This document shows positions 1-64,000 of a stretch of 64,000 nt of DNA, piece after piece. The translations under genes were made by a program, and so were the position numbers. The stretch is from Bernardetiaceae bacterium (lineage in GTDB: Bacteria > Bacteroidota > Bacteroidia > Cytophagales > Thermoflexibacteraceae). The stretch is taken from assembly GCA_025057115.1 (NCBI GenBank), contig JANWWZ010000012.1, positions 1 through 64,000 on the forward strand, read 5' to 3'. The notes under the pieces were generated by a model. That model had not been told where the DNA came from. It saw only the letters and a program-made list of their open reading frames with translations, and searched no databases. How positions within the stretch are numbered: position 1 is the stretch's first letter; each line of letters starts with the position of its first letter.

Positions 1-7
1 GCCGCCT

Positions 8-391
8 ATGAGACACCTCCCAAAAAATATTACCAATTGCACGCTTTTGCCAGCTATTTTTATCACCTTGTTGCTTCACTCTTTTTGTTGTGTATTGCCC
101 TTTTTGCCATTGGCTTTAGGAGCGGGCAATGTCATAGTCGCGTGGATAAGTTTTTTTACAGGTTATCAGGAGTGGATTATCTTTTTGCAGGCTATTCTGT
201 TACTAATAGCTGGTTATCGTGCTTATCGCTCTTCTGGTACCAAAACAGATCAACTTGTATTTTGGTTTTCTTTAGTGCTTACTATCGCGGTAAATTTTTA
301 TACATGGCGTCAGCACAATGGACGTCAAAAATTGCAGGTACCAGTGGCTAGTTTTGGCATTAAACGCTTTCAAAATATTAAGATAAAATGA
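8..391 (+). CDS. small integral membrane protein, function unknown
   Basis: The 127-residue product has three or four hydrophobic segments (about residues 14-34, 40-52, 55-70 and 83-98) and a basic tail. The first segment carries a Cys-Cys pair in the context HSFCCVLPF, which recalls the metal-binding cysteine pairs of small Mer-type membrane proteins, but I cannot assign it to a family. Its stop overlaps the start of the next gene (ATGA), so the two are probably translated together. The neighbour is a histidine-rich lipoprotein, so a role in metal handling is a reasonable guess only. The annotated ATG is the first in the window; the true start could only be confirmed with upstream sequence. 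Confidence 0.6.
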   Translation: MRHLPKNITNCTLLPAIFITLLLHSFCCVLPFLPLALGAGNVIVAWISFFTGYQEWIIFLQAILLLIAGYRAYRSSGTKTDQLVFWFSLVLTIAVNFYTWRQHNGRQKLQVPVASFGIKRFQNIKIK

Positions 392-867
392 AAAAATATT
401 TTACCTCAGGCTTATTAGTTGCAATAACCTTTGCCTGTGGACCAAGTGAAAAAGAACAACAGCTGCTTGTGGAAGCCGTTCAGTATCACCAACAAGCAAT
501 GGAGTTGGAAAGAGAAACCATCAAACTGCTCGAACAAATTAAGGAGTCCACTCCAAAACTGGAGGCAAAAGTAGATAGCCTTACTCGTGCAGGTGCAGAC
601 TCGTTGGCTAATTTACTGCGAAAGGCTATAAGCCAAGCCAGTGAAATAGAGAAACAATTAGTTGAATGGGGTAAAACCGTAGTGGAAGTTCCAGGCTATG
701 AGCACGACCATTCGCATGATAAAGAGGGTGCGCACCATCATCATTCTCACGAACGCGTAGAAACTACTCCAGAACAAATGATAGCCATTCAGAAAGAATT
801 GCGCGACAAAGTAGAACAAATTAAAAATCAGGCGCAACAGCTGAAAGAAAAAATTAACAGTTATTGA
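388..867 (+). CDS. histidine-rich lipoprotein
   Basis: The 159-residue product begins with a lipoprotein signal peptide ending in a lipobox (TFAC, Cys about residue 17), so it is expected to be anchored in a membrane of the envelope. The mature part is charged and mostly helical/coiled-coil (residues 20-95 and 130-159). Between them, at about residues 107-123, is a cluster rich in His and Asp (HDHSHDKEG followed by HHHHSHE) of the kind that binds zinc, nickel or copper. It starts inside the stop codon of the preceding membrane-protein gene and shares its transcript. Metal binding or buffering in the periplasm is inferred from the His cluster; no family is recognised. Confidence 0.65.
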   Translation: MKKYFTSGLLVAITFACGPSEKEQQLLVEAVQYHQQAMELERETIKLLEQIKESTPKLEAKVDSLTRAGADSLANLLRKAISQASEIEKQLVEWGKTVVEVPGYEHDHSHDKEGAHHHHSHERVETTPEQMIAIQKELRDKVEQIKNQAQQLKEKINSY

Positions 868-1276
868 TTTGATAGTTTAAAGAGATATTTTTTTGATTGC
901 GAGCAGGTGACAATGAAGATTACTAGCCTCAAGTTTAGCGCATTGCAGAATTGGTTCTCCACACTTTTCCAAAGTTTGCACAAGTATAACTTCCTAACTG
1001 ATACTTTCCCAAAAGTGTGTAAAGTGAGTTGTTAAGAAGCACAAACACAAGGGCAGAGTATTATTCGTAATGACCCGAACAAGGGTAAGGGAGCATTATG
1101 TTTGTAAAAACAACCTCACTATACACACGTGTTAGCTCTTCTTATAGCTTTTGCTCCATAAGTGTTTTGCCAGGAGTATCTAACTAAAATCAATCTCATT
1201 TAGAGGCAATCCAGAAATTGCCTGCCTCTGAAAGGCAGAAGAAGAAATCATTTCCCGAGCCCTACTTACTTGAGAG
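868..1276. other. intergenic stretch without a gene
   Basis: About 410 bases lie between the lipoprotein gene and the convergent fasciclin gene. No reading frame here has protein-like composition. The only structure I see is the imperfect inverted repeat at 959-1026, listed separately, which may be a remnant of an insertion sequence. Confidence 0.5.
959..1026. repeat. imperfect inverted repeat, possible IS or MITE remnant
   Basis: The left arm near 961-975 (ACACTTTTCCAAAGT) pairs with the right arm near 1003-1018 (ACTTTCCCAAAAGTGT) with only central mismatches, leaving about 27 bases between them. The arms resemble transposon ends set close together, as in a MITE or internally deleted element. 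There is no transposase frame and no obvious target duplication, so this is only a candidate. Confidence 0.35.
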
Positions 1277-1882
1277 TTATTGCAATCTCATTTTAGGTTT
1301 CATTACTCCATTGATGACGTGAATAACGCCGTTGCTAGCTTTAATGTCGGGCTGGATAATTTCTTTTCCATCGATAAAAATTTTTCCTCTTTTTGCAGAA
1401 ACTGCAATTTCATAGCCTGCGATAGTGCGAAGTTTCATTCCATCTTTAAGGTTAGCAGCAGGCAAATTATTTTCTACAATGTGTACTTTCAAAATTTTTT
1501 GCAGGCGTTCTTTGTTAGCAGCATTGATAAGTTGGTCAATTCCAGCGGCTTGGATGGCTGAGTCAGTAGGAGCAAAAACAGTGTAATTCTTCTCTTCTGC
1601 TTCGAGTGTACTGGCCAGTTCAGCAGTTTGGAGAGCAGCTACTAGCTTACTTAACCGAGGATTTTGTAGTGCAGTTTGTGCAATAGGTTTAGGCAGTGCG
1701 TTAAGAGAATCTTGAATGCGCTTTGCTTCCGCCTCTAATCGAGCAATAGAATCAGCTATGCGAATAGAATCCTGACGAGCTTTTTCTCTAGCTGCTTTGC
1801 CTCCATCGCCACAAGCACTTAGCAAGCCAGACACGACAAGCACAGTTATAGAAAGGCTGTTAATAAATCTGACGGTCTTCAT
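1277..1882 (-). CDS. fasciclin (FAS1) domain lipoprotein
   Basis: The 201-residue protein has a signal peptide with lipobox LSAC (Cys about residue 24), then a charged Ala/Arg/Asp helix (residues 28-62) and one FAS1 domain (about 68-198). The FAS1 hallmarks are clear: the H1 motif YTVFAPTDSAI near residue 100 and the H2-like segment ASNGVIHVINGVMKP near the C-terminus. FAS1 domains mediate adhesion or matrix contacts at the cell surface; the ligand here is unknown. The gene stands alone, convergent with the upstream lipoprotein gene and separated from the tRNA-like RNA unit by about 270 bases. Confidence 0.85.
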   Translation of the reverse strand: MKTVRFINSLSITVLVVSGLLSACGDGGKAAREKARQDSIRIADSIARLEAEAKRIQDSLNALPKPIAQTALQNPRLSKLVAALQTAELASTLEAEEKNYTVFAPTDSAIQAAGIDQLINAANKERLQKILKVHIVENNLPAANLKDGMKLRTIAGYEIAVSAKRGKIFIDGKEIIQPDIKASNGVIHVINGVMKPKMRLQ

Positions 1883-2152
1883 AGTTAATATTTGATTTTT
1901 TTTGACAAGTAATTAGGCGATTTATCAAGAAAACTATAATATCGGCAATTTTACAACTAGTTGCGTGCTGCTTACTGCTATCGTTTTTAGCAACTAAATC
2001 AGCAAGGAGATGAGCCAAGTAAGTAGCTTACTTGCAAATATAAGTATAATGAGCTAAAAAACGCTTATCGCTTAAGATTCCCTATGCTTGGCAAAAAACT
2101 ATGCATCAGTAAAAAGATGCGAAAAACAGTTAATTTCATTAACCATATAAAT

Positions 2153-2177
2153 AAAAAAGATGCGCAAAGCGCATCTT
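2153..2177 (-). terminator. rho-independent terminator of the tRNA-like RNA unit
   Basis: A perfect 9-bp stem (AAGATGCGC paired with GCGCATCTT) with a 3-base loop is followed, reading the minus strand, by a run of T residues (the A run at 2153-2158). It lies about 50 bases downstream of the 3' end of the second tRNA-like RNA and reads in the same direction. Confidence 0.75.
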
Positions 2178-2226
2178 CTTTAAACCTTAACCAATAAACA
2201 ACACATAAAATAAACACATGCTTTGG

Positions 2227-2375
2227 CTGTAGGGGAAGGATTCGAACCTTCACGGGGTCGTTAGGCAGCTGCAAAGAAAATGAAATGCTTTAGTTTCAAT
2301 TTCTCTGCAGGCTTTGTCCGATAATTCCCCACCCTCGAGACCGGAGGGCATGGCTGCCAGTTTCATCACCCTACA
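2227..2375 (-). ncRNA. tRNA-like RNA with giant variable arm, copy B
   Basis: This 149-nt RNA folds as a class II tRNA at both ends. It has a 7-bp acceptor (TGTAGGG with CCCTACA), a 3-bp D stem with an 11-base loop containing GG as in tRNA-Leu, a 5-bp anticodon stem (CCCTC/GAGGG) and a 5-bp T stem with loop TTCGAAT. The discriminator is G and a CCA follows directly (2226-2224). Two features are wrong for an elongator tRNA. The 7-base anticodon loop CGGTCTC has G, not U, at position 33. The variable region is about 80 nt, closed by GGGG/CCCC and holding a hairpin of about 17 bp (CTGCAGAGAAATTGAAA against TTTCATTTTCTTTGCAG, 15 of 17 paired). It is the downstream member of a two-copy unit and its function is unknown. 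Confidence 0.7.
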
Positions 2376-2432
2376 TTATAAAGTATTCAATACAGTTGAC
2401 TTATATTGAAAATTTTTCAATTACTTTGCATG

Positions 2433-2577
2433 CTGTAGGGGAAGGATTCGAACCTTCACGGGGTCGTTAGGCACAAAAGAAAGTGAAGCAAATAGTTGTT
2501 TCACACTCTTTGGCTTTGTCCGATAGTTCCCCACCCTCGAGACCGGAGGGCATGGCTGCCAGTTTCATCACCCTACA
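2433..2577 (-). ncRNA. tRNA-like RNA with giant variable arm, copy A
   Basis: This 145-nt RNA is the promoter-proximal copy. Acceptor, D, anticodon and T arms match copy B base for base, as do the segments flanking the variable arm (GGGGAAYTATCGGACAAAGCC and GCCTAACGACCCC). The hairpin between them has a different sequence yet still pairs (AAAGAGTGTGAA with TTCACTTTCTTT), which argues that the structure is maintained by selection. The discriminator is G, and unlike copy B no CCA is encoded. A 57-base spacer with an AT-rich hairpin (ATTGAAAA/TTTTCAAT) separates it from copy B. If the middle bases of the loop were read as an anticodon it would be GTC, but G33 makes decoding doubtful. Confidence 0.7.
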
Positions 2578-2599
2578 TTGACTTGTTCAACCAGCGATG

Positions 2600-2631
2600 C
2601 AAAGTTATAGTAGACGAGCATTATATTGCAA
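2600..2631 (-). promoter_or_regulatory. promoter of the tRNA-like RNA unit
   Basis: On the minus strand a TTG (2631-2629) is followed after 21 bases by TAACTTTG (2607-2600), matching the Bacteroidota consensus TTG-N19-21-TAnnTTTG. Transcription would begin near 2593, about 15 bases before the 5' end of copy A. The opposite strand has a weaker box (TTACTTTG, 2661-2668) for the Lrp-type gene. Confidence 0.65.
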
Positions 2632-2714
2632 ACTTTGCAACAGAATTTTATAAAATTTAGTTACTTTGCAATAAAATAGGTGTTTTATTGAAGAAATTGT
2701 TTTTTACAACGCCC

Positions 2715-3197
2715 ATGAGCGACAAAAATTTAGAAATTGACAATATCGACATTAGGATATTGTCCGAGTTAATGAAGGATGCCAAAACGCCTTACACCGA
2801 AATTGCAGATAAGGTATGCGTCTCTGGAGGCACCGTGCACGTGCGCATGAAAAAATTAGAAAAAATGGGCATAGTGCGGGGAGCCTCGCTCATTATTGAC
2901 TTTAGCAAACTGGGCTACGATATCACTGCCTTTTTGGGCATCTATCTACAAAGAAGCTCCATGTATGAAGCCGTTTGCAATGAATTAGTCAAAATCCCTG
3001 AAATCCTTACGCTCAATTATACTACCGGAGCTTATAATATTTTCGCCAAGCTCATTTGCCGAGATACCAATCATCTCAGAGAAGTGCTTTATGAAAAAAT
3101 TCAAAAGATTAGGGGTATAGAGCGGACTGAGACGTTCATTTCTCTTGAAGAACGCCTTAACCGACCTTTGCAGATAGACCAGAGTCTTTATAAGTAA
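2715..3197 (+). CDS. Lrp/AsnC family transcriptional regulator
   Basis: The product has an N-terminal winged-helix of the AsnC type (residues 5-65: one segment LDNIDIRIL-like, then TEIADKVCVSGGTVHVRMKKLEKMG) and a C-terminal RAM/ligand-binding domain (about 70-155) ending in the family's typical TFISLEE region. Such proteins are dimers or octamers that respond to amino acids. I chose the ATG at 2715 because it gives the usual family length (160 residues) and the N-terminus MSDKNLEIDN; an in-frame TTG at 2688 would add nine residues. It ends 3 bases from the convergent ribBA. Its targets are not visible. Confidence 0.88.
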   Translation: MSDKNLEIDNIDIRILSELMKDAKTPYTEIADKVCVSGGTVHVRMKKLEKMGIVRGASLIIDFSKLGYDITAFLGIYLQRSSMYEAVCNELVKIPEILTLNYTTGAYNIFAKLICRDTNHLREVLYEKIQKIRGIERTETFISLEERLNRPLQIDQSLYK

Positions 3198-3200
3198 AAG

Positions 3201-4424
3201 CTATTCGAGGGAAATTTTATGTCCCATTTTGTCGCGCTTGGTAAGTAGGTAGCGAAAATTGTGCGGGTTAGGTGGAAATTGAATCGGGACAGTTTCTACA
3301 ATTTCTAGTCCATAGCCTATCAGTCCTGCTCGCTTCTTGGGGTTATTAGAAATAAGCCGTATTTTGCTTACGCCTAAATGTCGCAGGATTTGCGCCCCAA
3401 TCCCGTAATCGCGAGCATCCATGGGTAAGCCTAGTTTCAAATTTGCCTCTACGGTGTCTAGCCCTTGTTCCTGTAACTTATAGGCTTTGAGCTTGTTAAT
3501 CAAACCAATGCCGCGTCCTTCTTGGTTCATATACAGCACTACTCCCTTGCCAGCTTTTTCTACCATTTGCATGGCTCCGTGTAGTTGTTTGCCGCAATCG
3601 CATCGGCAGGAACCAAAAATATCCCCTGTAATACAAGAAGAGTGAACGCGCACCAGGATTGGTTCATCTTTTTCCCACGAGCCCTTCACAAGTGCCATGT
3701 GTATATCGCCAGTATTGATTTGGCGGTAAGCGGCTAGCTCAAAGTTCCCGTAGTCAGTGGGCATTTGTACGCGCTCTTCTAATACGATAAGGGACTCGCG
3801 TTGCAAACGGTAGGCTATTAAGTCTTTTATCGCAATGAGTTTCAAACCTTTCTCATCAGCAAAACGACGCAACTCTGGCAATCGAGCTGGCTCACCATGT
3901 TCGTTGAGCACTTCGATAATCACACCTGCGGGATATAGCCCTGCAAGACGCGCTAGATCGACACTGGCTTCGGTATGACCTGCTCTGCGCAATACTCCGC
4001 CATCCATAGCCTTTAGTGGAAAAATATGTCCTGGGCGGCGGAAGTCCGAAGGACGGACATTAGGATCGGTAAGAGCTTTGATGGTTTTTGCTCTGTCAGA
4101 AGCCGAAATACCTGTAGTAACGCCATTGCCTTTGAGATCTACTGTTACAGTAAAAGCAGTTTGGTGCGTATCGGTGTTTTTTCCGACCATTAGGTCAAGC
4201 CCTAGTTGTTCGCAGCGTTCTTCCGTGAGGGCGCAGCAAAGCATTCCGCGCGAAGAGAGCATAAAATTGACCGTTTCAGGCGTGATGAGTTCAGCGGCAC
4301 ACACCATGTCGCCTTCATTTTCTCGGTCTTCATCATCTACTACAATAATTACTTCTCCGCGGCGAATGGCTTCAATAGCTTCTTCAATGCTATCAAGGTG
4401 AATAGGGGTTTGCGAGCATGTCAT
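3201..4424 (-). CDS. ribBA: bifunctional 3,4-dihydroxy-2-butanone-4-phosphate synthase / GTP cyclohydrolase II
   Basis: The 407-residue enzyme supplies both precursors of riboflavin. The N-terminal DHBP synthase domain (about 1-205) has the acidic motif [10 protein letters not shown] (30-39) and the [15 protein letters not shown] segment. It converts ribulose 5-phosphate to dihydroxybutanone phosphate and formate. The C-terminal GTP cyclohydrolase II domain (about 206-405) has the zinc cysteines in [17 protein letters not shown] and the NQEGRGIGL motif. It opens GTP to the diaminopyrimidine. The length is typical of bacterial fusions. It lies 33 bases downstream of the membrane-protein gene on the same strand, so the two may be cotranscribed. 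I see no FMN riboswitch in the short upstream gap. Confidence 0.97.
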
Positions 4425-4457
4425 AGCGCTTGCTGTACGGCGTTTGGATATAAAACC

Positions 4458-5744
4458 TTAAAAAATTGCTTTGAGTTTTGAAATAGACAAAGTTCGCAAA
4501 AAAGGGTTACCGGCACAAATCAGCAGCCACGCCAGGGGCAAATAGCTAGCTTTGTAACGAGCCAAAGCCCCTACATTAGGCGCACTTAAAGCCAGTAGCA
4601 ATGCCAATGAAATGGTAAAAACTAGCGCTGCTAGAATTTCTGGCAAGTATTTTAACAATTCTACCCAACGAAAGCGCACCATTAGAAAAAGTAGCAATAG
4701 AGTTAAATTTTCTACACCAGCTAACTTTTTTAACCAATTACCTTCCTGCCAAGGCATAGGCACAAACCATGCTGCTTTAAAAGCATAAGGCAGCTGGTGG
4801 ATTAAACTGCTCAGCTTAGGGCTTAAATCTAACCAAATTAAGTTATCTGCATCGCTGATGGCAACCATGCGAGTATAATTGCGGTGAATAGCTATAGCCA
4901 GTTCATCTAAGGCAAGGTTAAAATGCAATTTTCCCAGTACCCAAAACAAAAAAGGCAATAAAATAACCCCTATTGTCAAAGCAATCCACCGCGATTTTTT
5001 TAATTTCAACAAAAAGTAAAACAGCAATGCCACTACTGCAATAGCAAAAACGTAGTATTTCACTTGAAAAAGTCCGACCCCTGCCAAAAGTAGTACGGTA
5101 GCGTATAAGGCAACCTCTTTGAAAGCAGGTCTGGCCTGTAGGGAAAGTTTTTCAACTATTTGGAGCCCAGCCCAGAACATCAAGCTCATATACGCCCAGA
5201 GCAAGGTTTCTTTAAAAATTCCAGCAGACCAAAAAGCTACTGAAGGCACTAGGAAAAATGAAATTACAACGGAGAGCTTAATAGAGCTGAACTGGCGACA
5301 AAGTTGGTTACCCAACAGCCAAAAGCCTGCAAAACTCAAGGTAGAAAACCACAAACTCATCAGCCAAATATTTTGACCCGTTAACAAGCTAATCAATGCT
5401 CCTGTTTTGCAAATGAAAATAAAAGAAGGAGTCAGGTCGGGGAAGCCATAGAGGTAGTAAAAGTCACCTTGGGGCATATCGTAAGGGAATTGCCAAAACC
5501 TCCAAGGCGATTCTAGCAAAATGGCCCGCAGGAACATGCTTTGTCGGAAAGTGTGTAGCAAATCGCTTCCGTGATAATAATATTTAAATACAACAACACT
5601 TATCCACCCTGCTGCTACTTTGATTGACCAACCCCACGGCAAAAATTTCCCCAGTGGTTCATGCTTTGCCCGCTTAGTGAGTAGGTACACAGCAGGGAGG
5701 AAAAGCAAATGCAATAGCAAAGGCAGGTAGGTAAAGGCTTTCAC
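4458..5744 (-). CDS. polytopic membrane protein, unknown function
   Basis: The 428-residue product has about ten to eleven hydrophobic helices spread over its length and short loops. A conserved-looking segment of Trp/Tyr/Phe-rich sequence at about residues 60-110 lies in an extracytoplasmic position. The overall pattern (GSDLLHTFRQS near residue 60, FWSAGIFKE near 180, then alternating helices) recalls membrane glycosyltransferases or polymerases of the GT-C/Wzy type, but I see no diagnostic catalytic motif, so no function is assigned. It precedes ribBA on the same strand and is divergent from the M14 peptidase gene. Confidence 0.7.
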   Translation of the reverse strand: MKAFTYLPLLLHLLFLPAVYLLTKRAKHEPLGKFLPWGWSIKVAAGWISVVVFKYYYHGSDLLHTFRQSMFLRAILLESPWRFWQFPYDMPQGDFYYLYGFPDLTPSFIFICKTGALISLLTGQNIWLMSLWFSTLSFAGFWLLGNQLCRQFSSIKLSVVISFFLVPSVAFWSAGIFKETLLWAYMSLMFWAGLQIVEKLSLQARPAFKEVALYATVLLLAGVGLFQVKYYVFAIAVVALLFYFLLKLKKSRWIALTIGVILLPFLFWVLGKLHFNLALDELAIAIHRNYTRMVAISDADNLIWLDLSPKLSSLIHQLPYAFKAAWFVPMPWQEGNWLKKLAGVENLTLLLLFLMVRFRWVELLKYLPEILAALVFTISLALLLALSAPNVGALARYKASYLPLAWLLICAGNPFLRTLSISKLKAIF

Positions 5745-5801
5745 ATTTTCAAATTAGTAACATTTTGCGATATTGCTGCAAGGGTATCAAAATGTGCTAT
5801 C

Positions 5802-8360
5802 ATGAAAAGGTTGTTGACTCTAGGAGGCAGTTTAGTTTTTATTACTGCTCTTTGGGCTCAGGCAGGCTACTTTTATCCCAACAGTGGACCGATGAATGCA
5901 GCTATTCCTACTCCTGAGCAGTTTTTAGGCTATCCGATAGGCAGTTATCATACGCGCTATGACCGCATAGTAGCTTACTTTGAAACTTTAGCGCGCCTAT
6001 CAGACAAGGCGCAATTGGAAGTATTGGGAAACACCTATGAAAATCGCCCTCTAATAGCTCTCATTGTCACCAGTGCGGCTAACCAGAGTCGTTTGGAAGA
6101 AATTCGCCAACGGCATTTGCAGCGCAACACCGCTACAGCTTATGACGATGAGCCCATCGTAATACAAATTGCTGCAAATGTACACGGCAATGAGGCTTCT
6201 GGAGGAGAAAGTGCATTGCTGACAGCCTATTACCTACTGGCAAATGAGAGCGAACAAGTCAAAAATTGGCTGGATAATATGGTGATTCTCATTGTGCCAG
6301 TGCAAAACCCAGATGGTAGAGATCGATTTAATACCTGGGTAAATATGCACAAGGGGACTCCTCCAGTAGCCGATCCTTTTGACAGGGAACATACAGAAGC
6401 ATGGCCAGGAGGGAGGATGAATCACTATTGGTTTGATCCCAATCGCGATTGGTTTTTGCTAGTTCATCCTGAAACGCAAGCCCTTGCGCGTTTTGTCCAC
6501 AAATGGCGTCCCTATGTCTTGGTAGACCACCACGAGATGGGCACTAATAGCACTTTTTATTTTGACCCTGGCAAACCCAGCAGTGATAATCCCCTCATCC
6601 CCGACCGACTTTACAAAAGCGTTTACCCTAAGTTTAGCAAGTACTTCGAACAAGCTATGAACAAGCTTGGTTCACTGTACTTTACTCGTGAAGTGTTCGA
6701 CAAGCTCTATCCTGGTTATGGTTCAAGTTACATCAACTTTTATGGCGGGGCGGGATTTCTCTTTGAACAAGCCAGCTCTAGAGGACAGGTACAAGAAACT
6801 CCTACTGGGCAAATTACTTTTGCTTTTGCTATTCGCAACCAGTTTCATGCTGCTTTGGCTACTTTGCAAGCAGCTTACAGCGAAAGAAAAGAATTACTGG
6901 AAATGCGGCGCGAATTTTTCCGCGTTAGCAGAGAACAGGCAATCAAAAGTCCTATCAAAGGATATGTGTTCGGTCAGGCCAGTGACCCGACGCGCACTAA
7001 CGCCTTTGTAAATCTTTGCTTGCAGCATGAAATAGAAGTGTACGAATTGGCAAGTAATTTTTCCGCTGGAGGATATCAGTTTGAAAAGGGAAGCGCCTAT
7101 TTCGTACCCACTGATCAGCCTAATTATGTCATGGTGCGCTCACTTTTTGAAAAATCAATTCCTTATGCCGATAGTCTATTTTACGACGCCTCTGCTTGGT
7201 CAATGATACATGCCTTTAACTTGCCTTACGCTGAAATCAAAAGCAATTTCACCAAAGGGGAAAAGGTAGTAGCTCCTAAGGTGGCAAATCCTCCACCAGT
7301 GGAAAAGGCACCTTATGGTTATGTAATTCGTTGGACAGATTACAACGCCGCTCAAGCAGTGTATCGCTTGCTAGAAGGAGGTGCCGTAGTGCAAGCTGCT
7401 TTTCGTCCTTTTAGCTTTAATATCAATGGGAAAAACGAAAACTTTGGCTACGGAACTATCTTCATTCCCGTTCAGCAGCAAAAAATCACTTCTGATTCTC
7501 TTTATCAGCTTCTCAAAAAAGTGCAACTGCAAGCAAAAATTGTCATCTATTCCCTTGCCACTGGCAGAAGCATCGAAGGCATTGATTTAGGCAGTAATTA
7601 CATGCGCGCATTGAGGAAACCCGAAGCCTTGTTAGTGGTAGGACAAGGAGTAAGTGCTTATGAGGCTGGCGAAGTATGGCACTTGCTAGACCAAAGAATA
7701 GGCATGCCTATAGCTAAAGTAGATGTGAGCAATCTCAGTCGCGTCAATCTTAACCGCTATAACACCATTATTATGGTCAATGGAACCTATACCACAATAG
7801 AAAAGGCAGTTGTTGAAAGACTAAAAGCGTGGGTGCAAAATGGCGGTACCCTCATTGCCCAAAAATCTGCAGCCGAGTGGGCAATTAAAAATGAACTGAC
7901 TAAAGAGAAGCTCCTTCCTTCAGATACTACTAAAAGAGACAAGCCCTTGCGGTATGATTACGACAATGCAGTTTATATAGAAGGAGCAAAATCGATTGGA
8001 GGGGTTATTTTAGAAATGGATTTGGATATTACCCATCCTCTCGGTTTTGGTTTTCAAAGTCGGAAAGTGTCCGTATTCCGAAATGGAACTACTTTTTTCA
8101 AACCTTCGGAAAATCCCTATAACACTGTAGGGCAGTACACAGCCAGCCCACTTATAGGAGGTTATTTGTCTGACCAGAATCTTAAAAAAGTGCAAAAATC
8201 GGCTGCTATTCTTGCCAGCAGTGAAGCAGCAGGACGCGTTATCTTATTTGCTGATAACCCCAACTTTCGAGGCATCTGGTACGGCACTAACCGATTGTTT
8301 TTCAATGCGCTAATTTTTGGCAACCACATCAATACTCCTACAGTAATAAGTCAAGAGTAA
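5802..8360 (+). CDS. M14 family zinc carboxypeptidase, secreted
   Basis: The 852-residue protein starts with a signal peptide (residues 1-20, ending ALWAQ). The M14 peptidase domain covers about 45-370. It carries zinc ligands in NVHGNEASGGES (His about 128, Glu about 131), the substrate-binding NPDGRDRF segment, DHHEMG near residue 241 and a glutamate in FLFEQASSRG near residue 320 in the position of the catalytic Glu. The remaining C-terminal part (about 380-850) includes a glutamine-amidotransferase-like alpha/beta region (near LLVVGQGVSAYEAGEVW, about 612). Family members of this size are common in Bacteroidota and act on peptides outside the inner membrane. It is a single-gene unit, convergent with metK. 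Confidence 0.92.
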   Translation: MKRLLTLGGSLVFITALWAQAGYFYPNSGPMNAAIPTPEQFLGYPIGSYHTRYDRIVAYFETLARLSDKAQLEVLGNTYENRPLIALIVTSAANQSRLEEIRQRHLQRNTATAYDDEPIVIQIAANVHGNEASGGESALLTAYYLLANESEQVKNWLDNMVILIVPVQNPDGRDRFNTWVNMHKGTPPVADPFDREHTEAWPGGRMNHYWFDPNRDWFLLVHPETQALARFVHKWRPYVLVDHHEMGTNSTFYFDPGKPSSDNPLIPDRLYKSVYPKFSKYFEQAMNKLGSLYFTREVFDKLYPGYGSSYINFYGGAGFLFEQASSRGQVQETPTGQITFAFAIRNQFHAALATLQAAYSERKELLEMRREFFRVSREQAIKSPIKGYVFGQASDPTRTNAFVNLCLQHEIEVYELASNFSAGGYQFEKGSAYFVPTDQPNYVMVRSLFEKSIPYADSLFYDASAWSMIHAFNLPYAEIKSNFTKGEKVVAPKVANPPPVEKAPYGYVIRWTDYNAAQAVYRLLEGGAVVQAAFRPFSFNINGKNENFGYGTIFIPVQQQKITSDSLYQLLKKVQLQAKIVIYSLATGRSIEGIDLGSNYMRALRKPEALLVVGQGVSAYEAGEVWHLLDQRIGMPIAKVDVSNLSRVNLNRYNTIIMVNGTYTTIEKAVVERLKAWVQNGGTLIAQKSAAEWAIKNELTKEKLLPSDTTKRDKPLRYDYDNAVYIEGAKSIGGVILEMDLDITHPLGFGFQSRKVSVFRNGTTFFKPSENPYNTVGQYTASPLIGGYLSDQNLKKVQKSAAILASSEAAGRVILFADNPNFRGIWYGTNRLFFNALIFGNHINTPTVISQE

Positions 8361-8384
8361 GGTCAAGGTTGAATGTTAGCATCT

Positions 8385-8432
8385 GCTCCGCTGAGGAGAT
8401 AAGCACAATTTAAGTTGCCTTTTCAGCGGAGC
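8385..8432. terminator. inverted repeat between convergent genes, possible terminator
   Basis: A perfect 10-bp inverted repeat (GCTCCGCTGA and TCAGCGGAGC) with a 28-base loop lies between the 3' ends of the peptidase gene and metK. There is no long U tract, so factor-independent termination is uncertain, but the position fits a bidirectional stop. Confidence 0.45.
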
Positions 8433-8447
8433 GGCAACATTGGCAAC

Positions 8448-9728
8448 CTATCCCAGTTTGAACGCTTCCTGAATTTGCTTGACGTAGTCTAGTTTCTCCC
8501 AACCAAAAAATTGTGCAGTGTGCACTTGTCTGCGGCGTATTTCTTCTTTGGTTCCGTTCTGGTCCCTGACTTCGACGCGGAAGGTTTCAATTTCTTTTTC
8601 ATAAGGTTGCCGACCCATGTGTCCATAGGCAGCAGTAGGTGAGAAAATGGGATTTTTTAATCCGAAGCGTTCAATGATCGCCTTAGGGCGCAGGTCAAAC
8701 ATTTCAGTGATGATGGCGGCAATTTTGTCATCAGGCATCGGTACTTTGGAAGTGCCGTAAGTGTTTACACTAACAGAAACAGGTCGGGCTATTCCAATGG
8801 CATAGGCAATTTGTACGAGCACTTCATCTGCCACGCCAGCGGCTACTAAGTTTTTAGCAATATGCCGTGCGGCATAGGCTGCGCTTCTATCCACCTTGGA
8901 GGCATCTTTGCCTGAGAAAGCCCCTCCGCCATGGGCTCCTTTGCCACCATAGGTATCTACAATAATTTTTCTGCCAGTGAGCCCTGCGTCTCCATGCGGT
9001 CCACCGATGACAAACTTACCAGTAGGGTTGATGTGAAAGATAGTGTTTTTGTCTATGAGCTCTTGAGGAATGACGCGGGGAATGAGAATGTTAATCACAT
9101 CATGGCGTATTTTTTCTAGCATAGCTGCTTCACTGGCAAACTCATCGTGCTGGGTAGAAACTACGATAGTATGGACGCGCTTAGGTACGCCTTTGCCATC
9201 GTATTCTATAGTTACTTGTGCTTTGGCATCGGGTCGTAAATAAGGCATCAAGTCGCGTTCGTTTTTGCGGATGTGGGCTAGTTCCTTCATCAGTTGATGG
9301 GCAAAGGCAAGAGCCATAGGCATGTATTGAGGAGTTTCCTTTGTAGCATAGCCGAACATCATGCCTTGATCGCCTGCGCCTTGTTCCTTATTGTGGGTAG
9401 GGTCTTCATCTACGCCGCGAGCAATATCAGGAGATTGACTATGAAGAGATACAATAATCCCACACGATTCAGCATCAAAGCGATATTGGTCACTTGTATA
9501 GCCGATGCGGCGGATGGTATCGCGCACTACGTCGGGAATTTCTACATAGGCTTTTGTCGTTACTTCGCCTGCCACCACAACAAGCCCAGTAGTAACAAGG
9601 GTTTCACATGCCACGCGTGAATCGGGGTCCTGCGAGAGCATGGCATCTAGCACTGCGTCTGAAATTTGGTCAGCGATTTTGTCGGGGTGTCCTTCCGAAA
9701 CTGATTCTGAGGTAAACAAGTAAGCCAT
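8448..9728 (-). CDS. metK: S-adenosylmethionine synthase
   Basis: The 426-residue enzyme makes S-adenosylmethionine from methionine and ATP in the cytoplasm. Family landmarks are in order: SEGHPDK (residues 11-17, ATP-binding His14), [12 protein letters not shown] near 118, [13 protein letters not shown] near 242, and the P-loop-like [16 protein letters not shown]. The length is slightly above the usual 385-400, mostly from small insertions near 145-180. It is the last gene of an apparent operon with ettA and a lipoprotein gene, 13 bases after the latter. No SAM riboswitch is expected or seen between them. Confidence 0.97.
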
Positions 9729-9741
9729 CGCTAGTTCAATT

Positions 9742-10434
9742 TTAAAACTTAAACTTAATAGTACTGCTCGGCGAGGTGTTGCCTTTTAAAAGATCTAAAA
9801 GCCCAACGCGATAGGAAAATATCTTGCCTGATTCCTTTATTTCTGCTTGCTGGTTGGTGAAAGAACGGATTTTGCCAGTTTTTGGGCGAACAATGTAGGC
9901 ATAGGAAGCTCCTTGCAGAATGGCTTGTATTTGTTGAGCGCCTTCAGGGGTGCTGCCAAATACGTTCAGTTCTGCTAGAGAATTTGCTAATGGGCGATTA
10001 TTGCGCGTCAGTTCTTTCTTCTTAAAAATAAAGGTGGGCATTTCTTCAACCTCTCCTTCTTGCTGGGTAGATTGGTTAAGAGCCGCGTTGAGCGCTTCCA
10101 CATTGTCAAAGTCAAAAGCCATTCCAAAAATGTACTCTTGGCGGTTGTCGATAGCTCTTGGATGGGTGATTCCCTTTATCTGGCTCAACTTTGCTATTCC
10201 TTTGGCAAAAGAGGAGTCTATTTGTTGGAAAGGAGTTCGGTCTTTAGCAATAGGCATTGACATGGCTAAATCTATCATACTTTTGCTAGCGCTCATGTCA
10301 ATGATAAGCGCATAGCTGCCTGAGCCGTCTTTTGCAATAGTAATCTCTTCGCGGATTTCAAAGCAACTTGTTAGTGCACAAGTGATAACTACTATTGCCC
10401 AGTAAGTTATCCAACCATCCTTGCGTATTTTCAT
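9742..10434 (-). CDS. lipoprotein, unknown function
   Basis: The 230-residue protein has a membrane-spanning signal peptide with lipobox LTSC (Cys about residue 24), so it is lipid-anchored. The mature part is beta-rich and begins [22 protein letters not shown], a pattern seen in Bacteroidota lipoproteins of unknown function; no domain is recognised with confidence. It sits between ettA and metK: its ATG overlaps the ettA stop by one base (TAATG), and metK follows by 13 bases, so translation coupling is likely. The context (a translation factor and a metabolic enzyme) gives no clear clue to its job. Confidence 0.75.
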
Positions 10435-12098
10435 TACTTGACTAACTTTTTATAGCGAATGCGCTTGGGAGGAGTATAACCTTCTTGCTTACGGCGAAAC
10501 TCTTCGTATTGGGAAAAGTTGCCTTCGAAAAACCTAACCCGCGAATCTCCTTCAAAGGCTAGGATGTGAGTAGCTACGCGGTCCAAAAACCAACGGTCGT
10601 GGGAGATAATGACGGCGCAACCAGCAAAGTTTTCTAAGGCGTCCTCTAAAGCGCGCAAAGTGTTTACATCCAGATCGTTAGTAGGCTCATCCAACAGCAG
10701 TAGATTGGCACCTTGCTTGAGAATCATTGCTAGGTGTACGCGGTTGCGCTCTCCTCCAGAGAGTTGCCCTACTTTTTTCTGCTGGTCAGCCCCGCTGAAG
10801 TTAAACCAACTCACGTAAGCCCTTGAATTGACTTCTCTATTGCCCAGTAGGATGGTTTCGTTGCCTCCTGAAATGGTTTCCCATACTGTTTTGTTGGGAT
10901 CTAACTTGTCGTGAGTTTGGTCTACATAAGCCCAGCGCACGGTTTCACCTATTTCAAACCTGCCCGAGTCGGGTTTTTCGATGCCTGTGATGAGTTTGAA
11001 TAGGGTGGTTTTTCCCGCTCCGTTGGGTCCAATTACTCCTACAATGCCATTAGGCGGCAAGGAAAAAGTAAGGTTCTCGAAGAGAAGTTTATCGCCATAA
11101 GATTTAGAAACATTGTGGGCTTCAACGACTTTGTTGCCCAGTCGTGGACCGGGAGGAATGTATATTTCGAGTTTTTCTTCCTTTTGTTTGGTTTCTTCAT
11201 TGAGCATGCTTTCGTAAGCGTTCAAACGAGCTTTTTGCTTGGCGTGGCGAGCTTTGGGAGTCATGCGTATCCATTCTAACTCGCGCTGAAGGGTACGCTG
11301 TCGCTTGCTTTCCTGCTTTTCTTCTTGTGCCAGGCGCAAGCGTTTTTGTTCTAGCCAAGAGGAGTAATTTCCCTTCCAAGGGATGCCTTCGCCGCGGTCC
11401 AGTTCTAAAATCCAGCCTGCAACGTTGTCTAAAAAGTATCGGTCATGGGTAACGGCAATTACGGTGCCTTTGTACTGCTGCAAATGTTGCTCTAGCCACT
11501 GAACAGATTCTGCATCTAGGTGGTTAGTAGGCTCATCGAGCAGGAGTACATCGGGCTGCTGGAGCAGGAGTCTGCAAAGGGCTACGCGTCTTTTCTCTCC
11601 TCCTGAAAGATGAGCGATAAGGGCATCTTCTGGAGGGCATCGCAAAGCATCCATTGCTCGCTCTAGGGTGTTGTCTAAGTTCCAGCCGTCGCAAGCTTCT
11701 AATTTTTCTTGGATGGCAGCTTGGCGCGCTAGTAATTTATCAAAATCGGCATCAGGGTCGGCAAATTTTTCGCCAATAGCTTCAAATTCGCGTAATAAAT
11801 TGACTATTTCCTGCACTCCTTCTTCTACTACTTGGCGAACAGTCTTATTGGGGTCTAGTTGGGGCTCTTGTTCTAGCAAACCCACCGTGTACCCAGGAGA
11901 AAATACCACCTCACCCGTATAGTTTTTATCCACTCCTGCAATAATGCGCAACAGGGTAGATTTACCAGAACCATTTAAGCCTAACACGCCAATTTTAGCG
12001 CCATAAAAAAAGGAAAGATAAATATTTTTTAGCACTTGTTTGCCAGGCGGATATACTTTACTCACCCCTGCCATCGAAAAAATTACTGTTTCGCTCAT
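10434..12098 (-). CDS. ettA: energy-dependent translational throttle protein EttA (ABC-F ATPase)
   Basis: The product (554 residues from the chosen start) has two ABC ATPase domains and no membrane segments. The first has Walker A GLNGSGKST, signature LSGGEKRRVAL and DEPTNHLD; the second has GPNGAGKTT, LSGGERNRVHL and DEPTNDLD. The arm/linker between them is basic and helical. EttA binds the ribosomal E site and gates the first peptide bond according to the ATP/ADP ratio. I chose the ATG at 12098 (MSETVIFSMAGVSKVY), the normal family N-terminus; an upstream ATG at 12137 would add 13 residues of unlikely sequence. It heads the operon with the lipoprotein and metK. Confidence 0.93.
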   Translation of the reverse strand: MSETVIFSMAGVSKVYPPGKQVLKNIYLSFFYGAKIGVLGLNGSGKSTLLRIIAGVDKNYTGEVVFSPGYTVGLLEQEPQLDPNKTVRQVVEEGVQEIVNLLREFEAIGEKFADPDADFDKLLARQAAIQEKLEACDGWNLDNTLERAMDALRCPPEDALIAHLSGGEKRRVALCRLLLQQPDVLLLDEPTNHLDAESVQWLEQHLQQYKGTVIAVTHDRYFLDNVAGWILELDRGEGIPWKGNYSSWLEQKRLRLAQEEKQESKRQRTLQRELEWIRMTPKARHAKQKARLNAYESMLNEETKQKEEKLEIYIPPGPRLGNKVVEAHNVSKSYGDKLLFENLTFSLPPNGIVGVIGPNGAGKTTLFKLITGIEKPDSGRFEIGETVRWAYVDQTHDKLDPNKTVWETISGGNETILLGNREVNSRAYVSWFNFSGADQQKKVGQLSGGERNRVHLAMILKQGANLLLLDEPTNDLDVNTLRALEDALENFAGCAVIISHDRWFLDRVATHILAFEGDSRVRFFEGNFSQYEEFRRKQEGYTPPKRIRYKKLVK

Positions 12099-12173
12099 AG
12101 CGCGCCTTTGTTTTGGAAAAACGCTGCAAATATGCAAAATAAAATCTGTAATATTGCCTTATAAGCCATTACT

Positions 12174-14012
12174 ATGCGTTGTAGTGAATCTGCCCTCGAG
12201 GTGCTTTTCCATAACCATAAACAAGGCAACGTACTGCTAGACAACCAAATGAATGTACTTGCTTACAACCAGCTCGCGCAGCAATTTATTCAACAACTCT
12301 CTGGGTTGGACATCAAAGAAGGATCTTCTTTCTTGCTTTACATTGCCAGTGAGGTAGAAAGAGAAAACCTCATTGTCAATTTCCGCCAAGCCTTACAAGG
12401 CAATGAAGTGGAAAAAGACTACGACCTAACTAACTTACAGGGCTCTACTGAGCGGATTAGGGCATTTCATATTCCCGTTCCTGACTCAGAAGGCAAAATA
12501 GAGCAAGTGTGTTTTTCTTTTGTTGTTCTTAATCAGTGGCTGCAGGCGGAAAATCAGCTAAAAAACTTGCAAAACGAATTAGCCAGCAAGGAAAAGTTTT
12601 ACCAGACATTGCTAGAAAATCAACCTTATGCAAATTTAGTTCTTAGCTCAGAAGGTAAAGTGCTCTACAGTAATCAGCAAGCAGTACATCTTCTTGGAAA
12701 ATTTGACATCAACGTGCAAAAAAATTCTACTGATGTATTTACCCATCTTAGGCAGTCTTCTTTGAAGGAACTGGTCCATGTTGCTGAGCAAGTCTTTGCA
12801 GAAAGCGATCCAGTCTTTGTGGAAAAGGAGGTTACTGATGTTTTTGAACGAAAATATTGGATAGCATGTCAAGCTAAACTTTTATCCATCAATAACAGCT
12901 ATGGCATTCACTTGCAAATAAGAGATATCACCCAGCAAAAAAAGACCGAAGAAATGATGCGCGCCCAGCAAGAACGTTTGCGCCGCTCAGAAAGCCAGCT
13001 TAAAGCCGTGTTTGATAGCTCTTCAGATATTAATATTTTCGTCGGGATGGACTTCCGCCTCATTTCGTTTAATCGAGGAGCGGTCGAAGTCTTTCTCAAC
13101 CAGCAGCAAAAAAAACTTTTAACAGGGCTAGATATTCGCACAATTATTTTTGAAAATTATAAAGAAAATTTTGAGCGAAGTTTTCAACAAGCCTTGCAAG
13201 GCAAGTCAGTTATAGAAGAAGTAGAAGTAGGTAGCAGCACTGGAGAGCGCCAATGGTATCGTTTTACCTACATGCTGGTAACTGACCATTTTCAAAACAA
13301 AATAGGCGTCATCATCAATGCCATTAACATCACTGTGCATAAGCGGAATGAGGAGAAAATTCTCCAGCAAAATGAGCAAATCAAAGAATTCGCATTTATG
13401 ACAGCACACCGCCTAAGGGCTCCTCTTGCTAGCGTATTGGGGCTTATCAAAGTGTTTGAGCTAGACAAGAGCATTACCCAAGAAGCGGTAAAAGAGCTTT
13501 TTACAAGGCTTCAAACTGCAGCTGAGGAACTTAATTACGTAGTAAGTGAAATGAACCGCACTTTAGCACCCTTGCGAACAGAAACTGCCCCACAATCCGA
13601 GAATCATTTTGAAATTATCAATTATTCGGCTCATCCAGTTTCCATTGTGTTAATAGATGATGACCCGATTGTAAATATGGTCAGCAAAACGTTGCTGCAG
13701 CGCCACTATCCAGGTATTATTATTCACACCTTTTTAAAGGCAGAAGAAGCGCTAGAGTTCCTCAAAAAAGCAAAGAAAAAACCTTCGCTCATTTTGCTTG
13801 ATATTATCATGCCTGGTATGAACGGTTGGCAATTTTTAGAACAGTTTGAGCAACTTCCTGAAAAACCTCCCGTGTTCATGCTTTCTTCCTCTCTTCGCCG
13901 CGCCGACCAAGAAGAAGCGCGCCGCTATCCTTCCGTTGTAGATTTTATCACCAAGCCTTTGGATGGACAAAAAATCGCCCTTATCATGAGACATTTAAAA
14001 TTGGAGAAATAG
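12174..14012 (+). CDS. multi-PAS protein with histidine-kinase dimerisation segment and receiver domain, no kinase ATPase domain
   Basis: The 612-residue cytoplasmic protein reads as two or three PAS domains (about 15-130, 140-265 and 280-395). A HisKA-like H-box helix pair follows near residue 404 (FMTAHRLRAPLASVLGL, His in the position of the phospho-accepting His), then a short linker. The C-terminus is a complete response-regulator receiver (about 490-612) with acidic pocket DDDP, phospho-acceptor Asp in LLDIIMPGMNG (about 542) and Lys in ITKPLDG. The HATPase_c domain (N, G1, G2 boxes) that normally follows the H-box is absent: only about 60 residues separate the helix pair from the receiver. 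It may be a phosphotransfer or scaffold protein fed by another kinase. It is a single gene, upstream of lpdA. Confidence 0.82.
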   Translation: MRCSESALEVLFHNHKQGNVLLDNQMNVLAYNQLAQQFIQQLSGLDIKEGSSFLLYIASEVERENLIVNFRQALQGNEVEKDYDLTNLQGSTERIRAFHIPVPDSEGKIEQVCFSFVVLNQWLQAENQLKNLQNELASKEKFYQTLLENQPYANLVLSSEGKVLYSNQQAVHLLGKFDINVQKNSTDVFTHLRQSSLKELVHVAEQVFAESDPVFVEKEVTDVFERKYWIACQAKLLSINNSYGIHLQIRDITQQKKTEEMMRAQQERLRRSESQLKAVFDSSSDINIFVGMDFRLISFNRGAVEVFLNQQQKKLLTGLDIRTIIFENYKENFERSFQQALQGKSVIEEVEVGSSTGERQWYRFTYMLVTDHFQNKIGVIINAINITVHKRNEEKILQQNEQIKEFAFMTAHRLRAPLASVLGLIKVFELDKSITQEAVKELFTRLQTAAEELNYVVSEMNRTLAPLRTETAPQSENHFEIINYSAHPVSIVLIDDDPIVNMVSKTLLQRHYPGIIIHTFLKAEEALEFLKKAKKKPSLILLDIIMPGMNGWQFLEQFEQLPEKPPVFMLSSSLRRADQEEARRYPSVVDFITKPLDGQKIALIMRHLKLEK

Positions 14013-14029
14013 CTTATGCTATAAATTTG
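14001..14029 (+). promoter_or_regulatory. probable promoter of lpdA
   Basis: TTG at 14001-14003 and TAAATTTG at 14022-14029, 18 bases apart, fit the Bacteroidota sigma factor consensus. The start would be near 14036, giving a leader of about 25 bases. The -33 box lies inside the end of the upstream gene. Confidence 0.5.
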
Positions 14030-14061
14030 CCACGTGTTGGATTGATTTAATTGCTTATCTC

Positions 14062-15468
14062 ATGAATCCCAAATACGACCTTGTAGTTATCGGCTCTGGA
14101 CCAGGAGGGTATGTGGCAGCTATTCGGGCTGCGCAGCTAGGCTTGAAAACTGCACTTGTTGAAAAATACAACACCTTAGGGGGTACTTGTCTGAATGTAG
14201 GTTGTATTCCTTCCAAAGCCTTGCTAGACTCTTCTGAGCATTTTTATAATGCATTGCATCACTTCAAAACTCACGGAATTGAAGTAACAGATTTGAAAGT
14301 CAACCTTGAACAAATGATGCAACGCAAACGCGAGGTGGTGAGCAAAACTTGCCAAGGCGTAGCATTTCTAATGAAAAAAAACAAAGTGGATGTTTATCAC
14401 GGCGTAGGTTCATTTGAAAGTCGCCATCAAATTAAAGTGACGCCCTCTAGCGGAGAGGTTATTTTGCTACACACAGATAAAGTCATTATCGCTACTGGTT
14501 CTAAACCCACCATTTTACCTGGAATTCCTTACGATAAAAAACGCTTCATCACCTCTACCGAAGCCCTTGAACTAAAGGAAATTCCTCAACACCTCATCAT
14601 CATTGGTGGCGGGGTCATCGGCACGGAAATCGGTTCCATCTATGGACGCATGGGGGCAAAAGTAACCGTGATCGAATACACTGACTCACTGATTCCTTCT
14701 ATGGATCGCACTTTAGGAAAAGAACTCCAAAAAGTACTGATCAAATTGGGCTTTACTTTTTACTTTAATCACCAAGTTACCGGCGGGCATCTGGATAATG
14801 ATCAAGTAGTAATCACTGCACAAGACGAAAAAGGTCAAACAGTTACCTTTCAAGGCGATTATTGCTTGCTTGCCACTGGGCGCCGACCCTATACAGAAGG
14901 CTTACAGCTACAAAAAGTTGGTGTTCAACTAGATAGCAAAGGCAGGGTAGAAGTAAACCAACACTTAGAAACCAATGTCAAGGGAATTTACGCTATTGGC
15001 GATGTCATTGGCGGGCAAATGCTGGCTCACAAGGCTGAAGAAGAAGGCATTTTTGTAGCAGAAACTATTGCAGGGCAAAAACCACATGTGAATTACTTGC
15101 TCATTCCGGGGGTGGTGTACACTTGGCCCGAAGTAGCTGGCGTGGGCTATACAGAGGAAGACCTAAAAAACAACGGCAGAAAGTACAAGGTGGGAATGTT
15201 TCCTTACAAGGCTTTAGGGCGCGCCCGCGCAAGCATGGATACAGATGGATTGGTAAAAGTACTAGCCGATGCCCAGACCGATGAGCTGCTAGGGGTTCAT
15301 ATTATTGGGGCTCGTGCAGCAGATATGATCATGGAAGCAGTAGTGGCGATGGAGTACCGCGCCTCGGCAGAGGATATTGCTCGCATGAGCCATGCCCATC
15401 CCACTTTTAGCGAAGCTATCAAAGAAGCTTGTTTAGCAGCTACTGAAAACCGCGCTATTCATGTGTAA
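14062..15468 (+). CDS. lpdA: dihydrolipoyl dehydrogenase (E3)
   Basis: The 468-residue flavoenzyme reoxidises dihydrolipoamide in 2-oxoacid dehydrogenase complexes and the glycine cleavage system. Visible features are the FAD-binding GSGPGGYVAAIRAAQLG at the N-terminus, the redox disulfide in GTCLNVGCIPSKALL, the NAD-binding IIGGGVIGTEIGSIYGRMGAKV segment, the second FAD contact YAIGDVIGG, and the catalytic His-Glu pair in HAHPTFSEAIKEA. Length is standard. It has its own promoter and is not next to the E2 gene of this window (49626-51266), so the complex genes are scattered. A small hairpin (15480-15503) follows the stop. Confidence 0.96.
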   Translation: MNPKYDLVVIGSGPGGYVAAIRAAQLGLKTALVEKYNTLGGTCLNVGCIPSKALLDSSEHFYNALHHFKTHGIEVTDLKVNLEQMMQRKREVVSKTCQGVAFLMKKNKVDVYHGVGSFESRHQIKVTPSSGEVILLHTDKVIIATGSKPTILPGIPYDKKRFITSTEALELKEIPQHLIIIGGGVIGTEIGSIYGRMGAKVTVIEYTDSLIPSMDRTLGKELQKVLIKLGFTFYFNHQVTGGHLDNDQVVITAQDEKGQTVTFQGDYCLLATGRRPYTEGLQLQKVGVQLDSKGRVEVNQHLETNVKGIYAIGDVIGGQMLAHKAEEEGIFVAETIAGQKPHVNYLLIPGVVYTWPEVAGVGYTEEDLKNNGRKYKVGMFPYKALGRARASMDTDGLVKVLADAQTDELLGVHIIGARAADMIMEAVVAMEYRASAEDIARMSHAHPTFSEAIKEACLAATENRAIHV

Positions 15469-15479
15469 ACTCATGCCTG

Positions 15480-15518
15480 CTGCTAGCTTTTCAAACCTAG
15501 CAGGCTGGTGTAACTTTG
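15480..15518 (+). promoter_or_regulatory. hairpin and mfd promoter
   Basis: A 7-bp hairpin (CTGCTAG/CTAGCAG, 15480-15503) follows lpdA, and TAACTTTG (15511-15518) lies immediately before the mfd ATG at 15523. With the usual 7-base spacing the mfd transcript would start at or next to its ATG, that is leaderless. No good TTG -33 box is seen. Confidence 0.4.
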
Positions 15519-15522
15519 TATT

Positions 15523-18500
15523 ATGACGGCAAAAGACTTGCTGGAGCTATATGCTAATGATGCGTTTATTCAACACATTGCCCATCGCATCAATAGCAGC
15601 CCTAACGCAGTTTTTCATTTGCGCGGATTAACAGGCAGCCTCGATGCTATAATAGCAGCAACCCTTTACCAAATCAATCCACAACCCCAACTTTTTCTGC
15701 TTCACGATAAGGACGAAGCCCACTACTTCCACAACGACCTACAAAACCTACTGCAAGAAACAGGGAAAGAAGTGCTCTTTTTTCCTACTTCCTACAAACG
15801 TCCTTACCAATTTCAAGAAGTAGATAATGCCAACGTACTGCAGCGGGCTGAAGTGCTCAACCGAATCAACCAGACCAGAAGCCATCCTCAAGGCGAAATT
15901 ATTGTCAGCTATCCAGAAGCGATGGTGGAAAAAGTAATCAATCGGCGTTCATTGGTAGAGCATACTATACACATAAAGGTAGGCGATACCATTGAACTAG
16001 ATCAGTTTATAAGCCGACTTCAGCAATATGATTTTGAACATGCGGACTTTGTCTATGAACCAGGTCAGTACGTCATTCGCGGTGGCATTATAGATGTTTT
16101 TAGCTATGCCAGCGACTTGCCCTGCCGCATAGAGCTTTTGGGCAATCAGGTAGAAAGCATCCGTACTTTCGACCCCCTTTCCCAGCTTTCTCTTTCCCAG
16201 GTGCAATCCATTGCCCTTGTTCCTAATGTTCAAACTCGGTTGCTTGGCGAAACCCGCGAATCCTTTTTGCGATTCATACCCAAAAACACTCGCCTTTGGA
16301 TAAAAGATTGGGCTTTGACTTTAGAAACATTGCAAAAATACTTCGATAGGGCAGTCCAAGAGTTTGAGAGTATTCTCTCTGGCGGCAATGTACAAATAGT
16401 TTACCAACCTGCTGATTTGTTCGAAACACCAGAAAGTTTTGCAGAATGCTTGCAAAATTTTACTGTATTGGAGTTTGGCAAGCGCTTTGGCTTAAAAGGG
16501 GAGAGCATTGATTTTCAGAGCAAGCCGCAGCCTTCCTTCCATAAGGATTTTAACCTCATAGCCAAGCACTTGGATGAAAATCAATTGCAAGGCATTACCA
16601 ATATACTGGTAGCCGAGCAGGTAAGCCAACTACAGCGCTTGCAAAACATTTTTGAGGAAATAGACCCTCATTTGCGTTTTCAGACCTTGTCCATTGCCCT
16701 TCGAGAAGGTTTTTGCGATCAAATGCTCAAGATAGCCTGCTATACCGATCATCAAATGTTGGGGCGTTTCCATCGCTATAAGGCGAAGGAGCGCTACTCC
16801 AAGTCTCAAGCCATGACCTTGCGGGAGCTGAAATCCTTGCAAATCGGCGATTACGTAACTCACGTGGACTATGGCGTTGGGCGGTTTGCTGGGCTGGAAA
16901 AAGTAGAAATCAACGGCAGAATGCAAGAAGCTATTAGATTGATATACCGCGATGACGATATTCTTTACATTTCTATTCACGCTTTACACAAAATTGCAAA
17001 ATATTCTGGCAAAGAAGGAACAATTCCTACTTTGAGCAAACTAGGCTCGCCCGAGTGGGAAAACAAAAAGCGCAGCGTAAAGAAAAAAGTGCGCGATATT
17101 GCCAAAGAACTCATTCAATTGTATGCAAAGCGAAAGGCTTCCAAGGGCTACGCTTTTTCTAAGGATAGCTATCTGCAAATAGAGCTGGAAAGTTCTTTCC
17201 TTTATGAAGACACACCCGATCAAGCGAAAGCCACTGCCGACGTTAAAGCTGACATGGAACAGCCCTATCCCATGGATAGACTCATCTGCGGCGATGTAGG
17301 ATTTGGAAAAACGGAAGTAGCAATTCGGGCAGCTTTCAAAGCCACCGTCGATGGCAAACAAGTAGCCGTTCTGGTGCCTACTACCGTTCTTGCCATGCAA
17401 CATTACAAAACTTTTGCTGAACGGCTGAAGAATTTTCCTGTTCGCGTAGAGTATGTGAGTCGTTTTAAATCTCCTAAAGAAATCAAAGCTATCTTAAAAG
17501 ACCTTGCCGAAGGTAAAATCAACATCCTCATAGGGACGCACCGCATCGTAAGCGATGATGTCAGGTTTAAAGACTTGGGACTGCTCATTATAGATGAAGA
17601 GCAAAAGTTTGGCGTGAAGACCAAAGAACGCCTCAAGGAAATGAAAGTAAATGTGGATGTGCTTACGCTTTCAGCTACCCCTATTCCTCGTACATTGCAA
17701 TTCTCTTTGATGGGAGCGCGCGATCTCTCCATCATTGCTACCCCTCCGCCTAACAGGCAGCCCGTAACTACCGAAGTACACGTCTTTAAAGAAGAAATTA
17801 TTCGGGATGCTATTCGCTACGAGTTGCGGCGCGGCGGACAAGTGTTTTTTGTCCATAACCGAATTGGCGATATTGAAAGCATTGCCAACATTATTCTTCG
17901 GTTAGTGCCTGATGCGCGCATTGGCATTGCACACGGACAAATGGAAGGCAAAAAGCTCGAACTTGTAATGACCAAATTCATAGAAGGGGAGTACGATGTA
18001 TTGGTATCCACTAACATTATCGAAAATGGATTAGACATTCCCAACGCCAATACCATTATTATCAATCATGCTCACATGTACGGACTTTCCGATCTGCATC
18101 AAATGCGCGGCAGAGTGGGGCGTTCTAACCGCAAAGCCTTCTGTTATTTGCTCATTCCAACTCTTGCAGGGCTTACTGCAGAGGCGCGCAAGCGCTTGCA
18201 AACTATAGAAGAATTTAGTGAGCTGGGAGACGGTTTCAAAGTAGCCATGCGCGATCTAGACATTCGCGGGGCTGGTGACTTGCTCGGAGCAGAGCAAAGT
18301 GGATTCATTAACGACTTGGGTTTTGAAATGTACCACCAAATTTTAGACGAAGCTATCCAAGAATTAAAAGAAAACGAATTCCGAGAACTTTTTGAACGCC
18401 AGCTCTCCCTTAAGCAAGAAGACTTCGTCAAAGATTGTACTATCGAAACCGACTTTGAAATTATCATTCCCGATACATATGTATCTAACATTAGCGAGCG

Positions 18501-18894
18501 ACTTCGGCTTTACACCGAAACGGATAACATCAAAACCGAAGAAGAACTCAATCGATTTCGAAATGCACTCATTGATCGTTTTGGTCCTTTGCCTACTTCT
18601 GTACAAGACTTGTTAAAAACTGTACAACTGCGCTGGCTAGCCCAAAAAATGGGCTTTGAAAAACTGGTTCTCAAAGGCGGCGTTATGAAGGGCTATCTTC
18701 TCAATAAAGAGGCTTATTTTCAAGGAGAAGTGTTTGGGCAAATCATTCAGTATGCCACTCGGCATCCCCAAGTATGTCGTTTAAAAGAAACCTCTAAAGG
18801 TCCAGTGCTGATTGTAGAAAATATTGACAACGTTTCAAAAGCCATGCAAGTAATGGAAGAGATGGCAGGCAAGGTACAGGAATTGACCAAGTAA
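15523..18894 (+). CDS. mfd: transcription-repair coupling factor
   Basis: The 1123-residue SF2 translocase removes RNA polymerase stalled at lesions and recruits UvrA. Domain order is as expected: a UvrB-like N-terminal region (about 20-330), the RNA polymerase interaction domain with RELKSLQIGDYVTHVDYGVGRF (about 440), and a RecG-like motor. The motor shows Walker A GDVGFGKTEVAIRAAF near 590, DEEQ near 690, LSATPIPRTLQFSL near 717 and GRVGRSNRKAFCYLL near 865. The C-terminal TRCF domain (about 975-1085) is present. Length is normal. It is monocistronic downstream of lpdA. Confidence 0.97.
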   Translation: MTAKDLLELYANDAFIQHIAHRINSSPNAVFHLRGLTGSLDAIIAATLYQINPQPQLFLLHDKDEAHYFHNDLQNLLQETGKEVLFFPTSYKRPYQFQEVDNANVLQRAEVLNRINQTRSHPQGEIIVSYPEAMVEKVINRRSLVEHTIHIKVGDTIELDQFISRLQQYDFEHADFVYEPGQYVIRGGIIDVFSYASDLPCRIELLGNQVESIRTFDPLSQLSLSQVQSIALVPNVQTRLLGETRESFLRFIPKNTRLWIKDWALTLETLQKYFDRAVQEFESILSGGNVQIVYQPADLFETPESFAECLQNFTVLEFGKRFGLKGESIDFQSKPQPSFHKDFNLIAKHLDENQLQGITNILVAEQVSQLQRLQNIFEEIDPHLRFQTLSIALREGFCDQMLKIACYTDHQMLGRFHRYKAKERYSKSQAMTLRELKSLQIGDYVTHVDYGVGRFAGLEKVEINGRMQEAIRLIYRDDDILYISIHALHKIAKYSGKEGTIPTLSKLGSPEWENKKRSVKKKVRDIAKELIQLYAKRKASKGYAFSKDSYLQIELESSFLYEDTPDQAKATADVKADMEQPYPMDRLICGDVGFGKTEVAIRAAFKATVDGKQVAVLVPTTVLAMQHYKTFAERLKNFPVRVEYVSRFKSPKEIKAILKDLAEGKINILIGTHRIVSDDVRFKDLGLLIIDEEQKFGVKTKERLKEMKVNVDVLTLSATPIPRTLQFSLMGARDLSIIATPPPNRQPVTTEVHVFKEEIIRDAIRYELRRGGQVFFVHNRIGDIESIANIILRLVPDARIGIAHGQMEGKKLELVMTKFIEGEYDVLVSTNIIENGLDIPNANTIIINHAHMYGLSDLHQMRGRVGRSNRKAFCYLLIPTLAGLTAEARKRLQTIEEFSELGDGFKVAMRDLDIRGAGDLLGAEQSGFINDLGFEMYHQILDEAIQELKENEFRELFERQLSLKQEDFVKDCTIETDFEIIIPDTYVSNISERLRLYTETDNIKTEEELNRFRNALIDRFGPLPTSVQDLLKTVQLRWLAQKMGFEKLVLKGGVMKGYLLNKEAYFQGEVFGQIIQYATRHPQVCRLKETSKGPVLIVENIDNVSKAMQVMEEMAGKVQELTK

Positions 18895-19035
18895 AGCAGC
18901 ACTATTCCTTCACTGGAATTTTTAGCACATCAAAAGCGAAGTATTATTTACTTTGGCATACCCCTTCAATTGCTGCCCAGATTGGGGCTCAAACCTCTCG
19001 TGGTACAATAATTTCAGAGAAATGTCAAAAAAATC

Positions 19036-20115
19036 TTAATATACTTCCGCTAGCTTGATGGGCATATTAGGCTTGATTTGCATCAATCCTGCAGTAATGA
19101 CTGTGTCGCCTTCAGAGATGCCTTCTAGTACTTGCACTTTGGACTCGGTTCTAATGCCCGTTTTCACAGTTACGGGAGTTGCCTTTCCCGATTTAACAAG
19201 GAAAACTTTTTTGACGTCCATCTCGGGCACTACTGCTTCAGTAGGAATCAATATAGCGTTATCGATTTTGTTTAACACAATTTTAACTGAAGCAAAAGCT
19301 CCAGGCAAAATTTCGCGATCGCGGTTTTCACAAATAGCGCGAATGGGAATAGTTCGAGTAGAGGATTCTACCTTAGGCTCGATGGCATACACCGTTCCCG
19401 TGTATTCCTTTGCCCCACCTGCTACGGTAAAAATAATTTTCATGCCTTTCCTAACTACCCCCATGTATTTTTCAGGAATAGCAAAATCCACCTTAACGCT
19501 ACTTAAATCTATTAAGCTAGCAATGCGAGTGGTGGGGGTTACGTAACTACCTTCACTTACGTAGCGCAGTCCTATTTGACCGCTGAAAGGCGCCAGCACC
19601 CGCGTTTTGGCAATCTGAGACTGAATGGCTTCTACTGTAGCTTTTTGTGCTTCTAACTGAGCTACTAGGCTTTCAAATTCTTCTTGGCTGATGCCCTGCC
19701 GTTGCAGTAGTTTCTCATCGCGGGCTTTTTTCTTTTCTAGCAACTCTTGTTGTACTAAAGCGCGCTTTAGTTCTGCTTGCAATTCATCGTCATTGAGTTG
19801 TAGCAGCAATTGCCCTTTAGTTACCATGCTGCCTTCTTGGAAGAAGATATGAGTAACTTTCCCGGCAACTTCGGGCTTAAGCTCAACTTCTTCGTTAGCA
19901 ATAATAGAGCCCACTGCATTAATTCTATCCTCTAAGAACTCCTTTTTGACTACATAAGCTTTTATTGGTTGCGGTGGTAGTTCTTTGTTTTTGTTTGACG
20001 AGGCAGCACCTCCACTTGCAGGGGTTGATTTGCTAAACCACTCTAGTCGCCAAGCAATGCCTATAAACACTACGCCAAGAAGCAGCAACAGAACTACAAT
20101 TCGCACAGGAGTCAT
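19036..20115 (-). CDS. RND efflux periplasmic adaptor (HlyD/MFP family)
   Basis: The 359-residue protein has an N-terminal membrane anchor (residues 5-25), a low-complexity linker, and the barrel-sandwich/lipoyl half-motifs. An alpha-helical hairpin follows (about 100-160, rich in Glu/Lys/Gln), then a beta-barrel and the membrane-proximal domain near the C-terminus. It should join an inner-membrane RND pump to an outer-membrane channel. The usual pump and TolC genes are not adjacent here: the gene is divided from secG by a terminator and has its own TAAATTTG box about 75 bases upstream on the minus strand. Substrate unknown. Confidence 0.88.
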   Translation of the reverse strand: MTPVRIVVLLLLLGVVFIGIAWRLEWFSKSTPASGGAASSNKNKELPPQPIKAYVVKKEFLEDRINAVGSIIANEEVELKPEVAGKVTHIFFQEGSMVTKGQLLLQLNDDELQAELKRALVQQELLEKKKARDEKLLQRQGISQEEFESLVAQLEAQKATVEAIQSQIAKTRVLAPFSGQIGLRYVSEGSYVTPTTRIASLIDLSSVKVDFAIPEKYMGVVRKGMKIIFTVAGGAKEYTGTVYAIEPKVESSTRTIPIRAICENRDREILPGAFASVKIVLNKIDNAILIPTEAVVPEMDVKKVFLVKSGKATPVTVKTGIRTESKVQVLEGISEGDTVITAGLMQIKPNMPIKLAEVY

Positions 20116-20243
20116 AGCAGGGGGTTTTGCACAATCGAAACAAGGAAGGAAGTTCGAAGGTTGATATTTTAAACAAAGCGCACAAATTTAGCGATGTTTT
20201 CGTGCTTTGCTTTACACCTTGCATTTTTAGCTAGCACTAAAAT

Positions 20244-20283
20244 AAAAAAGTTCAAGCTCTTCGGCACGGCTTGAACCCTTTTT
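20244..20283 (-). terminator. rho-independent terminator after secG
   Basis: An 8-bp perfect stem (GTTCAAGC/GCTTGAAC, 20250-20276) is flanked by six A residues on the left, which read as a U run on the minus strand, and by TTTTT on the right. It lies just beyond the 3' end of secG and could stop transcription from both sides. Confidence 0.75.
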
Positions 20284-20300
20284 AGCATCTAAAAGAAATC

Positions 20301-20708
20301 TTATTTTTTTCCTTTACCAGCTGAATCGGTAGCATTGGTTGAGTCAGCAGGGGCAGCAGGTTGAGAAGGCGCTACTTGAGCAGTAGAGTCCTTTACTTGT
20401 TCAGTGGAGTCCGTAGAAGGTGGTATAGTTTTTATTTCCTTGCTTTTTGCTGCTTCTATGTTAGGGCTGCTAATGTCTTTGGAGCGGTCGAGAGTAATGT
20501 TAGCCAGCAAAGCAAGGGACATAATGGCAATGGCAAATGTCCATGTAACTTGTTCTAAAAAGTCAGTAGTACGTTTAGCACCCATAATTTGAGTAGCCAC
20601 TGAAGCTCCTCCACCTGCTAGCCCAGAGCCTTTGGGGTTTTGCGCCAGCACTGCCAGCATGAGTAAAATAGAAACGATGATTATCAAAATAATAATTAGC
20701 TGCGTCAT
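20301..20708 (-). CDS. secG: preprotein translocase subunit SecG
   Basis: The 135-residue protein has the two transmembrane helices of SecG (about 4-22 and 55-73) separated by the conserved loop AQNPKGSGLAGGGA. It is an auxiliary subunit of the SecYEG channel. The C-terminal 55 residues are a disordered Ser/Thr/Pro/Ala/Lys-rich tail, an extension commonly seen in Bacteroidota SecG. It is the last gene of the block miaB, sigma-54 activator, lptE, TPR protein, secG, 5 bases after the TPR gene stop, and is followed by a strong terminator. Confidence 0.9.
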   Translation of the reverse strand: MTQLIIILIIIVSILLMLAVLAQNPKGSGLAGGGASVATQIMGAKRTTDFLEQVTWTFAIAIMSLALLANITLDRSKDISSPNIEAAKSKEIKTIPPSTDSTEQVKDSTAQVAPSQPAAPADSTNATDSAGKGKK

Positions 20709-20713
20709 TGGAA

Positions 20714-22153
20714 CTACAAGGAGCGTTTAATTTCCTCAATTTGAGCTGCAAAGTAAGTGCTTTTCTGGGGATATTTCAAAGACAACTGCTGGTAAATGCT
20801 GATTGCCTTTTCCTTTTTGCCTTGTTTTAAATAAATCCGCGCCAAGTGTTCAGAAATGTTCTCTTGATTTTCTTGCACGCTTTCTAAGGAAAGGTCTTCC
20901 TGAGGAGGCGCATTTTCTAGCTTAGTACGGTCGATTTGAATAGTGGGATCTTTCCTGATGAATTCGTCTATAATTTCCCATGCACTTGGTTGGCTCATTA
21001 TTGTATTGGATTGGGTATTTTGCCTGGAAGAATTGGCTGGAAAGTTTTCTTCACTTAAATTGTCGAAAAAGTTAAGGCTTTCGAGTACTTCAGGGACGGT
21101 GGCATGTACTTGCAAAGTAGGGGAAGTATGGTTTGTTTCAACAGCCAAGGTAGTCTCTTTTTGAGTAAAGGCAGAAAATTGACTTGGAGTCTGTTTTTCT
21201 GTCCCTGCTGACAAATTCTCAAGCTTTTCTAACCCTTGGAAAGGAGACTGTGTATCAAAAGAAAAAGTTGTCTGTTGTTGGCTTTTATGCTCAATTGAGT
21301 CGAGTGGTTCCTTTGCAAAAGGATTGGCTTGAGACTGCTGGTTGGATTTTGTTAATGGACTGCTGCCAATGGAACTAATAACCTCATCTGACCCGCTTAT
21401 TACAAGCTCATCCGCAGGATCTACCACCTCTGTAGGTTGGTTTATCTCTTCTTCACTTAAGGGAGGGATAATTTCATCATTTTGATAAAAGTCAGGTTCA
21501 TAGGCTACAGTAGGCAGCGTTTCTTTTTCCCATTCTTGCAAAGCAGTTTCCATGGGCTGTTCATCGGGCAAGCTAAGAGGTTCTTCTTCAAGGACGCTAA
21601 AGAAATCCTCTGGCTGTGAAAATGACTCGTTGCCGCTTTGCTTCTCTGCTAGAGGCGTTTCATCAGAAACGGGCAGCGTTTCTTCTTGTAGCGTTGTGGG
21701 GAGACTGGAATTGCTTTTTTCAGAGTCAGGGAAAGAAAAATCTTCTTTTGCTTCGGCAGCGGAGGGCGTTTCAATGGCAGCAAGCTGGTTGATTTCTTTT
21801 TCCTCTAGGGGAGGAGGTTCGGCTATTATTGCTTGCTCTAATATTTCAGGAGAGTGCCAAACACTGATTTTATCGAATAGATTGACTTCTTCTGCAGTCA
21901 AGTCTATATTTATTTCTTCTTCCGTGATGTAAAATTCTTTAGCAACGACTTGTTTAAGTCTTGCGCGGTCAGGAGCGTACAAAGCTGCTCTTTGAATATA
22001 GGCTCTTTTGCCAGTAGCTTGGGCAAGGCGCAAATGGAAGGTAGCGCAGTAGGGGTAAACCTTCACAAGTTGAGACAATAAACTAATTGAAAGAGGTAGA
22101 CTACCTTCCCCCGTGTATTTGACAAGGCTAGCAAACTGCTCCTTGTTTATCAT
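20714..22153 (-). CDS. acidic protein with C-terminal TPR-like repeats
   Basis: From ATG 22153 the product is 479 residues (MINKEQFASLVK); an upstream in-frame ATG at 22177 would add eight. The N-terminal 90 residues resemble a short TPR region (HLRLAQATGKRAYIQRAALY). The centre (about 100-400) is low-complexity, rich in Glu, Ser, Pro and Gln and probably disordered. The last 60 residues contain a TPR pair (LARIYLKQGKKEKAISIYQQLSLKYPQKSTYF). There is no signal peptide, so it is probably cytoplasmic. Its position between lptE and secG suggests a link to envelope assembly or secretion, but this is inference from context. Function unknown. Confidence 0.75.
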   Translation of the reverse strand: MINKEQFASLVKYTGEGSLPLSISLLSQLVKVYPYCATFHLRLAQATGKRAYIQRAALYAPDRARLKQVVAKEFYITEEEINIDLTAEEVNLFDKISVWHSPEILEQAIIAEPPPLEEKEINQLAAIETPSAAEAKEDFSFPDSEKSNSSLPTTLQEETLPVSDETPLAEKQSGNESFSQPEDFFSVLEEEPLSLPDEQPMETALQEWEKETLPTVAYEPDFYQNDEIIPPLSEEEINQPTEVVDPADELVISGSDEVISSIGSSPLTKSNQQSQANPFAKEPLDSIEHKSQQQTTFSFDTQSPFQGLEKLENLSAGTEKQTPSQFSAFTQKETTLAVETNHTSPTLQVHATVPEVLESLNFFDNLSEENFPANSSRQNTQSNTIMSQPSAWEIIDEFIRKDPTIQIDRTKLENAPPQEDLSLESVQENQENISEHLARIYLKQGKKEKAISIYQQLSLKYPQKSTYFAAQIEEIKRSL

Positions 22154-22201
22154 GATGCAAAAGGTTTTTACAATCAAAGGTAGTAATTTGCTGCCAGAGA
22201 A

Positions 22202-22768
22202 TTACCACGTAGCAACAGATTTGTTGAAAATATCTAAAATAATTTGATCGAAAATTTCGGTGATGAGTTGTTGCTCTACTTGAGAGAGAGTTTGGTTTTG
22301 CGGAAAGTCCTTAAAAAAGGAAAATTCTTGCTCAAAGTTTTCGCTTTCGTCAAATGTGTTTTCGTAATTGACCTTTACTTTAATGGTGAGGCGTTGCAAG
22401 GCACCAAGTTGCTGAAACTCTATTCCCGCAGTGGATTGCACCGAGCCAGCAGAAGGAGCTACGGGAGTTACTTCGTAAGCGGTAATGGCGCCACTGAATC
22501 GCAAATGCCCATTATTGCTCACTAACTTTAGACGCGTGTTGCGCATGAAATATTCCCGCAGCGACTCGGTGAACTGGATGGCAAGATTAGCGGGTCCTGT
22601 AGGTACATCGGCATAAAACATTTCAATTTGAATAGTTTGGGCACGCGGGTCCAAGTTAACGCCAGAAAAAGTAAAGTTAGGTGCTTTGGCACAGGCAAGC
22701 ATTAACAGGCATGGGAATAATACCGATAATCGTCCTCTGTAAGCTAGTTTATAGTTCTTCAATTCCAT
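22202..22768 (-). CDS. lptE: LptE-like LPS-assembly lipoprotein
   Basis: The 188-residue lipoprotein has lipobox LMLAC (Cys about residue 26) and the alpha/beta fold pattern of the Bacteroidota LptE family, with TIQIEMFYADVPTGPANLA then a helix with FTESLREYFM and strands around SNNGHLRFSGAITAYEVTPV. LptE plugs the LptD barrel that inserts lipopolysaccharide in the outer membrane. Its start overlaps the upstream sigma-54 activator gene by 20 bases, a tight arrangement in this conserved block. The assignment relies on the fold pattern plus gene order; the partner lptD is not in the window. Confidence 0.8.
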   Translation of the reverse strand: MELKNYKLAYRGRLSVLFPCLLMLACAKAPNFTFSGVNLDPRAQTIQIEMFYADVPTGPANLAIQFTESLREYFMRNTRLKLVSNNGHLRFSGAITAYEVTPVAPSAGSVQSTAGIEFQQLGALQRLTIKVKVNYENTFDESENFEQEFSFFKDFPQNQTLSQVEQQLITEIFDQIILDIFNKSVATW

Positions 22769-24086
22769 ATTGCTTGATTTTGCGGTATAGGGTGCGTTCA
22801 GAAATGCCTAGATCTTGTGCTGCATATTTGCGCCGATGGTTGTTTTTAATCAACGCCTTGATAATCATTTCTTTTTCTTTTTTCTCCAGAGAAAGACTTT
22901 CTTCCTCTTCCTGATGAATTTCATGCGGTATGTCCTCGATGTGTTCTGTTTCGTACTTTTGCTTGCCAGTAGGGGGGGGCACTGGTGGGTTACTGGAAAT
23001 GACAACAGGAGCGGTGGTATTGGCAGGAGGCGTTATAGTAGCAGCAGAAATGGTCGTTTGGCTGCTTGTGGGAATTACCTCTAAGTTTCCGAATAAGCGT
23101 TGATTTTGTTGCACGACTAATTGTTGATTGGTAACGTCTCCTTGGAGCAAGCTTAGTACAATTTTTTTTAGGTCGTTTACATCTCGGCGCAAATCAAAGA
23201 GAATTTTGTAGAGTAGGTCGCGCTCGGAGAGTTGTTCGTCGCGCAGCTCGCCAGCAATAGTGGGTAAAAGGGAAACAGGCGGTCGGTGCTGATTAACTGG
23301 AGGCAAGTACTTGGCAAGAGTCTCAGCAGTAATGTGGCGGTTAATTTCCAGGAGTGAAATTTGCTCGGCGATGTTTTTTAGCTGCCGAATATTGCCTGGG
23401 AAGGGATAGTTGAGCAGGAGTTGTTTAGCTTCTTCGTTTAAGGTTACGGGTTGGGTGCGATAGCGCTCGGCAAAGTCAGCGGCAAATTTGCGAAATAGCA
23501 AAATGATGTCTTCTCCTCGCTCACGCAAAGGAGGAATGTGAATGGGAACGGTATTGAGGCGGTAGTACAAGTCCAGCCTAAATTTTCCCTGTTCGGCGGC
23601 TTTGAGCAAATCTACATTGGTAGCTGCCACTACGCGCACATTGGTTTTTTGAACCTTGGAAGATCCCACGCGAATAAACTCTCCGTTTTCCAACACCCGT
23701 AGCAGGCGGGCTTGGGTTTCCAAAGGCATTTCACCAATTTCATCCAAAAAAATCGTACCGCCGTCAGTTACTTCAAAGTAGCCTTTGCGTGCTTCTGTAG
23801 CCCCAGTAAAAGAGCCTTTTTCGTGCCCAAATAGCTCGGAATTAATTGTCCCTTCGGGAATGGCACCGCAGTTGATAGCAATGAAGGTATTGTGTTTACG
23901 GGGACTAAGATTGTGAATAATTTTTGAAAAAGATTCTTTGCCACTACCGCTTTCTCCCGTGATGAGTACAGTCAAATCAGTAGGAGCCACTTGAATGGCT
24001 ACTTGTATGGCGTAGTTAAGCGCTGGTGAGTTGCCAATGATGCCAAAGCGCTGTTTAATAGCTTGTATATCTGCTGAGTTTATCAT
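22749..24086 (-). CDS. sigma-54-dependent transcriptional activator
   Basis: The 445-residue protein consists of the AAA+ sigma-54 interaction domain directly at the N-terminus (residues about 14-250) and no receiver or other sensor domain ahead of it. Motifs: Walker A GESGSGKE, the sigma-54 contact loop GSFTGA (variant of GAFTGA), Walker B GGTIFLDEIGEMP and the R-finger region. A Pro/Thr/Val-rich linker (about 330-380) leads to a Fis-type HTH (RKYAAQDLGISERTLYRKIKQYG). Lacking a sensor, it may be constitutively active or controlled by protein partners. It sits between miaB (41 bases upstream) and lptE. Confidence 0.93.
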   Translation of the reverse strand: MINSADIQAIKQRFGIIGNSPALNYAIQVAIQVAPTDLTVLITGESGSGKESFSKIIHNLSPRKHNTFIAINCGAIPEGTINSELFGHEKGSFTGATEARKGYFEVTDGGTIFLDEIGEMPLETQARLLRVLENGEFIRVGSSKVQKTNVRVVAATNVDLLKAAEQGKFRLDLYYRLNTVPIHIPPLRERGEDIILLFRKFAADFAERYRTQPVTLNEEAKQLLLNYPFPGNIRQLKNIAEQISLLEINRHITAETLAKYLPPVNQHRPPVSLLPTIAGELRDEQLSERDLLYKILFDLRRDVNDLKKIVLSLLQGDVTNQQLVVQQNQRLFGNLEVIPTSSQTTISAATITPPANTTAPVVISSNPPVPPPTGKQKYETEHIEDIPHEIHQEEEESLSLEKKEKEMIIKALIKNNHRRKYAAQDLGISERTLYRKIKQYGIEEL

Positions 24087-24127
24087 GTTGTTCGGCGTAG
24101 TAGGTTAGTGAAAAGCAAGTAAGTGAG

Positions 24128-25606
24128 TTATTCTACTACTTCTCCCAACAAGGTGGCGGCCGTAGCTGCATGCACTAACACATTGACGTACTGTCCTTTT
24201 TGGTAGTGCTTGCGCGGAAAGACCACTACTTTGTTGGCACTGTTGCGCCCTTGTAGAAACTCCTTAGAGCGTTTAGATTCTCCTTCGATCAAAACGCGAT
24301 GAATTTTGCCTATATCTCGTTGGTTTCGCTTGAGGGAAAGCTCTCTTTGCAAGGCGATAATTTCGTTTAAACGCCGTTTTTTGACCTCTATCGGTACATC
24401 GTCTTTGTACTTGCGAGCTGCCAGCGTACCAGGACGCTCAGAGTAGTAGAACATGTAAGAAAAATCATACTCTACCAGTTGCATCAAACTTAAAGTATCC
24501 CGATGTTCCTCTTCGGTTTCGGTACAAAATCCAGCAATCATGTCTGAGCTAATGCCGCAGTCTTCTCCCAGAATGCGCCTGATGGCAGCGATGCGTTCTA
24601 AGTACCATTGACGGGTATAAGTCCGATTCATCAGGGCTAAAATGCGGTCGTTGCCGCTTTGCACGGGCAGGTGAATGTATTTGCAAATGTTATCGTATTT
24701 AGCCATTGTGTAGAGCACCTTGTCGGTCATGTCTTTAGGATGGCTTGTACTAAAGCGCACGCGTAGGTCAGGATGGATTTGTGCCACCATTTCTAACAGG
24801 TCAGCAAAATCAATTACGGGTGCTCCTTCTGCTTGGGCGCGTTCTGTTTCTTTGCGGTTGGCTCGTCCTGCCCATTTGTAGCTATCTACGTTTTGCCCTA
24901 GCAAGGTTACTTCGCGATAGCCTTGTTCGAACAGTTGACGCGCTTCTGCGAGAATGCTTTGCGGGTCGCGGCTGCGCTCTCTCCCTCGCGTGAAAGGAAC
25001 TACGCAAAAACTACACATGTTATCGCAACCGCGCATAATAGAGATAAACGCCGTTACTCCATTACTATCCAGCCGAACAGGAGTAATATCGGCATATGTT
25101 TCTTCTCGGCTAAGGAGTACATTGACAGCGCGAACCCCATCTTCTACTTGACTGACTAATCTGGGCAAATCCCGATATGCGTCAGGACCTACCACTAAAT
25201 CCACCATTTTTTCCTCTTCTAACAGTTGAGCTTTTAAACGCTCAGCCATGCAGCCTAAAATGCCAATAGTGAGTGCTGGTTTGCGCTTTTTGAGGCTATT
25301 GAGTTCTTCTAAGCGATGGCGAATCGTTTGTTCTGCCTTTTCACGAATAGCACAAGTGTTCAGCAGTACTAAATCCGCTTCCTCAGCCTGTGAAGTAGTG
25401 CCGAAGCCATGTTGTTGCATAATGCTGACCACAATTTCGCTATCGGAAAAGTTCATTTGACAACCGTAACTTTCTATATAAAGTTTGCGCTGCCCAGCTA
25501 TGGCATTTTCTTGCGTTCTACGGATCTCACCTGTAGGCTGCCGATTATGCGTATGCTGGTTGGGTTGTTCCAAAATATCGATATCAGTGATGAGTTCCTG
25601 CTGCAT
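24128..25606 (-). CDS. miaB: tRNA-2-methylthio-N6-dimethylallyladenosine synthase
   Basis: The 492-residue radical-SAM enzyme adds the methylthio group to N6-isopentenyladenosine at position 37 of tRNAs reading UNN codons. Seen: the N-terminal UPF0004 domain starting [14 protein letters not shown] (first of three cluster Cys), the radical-SAM motif [16 protein letters not shown] (CxxxCxxC) near residue 193, and a C-terminal TRAM domain (about 425-488). About 38 residues precede the usual N-terminus ([10 protein letters not shown]...), a feature of many Bacteroidota MiaB. It heads the miaB-to-secG block. Confidence 0.95.
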
Positions 25607-25629
25607 GAATAAAATGAAGTTTCTGGCTG

Positions 25630-25637
25630 CAAAGTTA
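25630..25637 (-). promoter_or_regulatory. -7 box of the miaB promoter
   Basis: TAACTTTG on the minus strand (25637-25630) would start transcription near 25623, about 17 bases before the miaB ATG at 25606. No clear TTG -33 box is present. Confidence 0.4.
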
Positions 25638-25720
25638 TCCCTTTTTATAGAATTATGTCATTTTGGCAGAAAGTTTGGCAAGGTGCTTTAAAGCACGTCT
25701 AAATTTTAGGGGGACAAAAC

Positions 25721-25990
25721 TATGGATAAAAAGGAGAGTCGCCTAATGTTAGGGACCTAACCTAATAGCAGCAGCATATTGTGATGGATGCACTTGGATA
25801 CCACATGCAGGTATGGTTACAGGATCTGCAGAGTTAGAGCCACTGGGCAAGGAGGAAAAATAGCACAAAAGTTGGAGCTCTCTCAAGTCTTTACTCCTCA
25901 AAGAAGAGAGCGGCAGGTTGAACAAAGGTTAAGAGAGAAGCCAAGCTCTGCTGAGCTTAACTTACACTTAAGCACTTTACCCCACGACCC
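25721..25990 (+). mobile_element. decayed IS5-like transposase remnant, copy 1
   Basis: Short frame-disrupted pieces of an IS5-type transposase can be read on the plus strand: VMDALG, then (other frame) HAGMVTGSAELEPLGK, then GGKIAQKL and VFTPQRRER. The same order (VDARGLLHVGMVTEA, AGLEPLE, GEIAQKSGYQGFIPQKG) occurs in the remnant at 49065-49350, and the two DNA stretches align base by base over much of their length with different indels. Terminal repeats were not found. It lies downstream of the relic DprA-like gene. Confidence 0.6.
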
Positions 25991-26115
25991 CGATGGACAT
26001 TGATAGCCATTTTTCTTTGTCAGTCAAATAAGCTTTTCTGATAAGGTTTTTTCAGCTTGTTTGTACTTGCTTTTTTGTCTGTTTGTTCACTTTGTTGGTT
26101 TGAAGTTACAAATTC

Positions 26116-26921
26116 TTATTCTGGGTGTTCTTCAAAAAATTTCACAATGTCCATTTCATTTGAAAACTCAATACCACCTAATCTAATTAGGTCAATATTT
26201 CCTTGTGGAGGCAGCTTAAAAACTTGCGGACTTAATACAAAAAGAGGAATACCCATGTTTAGAGCTGATTTGCCTGCGTCAAAAGTGCCACTCGTTTTTC
26301 CCAAACTGTCTCTTTCAGGACCTGACTTAATGACAATACTGCCTTTGAGATTGCGCAGACAAGTTTGTTTCTTATCATTGCGTTCTGTCCAGAAAATTTT
26401 TCATCTGGGGCAAATTGTGTTACAAATAATGCGTTCTTTTCCCAGTTAAGGTCTTCAAGTTCTCTTTTGATTGTGATATGATTTATTCCGAAACTTAAAA
26501 TCATTGTAGTTGTGCCGTGAGCTTCAAGGGCTCCTAAATGCGCAGAAGTGTCAACGCCTTTTGCATAACCCGAAGTAACATTAATGCCATTCTCAGCCAA
26601 TTTTTGGGCTGTTTTTTTAGTAATTTTAATTTCAAAATCACTGACATCTCTTGCTCCAACTATTGAGACGCCTTTCTGATTTAGTAATGGTAAATAGCCT
26701 TTACAATACAAAATTGGCGGTGCACTATCTCTTGTATGTTGCAAAACAGATTGAGGGTATCTATCATTATCAAGTCCGATTATAGTAACTCCGCCTGATT
26801 TTAGTTTTTCAAAGTTGTTGTATAGTTTGTCATCGGCATCTAGTTGTGGGAAGTAAGAAAAATTGGCTTTTGAAAATTTGTCAGCAATCGGAGATCTTTT
26901 AGTATCCCAGATTCTGGGCAA
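26116..26921 (-). pseudogene. DprA-like Rossmann protein, frameshifted and N-terminally truncated
   Basis: The first frame (26921-26343) shows the DprA-type fold: YPQSVLQ, PPILYCKG, VSIVGARD, TSGYAKGVDTSAHLGALEAHGTTTMIL and NAMIRNKLVCAISKA. The continuation is in another frame (from about 26340): SIVIKSGPE, GKTSGTFDAGKSALNMGIPLFVL, then IDLIRLGGIEF to a stop at 26116. One base is missing at about 26340. The N-terminal part, up to IADKF, is lost: the sequence just ahead joins the start of a different gene (26919-27003). DprA proteins load RecA on incoming DNA; DprA-like proteins paired with a phosphoribosyltransferase-like gene form a separate accessory family, and this remnant looks like that type. 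Confidence 0.75.
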
Positions 26922-27003
26922 TGGGTATACTGTAAAGGGTGTGAAGGTCTAGTGCCCAACCTTCTATCCAGTTTCCAAATAACGGTTGTGGACTTATTTC
27001 CAT
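26919..27003 (-). pseudogene. N-terminal fragment of a phosphoribosyltransferase-like (ComF-like) gene
   Basis: An ATG at 27003 begins MEISPQPLFGNWIEGWALDLHTLYSIP. The GNW...GWALDLHTL pattern matches, as I recall, the N-terminus of ComF/amidophosphoribosyltransferase-like proteins encoded next to DprA-like genes. After about 28 residues the frame leaves the family and stops near 26899. The rest of this gene and the start of the dprA-like gene appear to have been removed by one deletion. Confidence 0.5.
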
Positions 27004-27144
27004 GTTTGTGATCTTTTTGAAGTAACTACAGTGTATTCGGGCTTTGTATTTGAGCAGAACACAAAACACTTGCCTTTTACACGAAGGCAAAATACAAAAC
27101 ACACATAACTTTCATTTTTACTTTTCACCAAGTCCTTGTTAGCA

Positions 27145-27660
27145 TTAGTTTTTATTCACCTCTCTACGTAACTGTTCTATTTGCTTAACTGGTAAACCTG
27201 TCAAGCGTGCTATAATTTCATTATCCAAACCCTCTAATATTCCATTTTCGCAATCTCGATAACTTTCTCCTCTACTGCTGTTTCCAGAACACTTTTCAAA
27301 TCTCGGTATTGGATGAGGCTTTCCTCATATCTATCTCGTTGTTCGGGGGTTAGATTGGCTAATGCTGCCGCCTCAAATGCTTTCTGGAATATCGGTTCGT
27401 TGAGGATGCTTGGTATGTGGTCAAAACTTTCCAAATGCTTTAAGAAATAACACCATTTATCAAATTTTGTCTCTAACTCAGTCTCCTTTTTATTGAACAA
27501 GGGCATCTGTAAAAACCTAAAATGCAGTTTATCAAAGAATAGGTCTCCGTCTTGGTCTTTCAAGGCTACGTCTCGCCTAAATTTTCGCCATTCATCAAAT
27601 TTGTTTTCATTAATACAACTCTTAGAAAAGCACTCACATTTAAACTGTGCTAGTGCTGAA
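27145..27660 (-). pseudogene. Rpn/PD-(D/E)XK family nuclease-transposase, C-terminal relic
   Basis: The readable frame from about 27660 to 27234 carries the C-terminal part of the Rpn (recombination-promoting nuclease, PDDEXK_2) family: RRDVALKDQDGDLFFDKL, LPLFNKKETELETK-type sequence, EPIFQKAFEAAALANL and YEESLIQYRDLK. A frameshift near 27245 breaks the end, which continues in another frame as GILEGLDNEIIARLTG and stops at 27145. The N-terminal nuclease core is missing. It is one of three relics packed between miaB and 27778. Confidence 0.65.
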
Positions 27661-27777
27661 AGGATTTTAGCCAGAAAATAGCTACCAATTCATCACTAAA
27701 TTTTTAGGCTTTATCACATTTTTTTAGGCAACAGCTATCCGAGTAGTAATATATCAGCCGAAAAATCGACGCCGAAT

Positions 27778-28173
27778 ATGTATCGATTACTACTTTTTTG
27801 GCTATTTGCCGTAGGCAGCGCAGTTATAAGCCACTCTTTGCAAGCCCAGCAAAAGCAAGAAGTCATGATTATTACTACCATAGAGTACATGGACTTCTTA
27901 GACGGAGGTTCTTCCCAGATGCACATTTCTCGCGCTGACGGATCTTCAGAAAGCGTGCAGCTAAGAGGATTGTATTCATTTGGCAAGTACATCAGCGACA
28001 AGAAAGTAAAGCAAAACGATCAAACTCTCATCAGCAAGCTCAACGAATACTTGCAACAAGGTTGGCAAATTGTAGCGGTATCCTCTTCTACTCAACCCAA
28101 AGGCAATTCTTTGGAAGATCCACCAAGCTCTATTCTGACGCGTTACGTGCTAGTGAGAGACTTAAAGCAGTAA
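27778..28173 (+). CDS. small secreted protein, unknown function
   Basis: The 131-residue product has a clear signal peptide (residues 1-24, SHSLQAQ cut site) and a compact mature domain of about 105 residues with no cysteines. The region after residue 80 (LNEYLQQGWQIVAVSS) resembles a DUF4177-like small alpha/beta fold, a pattern common in Bacteroidota secreted proteins, but I cannot assign a family. It is a single gene, bounded upstream by decayed mobile DNA and downstream by a terminator. Confidence 0.75.
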   Translation: MYRLLLFWLFAVGSAVISHSLQAQQKQEVMIITTIEYMDFLDGGSSQMHISRADGSSESVQLRGLYSFGKYISDKKVKQNDQTLISKLNEYLQQGWQIVAVSSSTQPKGNSLEDPPSSILTRYVLVRDLKQ

Positions 28174-28231
28174 GCATGTACCTGTATAAAAAACCTCAAT
28201 TTTAGGAACTCTCGTTTTCATCGCCTTATAA

Positions 28232-28271
28232 GCCCCTACTAGAGCTCAATTCGGGTAGGGCACTTTTATTT
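28232..28271 (+). terminator. rho-independent terminator
   Basis: CCCTAC (28234-28239) pairs with GTAGGG (28255-28260), extended by an outer G-C pair across a bulged C, and is followed by a T-rich tract (28263-28271). It lies about 60 bases after the small secreted protein gene. Confidence 0.6.
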
Positions 28272-28336
28272 TGGTGGGATTGGAAATTCAAACAAACTAG
28301 TTGTAAAATAGATTGCCACTTGTGTTGCAAATTGAG

Positions 28337-31300
28337 TCAGAAGAGGGCAGTAATTTGCATGCGCCCAATATGGGCTATAGGTTGCATCGGAGAGCGGCGC
28401 CCTTCGTATTGCATAGTCAGTTGCAAGCCTCCTCCTAAACGCTGCTGCCAGTTAATCGACCAGTTAAAATTAGCACCTGGCTGCAGGGCTTCCAACATTT
28501 CATACCCCAAAGGGCTGTTAATTTCGCCTTGATAAAAAATTTGCGTCGCCTTAAAACGAAATTGTACATTTCGGCGAGTTTCTTGAGCCCATCGAATTTC
28601 TGTTAGTAGTTCATTAAATCTTGCTTTGCTGTTTTCTTGTGAGCGTTTATCTTGAAAAATGTAAGAAAAAGCTACGCGCCACTGCAACGAAGGCTGCCAA
28701 GCAAGTTCAGGTTTGAACTGGCGCGTTGAAATGTTAAAATTTCGGTTCATCATGAAGTCGGAAGCGCTGCCAATTCGGCTGGTACTGAACAAAAAACGCA
28801 CATTCCAGTGAGCGGCAAAATTTCTCCTGTAGCTGAGTTGCCATTCAGTCAGATGGCGTTCTTCAAAGCCGTTGGTAAGCAATTGTTTTTGTCTGTTTTG
28901 TACGTAGGTGAGGTCGGCGTTCCATTGGGTAGCGGTTCTGTTGAGAAAAAAGGTGCTTCGCAAGGCTTCTTGAGTGGATAGCAAGGCGCTATCTGCTACT
29001 GATACAAAAGGCAACAATCGAGCGCTAAGTCGCCCATCGGTCAATCGTCGGTTGACTGTCCATGAGCTGACGTTGCTCAATTTACTTGCCCAGTAGCGCC
29101 ATCCTTTTGCTTTTGACCACGTAACAGGAAAACCTAAGTTAAGCCGCCAGCTAAGATTATTGGCATAAGCTGGAATGTATTGATCCGTTTGAGTAAAAAA
29201 CTTGACATAATTTCGCTCATCAGGGTTAAGAGCTAGATAAAATTCGTTGAGTTGTTGGATGCCATCATTGTTGTCGTCGCGCCAGGTGTGCGTTCCTAGT
29301 CCGTTGTTTACTTGCAAGAAAACAAACTCTCGACGCGGTTCTCTTCCGCTATTGTTGGCAAGAGTAAACTCACTGCGAATAGCGCGTTGCCAAAGCGTGG
29401 CATTCCAATCTATTCTGCCCATGATGGTTCTTTCATGAGGCGGTAGGCTTTGAAGATTTTCTAAGTGCCGATAAGTAAACTGCACGTTCAGCCATTGCAG
29501 CGGAGTTTTTTTCTGCCAATTGAAATGGGTGGTATGGGCTCTTGTAATGCGCTGCAGACTGCCTTCTTGTGGTGAAAAATCTTCGCGAAAGGCATAGGAG
29601 CCATTGAGTTGAAAGCGAGCACTATCGCCGTTGCGCAAGTAAAGCATATGCTCGTAAAAATTCATGGCAGTGGCTACGATGCTGTCTCGCTTTAGATTGT
29701 GCACTGTGTTGCGGTCAATGCTAAACTGATAGCCAGGAACCAAGTACTTGCCCCAGCGAGCTAAATGACCAGTAAAGCGATGCCATTGAGAGCGGAAAGG
29801 GGTATCATTTTGCACAAACTGGTTTTTCATTAAAAAAGCATTGGTTTGAAACTGCCATCGATGCCATGTGTAACCCGCCTCGATCCATTGCTGAAATCCG
29901 TTTACCTGCTGCTGTCGGATGCGGCGCAAGTGTTTTAGCTGCAAGTAACGGTTTTCTTTTCGCAATCCGCTGGCGATTTGCCAGAGGTAGTCTTCTGCTG
30001 GTTGGGAGATAATGCCTAGTGAAACGTCTTCTACGGACCAGTCGCGGTCAAACTCTATGTATCGAAAGCGGTCTATAGGTCGGAAGTGAGCACCAGTGCG
30101 GGTAAGAGATACTTCAGCATTCCACTGAGCGCCTTTAAAAATCCCGCTGTTAATTTTTTCATCATTATTCCGATATCCTATTTGCCAAGCTGTACCGTGA
30201 TTGTCTTGGTTATCCAGCGGCGAGAAGCGGTTTAAATCTGTTTTGCTAAAGGCACCTTCAAAAAATAGCTTGCCATTTCCGTGCAGCCGATAACTTCCTC
30301 CTATCGTAGCCATTTGTTTTTCATTAGGAGCGGGCAGCAGGCGAACAGGAGCATAGTTGCCTTGTCCGATTCCCACCCAAACAAACTCGCGACCGTTGGC
30401 AGTAGGGCTGCCTGCAATGTAGTCGCCTTTGCCAAATCCTACTTCAGAAAAAGAAATGCTGAAAAGTGGCTGCCCATTAGGTTGTTTTGCGCGCTGATAA
30501 AAGCGATAAGGGTTACCGTTGATGATGGTATCACGCCCATAGTAGAGGATTCGATTAGCATCCCAGGACTCCACTGGAAAAACAGCAGGAGCCAATACTC
30601 GCTCAAGGCTGTCTCCTGCTTGGGCAAGGAGGCGTTTATCTTGGTCGCTAAGTTGGGCTAACAAAGGATTGCGCGGGTTGTCGCTTTCGCGGTAAAATTG
30701 ACCAAATACTTCTGCCCGTTGTCCAAGAAATTGCTGGTGAGTGGCTTGCAAAATGCTTCGCGCATAGTTCTGGGAAACAAATTCCACATCTACTCTCACG
30801 CGAGAAAAGCGGGTTATTACTACGCGATTGGTAAAGGTAATTTCTCCCGTGTTGTAATCGATTACATAGTCGTAATTGAAACCGCGTGTAAGGAGGCGAT
30901 TATCCAAAAAGACCTTTTCTGAGTTGGCAAGTACTACCACAAAGCGCTCGCCCTCTGGTCCGCGCAAGCGATAAGGACCAAGCACGCCCTCTTGCACTGG
31001 AAGAACTTGGGAAACAAAACGCCCTTTAGCTACTCCAATCGCTGCCACTGATTTTGCTTGCGCGCTACTGCTATCGGAAGTATTGTAGGTAGTTTCCACC
31101 ATACCGCCCAGAGCATTTTTGTAGAATCGCAAAAAGTGCGAGGGCGAACTTGCAGGGTTTTGTAGTACAATATCACCTGCTGTGAAGGTGGCTAACTTGT
31201 GGCGCAAACGCATTAAGATGCGATCAAACTGCCTGACTTGTAACGTATTGCCTTCGGGTTGAAAAGGGACATTCTGGTCTGTTAGCACAGCTGTCAAGTG

Positions 31301-31885
31301 GAGATCTTCAGCAATATTACCTTCTAGCTGTAAATTAAGGGCTGATTGCACAAAGACATCTTGTCGGTTTCCAAAGGCAATGCCGCGAGTAAGGCTTCCG
31401 TTTTTTTGCAGCCCTTGTATGTTAAACACCTGTTCGCGTGGAAACCGAGAAGGGTAGGTAATAGGAGTTAGGTCAGAATTAATCCTGCCGTACAGACCTG
31501 AGTCATAGAGTGTTTGGCTGCGCCGAAACAGAGGGCGATGAAGGGCAATAGGCATTAGACGATAACAAATGCGCACAGAGTCAGGCAGTAGAGTGTCTTG
31601 AGCAGCGTAAAAAATCAATTGATTGCCTTGCAAATCATATTTCCATTGCATCGGATAATTGGGAAAGATTGCCACAAGGCGTAGCGAAGAAGGAAATAAA
31701 GTCAGGCTATCGGGAGTAATGATAGCTACCCATCCTATGCTATCGGGCTTAAAACTAAGAGGAAACGTATTGCATTTTTCAGCAGGCAAATTGGCGGGAG
31801 GTTGTGCCTCTAGCTGTAGCCAATAGCATGAGAACCAACAGAACATTACACAGTGCGCGCTGGCAGCAAATACTTTTTTCAACAC
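28337..31885 (-). CDS. large secreted cell-surface protein, beta-rich
   Basis: The 1182-residue protein has an N-terminal signal peptide (about 1-28, ending LEAQ). An early segment reads GSLTRGIAFGNRQDVFVQSALNLQLEGNIAEDL. The middle resembles repeated beta sandwiches (NTGEITFTNRVVITRFSRVRVDVEFV), and the C-terminal half is full of alternating aromatic beta strands like those of an outer-membrane barrel (FTYRHLENL, WRLNLGF, WQVAF-type strands). It ends ALF, as many outer-membrane proteins do. The sequence resembles Bacteroidota surface or SprA-like envelope proteins, but I could not name a family. It is encoded alone, with tRNA-Ala behind its 5' end. Confidence 0.75.
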   Translation of the reverse strand: MLKKVFAASAHCVMFCWFSCYWLQLEAQPPANLPAEKCNTFPLSFKPDSIGWVAIITPDSLTLFPSSLRLVAIFPNYPMQWKYDLQGNQLIFYAAQDTLLPDSVRICYRLMPIALHRPLFRRSQTLYDSGLYGRINSDLTPITYPSRFPREQVFNIQGLQKNGSLTRGIAFGNRQDVFVQSALNLQLEGNIAEDLHLTAVLTDQNVPFQPEGNTLQVRQFDRILMRLRHKLATFTAGDIVLQNPASSPSHFLRFYKNALGGMVETTYNTSDSSSAQAKSVAAIGVAKGRFVSQVLPVQEGVLGPYRLRGPEGERFVVVLANSEKVFLDNRLLTRGFNYDYVIDYNTGEITFTNRVVITRFSRVRVDVEFVSQNYARSILQATHQQFLGQRAEVFGQFYRESDNPRNPLLAQLSDQDKRLLAQAGDSLERVLAPAVFPVESWDANRILYYGRDTIINGNPYRFYQRAKQPNGQPLFSISFSEVGFGKGDYIAGSPTANGREFVWVGIGQGNYAPVRLLPAPNEKQMATIGGSYRLHGNGKLFFEGAFSKTDLNRFSPLDNQDNHGTAWQIGYRNNDEKINSGIFKGAQWNAEVSLTRTGAHFRPIDRFRYIEFDRDWSVEDVSLGIISQPAEDYLWQIASGLRKENRYLQLKHLRRIRQQQVNGFQQWIEAGYTWHRWQFQTNAFLMKNQFVQNDTPFRSQWHRFTGHLARWGKYLVPGYQFSIDRNTVHNLKRDSIVATAMNFYEHMLYLRNGDSARFQLNGSYAFREDFSPQEGSLQRITRAHTTHFNWQKKTPLQWLNVQFTYRHLENLQSLPPHERTIMGRIDWNATLWQRAIRSEFTLANNSGREPRREFVFLQVNNGLGTHTWRDDNNDGIQQLNEFYLALNPDERNYVKFFTQTDQYIPAYANNLSWRLNLGFPVTWSKAKGWRYWASKLSNVSSWTVNRRLTDGRLSARLLPFVSVADSALLSTQEALRSTFFLNRTATQWNADLTYVQNRQKQLLTNGFEERHLTEWQLSYRRNFAAHWNVRFLFSTSRIGSASDFMMNRNFNISTRQFKPELAWQPSLQWRVAFSYIFQDKRSQENSKARFNELLTEIRWAQETRRNVQFRFKATQIFYQGEINSPLGYEMLEALQPGANFNWSINWQQRLGGGLQLTMQYEGRRSPMQPIAHIGRMQITALF

Positions 31886-31938
31886 TATTGGTTGCTAATT
31901 GGCTTTTGTCAAAAATACGCAAATTTGCTTTGAAACGC

Positions 31939-31968
31939 TTGTAGAATTATTCAAAGCCTGTAAATTTG
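31939..31968 (+). promoter_or_regulatory. tRNA-Ala promoter
   Basis: TTG (31939-31941), a 19-base spacer and TAAATTTG (31961-31968) match the Bacteroidota promoter exactly. Transcription would begin near 31975, five bases before the tRNA. Confidence 0.65.
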
Positions 31969-31979
31969 CATGCATACTC

Positions 31980-32053
<74 letters not shown>

Positions 32054-32066
32054 CAAGTAAAAGAAT

Positions 32067-32745
32067 TCAACCTCGTTCTGCCCTCCACACCTGTACTTGC
32101 CTTGTAGCGCTTGAAAAGTTCACTCCTACCAGCCATACCTCCTTCTCTTCAACCACATACCTGCGGTAGTACCCCTTCTCTTTTATCTGACCCAACGCCT
32201 CCTCCACACTCTCCCATCCAACTTGAACTCAAACACGTACACCCAAGTCCCGTGCCGTATCACCGCATCTACCCGACCCCCTACTCACTGACACCTCCGA
32301 CTCTATCAAAAAACCGCACAGCTTCAGCGCCAAGAAAAGAATCGCATGAAAGTATCGCTCTTGACGACTGTCAAACAACTGATGCGGAATGCAGCTGAAC
32401 AACCCGTTGACAGTCTCCATCATCCCCGCTATGTCATGGCGGCGAACTAACAAACCCAACCGACACCCCAGTCAACCTCCTTCTGCATTCTCTGAGAAAG
32501 ATACCAATAGGTGCTCTATCATTGTCCGAGACACCTCCTGATTGGGATAGTCCAACGTGTACAAATCGCTCTCCTTGTCATAGCTCCACAAGATTATCCT
32601 AGAGGACGGGCAATGAAGTTAAACTTGCTCTTTTGGACAAAAATGAGCTTATGAATGAAAGCCGTTTTGTCCACATAGAGCATTTTTTGTTTCTTAGTTC
32701 AACGAAATCCTGCTTGCCGGTAGATAAAAGCAGAAAATGGTTCAT
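32067..32745 (-). pseudogene. AAA-ATPase-like / PD-(D/E)XK (DUF1703) gene, decayed
   Basis: Minus-strand pieces, in three frames, follow this family from end to end. The N-terminus gives STGKQDFVELRN and MLYVDKTAFIHKLI with KFNFIARPL, the start of the ATPase-like domain. The Walker region and most of the ATPase core are deleted. Then come LYTLDYPNQEVSRTMIEHLL, MMETVNGLFSCIPHQLFDSR and GRC. The C-terminal PD-(D/E)XK piece is YVFEFKLD, then SVEEALGQIKEKGYYRRY and VWLVGVNFSS. It ends at a stop at 32067. Several frameshifts separate the pieces. These genes are usually multi-copy and mobile in Bacteroidota. It fills the space between tRNA-Ala and scoA. Confidence 0.8.
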
Positions 32746-32780
32746 AAGAAACCGTATGCAAAGAAACAGAAAAGACTTGG

Positions 32781-33479
32781 TCAATTTTTTGGTCGCACAG
32801 TGCGTTGTTCGATTGGCTTTTGATAGTTGCGTCCTTGAAATATGCGCTTGACGTAGATGCCTGGCGTATGGATTTGATTGGGGTCTAAGGCTCCTATCGG
32901 CACAAGTTCCTCTACTTCAGCCACTGTTATAGTAGCTGCTGTTGCCATCATGGGATTGAAATTTCTAGCCGTTCCTCGATAGATCAAATTGCCCGCTGCA
33001 TCGCCTTTCCATGCCTTGATAAAAGCAAAATCAGCCCGCAGCCATTCTTCTAACAAATACCACTTTCCATGAAATTGGCGAAGTTCTTTGCCTTCAGCCA
33101 CTTCCGTCCCTACCCCTGCTGGAGTGTAAAAGGCAGGAATACCCGCTCCTCCTGCACGAATCCGCTCTGCTAACGTGCCCTGAGGGATAAGCTCCACTTC
33201 TAACTCTCCTGTTAGCATTTGGCGTTCAAATTCAGCATTTTCTCCTACGTAGGAAGAAATCATTTTTTTTATTTGTCGGCTTTTGAGCAATAACCCTAGT
33301 CCGAAGTTATCAACGCCAGCATTGTTGGAGATGCAGGTGAATCCCTTTTTGCCGCTTCTTAGAATTGCCTCGATGCAGTTTTCTGGAATTCCACAAAGTC
33401 CGAAGCCTCCTACCATAATGGTCATATTATCTTCTAAGCCGACGATAGCTTCATCAGCACTGGCTACTACTTTATTCAT
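32781..33479 (-). CDS. scoA: 3-oxoacid CoA-transferase, subunit A
   Basis: The 232-residue subunit has the family I CoA-transferase pattern: [15 protein letters not shown] at the N-terminus, [43 protein letters not shown] and an FNPMMATAA segment. It pairs with subunit B to move CoA from succinyl-CoA to acetoacetate in ketone-body and branched-chain breakdown. The length is normal for subunit A. In most genomes scoB follows directly; here a decayed mobile gene starts 36 bases downstream and no scoB is in the window, so the partner must be elsewhere or lost. It is divergent from ansA. Confidence 0.93.
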
Positions 33480-33578
33480 AATGCTTCAAAAATTGACAGT
33501 CCAAATCGAATTTATTGCTTTGGGCGAAAATTATGGAAAAACCTTGATACTTTCGCTTCCCTTTTACCTGTTCTCTCA

Positions 33579-34667
33579 ATGCTTAATTACTATCAAACAA
33601 TCAACATCAGTACGGCGGCTGGACATATAGCAGACACAGCCATTTTTGTCATTTATACTGGAGGCACAATTGGCATGGACTACGACAAAGAGGGCAAACA
33701 CCTAAAGCCTATTAACTTCGAGCACATCATAGAAAAAGTACCAGAATTGCGCCGCTTTGAGTTTGAACTCACTTTGTTAAGTTTTGAAAACCCAATCGAC
33801 TCAGCAGATATTAAAGTGCACCACTGGATTAATATTGCCCGCATTGTATATGATTTTTACAACGATTACGACGCTTTTGTCATTTTGCACGGTACAGATA
33901 CAATGGCATACACGGCTTCAGCATTGAGTTTTTTATTTGAGAATCTGGCTAAACCTGTTATCCTCACAGGGGCTCAATTGCCTATAGGGGTGCCTCGCAC
34001 TGATGCCCGTGAAAATTTCATCACAGCACTAGAGATTGCTGCTATGAAAAAAAATGGCTCGCCCCTTGTACCTGAAGTGTGTATTTTGTTTGATAACTTA
34101 CTGCTTCGAGGCAATCGGGCTCGCAAGGTACAGAGCAATAATTTCACCGCATTTGCTTCGGAAAATTTTCCACCGCTGGCAATTACAGGAATTGAAATTC
34201 GCTTTAATGAGTCGTTGATTTTGCCAACGCCTACGGGAAGATTTGATATTTTTTCCAAGATGGATGAAAATGTTGGCTTGTTAAAAATATTTCCTGGTAT
34301 TTCGCGTAAATATTTAGAGCATTTTCTTGCCACTCCTGACTTGCGAGGCATTGTCATGGAAACGTATGGCTCGGGCAATACGCCTGCAGACAGTTGGTTT
34401 ATGAACGCTTTAAGCCAAGCAATAGAAAATGGCATTCACATCCTCAACGTGTCTCAATGCAATGGAGGAACGGTTATACATGGCATGTATGAATCTAGTA
34501 AAATCTTGGAGAGCATTGGCGTAATTAGCGGTGGCGATATTACCCCAGAAGCTGCCATTGCCAAAATGATGTTTCTACTGGCCAATGAACCTAACCCACA
34601 ACTGGTGCGCCAAAAGTTAGCCACTTCCTTGCGGGGTGAAATGACTTATCGCCAAAGCAAAAAGTAG
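33579..34667 (+). CDS. ansA: type I L-asparaginase
   Basis: The 362-residue protein has the two catalytic threonine motifs of the asparaginase family: TGGTIGMDYD near residue 29 and HGTDTMAYTASAL near 107. It also has the conserved ILTGAQLPIG that follows. No signal peptide is present, which fits the cytoplasmic type I enzyme. It hydrolyses asparagine to aspartate and ammonia. The first ATG (33579) was kept, though a start a few residues later is possible. An asparagine synthetase gene (asnB) is 20 kb away, so the two opposed reactions are encoded in the same region but not in one operon. Confidence 0.93.
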   Translation: MLNYYQTINISTAAGHIADTAIFVIYTGGTIGMDYDKEGKHLKPINFEHIIEKVPELRRFEFELTLLSFENPIDSADIKVHHWINIARIVYDFYNDYDAFVILHGTDTMAYTASALSFLFENLAKPVILTGAQLPIGVPRTDARENFITALEIAAMKKNGSPLVPEVCILFDNLLLRGNRARKVQSNNFTAFASENFPPLAITGIEIRFNESLILPTPTGRFDIFSKMDENVGLLKIFPGISRKYLEHFLATPDLRGIVMETYGSGNTPADSWFMNALSQAIENGIHILNVSQCNGGTVIHGMYESSKILESIGVISGGDITPEAAIAKMMFLLANEPNPQLVRQKLATSLRGEMTYRQSKK

Positions 34668-34698
34668 TTGTGTACCATTTTTCTAAAGGGAATGTTTG

Positions 34699-36207
34699 CT
34701 AAAATCTGTTCACGTAACCGAAGTGAATCTTAGACTGCTCTAAAGAAAAATTTTGCTTGAGTTGCAAAGAGTTTCCCATAGCGTAGGTAAGTGAAAAAAT
34801 GCCGCCTTTGGTATTGAGATTAATGCCAAATCCTATTCCTAAGGGAGTATCGGTAAGGAATTGGTGAAGGGTTTTCCGTTGCAGTCTGCCATAGTCCACA
34901 AAGGCAAACAAGAAAGAATTTTCTTCAAAATAAAGCCGCTCTTCTGCAGTAGCAATTAGATACCCTGAGGCGAAAAAGTCATTTTCATTAAAACCACGCA
35001 GTGATTGCAGCCCTCCTAGACGAAATAACTCGTTCAAAAAAAGTTGTCGGCTAAAGATTAAACCACCTTGAAAGCGCAGCCTGAGCGCTGTTAGCTTGCC
35101 AGTGGGGATGAAGCTAGTAAGCTCTCCCGTTGCAAAGCCCTGCGGCAAGCGCTGTTGAGCGGCTTTGTTACCGATACCCGCTTCTAGGGTCATCTGCCAA
35201 CCTTTTTGGGGTTGTAAAGGGTTGTTTACTCTGTTAAAGCGGTAACTCATTCCATAAGAAACAAAGCGCATTCCTTGTATGTGGTTATCTGTTGGCAAAC
35301 GCAAAGCAGTGGTAACTACAGAAGTCTGGTTGCGCACAAAAAAGCCCAAATTGCCTATAGATTTTCGCTGAGCAAACAAGAGATATTCTAGCTTAGCTTG
35401 CCAGTGTAAGTTAAAGAATGTAGTATCTTGTTTGAGGAATTGTAGTTGAAAAGCAGCGTGAAGTCGGGTTCTTAAAAGAAAAGGATGGTCGTAAGCAAGT
35501 TTGAGGGATTGAGTAGCTGTGCGTATTCGTTGCCATTCTGCTGTGAGGGATTTTCCGCTGTTAAATAAATTGCCTAAATGCAAATTTGCCATACCCGTGA
35601 GCAATATGTTCCCTTGGCGTTCCTGATTGGGCAAAAAACCTACAATGCCATCAAATCGACTCACTTGGGCAGGTTCTACGTGCAAGGTTAGATGAGCGCG
35701 GTCAAAGCGAAATACTACTCCTACTTCCCCTTTCAAGCGTAGATAAGGCAGAGCTTTTAGTGTTTCTGTGGCCTGATTGACTAATGTTTGACGAAAAGGC
35801 TCTCCAGGATAAATTCCCAACAAAGTTTGAAGTAACGCTGGCTTTACCCCTCCTTTGCCTATTACAATAAGAGTGTCAAAGCGAATGAATGCACCACTGC
35901 GGTAGTTGATTGTTGCTTGTATTACGTCGTTTTCTTTTACTTGAAGCTCTGTAAGTCCAATTTCGGCAAAGGGATAGCCGTTGTTTTCGGCGTAGGTGAG
36001 CACAGCGTTTTGAATAGTTTGCCATTGCTCGAGTGTGGCATATCCATTTTTACCTATGTAGCGAAAGGCACCAGAAAGATGCAATACTTTTGCGGTAGCA
36101 CTATCATAATGCAACAAAATTTGCGTTTTGTTCCAAGAAGGTTGACAATATGCAAAGTGAAATAGCAGCCCGCAAGTGAAAGAGAGCAGGTAGTAAAACG
36201 CGCTCAC
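34699..36207 (-). CDS. Omp85/BamA-family outer-membrane protein
   Basis: The 502-residue protein has a signal peptide (residues 1-21, FAYCQ) and about two POTRA-like segments (about 55-185), the second with PYLRLKGEVGVVFRFDRAHLTL. The C-terminal Omp85 beta barrel (about 190-502) includes LGGLQSLRGFNENDFFASGY, the strand FAFVDYGRL and a terminal aromatic FGYVNRF. It is shorter than BamA (five POTRA domains), so it more likely resembles TamA or another secretion/assembly member; the exact role is not clear. It is convergent with ansA and divergent from the DUF4296 gene. Confidence 0.85.
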   Translation of the reverse strand: MSAFYYLLSFTCGLLFHFAYCQPSWNKTQILLHYDSATAKVLHLSGAFRYIGKNGYATLEQWQTIQNAVLTYAENNGYPFAEIGLTELQVKENDVIQATINYRSGAFIRFDTLIVIGKGGVKPALLQTLLGIYPGEPFRQTLVNQATETLKALPYLRLKGEVGVVFRFDRAHLTLHVEPAQVSRFDGIVGFLPNQERQGNILLTGMANLHLGNLFNSGKSLTAEWQRIRTATQSLKLAYDHPFLLRTRLHAAFQLQFLKQDTTFFNLHWQAKLEYLLFAQRKSIGNLGFFVRNQTSVVTTALRLPTDNHIQGMRFVSYGMSYRFNRVNNPLQPQKGWQMTLEAGIGNKAAQQRLPQGFATGELTSFIPTGKLTALRLRFQGGLIFSRQLFLNELFRLGGLQSLRGFNENDFFASGYLIATAEERLYFEENSFLFAFVDYGRLQRKTLHQFLTDTPLGIGFGINLNTKGGIFSLTYAMGNSLQLKQNFSLEQSKIHFGYVNRF

Positions 36208-36425
36208 AACTTCTAAATGATTTTCTACAAGGATTTAGTTAAAATAATTGCTTTGGCACAAGAGAGCAAATTGCATTTGCGGAAAATTGCTGTGCTTCAA
36301 AAATGAGACACCCTGGCTTAGTTTTTCCCAGTTTCCTGACAAAGAATCTCCTGCAAGTAAGGAATTGTACAAAATCAGTAACCAAAGTTACATTCCTGAT
36401 TGGCAAACGCATTAACTTTGTGCCC

Positions 36426-36779
36426 ATGCGTCGTGGTTTGGGTTGGGGAATGATTTGCATTGCCATGCTAGGGGGGTGGAGTTGCTCTCAGAAAGAACAC
36501 GCACCACCGAGGGAGGGCGTGTTGCCGTTGCCTACAATAGCCTCCATCCTTGCTGATATTCATTTGGCAGAAGCAGCAGTAGCTATGCAAGCCCTCACCT
36601 TTCAAGAATCCCTTTCGCGGTACGATTACTACGAACGCGAAATTATGCGGCGCCATCAAACTGATACAGCTACCTACCGGCGTTCTTATGAATTCTATGC
36701 CGCAGACGCCAATCAACTTGCCCAGTTAATGAAAATTGTAGCAGATACACTTACAGCTCGAAGAAAAGCGCTGCACTAA
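36426..36779 (+). CDS. DUF4296 lipoprotein
   Basis: I start the gene at ATG 36426 (MRRGLGWGMICIAMLGGWSC) because it gives a proper lipoprotein signal with lipobox GWSC. An in-frame ATG at 36303 would add 41 residues that spoil it, and a TAnnTTTG box (TAACTTTG) lies about 10 bases upstream. The 117-residue product matches the DUF4296 pattern: ILADIHLAEAAVAM followed by a helix with YYEREIMRRHQTDTATYRRSYEFYA. Members are Bacteroidota-specific lipoproteins of unknown function, typically near tatD; here a TatD hydrolase follows 3 bases after the stop. Confidence 0.8.
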   Translation: MRRGLGWGMICIAMLGGWSCSQKEHAPPREGVLPLPTIASILADIHLAEAAVAMQALTFQESLSRYDYYEREIMRRHQTDTATYRRSYEFYAADANQLAQLMKIVADTLTARRKALH

Positions 36780-36803
36780 TCTGTGGTAAATTCAACTGAG
36801 AAA

Positions 36804-37613
36804 ATGATCACTGACACACACGCTCATATTTACTCTCATCAGTTTGATAATGACCGCAAGAACGTCCTCCAGCAGGCTTTTGCTGTGGGAGTCGACAAAA
36901 TTTTAATGCCTAACATAGATAGCCAGTCCATAGAAGGAATGATGCAACTGGTAGAGCAATATCCTGAAAAATGCTTTCCGATGATGGGGTTGCATCCTTG
37001 TTCAATAGATGCTCACTTTGAAAAAGAACTTCAGACAATTGAAAGTTGGTTGAATAAGTATCCCTTTGTAGCTGTTGGGGAAATGGGGCTGGACTTGTAC
37101 TGGGATAAAACCTATTTTGAACAGCAAAAAGAAGCTTTTCGCATCCAAGCCGAGTGGGCAAAAAAGCACAGTCTGCCGCTGGTAGTGCACTGCCGCGAGG
37201 CAATGGCAGAAACGCTATCCTTGTTAGAAAGTCTATCAGATGAAAACCTCTTTGGCGTATTGCATTGCTTTACTGGTACAGTGGAAGAAGCTAAGCGATT
37301 GTATGCAATCAATTTTCGAGTGGGGATTGGAGGAGTAGTTACCTACCAAAAAGGAGATTTAGCCTCGACGGTAGCGCAGATTCCTGTGGAGCAAATTGTG
37401 TTGGAAACTGATAGTCCTTACTTGGCTCCAGTGCCTTATCGAGGCAAACGCAATCAACCTGCTTATTTAACTCTCATTGCTCAAAAAGTAGCAGAGGCAA
37501 AACAAGTTCCTTTGTCTGATTTAGCGGAGCAGACAACAAAAAATGCGTTGCGTTTGTTTTTTGAGCGACAGGCAGCAATAATGCCCACAACTGCTTATAC
37601 AGCCAGCAGCTAG
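36804..37613 (+). CDS. tatD: TatD family metal-dependent hydrolase
   Basis: The protein has a TIM-barrel TatD fold with metal ligands HAH in DTHAHIYS near the N-terminus, GEMGLDLYWD, VVHCREAMAETL, HCFTG and the closing LETDSPYLAP, all standard. Such proteins are Mg-dependent 3'-5' exonucleases or DNases. I prefer ATG 36804 (MITDTHAHIY); a GTG at 36783 is in frame. It directly follows the DUF4296 gene and precedes the cytochrome-oxidase block, 30 bases before ctaA. There is no sign of regulatory coupling. Confidence 0.92.
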   Translation: MITDTHAHIYSHQFDNDRKNVLQQAFAVGVDKILMPNIDSQSIEGMMQLVEQYPEKCFPMMGLHPCSIDAHFEKELQTIESWLNKYPFVAVGEMGLDLYWDKTYFEQQKEAFRIQAEWAKKHSLPLVVHCREAMAETLSLLESLSDENLFGVLHCFTGTVEEAKRLYAINFRVGIGGVVTYQKGDLASTVAQIPVEQIVLETDSPYLAPVPYRGKRNQPAYLTLIAQKVAEAKQVPLSDLAEQTTKNALRLFFERQAAIMPTTAYTASS

Positions 37614-37643
37614 TATATATTTGCTCAAAAATTTTTCAATCTG

Positions 37644-38627
37644 ATGCAGCAGGCTTTCCGTCGGTTTGGCTTTATTACGGTGGTAGCAGTTTACTTGCTC
37701 ATTTTAGTGGGAGCCATTGTGCGTAGCACAGGCTCGGGAATGGGCTGCCCTGACTGGCCTAAGTGCTTTGGTCGATGGATTCCCCCTACGCATGTAAGTC
37801 AGTTGCCGCCGAACTATAAAACCATTTTCAAAGTACAAGGCAAAGAAATTGCCGATTTTGACCCTTTTAAAACTTGGATGGAATATCTCAACCGATTGTT
37901 AGGCGTATTCATTGGCATTCTTGTCTTCATTACCTTTTTACTTTCAGCAAGCTACTTCCGCCGCGATAGAATGATATTTTATCTTTCGCTAGCGGTCCTT
38001 GTTCTTACTGGCTTTCAAGGATGGCTTGGCTCGGTAGTGGTGGCTACCAACCTTGCACCTTTGATGATTACTCTGCACATGCTAACAGCCTTGCTAATTG
38101 TATCAGTGCTCATTTACGCGGTTGCTCGTGCCCATACGGGTTACATTGCCATTGAAAGCATCCCCGAAAAGAGCAAGATTAACACAATTTTATTGATAGG
38201 CTTGCTGATGGGAGTGCTGCAGATTGCGTTAGGCACTCAAGTCAGGGAAGCAGTAGACCGAATTGCTCAGCAGATGCATTATCTGGGTCGAGAAACATGG
38301 ATTGAGCAGATAGGTTTGCCGTTTTATATACATCGCACTTATTCCTTGTTGATTTTAGCAGTGCATGCATATTTAGCATGGCTATTGCGCCGCAATGCAT
38401 CTCATCGCGGAACTCTCGTTTTTTGGTCTCAAATACTTACAGGGCTTATTGCAGGGGAAATTCTCACTGGTGCAGCAATGGCTTATTTGGCTATTCCTGC
38501 TGTTTTGCAACCTGTTCATTTGCTACTGGCAACTTTGATGTTTGGCATTCAGTTTTGGTTAGCGCTTCTACTGAATAGGGAGCGGGTATTTAGAACGGCA
38601 AACTCATATTCTTCAGTAGTGGTTTAA
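37644..38627 (+). CDS. ctaA: heme A synthase (COX15/CtaA family)
   Basis: The 327-residue protein has about eight transmembrane helices and the family's conserved heme-ligand histidines (LHMLTALLIV and HRTYSLLILAVH). The conserved loop STGSGMGCPDWPKCFGRW is near the N-terminus. It oxidises the methyl group of heme O to make heme A for cytochrome aa3 oxidase. A TATATTTG box (37616-37623) lies upstream. The gene starts an apparent operon that continues with ctaB and oxidase subunits. Confidence 0.9.
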   Translation: MQQAFRRFGFITVVAVYLLILVGAIVRSTGSGMGCPDWPKCFGRWIPPTHVSQLPPNYKTIFKVQGKEIADFDPFKTWMEYLNRLLGVFIGILVFITFLLSASYFRRDRMIFYLSLAVLVLTGFQGWLGSVVVATNLAPLMITLHMLTALLIVSVLIYAVARAHTGYIAIESIPEKSKINTILLIGLLMGVLQIALGTQVREAVDRIAQQMHYLGRETWIEQIGLPFYIHRTYSLLILAVHAYLAWLLRRNASHRGTLVFWSQILTGLIAGEILTGAAMAYLAIPAVLQPVHLLLATLMFGIQFWLALLLNRERVFRTANSYSSVVV

Positions 38628-38636
38628 ATACATTTT

Positions 38637-39530
38637 TTGCTAATGTCTGTACAAATTATTGTGGTGTCAAACTTAGTCTTAAAAGCCAAGCACTACCTTG
38701 CCTTGTTAAAATTGCGCCTTTCGATGTTGGTAGTGTTTTCGGCAGCCTTTGGGTATTTGCTAGCGGCATCGACCGATCTCAACCAGCTTTCATTTATTGC
38801 TTTCTGCGCAGGCAGTTTTTTGATTACTGGCGCTGCTAATGCAATTAATCAAATCATGGAACGGGACTTAGACAAGCTCATGCGCCGCACAGCAAACCGT
38901 CCGCTCCCTATAGGTGCTCTCAGCCCTAAAGAAGCAAGTGTTTGCGCCATTGTGCTGGCAATTACAGGACTGGTATTACTGCTAATTTTTGCAAACGTTT
39001 TTAGCGCAGTCTTGGCATTGCTTTCTTTAATTTTATATGCTTTTGTTTATACGCCTTTAAAGCAAAAAACCGCCGCTTCTGTATTTGTAGGAGCTTTCCC
39101 AGGCGCCTTTCCGCCTCTAATTGGTTGGATAGCTGCTAAAAATGACCTTGCTCCAGAAGCCTTATCAATTTTTGCTATTCAGTTCATTTGGCAATTTCCT
39201 CACTTTTGGTCCATTGCATGGATAGCCGACCAAGACTATCAACGGGCTGGCTTTAAGTTACTTCCCTCTGGCGGGAACAAGGACTTCAACACAGCGTTTT
39301 ACATAGCCATCTATACCTTGTTTCTCATTCCACTGGGCATGCTACCTATGCAGTTTGGCATCACGGGAGTAACTTCGGCAGTAGTAGCCGTTACGTGCGG
39401 AGTACTCTTTCTACTTCAGAGTATTCGCCTGCTATGGAAGCTCAGCGATAGTGCTGCTAAAAGCATCATGTTTGCTTCTTTTCTCTACTTGCCGATAGTG
39501 CAAATTGCTTTTCTATTAGATAAGATCTAA
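38637..39530 (+). CDS. ctaB: protoheme IX farnesyltransferase (COX10/CtaB family)
   Basis: The 297-residue UbiA-family prenyltransferase has about eight or nine membrane helices. The prenyl-diphosphate-binding signature AINQIMERDLDKLMRRTANRPLP is seen near residue 80, and PFVYTPLK-like sequence (YAFVYTPLKQKT) near 140. It converts heme B to heme O, the step before ctaA. The first ATG (38637) is kept, with an alternative two codons later. It lies 9 bases after ctaA. Confidence 0.92.
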   Translation: MLMSVQIIVVSNLVLKAKHYLALLKLRLSMLVVFSAAFGYLLAASTDLNQLSFIAFCAGSFLITGAANAINQIMERDLDKLMRRTANRPLPIGALSPKEASVCAIVLAITGLVLLLIFANVFSAVLALLSLILYAFVYTPLKQKTAASVFVGAFPGAFPPLIGWIAAKNDLAPEALSIFAIQFIWQFPHFWSIAWIADQDYQRAGFKLLPSGGNKDFNTAFYIAIYTLFLIPLGMLPMQFGITGVTSAVVAVTCGVLFLLQSIRLLWKLSDSAAKSIMFASFLYLPIVQIAFLLDKI

Positions 39531-39544
39531 ACCTGTTTTTCCAT

Positions 39545-40150
39545 ATGTCCATTCGTTCCAATATCACGCCTAAGACAAGGGAACAGCCAACGCCCACCCT
39601 GGCTATGCATCCCAAAAAATTTGCTCTTTGGCTGTTCATTGTTAGCATCATCATGCTTTTTGCTGGTCTGACGAGTGCGTATATTGTGCGCCGAGCAGAA
39701 GGCAATTGGCTAGAATTTGAACTACCGCGCATTTTCTACTACAGTACAGCAGTAATCATTATCAGCAGTCTAACCATGCATTGGGCATACGTAAGTGCCA
39801 AGAAAGACGAATTAGGGAAACTCAAAGCAGGTTTGTGGCTTACTTTTCTTTTGGGAGTAGTGTTTTTAGTGCTGCAGTGGTTGGGTTGGGTAGAATTGGT
39901 GGAGATGGGAGTGTTTTTTGCAGGCAGTCAGTCTAATCCAGCAGGTTCGTTTTTATACGTACTCTCTGGGCTGCACGGCTTGCATTTAATCGGTGGAATC
40001 ATTTTTTTGCTGATTATCTTAGCTGCTGCTATAAGACTGGAAATCCATAGCAAGGCTATGGTCAGGCTGGAAATGTGTGCTACTTATTGGCACTTCATGG
40101 ATATACTCTGGGTTTATTTGTTTGTATTTTTGCTAGTGAATGGGATTTGA
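39545..40150 (+). CDS. cytochrome c oxidase subunit III, short form
   Basis: The 201-residue protein has five transmembrane helices and the subunit III pattern: PKKFALWLFIVSIIMLFAGLTSAYI near the start, LSGLHGLHLIGG in the middle, and the closing WHFMDILWVYLFVFLL. It belongs to the proton-pumping aa3/caa3 oxidase. It is followed 41 bases later by a second subunit III-like gene, a pair typical of Bacteroidota oxidase clusters. It lies 14 bases after ctaB. Confidence 0.85.
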   Translation: MSIRSNITPKTREQPTPTLAMHPKKFALWLFIVSIIMLFAGLTSAYIVRRAEGNWLEFELPRIFYYSTAVIIISSLTMHWAYVSAKKDELGKLKAGLWLTFLLGVVFLVLQWLGWVELVEMGVFFAGSQSNPAGSFLYVLSGLHGLHLIGGIIFLLIILAAAIRLEIHSKAMVRLEMCATYWHFMDILWVYLFVFLLVNGI

Positions 40151-40191
40151 GATAACTTTGAACGCACCATAACTTACCTTAACTTGAACTT

Positions 40192-40932
40192 ATGTCCACT
40201 GTAGCTGTACCGAAAAAGCGCTCTGTTTGGGATGGCGGTGTCTCGCCCATGAATGTCAGCTATGGAAAGCTGATGATGTGGTTTTTCTTACTTTCAGATG
40301 CCTTTACTTTCTCAGGGTTGTTAATTACTTACGGCTTACTGCGCTACTCGCACCCTTCCTACGAAGGAGACCATAGCCAATTTACCTTCTCCACAGCATA
40401 TTGGCCTATCCCTGAGAAGGTTTTTGCAGCAGTGCCTTTCTTTGAAGGGGTGCATTTGCCCCTTGTCTTTGTAGGTATCATGACTTTTATTCTCATCTTG
40501 AGCAGCGTAACAATGGTCCTTGCAGTAGAAGCAGGGCATAGAATGGACCAAAAAGATGTAGAAAAATGGATGCTATGGACTATTTTAGGAGGTATTGCTT
40601 TTCTTAGCTGCCAAGCATGGGAATGGACACACTTCATTCATGGCGAACCGCCAGGTACTCTCATGCCCGATGGTACAGTGTTCATGGGTGCTAATTTGAA
40701 GCAAAACCAGTATGGCCCCCCTGCATTTGCTGATTTGTTTTTCTTTATCACTGGTTTTCATGGATTTCACGTATTCAGTGGCGTGTTGCTCAACATCATC
40801 ATTTTTTACCAAGTAGCTACAGGGGTTATGCACCGCCGTGGCCACTATGAAATGGTAGAAAAAGTAGGGCTCTACTGGCACTTTGTAGACTTGGTATGGG
40901 TATTTGTGTTCACCTTTTTCTATTTGATTTAA
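40192..40932 (+). CDS. cytochrome c oxidase subunit III, second form
   Basis: The 246-residue protein has five to six membrane helices and the family pattern MMWFFLLSDAFTFSGLLITYGLLR, QAWEWTHFI, FFITGFHGFHVFSGVLLN and WHFVDLVWVFVFTFFYLI. It is longer than its neighbour because of an insertion at about residues 48-85. A TAACTTTG box at 40153-40160 could give it a separate promoter. Together with the preceding gene it provides both subunit III-type proteins of the oxidase. Confidence 0.87.
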   Translation: MSTVAVPKKRSVWDGGVSPMNVSYGKLMMWFFLLSDAFTFSGLLITYGLLRYSHPSYEGDHSQFTFSTAYWPIPEKVFAAVPFFEGVHLPLVFVGIMTFILILSSVTMVLAVEAGHRMDQKDVEKWMLWTILGGIAFLSCQAWEWTHFIHGEPPGTLMPDGTVFMGANLKQNQYGPPAFADLFFFITGFHGFHVFSGVLLNIIIFYQVATGVMHRRGHYEMVEKVGLYWHFVDLVWVFVFTFFYLI

Positions 40933-40934
40933 AT

Positions 40935-41237
40935 ATGGCACACAGTGAAAATTTAACACCCGAGCAAGCACATAAAGCCGCTGTTAAGCGCATTTTAACA
41001 GTTACGGGTATCTTAGCGGGTGTAACTGCCCTAGAATTCGCCATGGCTTTTACTATGCCTGCAGGCATGGGACGCAACATGATATTCGTGTTAATGACCT
41101 TTGTCAAGGCGTTTTATATTGTAGCTGAGTTCATGCACTTGCGCTATGAAGTAAAAGTACTGGTGTTGTCTATCATACTTCCTTGTGTGTTTTTAGTGTG
41201 GTTAGTAGTTGCACTTCTACTAGAAGGGGCGTACTGA
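40935..41237 (+). CDS. cytochrome c oxidase subunit IV (prokaryotic type)
   Basis: The 100-residue product has three hydrophobic helices (about 20-38, 45-65 and 70-95) and a short acidic N-terminus, matching the prokaryotic COX4 family (FVKAFYIVAEFMHLRYE, the conserved helix that packs against subunits I and III). I chose ATG 40935 (MAHSENLTPE), 2 bases after the preceding stop. It is a small structural subunit of the caa3-type oxidase. Confidence 0.85.
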   Translation: MAHSENLTPEQAHKAAVKRILTVTGILAGVTALEFAMAFTMPAGMGRNMIFVLMTFVKAFYIVAEFMHLRYEVKVLVLSIILPCVFLVWLVVALLLEGAY

Positions 41238-41253
41238 CTATACCTCTACCGCT

Positions 41254-41925
41254 ATGAATAAAAAAGCTCTGCTAAAAGCCGGCGCACTTATTGTAATATT
41301 GGTGTTGCCGGTTTTAGTGTTTTTTTTCCTAAGAGGTTTCGGTGAAAATCAGTATGCTTTGCCGATACTCAATCCAGCGTCGGCAGATTGCCCACCTAAC
41401 AAAATTGACAGCATCCACCGAGTTCCCAGTTTCTCCTTTCTTAACCAAGACAGCGCAATTTTTACTGATCGGGACTTGGAAGGGAAAATTTACGTAGCAG
41501 ATTTCTTTTTTACTCGCTGCCCAGATATTTGCCTTGCCATGTCTTCGGAACTTGCCCGCGTGCAGGAAGCTATAAAAAACTATCCAGAAGTAGTAATTCT
41601 ATCTCATACAGTTGATCCCCTCTATGACAGAGCGCATGTATTGAAGGCATATGCTAAGCAATATGGCGCCATTCCTGGAAAATGGATATTTCTCACAGGA
41701 GATAAGGCAGCTATTTATCACCAAGCGCGTTGCGGTTACTTTATAGCTACCCGACCTGCTAGCTCCGATACTACCATAGACTTTATCCACAGCGATAAAT
41801 TTGTGCTGGTAGACAAAGAAAAACGCATCAGAGGGTACTATAGTGGTACCCGCCGCCAAGATGTAGATCGTCTCATCACTGAAATTCAAGTCCTGCTTGC
41901 CGAGTACAAAAACAAAACCCAGTAA
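41254..41925 (+). CDS. SCO1/SenC family copper chaperone
   Basis: The 223-residue protein has an N-terminal membrane anchor (about 7-28) and a thioredoxin-like domain with the copper-binding CxxxC motif (FFTRCPDICLAMS) and the third ligand His in DFIHSDKFVLVD. SCO proteins insert copper into the CuA site of oxidase subunit II. It lies 16 bases after the subunit IV gene. Subunit II itself is not in this window. Confidence 0.93.
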   Translation: MNKKALLKAGALIVILVLPVLVFFFLRGFGENQYALPILNPASADCPPNKIDSIHRVPSFSFLNQDSAIFTDRDLEGKIYVADFFFTRCPDICLAMSSELARVQEAIKNYPEVVILSHTVDPLYDRAHVLKAYAKQYGAIPGKWIFLTGDKAAIYHQARCGYFIATRPASSDTTIDFIHSDKFVLVDKEKRIRGYYSGTRRQDVDRLITEIQVLLAEYKNKTQ

Positions 41926-41978
41926 TAAGGTGTTCTTTCTTTCAGAAGGCAAACTAATATTTCCAAAGACATAAAACT

Positions 41979-42581
41979 GTGCAAGCCATGTTGCCAACTC
42001 AACAAATTACCTCCAAACAAGACAAGCGATATCTGACCGCTATTTCTATTATTTCCATTTTGATACCAATAGTAGTTGCTTTTTTATTGCTTGTGCCTCA
42101 GACAGGCAAACTAGGCAATATAGATGTATCACTCTTGCCTCATGTGAATGCTGTTCTTAACACCGCTACTTCGCTTTGTTTAATGTTAGCTTTATTTTTT
42201 ATCAAAAATCGCAACCAAGAAGCACACCGCTGGTTAATGACGATTGCTTTTGTACTTTCTTGCTTTTTTCTGGTCTCATATGTGGTTTATCACTACCAAG
42301 CAGCCCCTACTAAATTTGGCGATGAAAACGGCGACGGCATTTTGTCCCAAGCAGAACTAGCCCAAATAGGAATTTGGCGCAGCATCTATTTGTTTGTGTT
42401 GATAACTCACATCGCTCTGGCAGCAATTGTAGTGCCTTTCGTACTGACAGCATTTTATTTTGCTTGGACAAGGCAATTTGCCCGCCACAGGAGAGTAGTA
42501 AAATGGGCATTTCCCATTTGGTTGTATGTAGCAATTACAGGAGTGCTAACCTATTTCATGATTAGTCCTTATTACGTATGA
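41979..42581 (+). CDS. DUF420 membrane protein (CtaM-like)
   Basis: The 200-residue protein has four to five membrane helices with the conserved histidine-bearing segments of DUF420 (LLPHVNAVLNTATSLCLML, SYVVYHYQ, LITHIALAAIVVPFVLTAFYFAW and HRRVVKWAFPIWLYVAITGVLTY). DUF420/CtaM proteins are needed for biogenesis of haem-copper oxidases in some bacteria. The start is either 41979 or an ATG at 41988 (MLPTQQ). Its stop overlaps the next gene by 4 bases. Confidence 0.87.
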   Translation: MQAMLPTQQITSKQDKRYLTAISIISILIPIVVAFLLLVPQTGKLGNIDVSLLPHVNAVLNTATSLCLMLALFFIKNRNQEAHRWLMTIAFVLSCFFLVSYVVYHYQAAPTKFGDENGDGILSQAELAQIGIWRSIYLFVLITHIALAAIVVPFVLTAFYFAWTRQFARHRRVVKWAFPIWLYVAITGVLTYFMISPYYV

Positions 42582-42868
42582 AAAAGTTCATCGTTGCGCT
42601 CTTGCTAGTGATGCTTAGCATAAGCATAACTCCTCAACTGGCTCAAGGGCAATGTGCCATGTGCCGCGCTACTGTTGAAAACAACATCAGCAACGGTACC
42701 AGCAGAGTTGGCAGGGGACTAAACACCGGCATTCTTTACTTAATGAGCATACCTTACCTTGCCTTTGCTGTGATAGCGTATTTGTGGTATCAACAAAGCA
42801 AAGCTCAAAGAGCTAAAAAAATGATGATTGAGCAAAGGTTGCGCAATGCAGGCGTTCGTTTTTCTTGA
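42578..42868 (+). CDS. small CxxC membrane protein of the oxidase cluster
   Basis: The 96-residue protein has a signal-like first helix (1-24), a Cys pair in GQCAMCRATVE (CxxC) right after it, a second helix (about 50-70) and a basic C-terminal tail. It overlaps the DUF420 gene by 4 bases, so it is part of the oxidase biogenesis operon. The CxxC on the periplasmic side could bind metal or act in redox assembly; this is inferred from context. Similar small genes end this cluster in other Bacteroidota. Confidence 0.75.
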   Translation: MKKFIVALLLVMLSISITPQLAQGQCAMCRATVENNISNGTSRVGRGLNTGILYLMSIPYLAFAVIAYLWYQQSKAQRAKKMMIEQRLRNAGVRFS

Positions 42869-42923
42869 TTTTTGTATTCAAATCAAAAAACGTCGTTGAA
42901 AAAATAACAATCTTGCAAGATAC

Positions 42924-42962
42924 TCCTCCGCTGTTTAGTAATAAAAGCGGCGGAGGATTTTT
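42924..42962 (+). terminator. rho-independent terminator of the oxidase operon
   Basis: The 8-bp stem TCCTCCGC/GCGGAGGA with an 18-base loop is followed by TTTTT (42958-42962). It closes the plus-strand operon just before the convergent serBA stop. Confidence 0.75.
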
Positions 42963-42966
42963 CGTA

Positions 42967-44856
42967 TCAGTACAGTACTCGGAATTTGATGGTATTTTCA
43001 ATGGCTTTCAGGTCTCTGATGACATCTTTGTTATAAGCTTTGTCGATGTCAGTGATGACGTAGCCAATTTTTTCGTTGGTTTTTAAGTACTGCCCTACAA
43101 TGTTAATTTGATGTTTTGCTAGCACATTGTTAATTTGAGCCAAAATGCCGTAAACATTTTTGTGAATGTGGATGAGTCGGTGAGCATTGGCAAGTACAGG
43201 CAACTGAATGTTGGGAAAATTAACACTCATGAAAGTGTTACCTGTGTTGATGTACTCAATGATTTTATTAGGTACAAACTGGGCAATATTGTACTGCGCT
43301 TCTATAGTGCTGCCTCCGATATGAGGAGTCAAAATGACGTTTTTCATTCCTCGCAAGGGGGAGATAAATTCCTCTTTGTTGTTTTTGGGTTCTTGAGGAA
43401 AAACGTCTAAAGCAGCTCCACGCACTTTTCCAGATTTAAGTGCTTCTACCAAAGCATCGATATCTACCACTTCACCGCGGGCTAGGTTGAGAAAAATCAC
43501 TCCGTCTTTCATTTGAGCAAACTCGGCAGCCCCAATTAAGTGGCGGTTTTCTTTTCGCCCATCCACGTGCAGGGAAATGACATCAGCTATGTTGAGCACT
43601 TCGCGCATAGTGCGGCACTTTTGGGCTTTTCCAATGGCGAGTTTATCCACAATGTCGTAAAAATATACGTCCATGCCGAGGGCTTCAGCTACTACAGAAA
43701 GTTGCGAGCCAATATTGCCGTATCCGATAATGCCTAATTTTTTGCCTCGCACTTCATAGCTATTGGCTGCAGACTTATCCCACTTACCAGCGTGCATTGC
43801 TGCAATTTTATCAGGAAGGTTGCGCATGAGCAGGATGATTTCGCCAATGGCAAGTTCTACCACGCTGCGCGTGTTGCTGTAGGGAGCATTGAAAACAGCC
43901 ACCCCGCGATCAAGGCATGCTTCTAGATCTATCTGGTTAGTGCCAATGCAAAATGCTCCTATTGCCATGAGGCGGTTGGCGTGTTGAAGAACGCGCCGCG
44001 TGACATTGGTTTTAGACCGAATGCACAGGATAGAAACATCGCGAATTTTTTCACATAATTCATCTTCGTCTAAAGCAGAGCTGATGATTTCGACATTATA
44101 TCCTTCTTCTTTGAAAATACGAGTTGCCTCACTGTGAATATTTTCTAAAATTAGAACATTAATTCGGCTTTTAGGGTAAGAAATAGCCATTGGCAATTTG
44201 TTCACGTAGAGAAATTCATCTAAACTAGGCGTTATATGGTCAGCAACGCTAGTGACGCTTTCTCGCACTACATTTTCGGTAAATGCGTAGAAACTATTAG
44301 CCAGCCCTGCTTTTCGCATTTGGTAATCTGTATAGCCATCGCCAATGACATACACTTCCCCTTTTAAGTTAAGAGCGGCTAGTTGGGTTACCTTGCCATC
44401 ATCATGAGCCAGAGGAATATCGTCGCGAAAACCGATGATGTTGCCTTTTTCATCAAAAATAAATTCATTGGCATACACATTCTCTGGCTTAATGCCGTAT
44501 TCGGAAACTACAGGTACGATAAATTCTTTAAATCCACTAGAAATAATTAAAATGTTGTCAGCATAAGTATCAAAAAAAATTCGGTTGCGTTTAATAGAGT
44601 CCGATACTTTCAGCTTTAAAGATGCAACAAGCCGTTCTAAATGTGAGCGATTGGCATTCAATAAAGCGATGCGCTTTCTGAGAGATTCCCTAAAAGAAAT
44701 TTTGCCTTCCATTCCCAAAGAAGTGAGTTCGGCTATCTGGGCTACTATCTGCTCGCGCAGGGGAGATCCATCCAAGGCAATTTCTGCCAACTCTTCCAGT
44801 GCTTCTACTTTAGTAAAGGTGCTGTCAAAATCTAAAATAAAGTACTTGGGTGTCAT
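42967..44856 (-). CDS. bifunctional phosphoserine phosphatase-like / D-3-phosphoglycerate dehydrogenase fusion
   Basis: The 629-residue protein joins two enzymes of serine synthesis. Residues 1-225 are a HAD-type SerB-like domain with DFDST (Asp9, Asp11), SSGFKEF, and GDGYTDYQM near 172. Residues about 232-535 are a SerA dehydrogenase with the NAD-binding GIIGYGNIGSQL, the segment NLARGEVVDIDALV and catalytic His in TPHIGGST. Residues about 550-629 are a C-terminal ACT domain (QINNVLAKHQINIVGQYL). The order of steps is phosphoglycerate oxidation by SerA and phosphoserine hydrolysis by SerB. The SerB-like motifs look complete, so both activities are plausible. It is convergent with the oxidase operon. 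Confidence 0.88.
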   Translation of the reverse strand: MTPKYFILDFDSTFTKVEALEELAEIALDGSPLREQIVAQIAELTSLGMEGKISFRESLRKRIALLNANRSHLERLVASLKLKVSDSIKRNRIFFDTYADNILIISSGFKEFIVPVVSEYGIKPENVYANEFIFDEKGNIIGFRDDIPLAHDDGKVTQLAALNLKGEVYVIGDGYTDYQMRKAGLANSFYAFTENVVRESVTSVADHITPSLDEFLYVNKLPMAISYPKSRINVLILENIHSEATRIFKEEGYNVEIISSALDEDELCEKIRDVSILCIRSKTNVTRRVLQHANRLMAIGAFCIGTNQIDLEACLDRGVAVFNAPYSNTRSVVELAIGEIILLMRNLPDKIAAMHAGKWDKSAANSYEVRGKKLGIIGYGNIGSQLSVVAEALGMDVYFYDIVDKLAIGKAQKCRTMREVLNIADVISLHVDGRKENRHLIGAAEFAQMKDGVIFLNLARGEVVDIDALVEALKSGKVRGAALDVFPQEPKNNKEEFISPLRGMKNVILTPHIGGSTIEAQYNIAQFVPNKIIEYINTGNTFMSVNFPNIQLPVLANAHRLIHIHKNVYGILAQINNVLAKHQINIVGQYLKTNEKIGYVITDIDKAYNKDVIRDLKAIENTIKFRVLY

Positions 44857-44878
44857 TACCTTTCCGAGATTTAGTCGG

Positions 44879-44886
44879 CAAAGTTA
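44879..44886 (-). promoter_or_regulatory. -7 box of the serBA promoter
   Basis: TAACTTTG on the minus strand (44886-44879), about 22 bases before the ATG at 44856, fits the Bacteroidota -7 element. No good TTG -33 is seen at the expected distance. Confidence 0.4.
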
Positions 44887-45205
44887 TAAATCCTTTTAAG
44901 AAAGGTACAGGCGAAAAGTAGATGTAATGCACGATGTTGAAGCTGGAAAATTGACCTTGCCGCACAAAAATTTCGAGACATTTCCTGCGTGTAACCAAAC
45001 ACTACCTACGAGTTGAAATTGGTGTTATAAAGATAAAAATCAACGCTGGGCAATCAATTGAACAGACAGCTCCTCAGCCGTTGCACATCAACTTAATTGC
45101 TATTTATTTTACCTTAAAGTCAAAAATAGTTACCTTTGCATGTTGTACGTACAATTTCAGCCGTTGTATCCAATTTTGCCCGCTTATTGTGTATATTTGT
45201 TGTGA
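44887..45205. other. intergenic region between serBA and tsaE
   Basis: About 320 bases between divergent genes. I see a plus-strand box TACCTTTG (45132-45139), about 67 bases before tsaE, which may be its promoter, and no convincing reading frame or RNA gene. Confidence 0.4.
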
Positions 45206-45655
45206 ATGAATTTTGAGGCTTATTCACATCGTCGCCAGTTAGTGTGCAGCCATTTGGGTCAATGGGCGGAAGTAACCAGCGAGATAGTGTCTTTTGCTGG
45301 CTCTCATAAAATATGGCTTTTGGAAGGCAACTTAGGAGCAGGCAAAACTACCTTGATTCAGTTTATTTGCCGCATGTTAGGGGTGAAAGACCAGGTTACC
45401 AGTCCTACTTTTTCTTTAGTGAATCAATATGCATTGCCCACAGGAGAAGCCGTGTATCACTTTGATTTTTATCGCCTTCGCAAGGAAGAAGAAGCCGTAG
45501 ACATCGGCGTAGAAGAATATTTTTACTCAGGCAGTTATTGCTTCATAGAGTGGGGTAGCCAAATTGCAAGGCTGATTCCTCCTCGTCGTTTTTTAATTCA
45601 TATCCAAGTAGCGTCTAATTTATCACGTGTCATAGACCTTTACCGATATGACTGA
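45206..45655 (+). CDS. tsaE: tRNA threonylcarbamoyladenosine biosynthesis ATPase TsaE
   Basis: The 149-residue protein is the TsaE ATPase of the TsaB-TsaD-TsaE complex that makes t6A at position 37 of ANN-reading tRNAs. Walker A is LEGNLGAGKTTLIQF, followed by the conserved SPTFSLVNQY, HFDFYRL and the closing CFIEWGS. Length is normal. Its end overlaps the ald start by 8 bases, so the pair is cotranscribed. Confidence 0.95.
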   Translation: MNFEAYSHRRQLVCSHLGQWAEVTSEIVSFAGSHKIWLLEGNLGAGKTTLIQFICRMLGVKDQVTSPTFSLVNQYALPTGEAVYHFDFYRLRKEEEAVDIGVEEYFYSGSYCFIEWGSQIARLIPPRRFLIHIQVASNLSRVIDLYRYD

Positions 45656-46886
45656 CCATCTCAAATCTGAAATGAAACGGTTGGCACAAGAGCATCCTCT
45701 GTTTCATCCACAAGAAGTACTTATTAAAATTCACGAGAGTAAAAAGCGGTTAGTCATTGGCTTGCCTAAGGAAATAGCCTATCAAGAAAACCGCATTGCA
45801 TTGCGCCCTGAATCAGTACGCGTACTAGTGGCTAATGGTCACGAAATTTACATTGAATCTGGTGCGGGGTTGCCTTCGCGCTACTCGGATAGAGAATATA
45901 GCGAAGCTGGCGCTCAGGTAGTGTATTCACCTGAAGAAGTCTACAAAGCTGACATCATCCTCAAAATAGACATGCCTACGTTGGCAGAAATTGAAATGAT
46001 GCAGCCTCGCGCTACTTTGATTTCTTCCCTACCTCTTGCAAAAGTAACCCAAGAATATTTACACGCTATTAATAGAAAAAAAATTACCGCCATTGCCTAT
46101 GAGATGTTAGAAGATGAAGTAGGGGGATTGCCCTTAGTGCGCGCCATGAGTGAAATTGCCGGCAGTACGGTGGTGCTTATTGCAGCCGAATTGCTTAGCA
46201 ATACTAGTGGAGGGAAAGGCATCATTTTGGGGGGTATCACAGGCGTGCCTCCCACCAAAGTCTTGATTCTAGGAGCTGGCACGGTAGCCGAGTATGCAGC
46301 CCGAGCCGCTTTAGGATTAGGAGCTTCTGTAAAAGTTTTTGACGATAATCTCTACAAATTGCGCCGTTTGAAACAAGCCATCGGCGACCGACAAATCTAT
46401 ACCTCTACCATCGAAGCCACTACACTTGCCAGAGCACTGCGAACCACTAACGTAGCCATAGGGGCTTTGCGAAATCAAGATGGGCGATCCATTTGCGTAG
46501 TTACGGAAGAAATGGTCAGCCAAATGCGACCTGATTCAGTCATTATTGATGTAAGCATTGATAACGGCGGTTGTTTTGAAACCTCGCGCCTTACTTTCCA
46601 TGATGCACCCACTTACCGACGCTACGGAGTGATTCACTATTGTGTGCCTAATATTGCTTCGCGGGTGGCTCGGACAGCTACCAAAGCCATTAGCAATATT
46701 TTTACCCCCATGCTGCGACGCATGGGAGAAGTAGGGGGAGTTGATGAAATGATTTACGCATACCCAGGTTTTGCTAAAGGAGTTTACAGCTATGCTGGAG
46801 AGCTTACCAATGAACACATCGGTCGTAAATTTCATATGAAACATAAAGAACTTTCTTTGATCATTGCCGCTGCTACGCGTCCATAA
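45648..46886 (+). CDS. ald: alanine dehydrogenase
   Basis: The 412-residue enzyme converts alanine to pyruvate and ammonia with NAD. Seen: the N-terminal pyruvate-binding KEIAYQENRIALRPESV, the NAD-binding VLILGAGTVAEYAARAALGLGA, and IIDVSIDNGGCFETSR with VPNIASRVARTA near the active site. The N-terminal 30 residues and the spacing differ from classical 370-residue Ald, so it belongs to the longer Bacteroidota variant. It overlaps tsaE by 8 bases. Confidence 0.9.
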   Translation: MTDHLKSEMKRLAQEHPLFHPQEVLIKIHESKKRLVIGLPKEIAYQENRIALRPESVRVLVANGHEIYIESGAGLPSRYSDREYSEAGAQVVYSPEEVYKADIILKIDMPTLAEIEMMQPRATLISSLPLAKVTQEYLHAINRKKITAIAYEMLEDEVGGLPLVRAMSEIAGSTVVLIAAELLSNTSGGKGIILGGITGVPPTKVLILGAGTVAEYAARAALGLGASVKVFDDNLYKLRRLKQAIGDRQIYTSTIEATTLARALRTTNVAIGALRNQDGRSICVVTEEMVSQMRPDSVIIDVSIDNGGCFETSRLTFHDAPTYRRYGVIHYCVPNIASRVARTATKAISNIFTPMLRRMGEVGGVDEMIYAYPGFAKGVYSYAGELTNEHIGRKFHMKHKELSLIIAAATRP

Positions 46887-47310
46887 ATACATACGTGCCT
46901 ACATGTAATTTTTTTGCTGTTGTTTTTAAGAATTGCCATCATTTAGCCAATTGTGTTAGGCGGCAAACGGTCTCCTATCTTCCAAGCTAAAAGTTCGAAT
47001 TGCAAGCAAGGGTAATTGCTCGCAGGCATATCAAATTATCGTTTTTGCGCATTAAGTTGGACTTAAAGAACAAAGAAAGGCGATTTTTAGCCAAAATAAT
47101 TAGCTCAAAAGTGTTTTTTTATCCTTCAGAAGACGAAAATGTGCCTTTAATAGGTTTGGCTCTTTCCAAGAGAGGATTGCTTTGTTTTTGAGCGTTTTGC
47201 CAATTTTTTCTATTTTAGAGCAATAAATCCAAAAACCTTGCGTTAACTTTACGGCAAAAAGAGCAGTACTGATAAGTTTGAGTTAGGTACTTTTTTAATC
47301 TTGTTCTGTA
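46887..47310. other. intergenic region without a gene
   Basis: About 420 bases separate ald from the next gene. One 63-codon frame at 47000-47191 has no protein-like features and I do not call it. A TAnnTTT-like sequence near 47243 could be part of the promoter for the gene at 47311. No RNA gene or repeat was seen. Confidence 0.4.
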
Positions 47311-48759
47311 ATGGCAAAGCTCAAAAATATCATCAAACAACTGTCTAATAAAGATTACGAAATTATTTACAACTCTCTCATAGAAAGCAACGCTGAAAAG
47401 TCAGCGACGCTGCTGCGGGCAATACGCGAAAAGCAGCTATCAGATAGCAAAATTATGGAAGAGCTAGAGGTAAATACCAATGCATATTATACCCTGCGTT
47501 CGCGCCTTAACCAGAAAATAGAGGAATATCTGCTGCAGCAGATGGAAAGCCCGCGCACGGATATACTCAAGCGCGTTATTAACATCAACGAAACAATTTT
47601 TACCCGCAAAAAGGCTATCGCTATTGCTACCCTCAAGCGCCTAGAACGCGAACTGCTTGACTATGATCTGTCTAACGAACTCACTATTGTTTACAAGCAT
47701 CTCAAAAGGCTCCATATTAATTCGCCTGATTACTTTTCTTACTCGCAAGCCTATAACCGCCACGTAGCCTACATGCTTGCCATAGACAAAGCCGAGGACA
47801 TGCTTGCTGACTACTTCAAAAAATTTGGCATTTATACCCTCACCGGCGAAGAAATGGACAAAATGCAACTCGTTTTGCTTAACCAAGAAATGCAAAACAT
47901 TGCTAGACTATACAAATCCCATCGCCTTTACGTGTACCAAAGCTGCATGAATGTTTTCCACCGCCTTTTTGTGGAAGAAGAAAAGCCTCAAGACGACCTT
48001 GAGCCTATTGAGGACATCATAGAAAAAGTAGACCAAATATTCTCTCAGTACAATTCAGACCCTACTTATTACCATCTCAAACTAGTTTTCGATTACTTGC
48101 GTTTAGAATATTACAACCATCACAAGGTATTTAAGAAAGCAGAGCGCTACTTTGAGGATGTCAATGATTCTGCTGCTATGCTGCTTTCTAACTACACCCT
48201 TTACACCTACCCCTCTCGTTTCCTAATGACCAAACTGGAGCGCAGCCTTAGACTAGGCATTGAACAGCAGCTTTACCAAGAAAACGAAGCCCTCTTTGAA
48301 GATTTTGAAGTTGATCAAGAAAACATTCCAGAGTATGTCAGCTACATGACTTACAGGGCAATTTGTTGTTATTATGCCGAAAAATATGAGGAAGCAGCCC
48401 GTTGGCTCAATGCCTTGCTTAACGAGGTAAATTTAAAAAAGTATCAACACGCCACCTTGGAAGTGAAATCGTTGCTTGCTTTGCAGTATTGTTTGCAAAA
48501 GGATTTTGAGCTATTTAGTCAATTGATTAACAGTATTCAACGGCAGATACGCGCAGTGGGTAAGGAAGAGTGTTTTCATATTGTTATTTTTAACAAAATA
48601 CTAAAAATCGCCACCACTGATGGTAAAAAAGATAGAATTATAAAAATCCGTTCTTTAGCAGCGAGAATTCCATCTCTAAGAAAAAGGCTTTTCTCTCCTA
48701 CTAAGTATATTTTGTTTGATGAAAAGCTAATCAACAAGCTATCTCAGCTTGCTGTATAA
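47311..48759 (+). CDS. helical protein of unknown function
   Basis: The 482-residue product has no signal peptide and no membrane helix. It is nearly all alpha-helical, with many Leu/Ile, Glu/Lys and Tyr residues spaced as in helical-repeat (TPR-like) or scaffold proteins. The N-terminal 75 residues (residues about 36-71) are a basic segment resembling a regulator or binding helix. Segments such as ICCYYAEKYEEAARWLNALLNEV fit TPR-like pairs. No catalytic motif was seen and I do not recognise the family. It is a single gene, well separated from both neighbours. Confidence 0.75.
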   Translation: MAKLKNIIKQLSNKDYEIIYNSLIESNAEKSATLLRAIREKQLSDSKIMEELEVNTNAYYTLRSRLNQKIEEYLLQQMESPRTDILKRVININETIFTRKKAIAIATLKRLERELLDYDLSNELTIVYKHLKRLHINSPDYFSYSQAYNRHVAYMLAIDKAEDMLADYFKKFGIYTLTGEEMDKMQLVLLNQEMQNIARLYKSHRLYVYQSCMNVFHRLFVEEEKPQDDLEPIEDIIEKVDQIFSQYNSDPTYYHLKLVFDYLRLEYYNHHKVFKKAERYFEDVNDSAAMLLSNYTLYTYPSRFLMTKLERSLRLGIEQQLYQENEALFEDFEVDQENIPEYVSYMTYRAICCYYAEKYEEAARWLNALLNEVNLKKYQHATLEVKSLLALQYCLQKDFELFSQLINSIQRQIRAVGKEECFHIVIFNKILKIATTDGKKDRIIKIRSLAARIPSLRKRLFSPTKYILFDEKLINKLSQLAV

Positions 48760-49064
48760 TTTTTGTTGAATTTGCAAGAGGTTGTTTGAAAATTTTCTGC
48801 CTGTAACAGCTATAAGTCAAGAGTATTGGCAAATAGTAGTTTATTTTGCCATACTTGCAAGGCAAGTTATTATTTTTTTTACCGTTTTTGACTTTTATTC
48901 CGCAAAGAGAATGAAAAAATTTGGCTTTGCGGGTTTTCACCTTGCCTTGATTGGTAAAGATGAGTGAGCGTTTTTTTGCCAAGTTGTGCGAATGGTTGAA
49001 AATAGTGATGTGTTTAATGGCAAAGTAGTTTGGTTTAGAGTACATCTTAGGTTGTAGGAAGGCA
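48760..49064. other. intergenic flank of the IS relic
   Basis: About 305 bases with no gene. It leads into the transposase remnant that starts near 49065. No promoter or terminator was recognised. Confidence 0.4.
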
Positions 49065-49350
49065 ACAATTTTGGATAAAAAGGGGAATTGGCTACTCTTA
49101 TCTTAGTGGTCCAACCTAAGGCGAGGATGGTGGTGGATGCACGTGGGTTGCTACATGTAGGCATGGTTACAGAAGCCAAGATAAAAGATGCCAAAGCGGG
49201 GTTGGAGCCACTTGAATAGATTGCCCTTAGGCGGGAGCGTTTCTCGATTCCACCAAAATGTATTGGATGGAAAGGAGAAATAGCACAAAAATCTGGATAT
49301 CAGGGCTTTATTCCTCAAAAAGGACAGTGCTAAGGTAGAGCCGAACTCCG
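49065..49350 (+). mobile_element. decayed IS5-like transposase remnant, copy 2
   Basis: Frame-disrupted pieces read VVDARGLLHVGMVTEAKIKDAKAGLEPLE, then KGEIAQKSGYQGFIPQKG in another frame. Their order matches an IS5-family transposase core and the copy at 25721-25990, with which the DNA aligns over most of its length. Stops and frameshifts prevent any functional product. The 275 bases after it (to 49625) show no gene; I could not find the element's terminal repeats. Confidence 0.6.
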
Positions 49351-49625
49351 CTAAGACTCGCTGAACCGTCTAATCTGCTGCCTTCAGCAAACTTGCTTGC
49401 ATGAATACAAATTTGGCAAAATACGACCTTATAAAACCAGACAATCTCCGTGGTTCAAAAAAAATAGGCTCAAATGCTCTGCTAAAAACTAAGGGAAGTA
49501 GACGATTTCTTATCCTTGAAAGCTGCAAGGAGATTTTTGCCTATAGGCGGTTTATCATTTGATTATGATGCCGTATTTTTGGACTCATGCTTGTAAATTA
49601 GGAACGTGCAAGACTAAAAGCATAT

Positions 49626-51266
49626 ATGGCTGAGATTATTCGCATGCCCAAAATGAGCGATACCATGACTGAGGGCGTTATTGCTAGTTGGCTCAAAAAA
49701 GTGGGCGATAAGGTCAAATCGGGCGATATTTTGGCAGAAGTGGAAACCGACAAGGCAACCATGGAGCTGGAAAGCTACTACGATGGCATACTGCTATACA
49801 TTGGAGTACCAGAAAAACAAACCGTGCCCGTAGATGGGGTAATTGCTATCATTGGCAAGGAAGGGGAGGATATTAGTGGAATACTAGCTCAGCTAAATCT
49901 TCCTCCTACTCCTTCTCCCTCAAAAGCTGCTAATGGAACAGCACCGACCTCAGTGGTTACAGGGCAAGCTCCTTCTCCCAAAAAAGCAAATGCCACCGTT
50001 ATCCGCATGCCCAAAATGAGCGATACCATGACCGAAGGTGTTATTGCTAAATGGCTCAAAAAAGTGGGTGACAAAGTAAAGTCGGGCGATATTTTGGCAG
50101 AAGTGGAAACCGATAAGGCTACCATGGAGCTAGAAAGCTATGAAGAAGGTACATTGCTTTATATAGGTGTGGAAGCGGGCAAACCGGTCCCTGTAGATGG
50201 CATTATTGCTATTATTGGCGAAGAAGGTGCTGACTATCAGTCTCTTTTGCAAACTCCGTCCACCTCAGCTCAGCCTCAAAAAACTATTCAGGACCATAGC
50301 TCAGCACCTGCTGTTGTACAAAGCTCTTCTGTAGCTCAGAGTGCTGCTCCGCCGCCTGCCGCCGTTGAAGGGAGTTCAATTACAGAAACGGGTAGAATTA
50401 AAGCCTCGCCTTTGGCAAAACGCATGGCAAAAGAGCGCGGCATAGACCTTTCCCAAGTCAAAGGGACGGGTGAAAATGGGCGGATTGTTAAACGGGATAT
50501 AGAAGCCTTTGTGCCACCGGCTGCCCCTGCTGAGCAAGCACCTGCCGTTCCGACTCCTACGCCGTCCCGTCAGTTTGCCTATCAAGAAAGCTTCACTGAG
50601 GTGCCAGTAAGTCAAATGCGCAAAACAATTGCTCGTCGCCTCAGCGAAAGTGCCTTTACAGCGCCTCACTTCTACTTAACAGTAGAAATTAACATGGATA
50701 AAGCTGTAGCAGCGCGGCAAAGTATTAACCAAGTAGCTCCTGTGAAAATTTCCTACAACGATATGCTTATCAAAGCCTGTGCAATGGCTTTGCGCAAGCA
50801 TCCAATGGTAAATGCTTCCTGGCAAGGAGATAAAATACGCATCAATCATCATATTCACATCGGAGTAGCAGTGGCGGTAGAAGAGGGCTTACTAGTGCCT
50901 GTTGTGCGCTTTGCCGATATGAAATCCCTATCAGAAATTTCTGCGGAAGTGAAAGACCTCAGCGCTAAAGCCAAAAGCAAGAAACTCCAACCAGCGGATT
51001 GGACAGGCAACACCTTTTCCATTTCCAACTTAGGCATGTTTGGCATTGAAGAATTTACTTCCATCATCAACCCTCCTGATGCTTGCATTTTATCCGTAGG
51101 GGCTATTCGCCAAGTGCCAGTGGTAGATAATGGACAAATTCGCATTGGCAATGTGATGAAAGTTACCCTTGCTTGCGATCATAGAGTAGTTGACGGTGCT
51201 ACTGGAGCAGCCTTCTTGCAAACTCTTGTCCAGCTAATGGAAGATCCTGTGCGCATCTTGATTTAA
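49626..51266 (+). CDS. pdhC: dihydrolipoamide acetyltransferase (pyruvate dehydrogenase E2), two lipoyl domains
   Basis: The 546-residue E2 component has two lipoyl domains (about 1-78 and 124-200) with the lipoylated Lys in VETDKATMELESY, each followed by a Pro/Ala/Thr linker. An E3-binding domain follows at about 258-295 (ASPLAKRMAKERGIDLSQVKG), then the catalytic domain (about 330-546) ending with the active-site DHRVVDGATGAAFLQ. It transfers acetyl groups from lipoate to CoA. The two lipoyl domains are nearly identical, also at the DNA level, apart from mostly synonymous changes. E1 and E3 genes are not adjacent; the lpdA of this window is 35 kb away. Confidence 0.94.
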   Translation: MAEIIRMPKMSDTMTEGVIASWLKKVGDKVKSGDILAEVETDKATMELESYYDGILLYIGVPEKQTVPVDGVIAIIGKEGEDISGILAQLNLPPTPSPSKAANGTAPTSVVTGQAPSPKKANATVIRMPKMSDTMTEGVIAKWLKKVGDKVKSGDILAEVETDKATMELESYEEGTLLYIGVEAGKPVPVDGIIAIIGEEGADYQSLLQTPSTSAQPQKTIQDHSSAPAVVQSSSVAQSAAPPPAAVEGSSITETGRIKASPLAKRMAKERGIDLSQVKGTGENGRIVKRDIEAFVPPAAPAEQAPAVPTPTPSRQFAYQESFTEVPVSQMRKTIARRLSESAFTAPHFYLTVEINMDKAVAARQSINQVAPVKISYNDMLIKACAMALRKHPMVNASWQGDKIRINHHIHIGVAVAVEEGLLVPVVRFADMKSLSEISAEVKDLSAKAKSKKLQPADWTGNTFSISNLGMFGIEEFTSIINPPDACILSVGAIRQVPVVDNGQIRIGNVMKVTLACDHRVVDGATGAAFLQTLVQLMEDPVRILI

Positions 51267-51573
51267 TTGAATCGTACTAACTGGCAACAAGCAAAAGCCC
51301 TTTTTCAAATCGATGCAATCTCTTGCACAACCTAAGGGAGAATGAAACTATCTTTTCGGTGCTTTGTTCATTAGGCAAGTTGGGTTGATGGGAAAAGGCT
51401 TTTCATTCCTTGCGAAATAAGGCTCATCGTCGGCAAGAAATGTTGTAGCGATCTTTAAGGTATTGATAAAATTACAAGGTTCATTGATACAAAATAATGC
51501 TTGCCCAAGCCAAAACCCATAGTAACATGAGGCAATCTACTTAAAAATTTGCCTTAGCAGCGAAATATTAGTA

Positions 51574-51619
51574 TTGTTGTGCAGCTAAGTAATGAAAAAA
51601 CCTCTCAACTGCACAACAA
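51574..51619 (+). promoter_or_regulatory. inverted repeat overlapping the leader of the symporter gene
   Basis: An 11-base perfect inverted repeat (TTGTTGTGCAG at 51574-51584 and CTGCACAACAA at 51609-51619) with a 24-base loop ends 3 bases before the ATG at 51623. In the mRNA it would form a hairpin that covers the ribosome-binding region, or it may be an operator. It lies in the 355-base intergenic region after the E2 gene (51267-51622), which is otherwise empty. Confidence 0.5.
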
Positions 51620-51622
51620 CCT

Positions 51623-53263
51623 ATGACAACTATCGACTACATCGTCTTCTTTGGTTATTGCGTAACCATTGTAGCCATCGGCTTATGGGTTTCCCGAGAA
51701 GAAAAAGGGCATGAAAGAGATTCTAAAGACTACTTTCTAGCAAGCCGCGCCTTGCCGTGGTGGGCTATCGGTGCCTCTTTGATTGCTTCCAATATCTCCG
51801 CCGAGCAATTTATTGGGATGTCAGGCTCTGGCTTTGCCATCGGTCTTGCTATATCTACTTACGAATGGATGGCAGCGGCTACTTTGCTGGTAGTGGGCAA
51901 ATTTTTCCTTCCCGTATTTCTCAAAACTGGCATTTATACCATGCCGCAATTTTTAGAAACCCGCTATGACAGTCGCGTAAGGACAGTCATGGCTGTTTTT
52001 TGGTTACTGGTATATGTGTTTGTAAATCTTACTTCTGTGCTGTACTTAGGCTCTCTTACCTTGCATACGGTGTTGGGAGTGCCTATGATTCAAGCCATTA
52101 TAGGACTATCAGCGCTGGCTATTCTCTACTCTATCTACGGCGGATTAATGGCAGTGGCATGGACTGATATTGTGCAAGTAATCTTTTTAGTAGTGGGAGG
52201 GTTGGCTACCACTTACTTGGCATTAGACCTAGTAGGCAATGGCGATGCCTGGGCAGGACTTGTAGCACTGCGGCAAAAAGCCCCCGACCATTTCCACATG
52301 ATTCTGTTTGAAGGGCAAATGATGATTCCCGATGGAATGGGTGGCAAAAGAGATGCATATTTAGATTTGCCTGGCTTGAGTGTACTCATCGGCGGCATGT
52401 GGATTGTCAATACAAACTATTGGGGATGCAATCAGTATATTACCCAGCGGGCTTTAGCTGCCAAAAGCCTTGACGAGGCTCAAAAAGGAGTCATCTTTGC
52501 TGGCTTTCTCAAATTACTGATGCCTCTGATTGTAGTGGTGCCAGGCATTGCTGCTTATGTAATCGTCCTTCAAGAAGGAGGAGCAGGAAGTTTTACCACT
52601 GCTATGACCGATACTGCCACTGGGTTTATTAAGTCCGATAAAGCCTATCCTGCCTTGCTAAACTTACTACCTGCAGGATTGAAAGGAGTTGCTTTTGCTG
52701 CCTTAGCAGCTGCTATTGTCTCCTCCCTTGCTTCTATGGCAAACAGCACAGCAACGATTTTTACCATGGACTTATATCGCAACTTCATCAACCAAAATGC
52801 TTCAGAGGCTACACTGGTGCGCGTAGGACGCATAGTAGCACTTTCAGCTTTTGTCATTGCTGCTTTGGTGGCTCCTGCTTTAGGTGCTTTAGACCAAGCC
52901 TTTCAGTTTATTCAGGAATATACTGGATTTGTATCTCCAGGGGTGGTAGCTATTTTCTTATTCGGTTTCTTTTGGAAGCGCACTACTGCCAATGCTGCAT
53001 TGTTTGCTGCCATCACTACCATTCCTCTTTCAGCTATTTTAAAACAACTATTACCTAACTTGCCCTTCATAGATCGGATGGGGGTAGTATTTTTAGTCAT
53101 TATAGCAGGCATGATAGTGATTAGCTTATTGGATAGTGGCAGCAAGAATAATCCCAAAGCAATTGAGGTAACAGCTCACATGTTGCGCACTAGCCCAGCC
53201 TTTAACATCGGTGCTATGCTCATTATAGGCATTTTGGCGGCGTTATATACTATTTTCTGGTAG
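51623..53263 (+). CDS. sodium:solute symporter (SSS family)
   Basis: The 546-residue protein has about fourteen transmembrane helices and the SSS hallmarks: DYFLASRALPWWAIGASLIASNISAEQFIG near the N-terminus and the sodium-binding region around LAAAIVSSLASMANSTATIFTMDLY. It should import a sugar, polyol or similar solute with Na+ (vSGLT-like), but the sequence alone does not tell which. No catabolic genes are adjacent. An inverted repeat directly precedes the start. Confidence 0.9.
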   Translation: MTTIDYIVFFGYCVTIVAIGLWVSREEKGHERDSKDYFLASRALPWWAIGASLIASNISAEQFIGMSGSGFAIGLAISTYEWMAAATLLVVGKFFLPVFLKTGIYTMPQFLETRYDSRVRTVMAVFWLLVYVFVNLTSVLYLGSLTLHTVLGVPMIQAIIGLSALAILYSIYGGLMAVAWTDIVQVIFLVVGGLATTYLALDLVGNGDAWAGLVALRQKAPDHFHMILFEGQMMIPDGMGGKRDAYLDLPGLSVLIGGMWIVNTNYWGCNQYITQRALAAKSLDEAQKGVIFAGFLKLLMPLIVVVPGIAAYVIVLQEGGAGSFTTAMTDTATGFIKSDKAYPALLNLLPAGLKGVAFAALAAAIVSSLASMANSTATIFTMDLYRNFINQNASEATLVRVGRIVALSAFVIAALVAPALGALDQAFQFIQEYTGFVSPGVVAIFLFGFFWKRTTANAALFAAITTIPLSAILKQLLPNLPFIDRMGVVFLVIIAGMIVISLLDSGSKNNPKAIEVTAHMLRTSPAFNIGAMLIIGILAALYTIFW

Positions 53264-53309
53264 CAACAGCGATGAGCATGTTTCCAGAAGGTAGAGATTG
53301 TTTAATTGT

Positions 53310-55214
53310 TTAATCCTCCCAAGTAATCTTCAATCGCTTCCACCAGTGCTGAAACACCACCAGCGCCCAGAGATGGTTCTGCTCCACTGGGCGCCCTTTT
53401 AATAGCTGTTCTTTCAATTGGCTAACGTAAGAAGGATTAAAGACACCTTGCTGCTGAATAAATTCTTCTCCCAATAAGTCTTTTTCTATCCAAGTGCGCC
53501 AAATGGTGCGGAACGCCTTCAGTAAAGGCACTTCAAATCCTTTTTTAGGGCGATTGAATAACTGTTTAGGCAACAAGTTGCGAAAAGCCTCTTGTAGTAT
53601 TCTTTTGTTAAGTTGTCGATTAATTTTATACTCTTCAGGTAAACACAAAGCAAATTCTACTAAGCGATGGTCCATAAAAGGAACGCGCACTTCTAAGCCG
53701 TGTGCCATGCTCATGCTATCAGCCTTGTGAAGCATATCGTTGGGCAAAACAAGGTGCACATCAGCAAAGAGCACTTGATTGAGTCCGTTGTTACCAATTA
53801 ACTCTTGCCACCGCGCTTTGCGTTGGAAAAATTCCTTTACTACTTCTTCATGGTGTTTTATTTGAAGCAATTGCATAGCTACCTTTTCTGGCATAAAACA
53901 GCTTAAAAACCAGTAGCGCTCTGGTGGTGTCAGCAAAGCTGCCTGGGCTAGCCGTTGCATTCGCCTAAATCGATTTTGCCATGCGCTATTTCGCGATTTA
54001 GGTAATTTTTCTAGCAAAGGAGTTAAAAATTTTACAAGTTTTACACGCCAATTGCCATTTCGAATCCACCATTCTGCGCGATATTTTTGATATCCGCCAA
54101 AGAGTTCATCGGCTCCATCGCCTGAGAGGGCTACAGTTACATGCTGGCGGGTCCTTTGGCTGAGAATGTAGTACGGAATGGCAGAGGAATCAGCAAAAGG
54201 CTCTCCCATGAGAGGTAAAATTTTTTCTACTGCTTCAAATAAATCTTCATTTTTCAACTTAAACGTGTAGTGATAGGTGCCGAAATGTCGTGCTACGATT
54301 TCGGCGTAATTAGTTTCGTCAAAAAAAGGCTCTTCTTGGTAACCAATAGAGAAAGTTTGTAAATGGTTTTTTAATTGTTTTGCCAGCCCTGTAATAATAG
54401 AAGAGTCTATGCCCCCGCTCAAAAAGGTTCCTAAGGGTACATCAGCTACCATCCGTTCCGCTACGGACTGCTCCAGTAGAGTTACTACTCGGTGGCAGGC
54501 TTCTTGGTAGCTGCCCTTGTAAGCATTTTGTTGAAGAGGTTTAGGAGGAGCATACCAGCGAATGACTTCGCGCTGGCGCTTTTGCAGGCGGATGTAGTGC
54601 CCTGGAGGAAGTTTGTACACATTTTTTAAAGCAGTATAAGGAGCGGGAATGTAATGCAATTGGAAATACTCAATTATAGAAGCCTTATCTACTTGTCGCG
54701 GAATGCCAAAAGCTAAAAGCGCGTTTAGTTCCGAAGCAAATAAAAATTTGTCTTCGTCTTCATACCACAGTAAAGGTTTAATGCCCATGCGGTCGCGGGC
54801 AAGCAACAGACTTTCTTCCCACGCATCGTAAAGAGCAAAAGCAAAGAAGCCATGTAGGTAAGAAAGTCCTTGGGTGCCATTTTTGATAAGCCAGTAAAGC
54901 AATACTTCTGTATCAGACTGGGTGCGGAAAGGGATGCCCTCCCTTTCTAGAATGTTGCGAAGTTGCCTAAAGTTGTAGATCTCTCCATTGAAAACGATGG
55001 TATAGCGTTCTGTTACATCGCTCATGGGTTGGTTGGCTTCTGCAGTGAGGTCTATTACTGCCAGTCTTCTATGTCCTAAGCCACAGCGATGATGATCGAA
55101 AAGCCTTCCCGCATCGGGACCGCGATGAGCTAAGGCATTGGTAGCAGCAAGCAAGTTAATCATGCTGAACCGACCTATTTCGTTGTATGCGTAAATGCCA
55201 CAAATGCCACACAT
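53310..55214 (-). CDS. asnB: asparagine synthase (glutamine-hydrolysing)
   Basis: The 634-residue enzyme has an N-terminal class II glutaminase with Cys2 (MCGICGIYAYN), HRGPDA and the RLAVIDL segment. The synthetase domain begins near residue 235 with the ATP-binding motif LSGGIDSSII, and has ALSGDGADELFGGYQKY. It makes asparagine from aspartate, glutamine and ATP. The length is typical of the Bacteroidota/Bacillus AsnB family. It is convergent with the symporter and divergent from cas6. Confidence 0.95.
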   Translation of the reverse strand: MCGICGIYAYNEIGRFSMINLLAATNALAHRGPDAGRLFDHHRCGLGHRRLAVIDLTAEANQPMSDVTERYTIVFNGEIYNFRQLRNILEREGIPFRTQSDTEVLLYWLIKNGTQGLSYLHGFFAFALYDAWEESLLLARDRMGIKPLLWYEDEDKFLFASELNALLAFGIPRQVDKASIIEYFQLHYIPAPYTALKNVYKLPPGHYIRLQKRQREVIRWYAPPKPLQQNAYKGSYQEACHRVVTLLEQSVAERMVADVPLGTFLSGGIDSSIITGLAKQLKNHLQTFSIGYQEEPFFDETNYAEIVARHFGTYHYTFKLKNEDLFEAVEKILPLMGEPFADSSAIPYYILSQRTRQHVTVALSGDGADELFGGYQKYRAEWWIRNGNWRVKLVKFLTPLLEKLPKSRNSAWQNRFRRMQRLAQAALLTPPERYWFLSCFMPEKVAMQLLQIKHHEEVVKEFFQRKARWQELIGNNGLNQVLFADVHLVLPNDMLHKADSMSMAHGLEVRVPFMDHRLVEFALCLPEEYKINRQLNKRILQEAFRNLLPKQLFNRPKKGFEVPLLKAFRTIWRTWIEKDLLGEEFIQQQGVFNPSYVSQLKEQLLKGRPVEQNHLWALVVFQHWWKRLKITWED

Positions 55215-55432
55215 AGTTGCAAGGTATAAAATTTATCATCACACAAAAAAGCAAATGAAAAACCTGTTGAGCCTATGTTTATAAAAAATTTATGCATTGA
55301 AAACTTGCGTTGAATAATTACGCTTTTTTATATTACCACCGTCAAAAAAGCTTCGATGAGAAAAAAGTTCTTTGTTGAGAGGAACCTTTCTTATCGGCAA
55401 GGTATAGACCTATAAAACAGCTTCTTAGACTT

Positions 55433-56134
55433 ATGCTACTGGCTTTACCATACCTGCGCATTGGCTTTAATGCCTTTATCGAAGGGCGAGATATTCCCCT
55501 ATTTCGGGGTGCAATCGCTCAAATTGCTGGTTACGACCATGTTTTGTTTCACAATCACACTGAAGAAGGGTTTCGCTACGCCTATCCGCTTATTCAATAT
55601 AAACAAATACGCAACAAGCTGAGTATTGTTTGCGTAGGGGAAGGCACGGAAGAAATTAGCTACTTATTTCGCTCAGGCAAACCTTATCGCCTGCGCATCG
55701 GCGAGAAACATTTAGAAATGTCCATCGAGATTTTGAATGCGCGCAAGCATCCTTTGCAGGTATGGAATTCCATGATATCTTACCGAATTTGCCGCTGGTT
55801 CCCATTTAATTCAGAAACTTACCAAGCCTATCGCCAGAAGACCACTGACCAAGCTCGTCGCGAATTGCTAGAGGCTACTCTACGAGGTCAAATCATGGCT
55901 TTTGCTAAAGGAGTAGGCTGGAGATTGCCTTCCAAAGAAGAACGCCCTATTATCTGCCGAATTCTTCATTTAAGTGAGCCAGTGCGCCACACTGTCCGCC
56001 AAGCTCGGCTGATTGCCTTTAATGCCACCTTCGAAACTAATGTATCGTTGCCCAACTTTATCGGATTAGGGCGGCATGTAAGCATTGGCTACGGTGTTAT
56101 CTCACAATTGCAAAAAGAAGAGGAACTTTTTTGA
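55433..56134 (+). CDS. cas6: CRISPR endoribonuclease Cas6
   Basis: The 233-residue protein has the Cas6 RAMP pattern of Bacteroidota loci. The N-terminus has FRGAIAQIAGYDHVLFHNHTEE and YPLIQYKQI, and the C-terminus carries the glycine-rich loop FIGLGRHVSIGYGVI. It cuts the CRISPR precursor RNA to give crRNAs. Which His acts is not certain from sequence. It heads the type III-A operon, 77 bases before cas10, but the array it would process is not in this window. Length and layout are normal. Confidence 0.87.
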   Translation: MLLALPYLRIGFNAFIEGRDIPLFRGAIAQIAGYDHVLFHNHTEEGFRYAYPLIQYKQIRNKLSIVCVGEGTEEISYLFRSGKPYRLRIGEKHLEMSIEILNARKHPLQVWNSMISYRICRWFPFNSETYQAYRQKTTDQARRELLEATLRGQIMAFAKGVGWRLPSKEERPIICRILHLSEPVRHTVRQARLIAFNATFETNVSLPNFIGLGRHVSIGYGVISQLQKEEELF

Positions 56135-56211
56135 GTAAATGGTATTAAGTTGTGCATGGGTAGCAGCTTCGTTGATAATTGGCGGCAGATTTACATTCAT
56201 GCATTTGCAAT

Positions 56212-58836
56212 ATGACAGATCAAAAAAGACCTACTAGAACAGAAATTTACATAGCAGCTCTCCTGCACGATATTGGTAAATTTTACCAGCGGGCAGATGA
56301 TTATGATGTAAAAAACTCTAAACTTTTGTCTGCAGATACCAAAAATTTGGAAAGCGTTTTTTGCCCGTTGAGTGAAGGAATATATACCCATAAGCATGTA
56401 CTCTGGACTTATCAATTTTTTGCGGACTTTGCTTCTAGTTTTAAAGCTGCAGGTTTAGATTGGGAAGAAGTAGCAACGTTAGCAGCTTCACATCACAAAC
56501 CTAATTCTAATAGAATTGAACAAGTAGTTTTGCAAACAGCCTATCAGCTTGCCTCTGCCACTGAAAGATCTTCAAAAGATAGCGATGATGAAAACAGCAA
56601 CTTTAAAACAACTCCCCTGCGTCTAATTTTTGACTTTTTGAAAGTACCAGGAGGAGAAGGAGAAACAATAACTCATGTTCCGCTTCAAAAATTGTCATTG
56701 GAAAGTTCTTTTGTATTGAGAAAAAGTATAAATGGGGAAAATTATCGCCCAACAGTTGATGAATATAAACAGCTATGGCAATCTTTTACCAATGAATTCA
56801 AGCACATTTGGCAAGACATTCCTGAAAACTTTGCTGAAGCAATTCTAACTCTGCTACATGTTTATACCACTACTATTCCTGCCACTACTACGGATTTGCC
56901 AGACGTATCGCTTTACGATCATTCTCGAGTGGTAGCTGCATTAGCACTTTGTCTTTATGACTGGCTAGAGCTAGAAAAAAATCTGTATCAGGAAGAAGAT
57001 CTTAGAAATAAATTAGGTGCTTTAGAAGCAGCACCCTTCTTACTAGTGGGAGGTCAAATATCAGGCATTCAAAGTTTCATTTACAACATCATTGCTAAAT
57101 ATGCGGCTAAAAACCTAAAAGGACGTTCATTTTACTTAGAACTGCTTTGTGATGATGCTGTTTCTTACATCGTTTCTGAGCTTCGGCTTTTTAGTGGAAA
57201 TATCATCTACAACTCGGGAGGTAATTTTTATCTATTGGCACCTAACACACCACGCGTTATAGAAAAAGTCGATGAAATTGAATGTCGCTTGCAGAAGCAA
57301 CTTTTCTATAAACATAAAATAGATCTTTCGTTAATCTTAGCAACTCAGCCTGTTAGTATCGGTAACTTAAATAATAAGGAAATTGGGGAGCCATGGGAGC
57401 AGCTTTTTCGCAACATCGATGCAAAAAAATTACAGAAACATAGGTTAGTTTTAGAGAAAAATTTTAATAGTCTATTTACTCCCCAGAAAGTCTTAACCAA
57501 CAGAGATGTCATCACAGGTGAGGAAATTGACAAAAGTGAAACTAGAAAGCTAGACGATAAAGAAGAATTGACTGTTAGCAAATATACTTATGAGCAAATT
57601 TCATTAGGTTATCATCTTAAAGATGCTGTTGCAATTATAGAAACAAGTAGCCCAGAAGATTACTTCGAAAAATATGCTCGCAAGCAACACTATCCCAATG
57701 TATGCGATCCTATTCTGGAAGTTGGTAGCACATACTACTTAGTTGATGAAAATGGATTAGAAAGCATAAAGAAAGTTTTTGAGAATAGAAAAGGTACTGT
57801 TAAACGCATCATTGGGTTGAATCATTTCGACATTTCTTTGGTTACAGGTTTTGAAAAACTGCAAAGTAAAATACCTGCTTGGAGTTTTAAACTTTACGGG
57901 GGAAACACCTTTCCAGTGGTTACTATAAGCCAGGAAGATGGTGAAGAAAAAGAAACTGAGCCCAAAACTTTCTCTGAAATGGCAGGTATGCCAGAGAAAG
58001 GAAGGAAATATGATGGTGGATTTAATGAATTGAAACTCAAGCGGTTGGGCGTGCTTCGCATGGATGTAGACAACCTGGGGATGATTTTCAGCGAAGGTTT
58101 TAAAGGACAGGAAACACTAGCGCGTTTTGCCTCACTCAGCCGACAAATGGATTTGTTTTTTAAAGGTTACCTAAATACTATTCGAAACAGTGATGAGAAA
58201 TTTAGAGACAACTTATTAATTCTCTATGCTGGTGGAGATGATTTATTTGTAGTAGGTCTTTGGAGTGAGGTAATCCGATTTGCAAGAAAAGTAAGAGAAG
58301 ATTTTATGCAGTTTACCAACCGCAGAGATATTACAATTTCAGGAGGAATTGCTATATTGCCGCCAAAGTTCCCTATAGGCAAAGCAGCTGTAATTGCTGG
58401 AGAAGCAGAAGAGAAAGCTAAAAGTTTTAATAACAATGCTAAAAATGCTATCTGCATTTTTGAGCAACCTATTAGCTGGGAACAAGAATTTTCCAAAGTA
58501 GAAGAATTAAAAGAACGCATGGTAAAGTTACGGCGAGGCGGCAAACTTACTGCGAGTTTTCTACAACATCTTATCCGTTTTCAGATAATAAAGAATCGGC
58601 ATGAAACTAATCCAAAATATGCCGATAAACCTGACTTAAGTTATGTATGGAACGCAGCTTATACCATTGGTCGCTATAAAGAACGCGTAGAAAAGGGATC
58701 TGAAACGTGGAAGTTTTTAGATACTGTGCAAAAGCATCTTTTTGAAGGAGAGGACCAAATTAATCGCGACCGCTTTTTTGACCTTTATGGTATAGCTGCA
58801 CGCTGGGCCGAATTGGAATTGAGAAGTAAAAGTTAA
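56212..58836 (+). CDS. cas10: type III-A effector Cas10 (Csm1)
   Basis: The 874-residue large subunit has an N-terminal HD nuclease domain (LLHDIGKF, His19-Asp20, then SHHKPN) and a first palm-like domain with LLVGGQISGIQSFIYNII and NLKGRSFYLELL. The second palm/cyclase domain carries the intact GGDD motif (YAGGDDLFVVG, residues 674-677). The C-terminal helical domain closes it. With intact HD and GGDD it should degrade target-linked DNA and make cyclic oligoadenylate when the complex binds RNA. The ATG at 56212 (MTDQKRP) is preferred; an upstream in-frame TTG gives an implausible extension. Spacing to csm2 is 12 bases. Confidence 0.95.
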   Translation: MTDQKRPTRTEIYIAALLHDIGKFYQRADDYDVKNSKLLSADTKNLESVFCPLSEGIYTHKHVLWTYQFFADFASSFKAAGLDWEEVATLAASHHKPNSNRIEQVVLQTAYQLASATERSSKDSDDENSNFKTTPLRLIFDFLKVPGGEGETITHVPLQKLSLESSFVLRKSINGENYRPTVDEYKQLWQSFTNEFKHIWQDIPENFAEAILTLLHVYTTTIPATTTDLPDVSLYDHSRVVAALALCLYDWLELEKNLYQEEDLRNKLGALEAAPFLLVGGQISGIQSFIYNIIAKYAAKNLKGRSFYLELLCDDAVSYIVSELRLFSGNIIYNSGGNFYLLAPNTPRVIEKVDEIECRLQKQLFYKHKIDLSLILATQPVSIGNLNNKEIGEPWEQLFRNIDAKKLQKHRLVLEKNFNSLFTPQKVLTNRDVITGEEIDKSETRKLDDKEELTVSKYTYEQISLGYHLKDAVAIIETSSPEDYFEKYARKQHYPNVCDPILEVGSTYYLVDENGLESIKKVFENRKGTVKRIIGLNHFDISLVTGFEKLQSKIPAWSFKLYGGNTFPVVTISQEDGEEKETEPKTFSEMAGMPEKGRKYDGGFNELKLKRLGVLRMDVDNLGMIFSEGFKGQETLARFASLSRQMDLFFKGYLNTIRNSDEKFRDNLLILYAGGDDLFVVGLWSEVIRFARKVREDFMQFTNRRDITISGGIAILPPKFPIGKAAVIAGEAEEKAKSFNNNAKNAICIFEQPISWEQEFSKVEELKERMVKLRRGGKLTASFLQHLIRFQIIKNRHETNPKYADKPDLSYVWNAAYTIGRYKERVEKGSETWKFLDTVQKHLFEGEDQINRDRFFDLYGIAARWAELELRSKS

Positions 58837-58848
58837 AATTTATAAAAT

Positions 58849-59265
58849 ATGTCTTGCCAACATGATGATGAAAGAGTTATTGGTTGGATCTGTAATGGAA
58901 TCCAAAACAGTGAGGCTATTGAATGGGCACGGAATTTTGCTAAACACCTTTTAGAGGGTGATAATCGGAAAAAACTTACTACTTCACAACTGCGCAGATT
59001 CTTTGGGCAATTAAAGCGCTTACAGGCAATGGGTTATGATCACGAAGATAAACAACATTTGCTTATGCTTAAGCCTCAACTTGCTTATGCAGCGGGACGT
59101 GCAGATAAAGATGCAAAAATTAGAGATTTTGCACGCGTGCTAGAACGAATGATAACAGAAGTAGAAAAAGCAACATCGGAAGAAGATGCCAAGAAAAGGT
59201 TTCAAAACTTTGTTAATTTAACTGAGGCTATTGTTGCATATCATAAAATAGAAGGAGGAAGTTAA
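58849..59265 (+). CDS. csm2: type III-A small subunit Csm2
   Basis: The 138-residue helical protein has the Csm2 pattern LTTSQLRRFFGQLKRLQ, LLMLKPQLAYAAGR and FVNLTEAIVAYHK near the end. It forms the inner filament of the Csm complex along the target RNA. It lies between cas10 (12 bases) and csm3 (1 base), as usual in III-A operons. Confidence 0.93.
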   Translation: MSCQHDDERVIGWICNGIQNSEAIEWARNFAKHLLEGDNRKKLTTSQLRRFFGQLKRLQAMGYDHEDKQHLLMLKPQLAYAAGRADKDAKIRDFARVLERMITEVEKATSEEDAKKRFQNFVNLTEAIVAYHKIEGGS

Positions 59266-59266
59266 T

Positions 59267-60061
59267 ATGGAAGGACGCGTTCTATTGAAAAAAATTAAGT
59301 ACACAGGCAATCTGAAGGCTATAACTGGCATTCGCATTGGCGATAGCAAAGAAAGCACAGAAATTGGCGGTGTGGATGGACCTGTTATTCGCCGTAGGTA
59401 TGACGGTCAGCCTTATCTGCCTGGTAGTTCTATCAAGGGCAAAATGCGTTGTTTATTAGAGTTAGTTTACGGTGAGAATGCAGAATCGAATGCTAGTAAG
59501 TGTGTCTATTCTGGTGGCGAAGAATCTTTAATATGCTTGCTGTTTGGTTCCTCTGACAATAAGGAAAAAATTAATGAACTCGATAAAAAGTTAGAAAAAG
59601 CTACTAGTTCAGATAGTTCAAAAGAAAAGAGTAAAATAGAAGCAGAAAAGCGAAAATTTGAAGGCAATCAATCTCGCCTTATTGTACGCGATGCTTATTT
59701 GACGGAAGATTCTGTCAAGAAATTAGAAAGTTCTCCTTTTACTGATATGCCATATACAGAAGTAAAGGTGGAGAACTGTATCAATCGGATTACTGGCAAA
59801 GCTGAAAATCCTCGTTCCTTTGAGCGTGTTCCAGCAGGGGCAGAATTTAAAGTAGAATTTATTATTAACATTTTTAAGGGAGATAATGAAGAAGCCTTGA
59901 TACAAATGTTTAAAAATGGTATTGAACTCTTGGAAAATGATTACTTAGGTGGTTGTGGCTCACGTGGGTATGGACAAGTAAAAATCCATCTCAATCAACC
60001 TGAAGAAATCTGTGCTTCAAAATACATTGTTACAAGTAATGGTGAAGCAGGTAAATCCTAA
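59267..60061 (+). CDS. csm3: type III-A backbone RAMP nuclease Csm3
   Basis: The 264-residue RAMP protein builds the crRNA backbone and cuts target RNA every six bases. It keeps the catalytic Asp of the family (D37 in EIGGVDGPVIRR) and the RAMP motifs YLPGSSIKGKMR and the C-terminal GGCGSRGYGQVKI. Compared with the usual 210-225 residues it carries an extra charged Lys/Glu-rich helix at about residues 98-130 between CLLFGSS and RLIVRDAYL. It starts 1 base after csm2. Confidence 0.93.
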   Translation: MEGRVLLKKIKYTGNLKAITGIRIGDSKESTEIGGVDGPVIRRRYDGQPYLPGSSIKGKMRCLLELVYGENAESNASKCVYSGGEESLICLLFGSSDNKEKINELDKKLEKATSSDSSKEKSKIEAEKRKFEGNQSRLIVRDAYLTEDSVKKLESSPFTDMPYTEVKVENCINRITGKAENPRSFERVPAGAEFKVEFIINIFKGDNEEALIQMFKNGIELLENDYLGGCGSRGYGQVKIHLNQPEEICASKYIVTSNGEAGKS

Positions 60062-60070
60062 AATTACGAT

Positions 60071-61126
60071 ATGAGTCAAATAGTTTCTTGCATTTTTCAA
60101 CTAGAATTTCACGGTCCTTTGCATATTGCTAATCCACGTGCAGAATATGATAGTTCAGAAAGAGTTGTGCACTCTGATACGCTATATGCAGCTATTATGA
60201 GTGCATGGGCTATGCTTGATGCATCAGATTGGATTACGCCCGAGCCTACCTTTGCACTTAGCAGTTTGTTTCCGTACAAACAGAAACAGAATGGATGTCA
60301 GTATTTTTTGCCGAAGCCAGTGGGTGTATTTAAAGCCAACAACGACCAAAGCATACGTAAAAAAATTAAGAAAGTGCGCTACATAGATCTAGAACTATTC
60401 GCTCAATGGGCAAAGGGCTTCACTATAGAAGCTAATGCTGATCACGTAGCAGGAGATTTTTATGTGAGCAAGCTAGACGCAGAAACAGAAGAAGAAAAAA
60501 AACAGGAGCAAAACAAGATTAGGAATTATATTTCTTCAGAAGTATATCCGCGTGTTCGCGTGCCCCGCATGGAAGGCAAAGACGCTGAACCTTACTACAT
60601 TGAGCGAATTTGGTTTGCTGAAGGGTGTGGTTTGTATTGTATTTTTATAGGTACTCAAGAGGATTACGACAAAGTAAAAACAGCTCTTAATTTTTTGCAA
60701 GACGAAGGCATCGGCACTGACCGACATGTAGGCAATGGGCTGTTTAAATTAAATGAAGCTAACTTACCTAATGAGTTTCATTTTAATGCTAATGATCATA
60801 AGTATTTGGTCAATTTATCTCTATTTTGCCCCGAAAGCGTAGAACAATTGAAAAATCTCTTGCCTCAGAATGACAATCACATTTCCTACGAACTAGTGCG
60901 GCGCGGCGGGTGGATTACTACTGAACCTTATCTTACTTTGCGCAAAAAACATGTTACCATGTTTCGCGAAGGCAGTGTTTTTGCAACTACTGATAATTTA
61001 AATGGTCCTTATGGAGGATTTTTGGTTGCTGGTAAAACACATAAAGTCCACCCATGGAATGACGATCAATTACATAAAATTTACCGAAGTGGTCGTGCTA
61101 TCTTTGTACCTGTGAAAATTGATTGA
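60071..61126 (+). CDS. csm4: type III-A RAMP protein Csm4
   Basis: The 351-residue RAMP protein has the Csm4 start FQLEFHGPLHIANPRAEYDSSERVVHSDTLYAAIMSAW, ALSSLFPY and FLPKPVG, a middle segment with GIGTDRHVGNGLF (glycine-rich loop), and a C-terminal RRGGWITTEP. It caps the crRNA 5' handle together with Cas10. Its stop overlaps csm5 by 8 bases. Confidence 0.9.
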   Translation: MSQIVSCIFQLEFHGPLHIANPRAEYDSSERVVHSDTLYAAIMSAWAMLDASDWITPEPTFALSSLFPYKQKQNGCQYFLPKPVGVFKANNDQSIRKKIKKVRYIDLELFAQWAKGFTIEANADHVAGDFYVSKLDAETEEEKKQEQNKIRNYISSEVYPRVRVPRMEGKDAEPYYIERIWFAEGCGLYCIFIGTQEDYDKVKTALNFLQDEGIGTDRHVGNGLFKLNEANLPNEFHFNANDHKYLVNLSLFCPESVEQLKNLLPQNDNHISYELVRRGGWITTEPYLTLRKKHVTMFREGSVFATTDNLNGPYGGFLVAGKTHKVHPWNDDQLHKIYRSGRAIFVPVKID

Positions 61127-62636
61127 AGAGGTTATGAAGGAGAGTATTAACACAAATCAGTATTGGAAAATAGAAGTGCTTACTCCTGTGCACGTGGGCG
61201 TAGGCATAGAGCGTGCATGGAAGTCAGGAATAGATATTTTTCAGAGAAATAATAGTGTTATTCTAATAAACAAAGATAAGCTTTTTGAAATTCTCTATCA
61301 AAGAGGGAGGCTAGAAGAATATTGTAGCTATTTAGCTAAAGGCAATTTTGATAATTGCAAAAGGGAAGTTGAAGGGTTGGATATAAATACTATAAATGCG
61401 ATTTCACTTCAAACTTTTAACTTTCCCTATACAGATATATCTGTTGATGGAATACGCCCTTTGATTCGCAATGGAGTAACGGGAAAGCCTTATTTGCCTG
61501 GTTCTTCTGTAAAGGGGGCTATTAGAAGTATTTTATTTAAATACGTAAGAAAAAGTATAAGTAGATTAGCTAACGCTAAGGATGATGAGGTTTTTGGCCG
61601 CATTGATAACAATATTATGCGTCTTTTTCGTTTCAGCGATGCACCCATGAGTAACAGTAGCCTAATGCGGATGAAAATTTTTAATCTTATGAAAAAAAAT
61701 AAAGAATGGCATGGAGGATGGAAACACAGCAGGAGAAATACAACTGAAAATTTTAAGAAAAGCGGCTTTCACAACGATTTAGAAGTATTTCCCATAAATG
61801 CTGAAGGTTTTATGAGGTTTGGCATAGCCAATGAAGTTTCAGGTAATATTTGGGAAAAAATGTTAAGGGGGTTACCTGAAGCTAAAGAAGTGCTTTTAAA
61901 AAATGCCAATTTTAACTTGTTTTCTATCATCAACAATCACACAAAAAGATACCTTGAAAAACAAATTAAGTTTTTTGAAAATTATTCACAAGCAGAACAT
62001 ACCGAAAAGATTATTCAAAAACTAGAAAAGCTTAAAAATAGTATTCCTAGTAACAATAGTTACTGCATTCTTAAGCTAGGAGGAGGTAGTGGTTTTCATA
62101 GTATTACAGGAGATTGGCAATATGAAGAAGGGTTTACAGAAAAAGAGGTAGGTTTAGATGGTAATAAAAAGGTTAAATACAAGTCTCGCAAAATTTGCTT
62201 TGAAAAAGTAAATGGCAATTTGGAATTCTACCTAATGGGTTTCATTAAAATAACTTCTATTAGTTTAGATGAGTGGAAAAAAAACATTGAAAAGTCATTA
62301 AAATCACAGGAAATCGAGACTAAAGTGAATACTTCGGAAACTTTTTCTGTTTCAGAAGAAACAAAGCTATCAGATTCAGAGTCTAAGCGGCCTCAATACT
62401 ACAACAAAAGACTAAAACAAGGAGGAGAAATAGAAGGAATTATTCTGGAAGTTGGAAATCCTAATAAAGTAAAAGTTTTAGTGCGAGAGGGATATGAGCC
62501 TATTATGGATGTAAGGTATGGTTCTGGCTTTGAGAAAGACAAAATAGGCGCAGTGGTCGTTCTTAAAATTGGAAATGTAAGAGGTGAAGGAGATAATGCT
62601 CAGCTGTTGAGTGTAAGTTTTGTAAAATTTAAATAA
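61119..62636 (+). CDS. csm5: type III-A RAMP protein Csm5 with C-terminal extension
   Basis: The 505-residue protein begins with a typical Csm5 RAMP core (VLTPVHVGVGIE, GKPYLPGSSVKGAIRSIL, and a long helical middle). Csm5 usually has about 330-400 residues. Here about 100 more follow a Ser/Thr-rich linker (about residues 395-425): a compact beta-rich domain (GEIEGIILEVGNPNKVKVLV ... GAVVVLKIGNV) that looks like an OB-fold or S1-type RNA-binding domain. Csm5 caps the 3' end of the crRNA. The extra domain could bind RNA, but this is inferred. The start ATG 61119 overlaps csm4 by 8 bases. Confidence 0.87.
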   Translation: MIEEVMKESINTNQYWKIEVLTPVHVGVGIERAWKSGIDIFQRNNSVILINKDKLFEILYQRGRLEEYCSYLAKGNFDNCKREVEGLDINTINAISLQTFNFPYTDISVDGIRPLIRNGVTGKPYLPGSSVKGAIRSILFKYVRKSISRLANAKDDEVFGRIDNNIMRLFRFSDAPMSNSSLMRMKIFNLMKKNKEWHGGWKHSRRNTTENFKKSGFHNDLEVFPINAEGFMRFGIANEVSGNIWEKMLRGLPEAKEVLLKNANFNLFSIINNHTKRYLEKQIKFFENYSQAEHTEKIIQKLEKLKNSIPSNNSYCILKLGGGSGFHSITGDWQYEEGFTEKEVGLDGNKKVKYKSRKICFEKVNGNLEFYLMGFIKITSISLDEWKKNIEKSLKSQEIETKVNTSETFSVSEETKLSDSESKRPQYYNKRLKQGGEIEGIILEVGNPNKVKVLVREGYEPIMDVRYGSGFEKDKIGAVVVLKIGNVRGEGDNAQLLSVSFVKFK

Positions 62637-62704
62637 TCGTAACTATCGCTAGCCATATTATCCTTCGGTGCGCATGACTACGTAAATAATAATCCATAAC
62701 CTTT

Positions 62705-63775
62705 ATGCCAACAGTTTCAGTTCTTCTTATTTCATCTGAGACATTACCCAATGTATTGTTTATTAAAGAATTTCCTGCCGAGCAGTACGTGTTTATTACC
62801 ACGCGAAAGATGGAAGAAGAAGGGCGCAGCCACTGGATTATCAGCTCAGCAGGTATTGAAAAAATACGGGTGAAATGCATTGTAGAAGTTAATCAAGATA
62901 ATTTTGAAAATATTTTGCAAAGCTTAGAAAATGCTCAACTGCAGCCTACTGCCGACTGGGTTGTAAATATTACATGTGGCAATAAGCTTATGTCTATTGC
63001 TGCTTTTAATTTCTTTGCTCGTTATCATTCGCGCATTTTTTATTTAGCAGTAGGAAACCAGCATTTTGAACAGCTATTCCCTTATAATAATTTGCATCCC
63101 ATTAAATACAAACTTAATTTGAAAGAATATTTTAACGCATATGGGCGCAATTATGAATCTCAGCCACAAATAAATATTCCCGATGCTTTAGGAGAGGCAT
63201 CTAAAATTATGGAATCATGCCGTGGAGCAAAGGGTATCATACGTGAAAGTTCTTATTTGAATCAAAAGTTAAATGAATATACTAAAGGTAAACTTAGGCA
63301 ATTTTTTTCAGGTAGTTGGTTTGAATTTTATGTGTATGAAACAATTCAGAAATATCTCAATCTGCCTGCATCTAACATATCACTTAGCACAGCTATTTAT
63401 CTAATGGATAGCAAAAAAGTACATACAAGTGACACCAAAGACAACGACATCGATGTATGTTTCGTGTACAAAAATTACTTGTACTTAATGGAATGCAAAG
63501 TTTACACAGGGCAAAAAAATGTTTCTCTACAAGATAGTGTGGTAACAACAGGAGTAGGAAATATTCAATCTCATTTGTATAAGCTAGCTGCCGTTAAACA
63601 GCCTCTTGGATTAAGTGTGCGCGCTTACTTAATTACTCCTAATAACTTGAGAGCTAATTCAGCTTCTTTTGAGGCTATTGAAAAGCGCTGCAAAATTCTG
63701 CAGATTAATCAGCCGATAGATTATCAAATTCTCCAAAGTGAAGATTCATTCAAAAAGTTTCTAGACAAACTTTAA
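62705..63775 (+). CDS. CARF-domain nuclease, Card1/Can2 type (DUF1887)
   Basis: The 356-residue protein joins a CARF-like N-terminal domain (about 1-150, with SVLLISSETLPNVLF and NITCGNKLMSIAAF) to a PD-(D/E)XK nuclease (about 175-356). The active site is NDIDVCF...YLMECKV (Asp250, Glu263, Lys265); GSWFEFYVYE and GNIQSHLYKL flank it. The family is activated by cyclic tetra-adenylate in known cases and cleaves single-stranded nucleic acid. It lies 68 bases after csm5 and 1 base before the Csx20 gene, so it is part of the effector operon. Card1 and Can2 cannot be told apart here. It replaces the usual csm6. Confidence 0.9.
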   Translation: MPTVSVLLISSETLPNVLFIKEFPAEQYVFITTRKMEEEGRSHWIISSAGIEKIRVKCIVEVNQDNFENILQSLENAQLQPTADWVVNITCGNKLMSIAAFNFFARYHSRIFYLAVGNQHFEQLFPYNNLHPIKYKLNLKEYFNAYGRNYESQPQINIPDALGEASKIMESCRGAKGIIRESSYLNQKLNEYTKGKLRQFFSGSWFEFYVYETIQKYLNLPASNISLSTAIYLMDSKKVHTSDTKDNDIDVCFVYKNYLYLMECKVYTGQKNVSLQDSVVTTGVGNIQSHLYKLAAVKQPLGLSVRAYLITPNNLRANSASFEAIEKRCKILQINQPIDYQILQSEDSFKKFLDKL

Positions 63776-63776
63776 T

Positions 63777-64000
63777 ATGGCTACTCTTTACTTAGTTTTC
63801 TCTCATAAAATTACTCCTGAGCAACAATTGGAAGCGGAAGCTTCCTTAGGTATTTCTCACATAGAGAAATTACCTGAAGATCTTCAAACACTGTTTAGCA
63901 ACGTACCTCCCGAACTAGAATCTCTACAAGAATATTTACAACCTCTAAAAAATTGGCTTGCAGAAAGAGTACAGCCGCAAGACTTTGTGCTTATTCAGGG
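63777..64000 (+). CDS. csx20: Csx20 family protein, partial (runs off the window)
   Basis: The first 74 codons read MATLYLVFSHKITPEQQLEAEASLGISHI... with IEKLPEDLQTLFSNVPPELESLQEYL and a segment DFVLIQG at the window edge. This is the pattern I know as Csx20, a small protein of type III loci proposed to act as a ring nuclease that breaks cyclic oligoadenylate. It starts 1 base after the CARF nuclease gene, so it is probably cotranscribed with it. The stop codon lies outside the window. Confidence 0.75.
   Translation, partial: MATLYLVFSHKITPEQQLEAEASLGISHIEKLPEDLQTLFSNVPPELESLQEYLQPLKNWLAERVQPQDFVLIQ

Follow-up and report, generated by a model that had tools for sequence, protein, structure and literature searches.

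A family of tRNA-like RNAs with hairpin-capped variable arms beside asnC-like genes, and their possible role as carriers in asparagine formation

Comparable systems and the locus

Not every tRNA is devoted to decoding; a non-proteinogenic tRNA-Gly, for example, serves staphylococcal cell walls. The RNA described here would likewise be a tRNA kept for metabolism, although its amino acid, shape, host taxa and regulator are all different. In E. coli, asnC and asnA are divergently oriented genes. AsnC activates asnA and asparagine dampens this activation, as outlined in an excerpt of PMC8707732. An AsnC-type gene also adjoins a unit predicted to make asparagine in the present case, but the partner is an RNA and not AsnA, of which the host genome has no match.

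Asparagine can also be formed on a tRNA by a non-discriminating AspRS, tRNA-Asn and GatCAB. According to a review (PMC9976931), the AspRS determinants are G73, G34, U35, C36 and C38, the amidation determinant is U1-A72, and the antideterminants are G1-C72 and U20a. The RNA shares U1-A72 with this route and GatCAB is encoded in its genome; in contrast, the carrier would have the body of a class II tRNA, with decorations on a long variable arm, and would be separate from the decoding tRNA-Asn. Since it bears an aspartate-type anticodon loop, an ordinary AspRS would do.

With respect to shape, the closest relatives are class II tRNAs, and tRNA-Leu in particular, which resemble the RNA in the D arm, the GU before the T stem and the general body. 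Ordinary tRNA-Leu genes are the next matches of the family's covariance model, R1, at ~45–60 bits. The RNA differs from them by G73 instead of A73, U1-A72, an Asp-type loop and an extended variable arm, with copies 109–196 nt long. Allo-tRNAs and tRNA-Sec share the long variable arm, G73 and the fate of odd tRNAs overlooked by standard tools, whereas the RNA has acceptor and T stems of 7 and 5 pairs, unlike their 8/4, 9/3 or 13-bp branch.

The window, meaning the whole stretch of 64,000 nt that was analysed (contig JANWWZ010000012.1 of a Bernardetiaceae bacterium), contains two such RNA genes in tandem on its minus strand, each with a hairpin capping the variable arm. Together they form an RNA operon that diverges from an asnC-like gene, with the following features:

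2432–2577, minus strand: tRNA-like RNA, copy A, the upstream copy of the operon (144 bits with model R1; covariation)
2226–2375, minus strand: tRNA-like RNA, copy B (143.5 bits with model R1)
2471–2514, minus strand: variable apical hairpin of copy A (sequence and fold)
2265–2312, minus strand: variable apical hairpin of copy B (sequence and fold; compensatory exchanges in the genus)
2539–2545, minus strand: anticodon-position loop of copy A, CGGTCTC, with G34, U35 and C36 as in tRNA-Asp and C38, but with G33
2337–2343, minus strand: anticodon-position loop of copy B, CGGTCTC, in which U35, C36 and C38 are those found in 96/96 copies
2715–3197, plus strand: divergent Lrp/AsnC-family regulator, closest to AsnC (Pfam PF01037, PF13404)
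2590–2640, minus strand: candidate promoter region, with TTTG (2632–2629), 21 nt and TAACTTTG (2607–2600), and a palindrome, TTGCAAAGTTTGCAA (2640–2626)
2152–2182, minus strand: intrinsic-terminator-like hairpin of 14 pairs after copy B (2 found in the region, 0.6 expected)

Both RNAs go uncalled by ARAGORN and Rfam, which call only a tRNA-Ala at 31980 in the window. No Rfam tRNA match occurs at 2000–2700 even at an E-value of 5, and both copies are missing from the 34 RF00005 matches of the genome. The region's only tmRNA match is 17 nt long and scores 6.5 bits, as compared with 149 bits for a separate tmRNA of the genome. Among the matches listed in a search of the open-access literature, there was no earlier report of this RNA, and the family is apparently unreported.

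The window's regulator contains the AsnC-type helix-turn-helix and ligand-binding domains of Pfam. Its best match among 10 models is NCBIfam AsnC at 154 bits, which is below the equivalog cut-off of 227; the next model scores 78. A divergent Lrp/AsnC gene lies 123–347 nt upstream of the RNA (measured to the aligned part of the regulator) in 93 of the 137 loci whose upstream sequence extends for 700 nt or more; the other 44 show none. A gene of the regulator cluster was found in 48/80 loci of the named set, with all 12 listed positions divergent, and an AsnC-type gene also adjoins the RNA on an Ignavibacteriales contig (L124). Beyond the regulator, SufB- and SufC-like genes, named by eye, are located in 16 and 12, respectively, of 80 loci (L119–L198).

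Of the 93 intergenic regions, 44 contain TTTG-N18..22-TAnn(n)TTTG, versus 0.88 in mononucleotide shuffles and 3 on the other strand. The pattern resembles the Bacteroidetes promoter consensus. Neither the palindrome nor TTGCAAANTTTGCAA as a candidate AsnC operator proved general, with 24/93 intergenic regions within 2 mismatches.

Structure of the RNA and evolution of its hairpin

The body of the RNA consists of a 7-bp acceptor stem, a Leu-like D arm, an anticodon arm, a T arm and a long variable arm. The canonical acceptor stem, 5-bp anticodon and T stems, and T loop are borne out by covariation; T loops are of the TTCGANT type, and the T stem is bulged in some copies. In the variable arm, stems of 4 bp and then 3 bp lead to a conserved internal loop, beyond which lies a hypervariable cap, namely the hairpin picked out in the sequence-only reading. 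The internal loop reads RANAAA on its 5′ side (found in 80/96 copies) and CUAA on its 3′ side (near that side in 92/96), and may be of the UAA/GAN type. Half of the viral copies differ at this loop, with CUGAA or UUGAA in 24/64.

In an alignment of 30 copies, 96.7% of cells are paired and 18 of the 30 pairs change on both sides, with 111 double-changed cells versus 29.5 in shuffles (0/500 as high). Pairing falls to 48–56% when partner strands are slid, a comparison biased towards the hand-drawn structure because it was drawn from the same sequences. The 98 distinct rows of a model-fitted alignment, which leans towards the structure, give 96.8% pairing, two-sided change in 20/30 pairs and 369 double-changed cells versus 92.8. 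Covariation among homologues, proposed as a check when the hairpins were first described, thus backs the structure in both shuffle comparisons. In a few copies, inspection by eye suggested a pseudoknot between the anticodon loop and the variable bulge, but this was inconsistent; helix 5, the 3-bp stem to the 3′ bulge, covaries instead, although within the window's genus some copies have it disrupted. Some bacterial copies (L113, L116 and L134) have extra small hairpins inserted close to the D loop or into the variable bulge, some with CCCGATAGCTATCGGG, and other D-loop insertions are seen in viral copies.

Both hairpins exist as first described, in a minus-strand reading. The hairpin of copy B pairs CTGCAGAGAAATTGAAA with TTTCATTTTCTTTGCAG inside the interval 2261–2325 originally given, and that of copy A pairs AAAGAGTGTGAA with TTCACTTTCTTT. 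The flanks, noted as the same in both copies, are near-identical, with agreement at 42/42 bases on one side and 67/68 on the other. When each RNA is folded in full, copy B has z = −3.49, with 0/200 shuffles reaching its stability, and copy A has z = −1.37 (21/200), so that copy A by itself is not beyond chance. What settles the reality of the hairpin is pairing in homologues: in the model-fitted alignment, its first pair is CG in 49 distinct rows, GC in 29, UA in 14, AU in 2, UG in 2 and unpaired in 2, out of 98. At the third pair, 96 rows of that alignment have letters, and 46 of them are unpaired. Apical segments of at least 20 nt are found in 72 of the 80 genome copies that could be split by a simple rule, with a median z of −2.94 and 63/72 below −1 (mononucleotide shuffles); 16/96 genome, 13/101 cellular and 18/64 viral copies could not be split.

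Structural selection acting on a changing sequence, as suggested in the sequence-only reading, is supported by covariation over the homologues. The further idea that the hairpin sequence is exchanged is not, since each hairpin is copy-specific within the genus. The four B copies of the genus show one G-C to A-U exchange (the window versus three relatives), one A-U to G-C exchange (in G003) and one broken pair, C·U (in G001), while the A-copy stem is nearly invariant. Over the four species, hairpin identity is 89.5% between A copies and 71.8% between B copies, as compared with 55–68% between A and B of one genome. The core behaves the other way: A and B of the same genome are 99.0, 95.1, 99.0 and 98.1% identical, versus 93.7% (A-A) and 95.1% (B-B) between species. 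With cores more alike within a genome and hairpins more alike per copy, the core looks homogenised and the hairpin appears to be kept per copy.

A long hairpin is not needed in every member. Only a short capped stem is present in some copies, such as GCGAAAGC in L022 and CCCGCAAGGG in L019. One of the listed copies (L018:1433–1551) combines an intact cloverleaf and loop with a degenerate, AT-rich variable arm, and is one instance of the missing hairpin that had been named as evidence against a selected structure. The hairpin is one part of the RNA family, and the invariant parts are elsewhere. An apical motif, GGGUUGACCAC or GGGGUAGACCACC, is common to L013, L075, L100–L109 and most viral copies, with counts among split copies of 21/80 (genome), 42/88 (named cellular) and 45/46 (viral); it is missing in the window's copies. 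Pairing of the anticodon with an apical GAC motif was considered and dropped because the window's hairpins lack that motif.

Identity positions and distribution

Identity positions were tallied in three sets of usable copies, with identical rows counted once: 96 from genomes (BLAST and model matches), 101 cellular and 64 viral. Rows dropped were two from the first set (one partial, one with masked bases), one from the second and 19 from the third (17 weaker, at ≤53 bits, and 2 partial). The loops of the cellular and viral sets are biased by the pattern used to select them.

All 96 genome copies have U1-A72, G2-C71, U3-A70, G73-C74, U35, C36 and C38. Position 34 is G in 70, A in 16, C in 6 and T in 4, so four of the five AspRS determinants are present in 96/96 and all five in both window copies. 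U33 is found in 77/96 and missing in 19/96, the window's copies included, where G34 is preceded by G33. The U1-A72 pair is kept in 100/101 cellular and 62/64 viral copies as well; among the latter, acceptor pairs 3-70 vary, G2-C71 and G73 are constant, and U33 with GUC occurs in 64/64, the loop being partly fixed by the search pattern (which allowed G33 and A34). With regard to GatCAB, U1-A72 is present, and the D loop GGCAG is read as lacking base 20a. The invariant positions thus appear to match the published determinants of AspRS and GatCAB. By comparison, CTGTCAC is the loop of the genome's own tRNA-Asp, which begins with a G1-C72 pair, and U1-A72 with G73 is found among its 22 tRNAs shown in tRNA-Asn and tRNA-Gln.

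Model R1, whose E-values are rough, splits strong matches from ordinary tRNA-Leu at ~45–60 bits, and the RNA was counted as present at E below 1e-17; the order and phylum scans used stricter filters, at which weak matches may be lost. A BLAST search with copy A matched 25/39 genomes, its own included. In the order sample, 140/194 genomes have a match at that threshold, and in four more (G025, G125, G161 and G192) the RNA is truncated where a contig ends. The phylum sample was positive in 12/12 genomes of the order (one, G023, just by a 77-nt, 71-bit match), 18/61 others of the class and 2/223 outside the class, both of one genus. Groups named among the matches listed in a pattern scan include Chitinophaga (with Chitinophaga pinensis, L119), Niabella, Algoriphagus, Cyclobacterium, Saprospiraceae MAGs and one Ignavibacteriales MAG. 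The two pattern scans (named cellular and viral) yielded at least 120 stretches each, of which 80 loci each were used. Most loci (99/145) hold one copy and one holds seven, in a set that mixes numbered and named genomes and includes no fewer than 6 pairs with the same copy in both members.

Every one of the 80 pattern-picked viral loci has a strong match (72.9–135.3 bits). When 24 chosen viral loci were run through ARAGORN, 5 had no called gene and others lay in tRNA clusters, several with tmRNA; for example, L251 contains 24 tRNAs plus tmRNA and L281 contains 25 plus tmRNA. A tblastn search of the 80 loci found no AsnC-like or GatB match. Of 10 proteins from 10 viral loci, 3 match phage DNA polymerase or terminase models, 2 are without a match, and the rest are an exonuclease, GroEL, a radical SAM protein, a glycosyltransferase and a family of unknown function. 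No match was obtained by blastn against plasmids and isolate phages. Whether or not the mechanism proposed below is right, a conserved, phage-carried tRNA-like RNA family uncalled by ARAGORN and Rfam deserves a name.

Co-occurrence with GatCAB and candidate functions

Within order and class, GatB was found in 30/30 RNA-positive versus 3/43 RNA-negative genomes, uncorrected for phylogeny. Further genomes of the order had GatB in 25/25 RNA-positive cases, in 3/3 then ambiguous ones and in 30/52 first called RNA-negative (28 over the cut-off), mostly where GlnRS is missing; two of those 52 (G125 and G192) later proved positive for the RNA. Beyond the class, many genomes have GatB but not the RNA. 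GlnRS is present in 33/49 RNA-positive genomes, including that of the window (32 over the cut-off, one a contig-end piece), 2/20 that are RNA-negative and GatB-positive (G125 being among the 20) and 10/11 negative for both. Among genomes with GlnRS, GatB accompanies the RNA in 33/33 and occurs in 2/12 without it (Fisher 2e-8, phylogeny uncorrected); one genome, G067, has GatB and GlnRS with no RNA found. Since these 33 RNA-positive genomes have GlnRS, and AsnRS exceeds its cut-off in 78/80 genomes, GatCAB would be unneeded there for Gln- and Asn-tRNA. AsnB is over the cut-off in 66/80, the window's own genome included, and a second asparagine route would therefore often be superfluous; the idea of the RNA as sole asparagine source was discarded as not general. 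In the window, 53535–55211 on the minus strand matches AsnB-type asparagine synthetase at 472 bits. AsnA matches are found in 8/80 genomes (5 over the cut-off), and tblastn of the 8 loci, with flanks up to 1.5 kb, revealed no AsnC-like gene beside AsnA.

Taken together, the identity determinants, GatB and AsnC suggest an amino-acid carrier for tRNA-dependent asparagine formation under AsnC control, rather than an ordinary decoder, a reading that we hold to be evenly poised between right and wrong. AspRS would charge the RNA with aspartate by way of G73, G34, U35, C36 and C38, and GatCAB would then amidate the bound aspartate to asparagine by way of U1-A72. The amount of RNA would be set by AsnC, in parallel with its control of asparagine synthetase A in E. 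coli, and the asparagine would be released from the RNA or passed on. The hairpin may close the conserved internal loop, either as a stable cap or as a module for protein binding. The analysis itself documents structure, conservation, distribution, synteny, the promoter pattern and the co-occurrence with GatB, while charging, amidation, control by AsnC and the fate of the amino acid are inferred. A fuller version, put forward tentatively and at somewhat less than even weight, is that of a dedicated non-decoding tRNA in Cytophagales, Chitinophagales and relatives, on which GatCAB converts AspRS-loaded aspartate to asparagine. Control would lie with an AsnC that senses asparagine and is positioned opposite the RNA gene, just as in E. 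coli it stands opposite asparagine synthetase. Phages, which bring their own copies, would therefore need the RNA during infection. Points counted against the carrier are that G34 is not invariant and U33 is missing in some copies; that AsnB is common, that GatB occurs in RNA-negative genomes of the order, and G067; and that 44/137 loci lack the divergent gene and the AsnC match is below its cut-off. If the carrier reading is true, a common group of environmental bacteria possesses an overlooked RNA that moves asparagine formation to a purpose-built carrier, apart from decoding, which would help explain why GatCAB is retained in genomes with both AsnRS and GlnRS. In an excerpt of PMC4206432, genomes with AsnRS, GlnRS and GatCAB were surveyed, and the combination was attributed to the action of a non-discriminating AspRS on tRNA-Asn; with an RNA that has an aspartate anticodon, that explanation would no longer be needed.

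The GatCAB link could also be a by-product of shared ancestry, with clades that keep GatCAB happening to keep the RNA. The co-occurrence counts are tallies without a tree, and family f26 makes up a large share of the RNA-negative genomes of the class. Nevertheless, we consider this doubtful, as the RNA-GatB pattern recurs inside two families in which all genomes have GlnRS. In f23, G195 and G311 lack both RNA and GatB, and G270, G289 and G398 have both; in f24, G210 and G304 lack both, and G200, G226, G281, G315, G338, G436, G452 and G474 have both.

An unlikely alternative to the carrier is a structured regulatory or decoy RNA, in which a tRNA-like shell provides processing and stability, the RNA stays uncharged or only titrates AspRS or GatCAB, and the hairpin does the work. 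In favour of this are the combination of a homogenised core with hairpins that are hypervariable and copy-specific; bulged T stems, the D-loop insertions of phage copies and the loss of U33 in 19/96 point the same way. Yet the acceptor end and the loop positions relevant to AspRS and GatCAB are the most conserved parts, and loading would need to be incidental to the GatB link.

Distinctly unlikely, in our estimate, is a decoding tRNA with a special task, such as placing Asp or Asn at particular Asp codons or replacing tRNA-Asp during phage infection. Phage copies that lie beside translation RNAs, several of them in clusters with tmRNA, and that are without AsnC would fit a translation role too, as would their uniform U33 and GUC in a loop partly fixed by the pattern. 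A normal tRNA-Asp is, however, present in the genome and in several phages, some cellular copies have lost U33, and bulges can occur in the T stem. A serine-accepting RNA is very improbable: SerRS does use a long variable arm and G73 (excerpt of PMC7609411), as in tRNA-Sec and allo-tRNAs, and both features occur in 96/96 copies, but 4 bp into the variable arm there is a bulge of several bases, a bulge nucleotide added to the V stem of allo-tRNAs abolished serine charging (excerpt of PMC7590224), and the invariant U35, C36 and C38 would be left unexplained.

Finally, three viral contigs (L259:7682–7830, L267:9979–10112 and L270:4907–5050) carry tRNA-Leu-like genes with inserts of 40–60 nt and the acceptor sequence AGTCAGG. 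These are weak model matches, uncalled by ARAGORN, and are perhaps intron-bearing tRNAs.
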